Source of the DNA: a bacterium
Lineage (GTDB): Bacteria; UBP15; UBA6099; JAJRTR01
Direction: 5' to 3'
Assembly (NCBI GenBank): GCA_024278215.1
Contig: JAJRTR010000075.1
Coordinates: 1 to 12,916 of the forward strand
Length of the DNA: 12,916 bases
Each line of letters opens with the position of its first letter. The first letter of the stretch is position 1. The notes below the pieces were generated by a model, which did not search any database, was not told where the DNA came from, and was given only the letters and a program-made list of their open reading frames with translations. Below, piece after piece: positions 1 through 12,916 of the stretch. The translations under genes were made by a program, and so were the position numbers.

Positions 1-132
1 AAAACAAATAGCAAATTATAAGCAATTCAAAAAACTTACCGGCGAATGGATCGACCTATCCGTCGAACTCGCCAAGCTTCGCAAATCAGTAAAAAAGGGG
101 TAAAGTATTATCCAGAACTTGGTACTGTCCAG
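1..132 (+). mobile_element. 3' end of an insertion sequence, left copy (partial)
   Basis: Bases 14-132 are the exact reverse complement of 12798-12916, so the same element is present at both window ends in opposite orientation. The copy holds the 3' end of a reading frame (stop at 101-103) followed by a 29-bp noncoding end that finishes at about 131-132 with ACTGTCCA(G). Read inward on the other strand, the end begins TGGACAGTACC. TG...CA tips of this kind are known from IS3- and IS481-type elements, but the family is not fixed here. The element continues outside the window. No target duplication can be judged, because only the inner flank is visible. Confidence 0.8.
2..103 (+). CDS. Transposase, C-terminal fragment (5' partial)
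   Basis: An open frame enters from the window edge and ends at TAA 101-103, giving 33 residues. They include EWIDLSVELAKLRKSVKKG, a basic amphipathic helix-like tail. An identical tail is encoded on the opposite strand at 12827-12916. The position, with the stop 29 bp before the end of a duplicated element, is what makes this a transposase; the catalytic domain lies outside the window. A DDE enzyme of the IS3/IS481 type would fit the element tips, but the fragment is too short to assign a family. It points into the phage-like region. Confidence 0.6.
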   Translation, partial: KQIANYKQFKKLTGEWIDLSVELAKLRKSVKKG

Positions 133-490
133 TTATGAAGATAAAGCGTATGAGACAGGTGTCAAAGTGCAAGTAGATTATTTTAGAATGAAGTATTGAT
201 GTACAGGTATCGGCGATGACAAAATATTTAAGAATAATATGGTCATTGTTTACATCATTTTTCTATGTATGCGCAATGATGATAATAATTGATATGCTGT
301 TTTATCATGTGCCAACTTATGTATATGTATTTCACTGGTCACATGTATTGGTGGGTATATGTACTGTCAGCATGTTTGTATATTTCATGCAAAGAATAAA
401 AAAGGATAGGAATCTGCCCGCATTTATCCTGTTGATATATATTGTTTTTATTTACACTTTTGCAATGTATTCTTTTTTCTATAGGTTCCC
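133..490. other. AT-rich island between the IS end and GC-rich phage DNA
   Basis: Base composition changes abruptly at both borders. From the IS end to about 490 the sequence is strongly AT-rich with runs such as tatatattgttttta; from about 500 it becomes GC-rich (ctccgcgcgcgcgacatcc). The island holds one plausible gene at 216-494. The 83 bases before it contain only very short frames, for example an ATG at 135 that stops after 13 codons. The island looks like a separate acquisition or a join rather than part of the tail operon. Confidence 0.6.
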
Positions 491-494
491 ATAG
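216..494 (+). CDS. Small hypothetical membrane protein, about three TM segments
   Basis: This 92-residue product is not one I recognise. Hydrophobic stretches at about residues 7-29, 38-58 and 68-88 would span the membrane. The loop around residues 60-66 is basic (RIKKDRN), so it probably lies in the cytoplasm. The protein is rich in Phe, Tyr, Ile and Met and uses AT-rich codons, unlike every other gene here. ATG 216 is the only usable start after the in-frame stop at 189-191; the AGG nine bases upstream is a weak ribosome site. It lies just inside the left IS and ends where composition changes. A superinfection-exclusion or lysis-accessory role is possible for a phage-borne gene of this type, but nothing in the sequence proves it. 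Confidence 0.5.
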   Translation: MTKYLRIIWSLFTSFFYVCAMMIIIDMLFYHVPTYVYVFHWSHVLVGICTVSMFVYFMQRIKKDRNLPAFILLIYIVFIYTFAMYSFFYRFP

Positions 495-559
495 GCGATT
501 CGGCAGTAGAGAAACAGCAACTCCGCGCGCGCGACATCCACACATACAGCATCCAGATC

Positions 560-868
560 ATGGCCGGCACACACAGCCTCGTCCCAGGCCGCGCATTCGA
601 GGACAGCGAACAAAGCGGAGCCAAAGGCATCGTCCAGCTCTGCGAAGACATCGTCGCTGTCGTACGCGACAACACATTCGGCGGCATCTTCTTCGCGCCG
701 CCGGCGGATATCACTTGCAAACTCTATGAAAACAAAAACTCCGGCGGTATCGCATGGAACGCCGGCGTTGGGGCTAAAAAAACACTGGCTAACCACCCTG
801 ATACTGCTGCCAATCGTGCATATTATGCAGCCTTCTACGCTGTCTCGGCCTTGTTCTCAGCGGGGTAA
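560..868 (+). CDS. Phage-like protein, apparently 5'-truncated
   Basis: The frame encodes 102 residues from ATG 560 but stays open back to 485, just after a stop at 482-484. The extra upstream residues (VEKQQLRARDIHTYSIQIMA) look like natural protein, and no ribosome site precedes ATG 560. The simplest reading is the 3' part of a longer gene whose start was lost at the AT-rich junction. The stretch GAKGIVQLCEDIVAVVRDN followed by a beta-rich tail loosely recalls tail-terminator proteins of the Mu gp37/lambda U kind, which precede tail chaperones in many phages. That is a weak likeness and not a firm call. The C-terminus is Ala/Tyr-rich and ends at TAA 866-868. Confidence 0.4.
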   Translation: MAGTHSLVPGRAFEDSEQSGAKGIVQLCEDIVAVVRDNTFGGIFFAPPADITCKLYENKNSGGIAWNAGVGAKKTLANHPDTAANRAYYAAFYAVSALFSAG

Positions 869-937
869 TAAAACTGCCGACAGGCTCCCGACGGAGATGG
901 CTTCTGCTCCTGTATTCAGGCATTCCCCCGGTTTTGG

Positions 938-960
938 CCCGCATTTGTGAAATATGCGGG
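938..960. repeat. Hairpin repeat, copy 1
   Basis: A perfect 7-bp stem, CCCGCAT (938-944) and ATGCGGG (954-960), encloses the 9-base loop TTGTGAAAT. A second copy differing by one loop base lies at 3855-3877. Both are in noncoding gaps. There is no U-run directly after the stem, so it is not a standard terminator. It may be a REP-like element or an RNA-processing site. Confidence 0.6.
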
Positions 961-1016
961 TTATGTTCATGTCCGGACCTGCCGCCGGTGGTCTACCTCG
1001 CTCTGAACATAATTTT
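961..1016. terminator. Possible terminator between convergent genes
   Basis: The 9-base arms TTATGTTCA (961-969) and TGAACATAA (1004-1012) are a perfect inverted repeat followed by TTTT. The 34-base loop contains GACC...GGTC, which could extend pairing. It sits between the gene ending at 868 and the oppositely oriented gene ending at 1045, where a shared terminator would be expected. The long loop and short T-run make this tentative. Confidence 0.35.
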
Positions 1017-1044
1017 GCAATTGGCTCTGCCGGATAGCTATTGT

Positions 1045-2331
1045 TTATGTTCGCATCCAGAGGTCGAGGAAGGGTGATTTCAGGTCGATGCGTGTGAAGC
1101 CGATGTTCTGCATTTCGAGGGTGAAGTCATCTTTGAGTTTTTCGTTTTCGGGCAGGTGCATGGGGTGCTTTTCGTCGTGTGTGAAGGAGGGCCTGGCGAG
1201 GAGCAGGCCGCCTTTGTCGAGGTGGTTGTAGAAGACTTCGCAGTAGTGTAGGGGGTTGACGAGGTGTTCGAGTACGTCGAGGGTGATGATGATGTTGTAG
1301 AGGCCGTCGAGGTGCGCGGTGTCGGGGTCGTCTGAGATTATGACGGGGATGTCGAGTCCGCGCTTTTCGAAACGCCTGCGCGCGTATTGCAGGGTTTTGC
1401 CGGGGACGTCGCAATATTCGATGTTCAGGCCCTGCTGTGCGAGCTTGATGGCGAGGTCGCCGTCGCCGCCGCCGAAGTCGAGGATGCGACCACGGAATTG
1501 ATTGCATATTTTTGTGACGATTTCTACGACGACGGGGTATGACTTGCTTGTCGCGTGATAGCCGCAGAGTCCGAATATATAGTGCTCGGTGTCGCAGTAC
1601 CATTTGTGTATTGCTTCGCTGTTTCGTGGCCGGGTTTTGTTCCAGTCGTTTGCGAGGTTCATGGTGGACCTCAATATATATTGTGTTGTTCTCCAGCGGT
1701 CGCAGTCGAGGAATTCGGCGAGTTCGCTGCACTGGTCGTAAACTTTTATGTTCTCGGGGATATAGGCGACGAGAGACTGCCTGTTTGTTTCCATTTCAGC
1801 GTGTATGCGCTGGTAATCATTTGTGATTATGTCGTCGCGGGACGTGCTGTCTACGAGATATACGGCGGAAGATGGTTCGGTTGCTGTGCGGTCTCCGAGC
1901 ACGATGTTGTCCCTGATCCAGTCTTCCTGCGCGTAGAAGAAGTCCGTCATTAAGCTGTGCAGGTTGTCTTCTCCGATGTAGAGATGAACAGATTGATTTT
2001 GCAGCAGGTCCGCGATGTCGAATCTGCACAGCGAGCGGGCGAAAGTCTCGATGCTCTGTTCGTAGATATAAATGGATTTGCCGTTAGAGGCGGCACGGGC
2101 AGCGGCATGCAGGGCTTCTCCGTCGCCGATTCCTATGAGCGCCGATAAATCATGTTGAAATGAAATGTTCTCCGCCGGCGAACTTTCGGCGTTTGCGGTG
2201 TCCCGGGCGATTTCCCCACAAATATCATGATCCGCCGATGACGCAAAGTCGACAACGGCGTTGTGCAGGGCGGGCCATTCTGCTTTCAGTGCGGACACAT
2301 TGTTTTCAAAGATGTTATTGCGCATAAGCAC
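1045..2331 (-). CDS. Two-domain protein with C-terminal class I SAM-dependent methyltransferase
   Basis: The C-terminal part carries a clear class I methyltransferase signature: motif I ILDFGGGDGDLA at about residues 281-292, an acidic strand-end residue in EYCDVPG, and a LDVLEHLVNP segment at about 351-360, as in UbiG-like and Methyltransf_23 families. These transfer a methyl group from S-adenosylmethionine. The first 270 residues are different; LIGIGDGEA and the later HLYIGED recall the N-terminal part of MAF/DUF115 glycan-linked proteins, so a sugar or surface-glycan substrate is possible but inferred. Start is GTG 2331 (428 aa) or ATG 2325 (426 aa); neither has a strong ribosome site. It is the only large gene on this strand, divergent from the tail operon, so it behaves like a separately transcribed cargo (moron) gene. 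Substrate unknown. Confidence 0.75.
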   Translation of the reverse strand: MLMRNNIFENNVSALKAEWPALHNAVVDFASSADHDICGEIARDTANAESSPAENISFQHDLSALIGIGDGEALHAAARAASNGKSIYIYEQSIETFARSLCRFDIADLLQNQSVHLYIGEDNLHSLMTDFFYAQEDWIRDNIVLGDRTATEPSSAVYLVDSTSRDDIITNDYQRIHAEMETNRQSLVAYIPENIKVYDQCSELAEFLDCDRWRTTQYILRSTMNLANDWNKTRPRNSEAIHKWYCDTEHYIFGLCGYHATSKSYPVVVEIVTKICNQFRGRILDFGGGDGDLAIKLAQQGLNIEYCDVPGKTLQYARRRFEKRGLDIPVIISDDPDTAHLDGLYNIIITLDVLEHLVNPLHYCEVFYNHLDKGGLLLARPSFTHDEKHPMHLPENEKLKDDFTLEMQNIGFTRIDLKSPFLDLWMRT

Positions 2332-2365
2332 CAGTTATCGGTGTGATTTTATGAACTGTTTTTTT

Positions 2366-2374
2366 ATTGTAGCA
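2366..2374 (-). promoter_or_regulatory. Possible extended -10 promoter for the methyltransferase gene
   Basis: On the minus strand the sequence reads TGCTACAAT, a TG-N-TACAAT extended -10 element, about 35 bases before the GTG start at 2331. No good -35 box is seen at 17 bases, which extended -10 promoters can tolerate. The surrounding 100-base divergent gap is AT-rich. Confidence 0.35.
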
Positions 2375-2414
2375 GACAGCGATTGAAAACGTAATACGGA
2401 AACAAAAAGAAAGA

Positions 2415-2420
2415 AGGAGG
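2415..2420 (+). promoter_or_regulatory. Strong ribosome binding site of the tail chaperone gene
   Basis: AGGAGG lies nine bases before ATG 2430 and fixes that start. It is the best Shine-Dalgarno match in the window, fitting a highly expressed first gene of the rightward tail operon. Confidence 0.75.
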
Positions 2421-2429
2421 TATTACAGC

Positions 2430-2954
2430 ATGGGATATACGAAAGAGGGGAAGCAGGCGGAGTTGACGATGGAGCAGGCCGCGGGCGTGGAGTTTGTCGA
2501 GGTGCCGAGCGGAAGGAAGTGGCGGTTGAAGGTGTGCACGCTTGGCGGGATGTGGAAGTTCAACGAGCGGCTGGCGGCGGCGGCAGCGAGTGGTGACGAG
2601 AGGAGCTGGGTGCGGTTTATGCAGAGTTCGCTGATGTGCGCGTCGCCCGAGCCGGGGCTGATGGTGAGGGTGAGGCGGGCGCTGGGGCTGGCGGATTATT
2701 CTGCGAAGGAGATCGGCGCGTCTATCCCCGCGCGTGAGCTGCCCGCGCTTCGAGACGCTGTGCTGTGTGCGAATATCGGAATAGATTACGCGGAATTCAT
2801 TGCGAGGTGCGAGGCGGCTGTAAAAAAAAAGAGTGCGTGCGGCAGTGTACGCAACCGAAGCGACAGAAACAACGAAGAGACGACAACTGGGGAGACACGC
2901 TCGGAGCGATGCTGCTGCAGTGGGGATTGCGGCCACGGGATGTCTTCGACCTGA
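2430..2954 (+). CDS. Tail assembly chaperone, G-like short product
   Basis: The 174-residue zero-frame product has a soluble mixed alpha/beta N-terminal region (EFVEVPSGRKWRLKVCTLGG at about 24-43), then helices to about residue 133. The arrangement of this frame with the one starting inside it matches phage tail chaperones (lambda G/GT; gp14/gp15 in other siphophages), where a short protein and a frameshifted longer form bind tape-measure and tail-tube proteins during assembly. The slippery run lies at codons 132-134. The 40 residues after it (including a CCCSGDC cluster) are probably only the out-of-frame reading of the T region. ATG 2430 is preceded by AGGAGG. The assignment rests on gene architecture rather than on sequence identity. 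Confidence 0.7.
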   Translation: MGYTKEGKQAELTMEQAAGVEFVEVPSGRKWRLKVCTLGGMWKFNERLAAAAASGDERSWVRFMQSSLMCASPEPGLMVRVRRALGLADYSAKEIGASIPARELPALRDAVLCANIGIDYAEFIARCEAAVKKKSACGSVRNRSDRNNEETTTGETRSERCCCSGDCGHGMSST

Positions 2955-3076
2955 CGCTGCGGCAGCTTGAAGCGATTTGTAATTATCCGGGCAAAGATGA
3001 CGAAGCGCAAAAGGCCGAAGGCATGAGAGAGTTGCTGAAAAGAGAAGCAGAGGGGGATATCCGGAAAAGATGGTGA
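2430..3076 (+). CDS. Tail assembly chaperone, GT-like fusion made by -1 frameshift
   Basis: Reading 2430-2831 and then slipping back one base continues in the overlapping frame to TGA 3074-3076, giving about 215 residues. The added 81-residue T part is basic at first (QPKRQKQRRDD), then has WGDTLGAMLLQWGLRPRDVF and LTLRQLEAICNYPG, a W-G-P-x-D-V-[FM]-x-[LM]-T pattern usual in phage T domains. T frame has no good start of its own: its first ATG (2765) lies deep within G and has no ribosome site. In known phages the fusion is the minor product and recruits the tape-measure protein. Frameshifting is inferred from the slippery site and frames; it has not been shown experimentally here. Confidence 0.7.
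2811..2853 (+). promoter_or_regulatory. Programmed -1 ribosomal frameshift signal
   Basis: The run of nine A (2822-2830) followed by G gives the heptamer A AAA AAG at 2825-2831 in the correct zero-frame register, the same heptamer as in E. coli dnaX. A GAGG at 2811-2814 lies ten bases upstream, at a distance where an internal Shine-Dalgarno can stimulate slippage. TGCGTGC (2834-2840) can pair with GTACGCA (2847-2853) around a 6-base loop, with one G-U pair. The hairpin starts only two bases after the heptamer, closer than usual, so its role is less certain than that of the slippery run. Confidence 0.7.
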
Positions 3077-3240
3077 ATGGAGATATTGATAACGCGGAAG
3101 CGTTCAAACTGAAAGATGTTGTTTTCTTGTTTATATGCAACGAGACAGTCGTTGCATTCCAGAAATTTCAGATGTACCGTTGCGAACAGCTACCTGTGAA
3201 CGGATACGAACAAAATATCGAGGAGGAACAGATATGTTAA
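3070..3240 (+). CDS. 56-residue hypothetical protein, overlapping both neighbours
   Basis: ATG 3070 opens a 56-codon frame ending at TAA 3238-3240. It overlaps the last seven bases of the T frame and the first seven bases of the next gene (ATG 3234), a tight layout typical of translationally coupled phage genes. The product is not recognised; it has a hydrophobic centre (DVVFLFICNETVVAFQKF) and an acidic C-terminus (EQNIEEEQIC). The codons for the three Glu residues also form the ribosome binding site of the following gene. AGGGGGA at 3051-3057 is twelve bases upstream, rather far. In many siphophages a small gene sits between the chaperones and the tape measure. It could also be a chance frame, since no homologue was checked. 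Confidence 0.5.
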   Translation: MVNGDIDNAEAFKLKDVVFLFICNETVVAFQKFQMYRCEQLPVNGYEQNIEEEQIC

Positions 3241-3836
3241 AAAGTGATGGAATGTCAAACAAGCTTGAGGACATGATACGGGAGCAGGTAAGGGAGGAAA
3301 TATATCAGGTGGCCGGAGCGGAGCTTGCAATCCTGAAAGAGGCGCTGGGCGGGTCGCCGATGAAGGCGTTCGAGATGGGACTTGCGCATTACACTGCCGG
3401 ACAGACGATACAGGGAAGCAACCTGACGGCGACGGAGGCCTACGAGGGAGCAAAGAGTGTGGCTGCCAATATCGCATCGGAAAACTATATCGGCGCGGCG
3501 ATGGACCTGTACTCGATGTATACGCAGTATAAGGACGGAGTGAAGGCGCCGCTGTCGGGTGTCGACGCGATATTCGGAGAGGGGATCGATGTGAGGCAGT
3601 TGGATATTTCCACGCTTTCGCTGGGAGATATATTGAGGCGGGCGACGTTTTCGTCGCGAAACGCGGGTCACGGGCTTTACAACATGTACGAGAGGTCGCG
3701 CACAGGGGTTGACAATATGCTTGGAGGCGGCTCGGTGCGGGATTATGAGGACGCGAGCGAGGATGTCTGGGTGAAGACATCGAAGCTCAACGAGATGGCG
3801 GGCATACCGCGCCGGACGAATTTCAATCACGGGTGA
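3234..3836 (+). CDS. 200-residue helical protein in the tape-measure slot
   Basis: ATG 3234 is chosen over the ATG at 3135 because AGGAGG (3221-3226) sits seven bases before it. The first 45 residues are a charged amphipathic helix (KLEDMIREQVREEIYQVAGA); the middle is Ala/Gly/Ser-rich and helical, and the end is more polar (RRTNFNHG terminus). No TM segment or enzyme motif is seen. Its position directly after the chaperones is where siphophages keep the tape-measure gene, yet 200 residues is very short: known tape measures usually run to many hundreds of residues. It may be a minimal tape measure, an internal virion protein, or a tail completion factor. Function is unknown. Confidence 0.6.
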   Translation: MLKSDGMSNKLEDMIREQVREEIYQVAGAELAILKEALGGSPMKAFEMGLAHYTAGQTIQGSNLTATEAYEGAKSVAANIASENYIGAAMDLYSMYTQYKDGVKAPLSGVDAIFGEGIDVRQLDISTLSLGDILRRATFSSRNAGHGLYNMYERSRTGVDNMLGGGSVRDYEDASEDVWVKTSKLNEMAGIPRRTNFNHG

Positions 3837-3854
3837 ACGAAACGCAGGTAGTAA

Positions 3855-3877
3855 CCCGCATTGGTGAAATATGCGGG
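3855..3877. repeat. Hairpin repeat, copy 2
   Basis: This copy repeats the 7-bp stem CCCGCAT/ATGCGGG with loop TGGTGAAAT; it differs from copy 1 (938-960) at one loop base. It lies 18 bases after the stop of the preceding gene and 50 bases before the next start, within the operon. The conserved loop suggests selection for the RNA or DNA hairpin and not just for a stable stem. Confidence 0.6.
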
Positions 3878-3914
3878 GTAAGGTGGCATACGTGTCGTTA
3901 CAAACAACGATATC

Positions 3915-3921
3915 AAAGGAG
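3915..3921 (+). promoter_or_regulatory. Ribosome binding site fixing ATG 3928
   Basis: AAAGGAG ends six bases before ATG 3928. It rules out the earlier in-frame ATG at 3871, which lies in the second arm of the hairpin repeat and has no ribosome site. Confidence 0.75.
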
Positions 3922-3927
3922 CATGTT

Positions 3928-4530
3928 ATGAGTTATGAAACAGCAATTTATTTCAGGGTGAAAAATGAGGAGGCGACAGACGGCGGTGACGGACTGACGT
4001 TTGCGCTGCATGGTGTGAACGCGCAGGCGACGCCCGCGCCGGTTGTGTATGTGGACGGCGCGGAGGCCGACCCGGCGAGCTACACTTTCGACTACGGCGA
4101 CAGCGAAACGGCGGCTTCGATCACTTTCGAGGATTCGCGATCCGGTAGTACGGTGACCTGCGACTACAGGTGGAAGTATGAGCTGGGGCCGGAGGAGGAG
4201 CTTGCGGTCTACGAGTTCGACAGGACGATGAATGTGAAGACGCTGACGGATGTGAACGGGCGGCGGATGGTGGTCGAGAACTGCGCGAAGGTGTCGGGCT
4301 GGCAGGGCGCGCTGGCGTGGAAGTATGTGGGACAGTCGTTCTGGGAGGAATTGCGGCGGCTGGCGGAATCGGCGGACGGCTGGACGATAGATGTGGAGCG
4401 TTCGTCGCTGGGCGCGCCGCTAGACATGATAGAAAATCTTTATCCGATTTCGTATCCGAAGTTTGCCGAGAAGCCCGGTGTACCGGGCCTGACTGGTGTG
4501 ACGATGAATGTTGTGCAGATATCGTTGTGA
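3928..4530 (+). CDS. Beta-rich phage tail structural protein, 200 aa
   Basis: The protein starts MSYETAIYFRVKNEE and has a module at about residues 37-86 with VVYVDGAEADPASYTFDYG, then SITFEDSRSGSTVTCDYRW. This V-x-V-x-G ... Y-T-x-D ... G-x-I-x-F ... T-V-x-x-D-Y pattern is a small beta sandwich often seen in minor tail proteins (for example at the end of DUF2460 proteins). It recurs twice in the next gene. The C-terminal half has an aromatic helix (SFWEELRRLAESADGW) and ends in LTGVTMNVVQISL. A distal-tail or tail-tip role fits its place between the chaperone region and the giant tail protein, but is inferred from order. No signal peptide or TM segment. Confidence 0.65.
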   Translation: MSYETAIYFRVKNEEATDGGDGLTFALHGVNAQATPAPVVYVDGAEADPASYTFDYGDSETAASITFEDSRSGSTVTCDYRWKYELGPEEELAVYEFDRTMNVKTLTDVNGRRMVVENCAKVSGWQGALAWKYVGQSFWEELRRLAESADGWTIDVERSSLGAPLDMIENLYPISYPKFAEKPGVPGLTGVTMNVVQISL

Positions 4531-4629
4531 CGATATTCCGGATCGTTCGTGCCCGGATAAAAGCGGTTCGCGCACGGTGCGCGGAGGTGGATAACCGGCG
4601 TGTTAAAGTTGGCGAAAGGAGACGGAAAG
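4531..4629 (+). other. Intergenic spacer with GC-rich palindrome
   Basis: This 99-base gap contains the palindrome CGCGCAC-G-GTGCGCG at 4569-4583, which could fold with a 5-bp stem and 5-base loop. No T-run follows, so it is not a terminator. An AAAGGAG at 4615-4621, eight bases before ATG 4630, selects that start over GTG 4600. I see no gene or promoter here. Confidence 0.4.
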
Positions 4630-7600
4630 ATGAATTATACGGATGTCGCCCTGACGGGTGATCAGATAAGCGAATTGAAGAAAGGTTACAAGAAAACCGC
4701 ATGGCGCGTGAAGGCGCTGAAGGCGACCGGAAAGAAGCTGCCCGATTCCGAAACGACAAATGTGATCAAAATAGACACGGACGGCAGCGGCTCGAAATAC
4801 GAATACGACACGTTCGGGGCCGGCTATAAGAAGGTGATCCACGATACGGAGCGGAACAGGACTTTCGTGCTGCATAACAGAAAAACGAGCGAGGCGGGGG
4901 CACTTGTCAGCATTATCAATCATTATCTCGGCGAAGACCACGAGGATTTCATCGAGACGCTCGATAAGGACACTCACGCGGACGACGACCTGAAAGAAAG
5001 CAACGCTATCTATATCTGCGATATGGATTACGATCCGGCGACACAGAAACTGGCTATAAGCACGCTTTCGACAAGCGGCGCTTCGGCGGGCTTGTTTATT
5101 GTAAGTTGCAGCAAATATCTGCCTGAACTCGTCACGAACGAATGCGGCGAACTGAAGCCGAACCCGGACTATCTTTCCACGGTGTTTATAAGCCCCGGCG
5201 AAAGTTACCTGTCGAAGGGCGGCTCGTATATCAGATTTGTGAGGCGCTACGCTAACCGCTGGTACGTGTGGTGCAGGGACTACGCGACCGCTCCGGGAGA
5301 TGAATATCTGTTTTATTACCTCGGCTACCTGACGGATGCGGGGTCGTTCAAGCTGCTGATGCAGTACGGCTATGCGCCGGGAGCCGCGCCTTATGCACCG
5401 GAGACATGGTATCCGACGAGCAAGCCGATATGGCATTACGCCGAAGCCTCCGGTGACAGCGCGTGGGGCGAGCCGGCGCGGATATTCGAGGATGTGGCGA
5501 CTTTCGACATCACGGACAGCGGCAAACTTGTTATGGCGACAGAAACGAACGGACAGGCTTTCGGGATGAAACCTTTCATAACGCGCATCGACCTTGCGGA
5601 GGCGGAAAGCGGCGATCCGCTGTTGGGCACATGCAGCATAAGTATCGAAGGTGTCTACGATCCGGTCTCCCAGCTCTATAAAGTACCGCAGGGAACGACG
5701 ACGACAACGATCGAGCTGCCTGGCGCAAGGGGCTGTGTCGCCGTGAGTATTTCCGACTCGAGCACCGGAGGCGCGGCGGATGCGCATCCCGGCACGACAT
5801 TTTATTTTCAGAACAGGTTCGGCACGTCGAAGCAGGGAGCGTTTCATCCCGACGAAGAGGTTATTTCTCACATTTCTTTCTTCGCCTACAACGAAACGAT
5901 CACGATCGGGGTGGTCAACCCGAATTTGTTTTCCTCGGAAACGCCGTTCACTTTTGTCTGGGATTTCACAGTGCGAAGCATAAGCGCCGGGCTCGAGGAG
6001 TGTATCGGCGTGCACTCGACCGGCGGGCCGATTGCGCAGGAGGGCGACGATGTGATGCCGGAAACGACAGGCGAGGAGCAGTACTGGCATACATGGCAGA
6101 TCGCGAAAGTGGTGGACCCAACGCCCGCGCTTCAACCCATGAGTATCAACTCGTGCGTCTATGACGAGACACTCGACAGATATTTCTTCGCGGTGCGCGA
6201 ACCCAGTAACCGGGGCCATGGCCTGTGGGTCTATAACGCCGCGACCGCAACCGGCGCGCTCACACGTCTGAAACCCGCAGATAGCGGCCTGGCCTGCATG
6301 CACGTGGGCGCGCTCGCCGACGTCTCCGAGCGGCACATCGCGCTCGTCTGCGACGATGGCGACAGGGGCTCGCAGCTGTATAATGTCGCGGTTCAGTTTC
6401 TCGACAAATCGAGTCTGGCGTTTACCGACCGGCGATACGATGCCGCCGTACTGTGGTCCGGGGCCGCCTCGAACTCGGTTGTCTACGACGAGAAACGCAA
6501 TGTCGTCGGCATGGCCACAGGCGCTTTCTCGTCGGCATATTACACTTCGTTCGGAAACAGCGGCGAGATATGGTTCTGGAAGCCGGAGACGGTGGACGGC
6601 GAATGGACGCGCGACCCGCGTGTGTGGTGGGACGGCAACGACCCCGACATCATTGTCGGCGACAGCGCGCGGGCCGCCGACGATCTCGGACAGGGCGTGC
6701 GGCTGCTGAACCCGTCGTGGTCGCAGACGAAGGGGCGCAGCAGCTATCGCTTCAGTTTCGACACGCGCGGGGCAGCATATCTGCCGTGGGCGGAAAGTCC
6801 GTTCAATGAGAATGCCGACCTGCCGGGCTCGTTCGACGGCACGCTCCAGGACGGTACCCGGCTGTTTGTCGAGCGAGGCGTGTGGGACGGTGCGGAATGG
6901 GCGTGGATACAGGAAGGGCAGATGTTCGTTATGAGCCTGCCTGTCGCCAACACGTCGGGCGATGTGGCGATGTCGGTCACCGCCCAGGGGCCGATATCCA
7001 TGCTTGTCACCCGCGCCACTTACGACGGGTTCCACAAGCCGGAGGTCGCCACGATAACAAACGGCACACTGACGGCGGGCGAGGCGACCGAGACGGAATA
7101 TCCCTATTATTATGAGGACGGCGAAAACGGCAGGATCACCAATTGGGCCGTGAGGCCGCAGCCGGCGGTTTCGGTCGGCGGCGAGGCGGTCGCCAATTAT
7201 ACGGTCGATTGCTTCGCGGGCGCGATCATCTTCGACGAGGAGCAGACGGACACGGTCGCGGCGACTTTCGATTATTATGTTTCCGGCACCAACGAGGCCG
7301 AGGACATCATCTATTGTATACTCACATATCCACAGGAGTTCGGGGGCTGCGGACTCGACGAATCCTATATCACGAGAAAACTCGAAGGGGTGGCACTGTC
7401 GCCGATCAGCGACACCGTCTATGCGTTCCCCAAAAACAACATCAAGGCCGACAGCATGACCAATACCGTCTATCGCAACGGCGCTCCTACCCCGGCGACG
7501 TGGGACTATCGCGCCGGCACAGTCACGTTCTCCGGCTCGCAGGCGGGCCAGACGATAACCGGCGATTGTGTCTATTACACTATCCAGAAAGGCGGTGTCA

Positions 7601-8769
7601 CGCTCCCGCCGGTCAACCTGACGGTGCGGGAATTAAAGGACAGCTATCATTGCATCGACAAGGTGTGCAAGCTTGTCGCGCCGAACTACATCTTCCGCGA
7701 GGGCCGCGACGGCAGGCTCGAGAGCGACTTCTTCACCCAGAAACAGGCGGGCGAGGAGGACATCGTTGTCGACGACGACGACATCGCCGTACAGTCCTTT
7801 AACAGCAACCCATCCTACGAGGAACTCGCCACGCGGGTTATCAGCATCGGCAGCGCGAGTCTCGAAGAACGCCCCAACCATTGCCTGAACAAGGAAGTGA
7901 CAGACCTGCTGGGCGGCGAAGCCGCTGCATACGGCTGGAGCTACGGCTGGCACGAGCCCGTGCAGGTGGCCACTGTCACTGACGGCAACCCGGCGACAGG
8001 CCTTACGTCGGGCTGGGGAAACAACGATGGCTGGGGGCCTGTGAAAGACACGCTCGGTTCCGTGCCCGATGGCGTGCCGCTCATAAGTATCGACATGGAA
8101 CAGGAATACGAGATCGACACTATTATCGTGGCGCGGCCTTCGCAGCGCTCGAACGAGGGGGGCACGAATCCCGACGACGTGCAGAGCCTGTCGGTGTGGG
8201 TGTGTCAGGACAACGAAGCTTCAGAATATGTCCGGCTGATCGAGCCGTTTAAGATCATGCCCGGCGCGAATGTGAAGTTCATGGCCGGCACAAACTTTGA
8301 TGTCGGCACGCGATTCAGGTGGATTCGCGTCAACCTGCACAGCATCGGGCTCTATCTCTGGAAGCGAGGACTCGACAGCCAGATCGGTATCTCCGAAGTC
8401 CAGTGCTACCCGCCGCGCGAGATACTCGGTGAAGCGCGCCTGCAGAACGAAGACCCCGCCGAAGACCTATACGACGAACACGGCCTGCTCGACAAGTACG
8501 GCCTCATTACGCATGTCGCGCGAAGCGGGCAACCGGACACGGACCTGAATTCGAAGTCGAAGGCCGACCTCGATGCCGCCTATACGCTCAAGGAGATCGT
8601 CAGGCTCATGCGGAAGGTGGATATACGGTCGCCGTGGCTGCCGGGTATTCCTGTTTTCTCGACATTGAAAGTCACGAACGCCGCGATGGGCATCACCCGC
8701 ACATTCTTTGTCGAAGGCCGCACGTCAGGCCCCGACGGTGACTATTACACAGGTTCCACTCTGCCCTGA
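4630..8769 (+). CDS. Large tail tip/fibre protein with F5/8 type C-like domain
   Basis: The largest gene encodes 1379 residues. The first 680 or so contain spaced beta motifs with a shared YD turn (DMDYDPATQKLAIS near 131, CVYDETLDRYFFAV near 508, VVYDEKRNVVGMA near 617), which suggests a beta-propeller-like body. Two copies of the tail beta module follow at about 843-888 and 943-989. Residues about 1117-1259 resemble a discoidin/F5/8 type C domain: TDGNPATGLTSGWGNN, then ISIDMEQEYEIDTIIV, RFRWIRVNLHS and IGISEVQCYPP, the usual order of strands in that carbohydrate-binding fold. Such domains on phage tips bind surface glycans, so a receptor-binding or tail-tip role is likely. No signal peptide or catalytic motif is seen. 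Start ATG 4630 is fixed by AAAGGAG. The exact place in the virion is inferred. Confidence 0.75.
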   Translation: MNYTDVALTGDQISELKKGYKKTAWRVKALKATGKKLPDSETTNVIKIDTDGSGSKYEYDTFGAGYKKVIHDTERNRTFVLHNRKTSEAGALVSIINHYLGEDHEDFIETLDKDTHADDDLKESNAIYICDMDYDPATQKLAISTLSTSGASAGLFIVSCSKYLPELVTNECGELKPNPDYLSTVFISPGESYLSKGGSYIRFVRRYANRWYVWCRDYATAPGDEYLFYYLGYLTDAGSFKLLMQYGYAPGAAPYAPETWYPTSKPIWHYAEASGDSAWGEPARIFEDVATFDITDSGKLVMATETNGQAFGMKPFITRIDLAEAESGDPLLGTCSISIEGVYDPVSQLYKVPQGTTTTTIELPGARGCVAVSISDSSTGGAADAHPGTTFYFQNRFGTSKQGAFHPDEEVISHISFFAYNETITIGVVNPNLFSSETPFTFVWDFTVRSISAGLEECIGVHSTGGPIAQEGDDVMPETTGEEQYWHTWQIAKVVDPTPALQPMSINSCVYDETLDRYFFAVREPSNRGHGLWVYNAATATGALTRLKPADSGLACMHVGALADVSERHIALVCDDGDRGSQLYNVAVQFLDKSSLAFTDRRYDAAVLWSGAASNSVVYDEKRNVVGMATGAFSSAYYTSFGNSGEIWFWKPETVDGEWTRDPRVWWDGNDPDIIVGDSARAADDLGQGVRLLNPSWSQTKGRSSYRFSFDTRGAAYLPWAESPFNENADLPGSFDGTLQDGTRLFVERGVWDGAEWAWIQEGQMFVMSLPVANTSGDVAMSVTAQGPISMLVTRATYDGFHKPEVATITNGTLTAGEATETEYPYYYEDGENGRITNWAVRPQPAVSVGGEAVANYTVDCFAGAIIFDEEQTDTVAATFDYYVSGTNEAEDIIYCILTYPQEFGGCGLDESYITRKLEGVALSPISDTVYAFPKNNIKADSMTNTVYRNGAPTPATWDYRAGTVTFSGSQAGQTITGDCVYYTIQKGGVTLPPVNLTVRELKDSYHCIDKVCKLVAPNYIFREGRDGRLESDFFTQKQAGEEDIVVDDDDIAVQSFNSNPSYEELATRVISIGSASLEERPNHCLNKEVTDLLGGEAAAYGWSYGWHEPVQVATVTDGNPATGLTSGWGNNDGWGPVKDTLGSVPDGVPLISIDMEQEYEIDTIIVARPSQRSNEGGTNPDDVQSLSVWVCQDNEASEYVRLIEPFKIMPGANVKFMAGTNFDVGTRFRWIRVNLHSIGLYLWKRGLDSQIGISEVQCYPPREILGEARLQNEDPAEDLYDEHGLLDKYGLITHVARSGQPDTDLNSKSKADLDAAYTLKEIVRLMRKVDIRSPWLPGIPVFSTLKVTNAAMGITRTFFVEGRTSGPDGDYYTGSTLP

Positions 8770-8875
8770 CGGACAGGTCATAAAAAGGAGATGTTCATCG
8801 TTCCGAAGCTCCGACCCGGAACGCCCGAACTGAATGCTCCGCGTTTACCATCAAAAATTATCAGGGAGGTTCAAC
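8770..8875 (+). other. Intergenic gap with ribosome site at its end
   Basis: The gap holds GTTCCG (8800-8805) and CGGAAC (8816-8821), a weak inverted repeat, and GGGAGGT at 8864-8870, five bases before ATG 8876. An AAAGGAG touches ATG 8791 with no spacing, so translation from there is unlikely; that frame soon runs into the next gene out of phase. No terminator was seen. Confidence 0.4.
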
Positions 8876-9796
8876 ATGCTCAAACGTGTTGTTTCCAAAG
8901 AAGCACGAGTTATTCAGATAACACAGGATTCAAGGATGAAAGACCTCGAGGGTTCCGTGCAGATGGCGTTGCAGAGTCTTCAGGCGCAGATCGGCGGGCT
9001 GTACGCGAAGCTCGCCGAAATCGCGCCCGCTGCCGATCACGATATTGACGGCACACCCGACCCGGTCGGCGGTTCGCAGTCGACCCTGCTGCGCCTTACC
9101 AACAACAGCGGAGCGGGCCGCAACATGGGTGAAGTCGTCGTGTGGGACACGGCGCACGAGGAGTCGTTTACCACCACTACGGAATCCGGCGACAGGAATG
9201 TCATCGGCGTTGTTGCCTACGATCTTACGGACGGAACAACAGATGCAATACCGGCTGGTGAAGAGGGAATGATATGCGCCGGCGGCTTCGCCTGCGCGCT
9301 TGTGGATGCGGATGCAGGCGCGATCTCGGCAGGCGACGGCCTTGTGGCCCACTCGACTGAAGGATATGCTGCAAAAGCGCCTTCGCCCGAACACACGGGC
9401 ATATTCGCTACCGCGCTCGAATCGATATCATCGGGGCAGGGCGAGATTGCCGTCGTAGTGCGCGGCGACTCGCTTGCCGCCGCCGCTGCTATAGATTCGC
9501 TCAAAGACTTCGACCATGCCCTGTTCCGGCGCGGCGGCTACTACGCCGCGCACTACGACAACGACGGCGCTGCAACAGGCTTCTCCGGCTTCATAACGAG
9601 CGCCGCCGCATGGACCGCCCAGGATATGAGCCGGCTCATCGGCCACTGGACTTATGCCTACAGCGCTGACGGCTCACTCGTCAGTTCCGTGCATTCCGCC
9701 TTCGGCGTGGACGGAGCGGGCATAGCTACTGTCGCCCGCGCCCTGAACTATCAGTCGGGCCGCCTCGCTTCCATCATCGCCGAACTCTCAGAGTAG
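8876..9796 (+). CDS. Virion protein with N-terminal coiled coil and decoration-like beta domain
   Basis: ATG 8876 is selected over the ATG at 8834 by GGGAGGT five bases upstream; the product is 306 residues. Residues 20-48 (KDLEGSVQMALQSLQAQIGG and on) form a likely trimeric coiled coil. Residues about 70-190 are beta-rich and Gly/Ala-rich (NVIGVVAYDLTDG, GMICAGGFACALVDA, TGIFATALESISSGQGEIAV). That pattern of small buried strands ending in a hydrophobic IAVVVRG strand recalls DUF2190-like decoration or fibre-head domains. The C-terminal 90 residues (HDLF-type YYAAHYDND, GFSGFITSAAAW) are unrecognised and Ala-rich. Placed among fibre genes, it is probably a fibre or fibre-associated protein. 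The stop lies inside a terminator-like hairpin. Confidence 0.6.
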   Translation: MLKRVVSKEARVIQITQDSRMKDLEGSVQMALQSLQAQIGGLYAKLAEIAPAADHDIDGTPDPVGGSQSTLLRLTNNSGAGRNMGEVVVWDTAHEESFTTTTESGDRNVIGVVAYDLTDGTTDAIPAGEEGMICAGGFACALVDADAGAISAGDGLVAHSTEGYAAKAPSPEHTGIFATALESISSGQGEIAVVVRGDSLAAAAAIDSLKDFDHALFRRGGYYAAHYDNDGAATGFSGFITSAAAWTAQDMSRLIGHWTYAYSADGSLVSSVHSAFGVDGAGIATVARALNYQSGRLASIIAELSE

Positions 9797-9806
9797 TTCG
9801 TTTTTT
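9781..9806 (+). terminator. Rho-independent terminator overlapping the gene end
   Basis: CGAACT (9781-9786) pairs with AGTTCG (9795-9800), and CT pairs with AG inside it after a one-base bulge, leaving a 3-base loop. TTTTTT (9801-9806) follows at once. The TAG stop (9794-9796) is inside the stem. This suggests that full or partial termination separates the first fibre genes from the following cassette. Confidence 0.55.
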
Positions 9807-9894
9807 CATTCCACAATATATTACGGCACTGCCGTCTGTGACGCGGCGCGCGAGCACGCTTTATGTGTCCGGCGCGCGCGGAAAGGAGCACACG
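9797..9894 (+). other. Intergenic gap before the spike cassette
   Basis: After the T-run the gap holds TATATT at 9817-9822, which could be a -10 box, but no acceptable -35 is seen. CGGCGCGCG occurs twice (9844 and 9870). AAAGGAG at 9882-9888, six bases before ATG 9895, decides that start over ATG 9838. Confidence 0.35.
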
Positions 9895-10302
9895 ATGCTT
9901 ATTATCGCACAGATACAGGAAATCAGGAACAACCTTTCACGCCTGCTCGGCAAGGTGAAAGTGACGGACGGAACACACGACATGCCCGCGATGGACGCCG
10001 CCGCTCGGCCCGGCTTCATGAAACTCACGGACGGCGAGAACACTGCGCCCGCGATGGACGCCGCCGCTCGACCCGGCTGGCAGCACACTCTGGAAATGCC
10101 GCTCGCGCAGCGCGTCGACTGGGATGCCGCCGGCACTACCTGCTACATCGGCTGGGCCGCGCCGGGCGCAGCGGGCGGCGCGGGCTCATGGCGCATAAAG
10201 AAAGTGTCGCTCTCCGGCAACGACGTCACCACCCTGTGGGCCGACGGCGACTACGACTACGACAACGTATGGGACAACAGAACGTCCCTGACTTACTCGT
10301 AA
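9895..10302 (+). CDS. Small virion-associated protein with tandem duplication
   Basis: The product is 135 residues. An N-terminal helix (IAQIQEIRNNLSRLLGKV) precedes two 21-residue repeats, KVTDGTHDMPAMDAAARPGF and KLTDGENTAPAMDAAARPGW (each plus one residue). The C-terminal 60 residues end in WRIKKVSLSGNDVTTLWADG and DNVWDNRTSLTYS. That ending matches a common pattern in short phage tail-region proteins that I know as [YI]-[IV]-G-x-A-x-P-G ... W-x-I-[KR]-[KR]-[IL] ... W-A-D-G-[DN] ... F-D-[NK]-[VI]-W-[DN]-x-R-x-[ST]-L-x-Y. These are structural rather than enzymatic and probably contribute to the fibre base or spike attachment, although the exact role is not established. ATG 9895 is chosen by its ribosome site. 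Confidence 0.7.
   Translation: MLIIAQIQEIRNNLSRLLGKVKVTDGTHDMPAMDAAARPGFMKLTDGENTAPAMDAAARPGWQHTLEMPLAQRVDWDAAGTTCYIGWAAPGAAGGAGSWRIKKVSLSGNDVTTLWADGDYDYDNVWDNRTSLTYS
9958..10083 (+). repeat. 63-bp in-frame tandem duplication
   Basis: Unit 1 (9958-10020) and unit 2 (10021-10083) share a 31-base core, 9985-10015 and 10048-10078, that differs at one position (G/A). The first parts have diverged (GTHDM versus GENTA). The repeat keeps frame and duplicates the PAMDAAARPG motif. Confidence 0.85.
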
Positions 10303-10317
10303 GGGAGGTTTACCGTT

Positions 10318-10632
10318 ATGCGTGAAATAATAGATTATGACGGCCGCGTCTTTATGGTCGCGGAGTGCGCAGGGCTGCACATCGAGAACGCGGATGTCAG
10401 GAACTGCACGCTCGATTCCGTCGAGAACGCTTTCCTCGTCAACACGATATTCACCGGAGTCACTCTGCGCGGCGTGTGGCGCAACAACAATCACCAGCAG
10501 TTCGCCCCCTGCTGCATATTCCATAACTGCACGTTCGAGCAGGGGCAGCGGCATGTCGAGTCGGACTTCATGAATGTGCTCGATATGAACCTGGCCGAAA
10601 CACAAAACTGCATGAACGAGGTGGACTTCTGA
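10318..10632 (+). CDS. Pentapeptide-like small beta-helical protein coupled to the tailspike
   Basis: This 104-residue protein starts at ATG 10318, eight bases after GGGAGGT. Its centre contains repeats of five-residue periodicity with a hydrophobic or Cys middle position: ADVRN CTLDS, TIFTG VTLRG, CIFHN CTFEQ. These resemble imperfect pentapeptide repeats, which build a square right-handed beta helix. There are four Cys residues and no signal peptide. TGA 10630-10632 overlaps the next ATG (TGATG), so it is translationally coupled to the beta-helix spike. A cap, adaptor or folding partner for that spike is a reasonable inference, but no known family was recognised with certainty. Confidence 0.6.
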   Translation: MREIIDYDGRVFMVAECAGLHIENADVRNCTLDSVENAFLVNTIFTGVTLRGVWRNNNHQQFAPCCIFHNCTFEQGQRHVESDFMNVLDMNLAETQNCMNEVDF

Positions 10633-12482
10633 TGGCTGCTTTTACTTCAATACAAAACGGCGACTGGAACGATTCCGCGACATGGGGCGGCTCGAATTAT
10701 CCGTTCGAAACTTCGGCGTCCGATACTGTCACAATCGCCCATAACGTGACCGTCACGTCCGGGAATCCGAACGCCGGAACAGGTGCGGTCACGGTCGGCT
10801 TGGGCGGCAATATGATCGTCGACGCCGCCTGCGACACGCAATCTTTCTGCGGCGCGATCACTGTAAACAACGGCGGCACGCTGTCGAGCAACGACGACAC
10901 GGACACGAAGGAACTGCGCGTCACGGGCAGTGTCACCGTCAAAAGCGGCGGCACGCTCGACCTCAAGCGAAAAACCACACTCCGCTTCCTATGCTCTTCT
11001 TCAGGACAATACGGCCTCGATCTCAAAAGCGGCCATCGCTGCACCCTCGAAGGCACTGACACAGACAACCGCGACTGTATCCTTCGCGGTGACGGGGCGG
11101 GAAAGGAAACATGGATCAGGGTTCTTTGCGAGGATATGAAGACACGCGACGACTGGCGGAATGTTACCTGCGATTACCTGTCGCGCTACGACGCTACTTA
11201 CTGTGCCGGCATAAGTTTATATTACGCCAACAGGTACGGCGACCATTCGATTATCTCGAACGTGACGATGTCGAACTGCATCGAACACGGCCTGTTGCTG
11301 CGCTACTCGAACACTGTAGCCGATTGGGGACAGATGGCGATACCTGTCGCCGCCGGGAAGTATGGTTTATACGTGCAGAACTCGTCGTGCGGAGGCGGCA
11401 CATGGGACATAACCGGCACGTCGGGCAGAGGCGTGTATCTCGAAAAATCGCATGTCGCCGGCGGCAAATTCAATGTCGACATGACAGGCGGCAGCGGCAA
11501 CCCGCTGTACTCGGTTTATTCGACAATCAGCGGCGGCGCGTTCGATCTGGACTCGGCAAACGGACACGGTTTCTATGCGCGTTACAACACCGTCGTCGCG
11601 GGCGGCGTGTTCGACATCGACACCGCCTCCGGCTACGCGCTGCACTCCGACGCAGCCACCTTCACAGGCGGCAACATCGACGCCGCAACAACTTCAAACC
11701 GCACCGTCTACCTGATAAACCACTGCCTCATCGACGGCTGCTCCCTAACCGCGAGCGCCACCGCCGACGGCTACTACGCCTTTCGTTTCGAGAATCCCGG
11801 CATCCGGTTCGTTTCCGGCGCGCTCGCCGTCGAGTCAGCGCAATACGGCGTTGCATGCTATTTCGGCGCAGCCGAGAGCGTGTTCCGGCACAGTGCCGAA
11901 AAGCATCTTATTATAAAAGCCTCGAACTCCGACTGGTATAACAACCACGTCCATTGCATCGAGCCACGCATCTATATCACGGACGATACAAACAGAAAGT
12001 TCAAAATCCACTTCGGCTGCTTTCCCCGCAACCGGGACGACTTCACTGTGACTGGCGGCACAGTCGACTGGGACACTACGCGCGGCTCGTTCTACGTGCC
12101 CGCGGGCTGCACGGTCGAGTTCCCCGAAGCCGCGCCCTGGCAGGTGTCGCAGTGGGGTACGATAAACTTCACGACCGCCGGCGCGGGCGCGTCATTCACC
12201 TGGGAGTACGCCCTGTCGAACGACGGCGGCGCGACCTATTCCGCATGGACACAGGTCGCGAGCGGCGCGGACCTGTCGACCCTCGAAGCCGGTGGCAACG
12301 GGCTCGACAGACTGAAAATCCGCGTCACGGTTTCCGGGGCGACAGGCGAGATACAGGAAGCCGCAATTACCGGCAATTACTACACGGACATCGACGGGCC
12401 GGTCGCGCGCAATTGGCTCCTGCCAGAATACGAGCCGATATCGCAGTTGCCCGCCGGTGACAACTACTGGATGAGATTCTGA
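10632..12482 (+). CDS. Tailspike-like protein: G8-like N-terminus, right-handed beta-helix, beta-sandwich C-terminus
   Basis: The product is 616 residues. The N-terminus (SIQNGDWNDSATWGG, then SDTVTIAHNVTVTSG) matches the start of G8-type domains. Residues about 245-385 show regular 22-24 residue rungs ending in GG: TWDITGTSGRGVYLEKSHVA, AFDLDSANGHGFYARYNTVV, VFDIDTASGYALHSDAATFT, each followed by GG or close to it. This is a parallel beta-helix as in pectate-lyase-like tailspikes. Residues about 495-590 (FTWEYALSNDGGATYSAWTQ) form a beta-sandwich, FN3-like region. The C-terminus ends in NYWMRF. Beta-helix spikes commonly bind or cut host polysaccharide; no catalytic residues can be named here. 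The start overlaps the previous stop by one base and has GAGGTGG seven bases upstream. Confidence 0.75.
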   Translation: MAAFTSIQNGDWNDSATWGGSNYPFETSASDTVTIAHNVTVTSGNPNAGTGAVTVGLGGNMIVDAACDTQSFCGAITVNNGGTLSSNDDTDTKELRVTGSVTVKSGGTLDLKRKTTLRFLCSSSGQYGLDLKSGHRCTLEGTDTDNRDCILRGDGAGKETWIRVLCEDMKTRDDWRNVTCDYLSRYDATYCAGISLYYANRYGDHSIISNVTMSNCIEHGLLLRYSNTVADWGQMAIPVAAGKYGLYVQNSSCGGGTWDITGTSGRGVYLEKSHVAGGKFNVDMTGGSGNPLYSVYSTISGGAFDLDSANGHGFYARYNTVVAGGVFDIDTASGYALHSDAATFTGGNIDAATTSNRTVYLINHCLIDGCSLTASATADGYYAFRFENPGIRFVSGALAVESAQYGVACYFGAAESVFRHSAEKHLIIKASNSDWYNNHVHCIEPRIYITDDTNRKFKIHFGCFPRNRDDFTVTGGTVDWDTTRGSFYVPAGCTVEFPEAAPWQVSQWGTINFTTAGAGASFTWEYALSNDGGATYSAWTQVASGADLSTLEAGGNGLDRLKIRVTVSGATGEIQEAAITGNYYTDIDGPVARNWLLPEYEPISQLPAGDNYWMRF

Positions 12483-12492
12483 GGTGAACGAC

Positions 12493-12723
12493 ATGAGTGA
12501 AACAAATGGAATTGAAAGAGACATCGAGTGGATAAAAGAGTCGCTCGAACGCATCGAAAAACATCTCGAGGAGCGCACCGAAAAATGCCGCGAACGCCAC
12601 AGCGATATCGACCGCGAACTCGGCGCGCTCAGCGTGCGCGCGTCCGTCATAGGCGCCGTCGCGGGCATCTTCTCCGGCGGCGCGATATGGTTCGCGCAGT
12701 TCGTTTTCAATCTTGTCAGGTGA
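12493..12723 (+). CDS. XhlA-like small membrane protein (holin or lysis accessory)
   Basis: Seventy-six residues: a charged coiled coil (RDIEWIKESLERIEKHLEER and onward, about 8-45), a short linker and one C-terminal TM segment at about 51-73 (VIGAVAGIFSGGAIWFAQFV), ending NLVR. This layout and size match the haemolysin XhlA/phage holin-accessory group, membrane-anchored proteins that act with a holin and an endolysin to end infection. ATG 12493 has GAGGTG six bases upstream, overlapping the previous stop; GTG 12484 would add three residues but lacks a ribosome site. It follows the tailspike directly, the usual place for a lysis gene. Holin versus accessory cannot be separated by sequence alone. 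Confidence 0.7.
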   Translation: MSETNGIERDIEWIKESLERIEKHLEERTEKCRERHSDIDRELGALSVRASVIGAVAGIFSGGAIWFAQFVFNLVR

Positions 12724-12771
12724 CGCCCCGGCACCGAACGGAGACGTAAAGTACAGATTGGAGTTGAATCA

Positions 12772-12822
12772 ATGAAAAAGCGAGATGTTTATGTGATCTG
12801 GACAGTACCAAGTTCTGGATAA
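12772..12822 (+). pseudogene. 5' end of a gene interrupted by the right-hand IS
   Basis: ATG 12772 has GGAG (12760-12763) eight bases upstream, a spacing as good as the intact neighbours. Codons 1-9 or so read MKKRDVYVI; the frame then runs into the IS end at about 12798 and stops at TAA 12820-12822 after 16 residues. The position after an XhlA-like gene is where phages usually keep the endolysin, so this may be its remnant, but ten codons cannot identify the product. The rest of the gene, if it survives, is on the far side of the IS. Confidence 0.5.
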
Positions 12823-12916
12823 TACTTTACCCCTTTTTTACTGATTTGCGAAGCTTGGCGAGTTCGACGGATAGGTCGATCCATTCGCCGGTAAGTTTTT
12901 TGAATTGCTTATAATT
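12798..12916 (-). mobile_element. 3' end of an insertion sequence, right copy (partial)
   Basis: The whole 119 bases are the reverse complement of 14-132 without a mismatch. The inner tip begins (C)TGGACAGTACC. The two copies face each other with their 3' ends inward and enclose 12,665 bp. Identity over the visible length means either recent transposition or the same repeat at both contig ends; the element continues outside. Confidence 0.8.
12827..12916 (-). CDS. Transposase, C-terminal fragment (5' partial), right copy
   Basis: Read on the minus strand, 29 codons enter from the window edge and end at TAA (12829-12827). The residues are identical to those encoded by 14-100 at the left end, including LSVELAKLRKSVKKG. 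Same family caveat as for the left copy: the catalytic part is not visible. Confidence 0.6.
   Translation of the reverse strand, partial: NYKQFKKLTGEWIDLSVELAKLRKSVKKG

What the first reader, a model, noticed from the sequence alone, without database searches (positions are those of the whole stretch)
3077..4629. No long tape-measure gene after the tail chaperones
In siphophages and myophages the G/GT pair is followed by a tape-measure gene of many hundreds of codons that sets tail length. Here only 56-, 200- and 200-residue products separate it from the tip protein. Either the 200-residue helical protein is a very small tape measure (a very short tail), the real one was deleted or moved, or the chaperone serves another assembly. 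This is the most unusual aspect of the gene order.
Basis: partly seen in the sequence, partly recalled or inferred. Interest (0 to 1): 0.6.

Follow-up and report, generated by a model that had tools for sequence, protein, structure and literature searches.

The report
Miniature tape measure, likely gene-transfer agent
The missing long ruler gene of this phage-like tail is really present as a very short (200-residue) version, matching only the tail end of rulers of 900 to 1,400 residues in related viruses, and its relatives sit as conserved, virus-derived gene sets in bacterial chromosomes that look like gene-transfer agents with stubby tails.

Summary
After the G/GT chaperone pair (A9 slippery site at 2822-2830) there is no long tape-measure gene, only a 200-residue product (3234-3836); the 56-residue ORF has no relatives. 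The 200-residue product is best read as the tape measure itself in miniature. A profile built from it and three counterparts matches only the C-terminal ~130-240 residues of four tape-measure proteins of 804 (partial) to 1372 residues. One is in an IMG/VR phage contig with the same gene order (tube, G, 1372-residue tape measure, distal-tail, tip). Three other MAGs of the same small phylum carry the same locus with tape measures of 199-215 residues, so this is an old, shared shortening, not a fresh deletion. In two of them the gene is under purifying selection (dN/dS 0.15; terminase, portal and capsid 0.04-0.06). Head, tail and lysis genes lie between host genes, terminase and portal at a second locus, each single copy, with no integrase found. 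This resembles a gene-transfer agent; the R. capsulatus agent also has a tape measure of ~216 residues and a 49-nm tail. Particles, DNA cargo and function are unproven. The window's own copy is broken up by insertions and may be decaying.

The parts
1..132 (+). Dispersed insertion-sequence-like repeat (end fragment); exact inverted copy at 12798-12916, so the contig was cut at two copies
   Evidence: blastn of window on itself: 14-132 = 12916-12798 at 100%; 15 matches in the own genome
526..770 (+). Broken copy of a small neck/tail-terminator-like gene that lies after the tail tube gene on contig C35 of the same genome
   Evidence: 96.7% DNA identity to C35 10629-10873; intact paralogues on C35 match a relative's 179-aa gene upstream of the tube gene; role inferred from position
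1045..2331 (-). Methyltransferase-domain protein, inserted antisense between neck/tube genes and G; cargo, not part of the tail
   Evidence: Pfam PF13489 1e-10; no relative of it in the compared loci of G001, G003, G005
2430..2954 (+). Tail assembly chaperone G
   Evidence: 41% and 38% identity to the gene between tail tube and short tape measure in G001 and G003
2765..3076 (+). T part of the GT chaperone, read by -1 frameshift
   Evidence: 33% identity to the T frames of relatives; DWGD..GAMLL motif shared
2822..2830 (+). A9 slippery site for the -1 shift from G to GT
   Evidence: Same A9 run in the same phase in window, G001 and G003
3234..3836 (+). Miniature tape-measure protein, 200 aa
   Evidence: Homologous to 199-215-aa proteins at the same place in three genomes and to the C-terminus of 804- to 1372-aa tape measures
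3928..4530 (+). Distal-tail (Dit-like) protein, 200 aa; matches the C-terminal part of a 359-aa phage protein at the same place
   Evidence: 50-54% identity in relatives; 40% to residues ~160-346 of the product of L121 9524-10603; Dit role inferred from position
4600..8769 (+). Large tail-tip protein, 1389 aa (start may be 4630)
   Evidence: 42% identity over full length to 1387-aa protein in G005; 30% over 1441 columns to 1367-aa phage protein, E 4e-157
8876..9796 (+). Tail protein downstream of tip (fibre or fibre-attachment, role inferred)
   Evidence: 37-43% identity in three relatives; phage counterpart in L121
9895..10302 (+). Small protein of the tail cluster with a conserved N-terminus
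   Evidence: 76% identity over 51 residues in G001/G003
10632..12482 (+). Parallel-beta-type tail-spike-like protein, 616 aa
   Evidence: Weak Pfam Cthe_2159 and G8 matches; 28% identity, E 1e-44, to 720-aa protein in phage contig L121
12484..12723 (+). Small protein with one hydrophobic segment, holin-like (role inferred)
   Evidence: 56-57% identity in three relatives, where an M15 peptidase gene follows

Best explanation
The 200-residue protein at 3234-3836 is the tape measure of a very short, non-contractile tail. It corresponds to the C-terminal ~200 residues of the long tape measures of related phages, the end that (in TP901-1) anchors to the Dit/tip complex; the long length-setting part is gone. 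G/GT would still load it as the tube polymerises, and polymerisation would stop after only a few rings (estimate 2-5 rings, 10-20 nm of tube; inferred). The tail belongs to a virus-derived element fixed in the chromosomes of this bacterial lineage: head + tail + lysis genes at one locus, terminase + portal at another, inherited vertically and kept under purifying selection. I think it most likely that the element makes gene-transfer-agent-like particles that package and deliver host DNA. Shown: homology, gene order, conservation, selection in relatives. Inferred: tail length, particle formation, DNA packaging, activity of the window's own copy.
For: Profile of the four short proteins hits only the C-termini of long tape measures: L015 583-804 (4e-40), L017 678-916 (1e-37), L016 778-911 (8e-25), L121 1184-1345 of 1372 (4e-9); best of 500 shuffles 0.2. 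L121's 1372-aa protein is a PHROG tape measure (1.5e-32) in the same gene order. Same locus with 199-215-aa products in G001, G003, G005. G003 vs G001 dN/dS: TMP 0.15, Dit 0.14, tip 0.15, tube 0.16, terminase 0.06, portal 0.04, capsid 0.04. Head genes upstream in relatives; terminase and portal elsewhere; capsid and terminase each one per genome in 5 of 7 (G005's capsid is split over two contig ends). G003:C30 flanked by host metabolic genes, no integrase among scanned ORFs; host flank shared with G001. M15 lysis-type peptidase in cluster. RcGTA: tape measure 113+83+20 residues, 49-nm tail, five tube rings (PMC7296036). TP901-1: tail length falls linearly with tape-measure deletion, zero at 127 aa (PMC5099701).
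Against: No particle, packaged DNA or transfer has been seen. AlphaFold models of the tape measure and Dit-like protein were useless (pLDDT 39 and 36). In the window's genome the cluster is spread over contigs C35, C36, C45 and C49 with insertions, and no relative of the M15 peptidase was found, so this copy may be decaying; dS to the other species is near saturation, so selection on the window's own tape measure could not be measured. The short tape measures are not shown to be one clade (AU p 0.35), so shortening could have occurred more than once or been exchanged with prophages. G005 has no G/GT between tube and tape measure.
Confidence: 0.68

Rival explanations
1. It is a short-tailed but otherwise ordinary temperate or transposable siphophage whose tape measure is naturally small; the split between contigs is an assembly effect.
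For: Gene order protease - capsid - adaptor - tube - chaperone - tape measure is that of B3-like phages (JBD67); capsid nearest to such phages at 27-29% identity.
Against: In G003 the whole head-tail cluster sits mid-contig in 47 kb flanked by host genes, with terminase and portal on other contigs; no integrase or transposase found; capsid and terminase one copy per genome where found, divergence following relatedness.
Confidence: 0.15
2. The element is a decayed prophage; the short tape measure is a deletion remnant without function.
For: The window's genome shows insertions, a partial tube duplicate, broken neck-gene copies and no M15 peptidase. A related phage contig has the long version.
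Against: Shared by four genomes; purifying selection on tape measure, tail and head genes between G001 and G003; intact 1389-codon tip frame in the window.
Confidence: 0.12
3. Headless tail particle (tailocin-like) rather than a DNA-delivering particle.
For: The window itself holds only tail genes.
Against: Capsid, head protease and head-tail adaptor lie directly upstream of the tail genes in G003, the capsid gene is on C35 of the window's genome, and terminase and portal are conserved in the same genomes.
Confidence: 0.05
4. The real tape measure was moved elsewhere in the genome or is encoded as two genes.
For: The short protein lacks the long-helix part that normally sets length.
Against: A 915-aa tape measure used as query finds only the short C-terminal gene in G000 and G003; other loci have the same short gene. 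N-terminal parts are poorly conserved, so a diverged piece could be missed.
Confidence: 0.06

Closest known systems
RcGTA of Rhodobacter capsulatus (PMC7296036)
   Same: Tape measure of about 216 residues, distal-tail protein, very large tip (megatron) protein, short non-contractile tail, host-encoded and vertically inherited
   Different: No sequence match of these tape-measure or Dit-like profiles to any PDB chain; capsid is nearest to B3-like and related phages here; terminase and portal lie apart from the head-tail cluster here
B3-like transposable siphophages (Beetrevirus, e.g. JBD67)
   Same: Order protease - capsid - head-tail adaptor - tail tube - chaperone - tape measure; capsid 29% identical
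   Different: They carry transposase, lysogeny genes, adjacent terminase and portal, and a tape-measure region of about 3.2 kb
IMG/VR contig IMGVR_UViG_3300014656_000033 (L121)
   Same: Co-linear tail module: tube, G, tape measure, distal tail, tip (30% over 1441 columns), spike-like protein
   Different: Tape measure 1372 aa and Dit-like 359 aa instead of 200 and 200; no match to the capsid, portal or terminase of this element within the fetched 20.6 kb
Tape-measure deletion mutants of lactococcal phage TP901-1 (PMC5099701)
   Same: Removing the central ruler part while keeping the ends still gives tails, proportionally shorter
   Different: Laboratory mutants; TP901-1 also needs its N-terminal 154 residues for infectivity, which have no recognisable counterpart here

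Membership tests
Tape-measure protein | Homology to known tape measures | tested here: met
   Profile match to C-termini of long tape measures, one of them a PHROG tape measure
Tape-measure protein | Gene position after G/GT and before the distal-tail/tip genes | tested here: met
   Window and two relatives have the full order; G005 lacks G/GT
Tape-measure protein | Long helical ruler region of hundreds of residues | tested here: not met
   Only 199-215 residues; corresponds to the C-terminal part. RcGTA's accepted tape measure fails this too, so it lowers 'typical tape measure', not 'tape measure'
Tape-measure protein | Sets tail length in the particle | not testable with these tools
   Needs electron microscopy and mutants
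Gene-transfer agent | Phage structural genes resident in the chromosome, single copy, vertically inherited | tested here: met
   Capsid and terminase one per genome in 5 of 7; shared host flanks; identities follow relatedness
Gene-transfer agent | Purifying selection on structural and packaging genes | tested here: met
   dN/dS 0.04-0.24 for head, tail and packaging genes in G001 vs G003, except head protease 0.34 and small genes up to 0.42; not measurable for the window's own genome
Gene-transfer agent | No integration or replication genes with the cluster | tested here: inconclusive
   None among the ORFs scanned around the G003 cluster, but several small ORFs have no family and the genomes are draft MAGs
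Gene-transfer agent | Particles package mostly random host DNA and deliver it | not testable with these tools
   Needs particle purification and sequencing of packaged DNA
RcGTA family proper | Homology to RcGTA structural proteins | tested here: inconclusive
   No match of the tape-measure and Dit-like profiles to PDB chains; RcGTA's tape measure has no atomic model, and the other RcGTA proteins were not compared directly
B3-like transposable phage | Transposase, and terminase-portal next to head genes | tested here: not met
   Terminase and portal at a separate locus; no transposase found near the cluster

The most novel reading that the evidence does not exclude
A previously undescribed gene-transfer agent of a small, uncultured bacterial phylum, evolved independently from a siphophage ancestor with a B3-like head, which like RcGTA has cut its tape measure to about 200 residues: tail shortening would be a recurring step when a phage is turned into a gene-transfer agent.
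Probability: 0.45. Interest if true: 0.75.

Novelty: new variant of a known kind. Interest (0 to 1): 0.58.

Why it matters
Long and miniature forms of one tape-measure family occur in the same bacterial lineage and in a phage contig with the same tail order. This is a natural experiment on what a tape measure needs at minimum: the C-terminal anchor to the tip seems enough. If the element is a gene-transfer agent, it adds an apparently independent origin outside Alphaproteobacteria and suggests that shrinking the tail is part of domestication.

Tried and rejected
Structure prediction of the tape measure and the Dit-like protein from 7 and 4 sequences gave no usable model, so no fold search was run. 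Single-sequence scans of viral contigs with window proteins found nothing; the tape-measure alignment also found nothing there, but the Dit-like alignment found the decisive phage contig. PDB profile searches gave no credible match. The G023 match to the tape measure (E 2e-4) was rejected: that locus holds host methionine-cycle genes. A 26-base hairpin repeat at 938 and 3855, at first a candidate regulon mark because it is on all four contigs of the element, is a genome-wide repeat with 191 matches. The 56-aa ORF was rejected as a gene. A tree of the C-terminal region could not decide whether short forms are one clade.

Full report
What was checked. The window is a complete 12,916-base contig (C45) of a 4.55-Mb draft genome in 207 contigs. 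Its two ends are exact inverted copies of an insertion-sequence-like repeat with 15 matches in the genome, so the contig ends where the assembler met that repeat. The 56-residue ORF has no counterpart in relatives. The G/GT reading is sound: an A9 run at 2822-2830 in the right phase is found in the same place in two relatives, and the T part carries a shared DWGD..GAMLL-type motif.

What the 200-residue protein is. In genomes of the same order it has relatives of two sizes: proteins of 199-215 residues at the same place (G001, G003, G005) and proteins of 804 (cut by the contig end), 915 and 916 (cut) residues in other loci of G001 and G005, whose C-terminal ~110 residues match. Tube and G gene relatives precede the 915-residue one. 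A profile of the four short proteins finds only the C-terminal part of the long ones, with E-values from 4e-40 to 4e-9 against 0.2 for the best of 500 shuffles. The weakest of these matches is the decisive one: IMG/VR contig IMGVR_UViG_3300014656_000033 (L121), found through the Dit-like protein, has tube, G, a 1372-residue protein, Dit-like, tip and spike-like genes in the same order. The 1372-residue protein is a PHROG tape measure (1.5e-32) and its tube is phrog_290, like the relatives' tube. The short protein therefore sits where the tape measure sits and is homologous to its C-terminal end. The Dit-like protein is shortened in the same way: its 200 residues match only the C-terminal part of the phage's 359.

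Where it lives. In G003 (bacterium ADurb.Bin236, contig MWCD01000030; names) the tail genes follow head genes: protease (phrog_976, 1e-32), major head protein (phrog_1005, 2e-64), head-tail adaptor (PF07030), tail tube (phrog_290; the G005 tube is PF18906). Downstream are a small one-helix protein and an M15 peptidase of lysis type. Both sides are host genes: melibiase, oxidoreductases and M28 peptidase on one side, MFS transporter, GH20, beta-propeller and Mur ligase on the other, and the second flank is shared with G001. Portal and large terminase are together at a second locus. The phylum as held has only seven genomes; capsid and terminase are found once per genome in five of them, the G005 capsid being split over two contig ends. 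The window's genome has the capsid and tube on C35, the portal on C36 and the terminase on C49.

Selection. Between G003 and G001, dN/dS is 0.06 for terminase, 0.04 for portal and capsid, 0.16 for tube, 0.24 for G, 0.15 for the short tape measure, 0.14 for the Dit-like protein and 0.15 for the tip. Some genes are less constrained: the head protease (0.34, compared over three quarters of its length), the small neck gene and a small gene beside the terminase (both 0.42). Synonymous divergence is 0.03-0.24 for the main genes. These are working genes, inherited with the host, not remnants. For the window's own copy synonymous change is near saturation, so selection cannot be measured there.

How it most likely works. 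Known from other phages: G/GT chaperones bind the tape measure, whose C-terminus joins the Dit/tip initiator and whose length sets the number of tube rings. In TP901-1 the tail shortens linearly with deletions and extrapolates to no tail at 127 residues (PMC5099701). That line gives roughly 11 nm for 200 residues (my arithmetic, taking the TP901-1 protein as about 937 residues from memory). RcGTA, with 113+83+20 residues, has five tube rings and a 49-nm tail including its baseplate (PMC7296036). I infer a stub of 2-5 rings. Since head, packaging and lysis genes are conserved but no gene for integration or replication was found, the most likely product is a gene-transfer-agent-like particle. 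That last step is inference.

Reservations. No particle has been seen. The genomes are draft MAGs. In the window's genome the cluster is scattered and invaded: antisense methyltransferase at 1045-2331, a SIR2-domain gene and a glycosyltransferase on C35, duplicated tube and neck genes, no M15 peptidase. Antisense methyltransferase insertions also occur inside the head operon of G001, G003 and G006, so insertion alone does not prove decay. Whether short forms arose once is open (AU p 0.35). The CDS starts of the tip (4600 or 4630) and small genes are uncertain.

Verdict. A miniature tape measure has a known parallel in RcGTA. The wider element looks like a new, apparently unrelated gene-transfer-agent-like system in an uncultured lineage.

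Noticed in passing
window 938-963 and 3855-3880: A 26-base imperfect palindrome (CCCGCATTTGTGAAATATGCGGG) with 191 matches genome-wide and none for the reversed control pattern; a REP-like dispersed element, also present on contigs C35, C36 and C49.
   Followed up: yes
L020 (G000:C35) 6588-7580, 7626-8099, 9858-10304, 10405-10905, 12888-13275; window 526-770: Repeated duplication of the tail tube and neck/terminator-like genes in the window's genome: three neck paralogues, a partial tube copy at 92% and a broken neck copy in the window.
   Followed up: partly
L020 3670-4914 and 1666-2715: SIR2-like domain gene (antisense) and a family-9 glycosyltransferase gene inserted within the head-tail gene order, alongside the window's antisense methyltransferase: possible cargo genes.
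   Followed up: no
L012 3808-4665, L074 7821-8678, L075 5453-6310: A methyltransferase gene antisense inside the head operon, kept at the same place in three relatives.
   Followed up: no
L045, L046, L047 (terminase-portal block): The block is flanked by about 145-base direct repeats that recur elsewhere on the same contigs.
   Followed up: no
L013 (G005:C113) around 14836-14839: No G/GT chaperone genes between tail tube and short tape measure, unlike the window, G001 and G003.
   Followed up: partly
L015, L017 (G005:C283, C12): Long tape measures followed directly by a small gene and (L017) a tyrosine integrase rather than tail-tip genes; last 108 residues 89% identical while the rest diverges.
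   Followed up: no
L021 1217-1960 (G003:C30): Protein with a Shedu SduA C-terminal domain and a sigma-70 region 4 domain near the G003 cluster.
   Followed up: no
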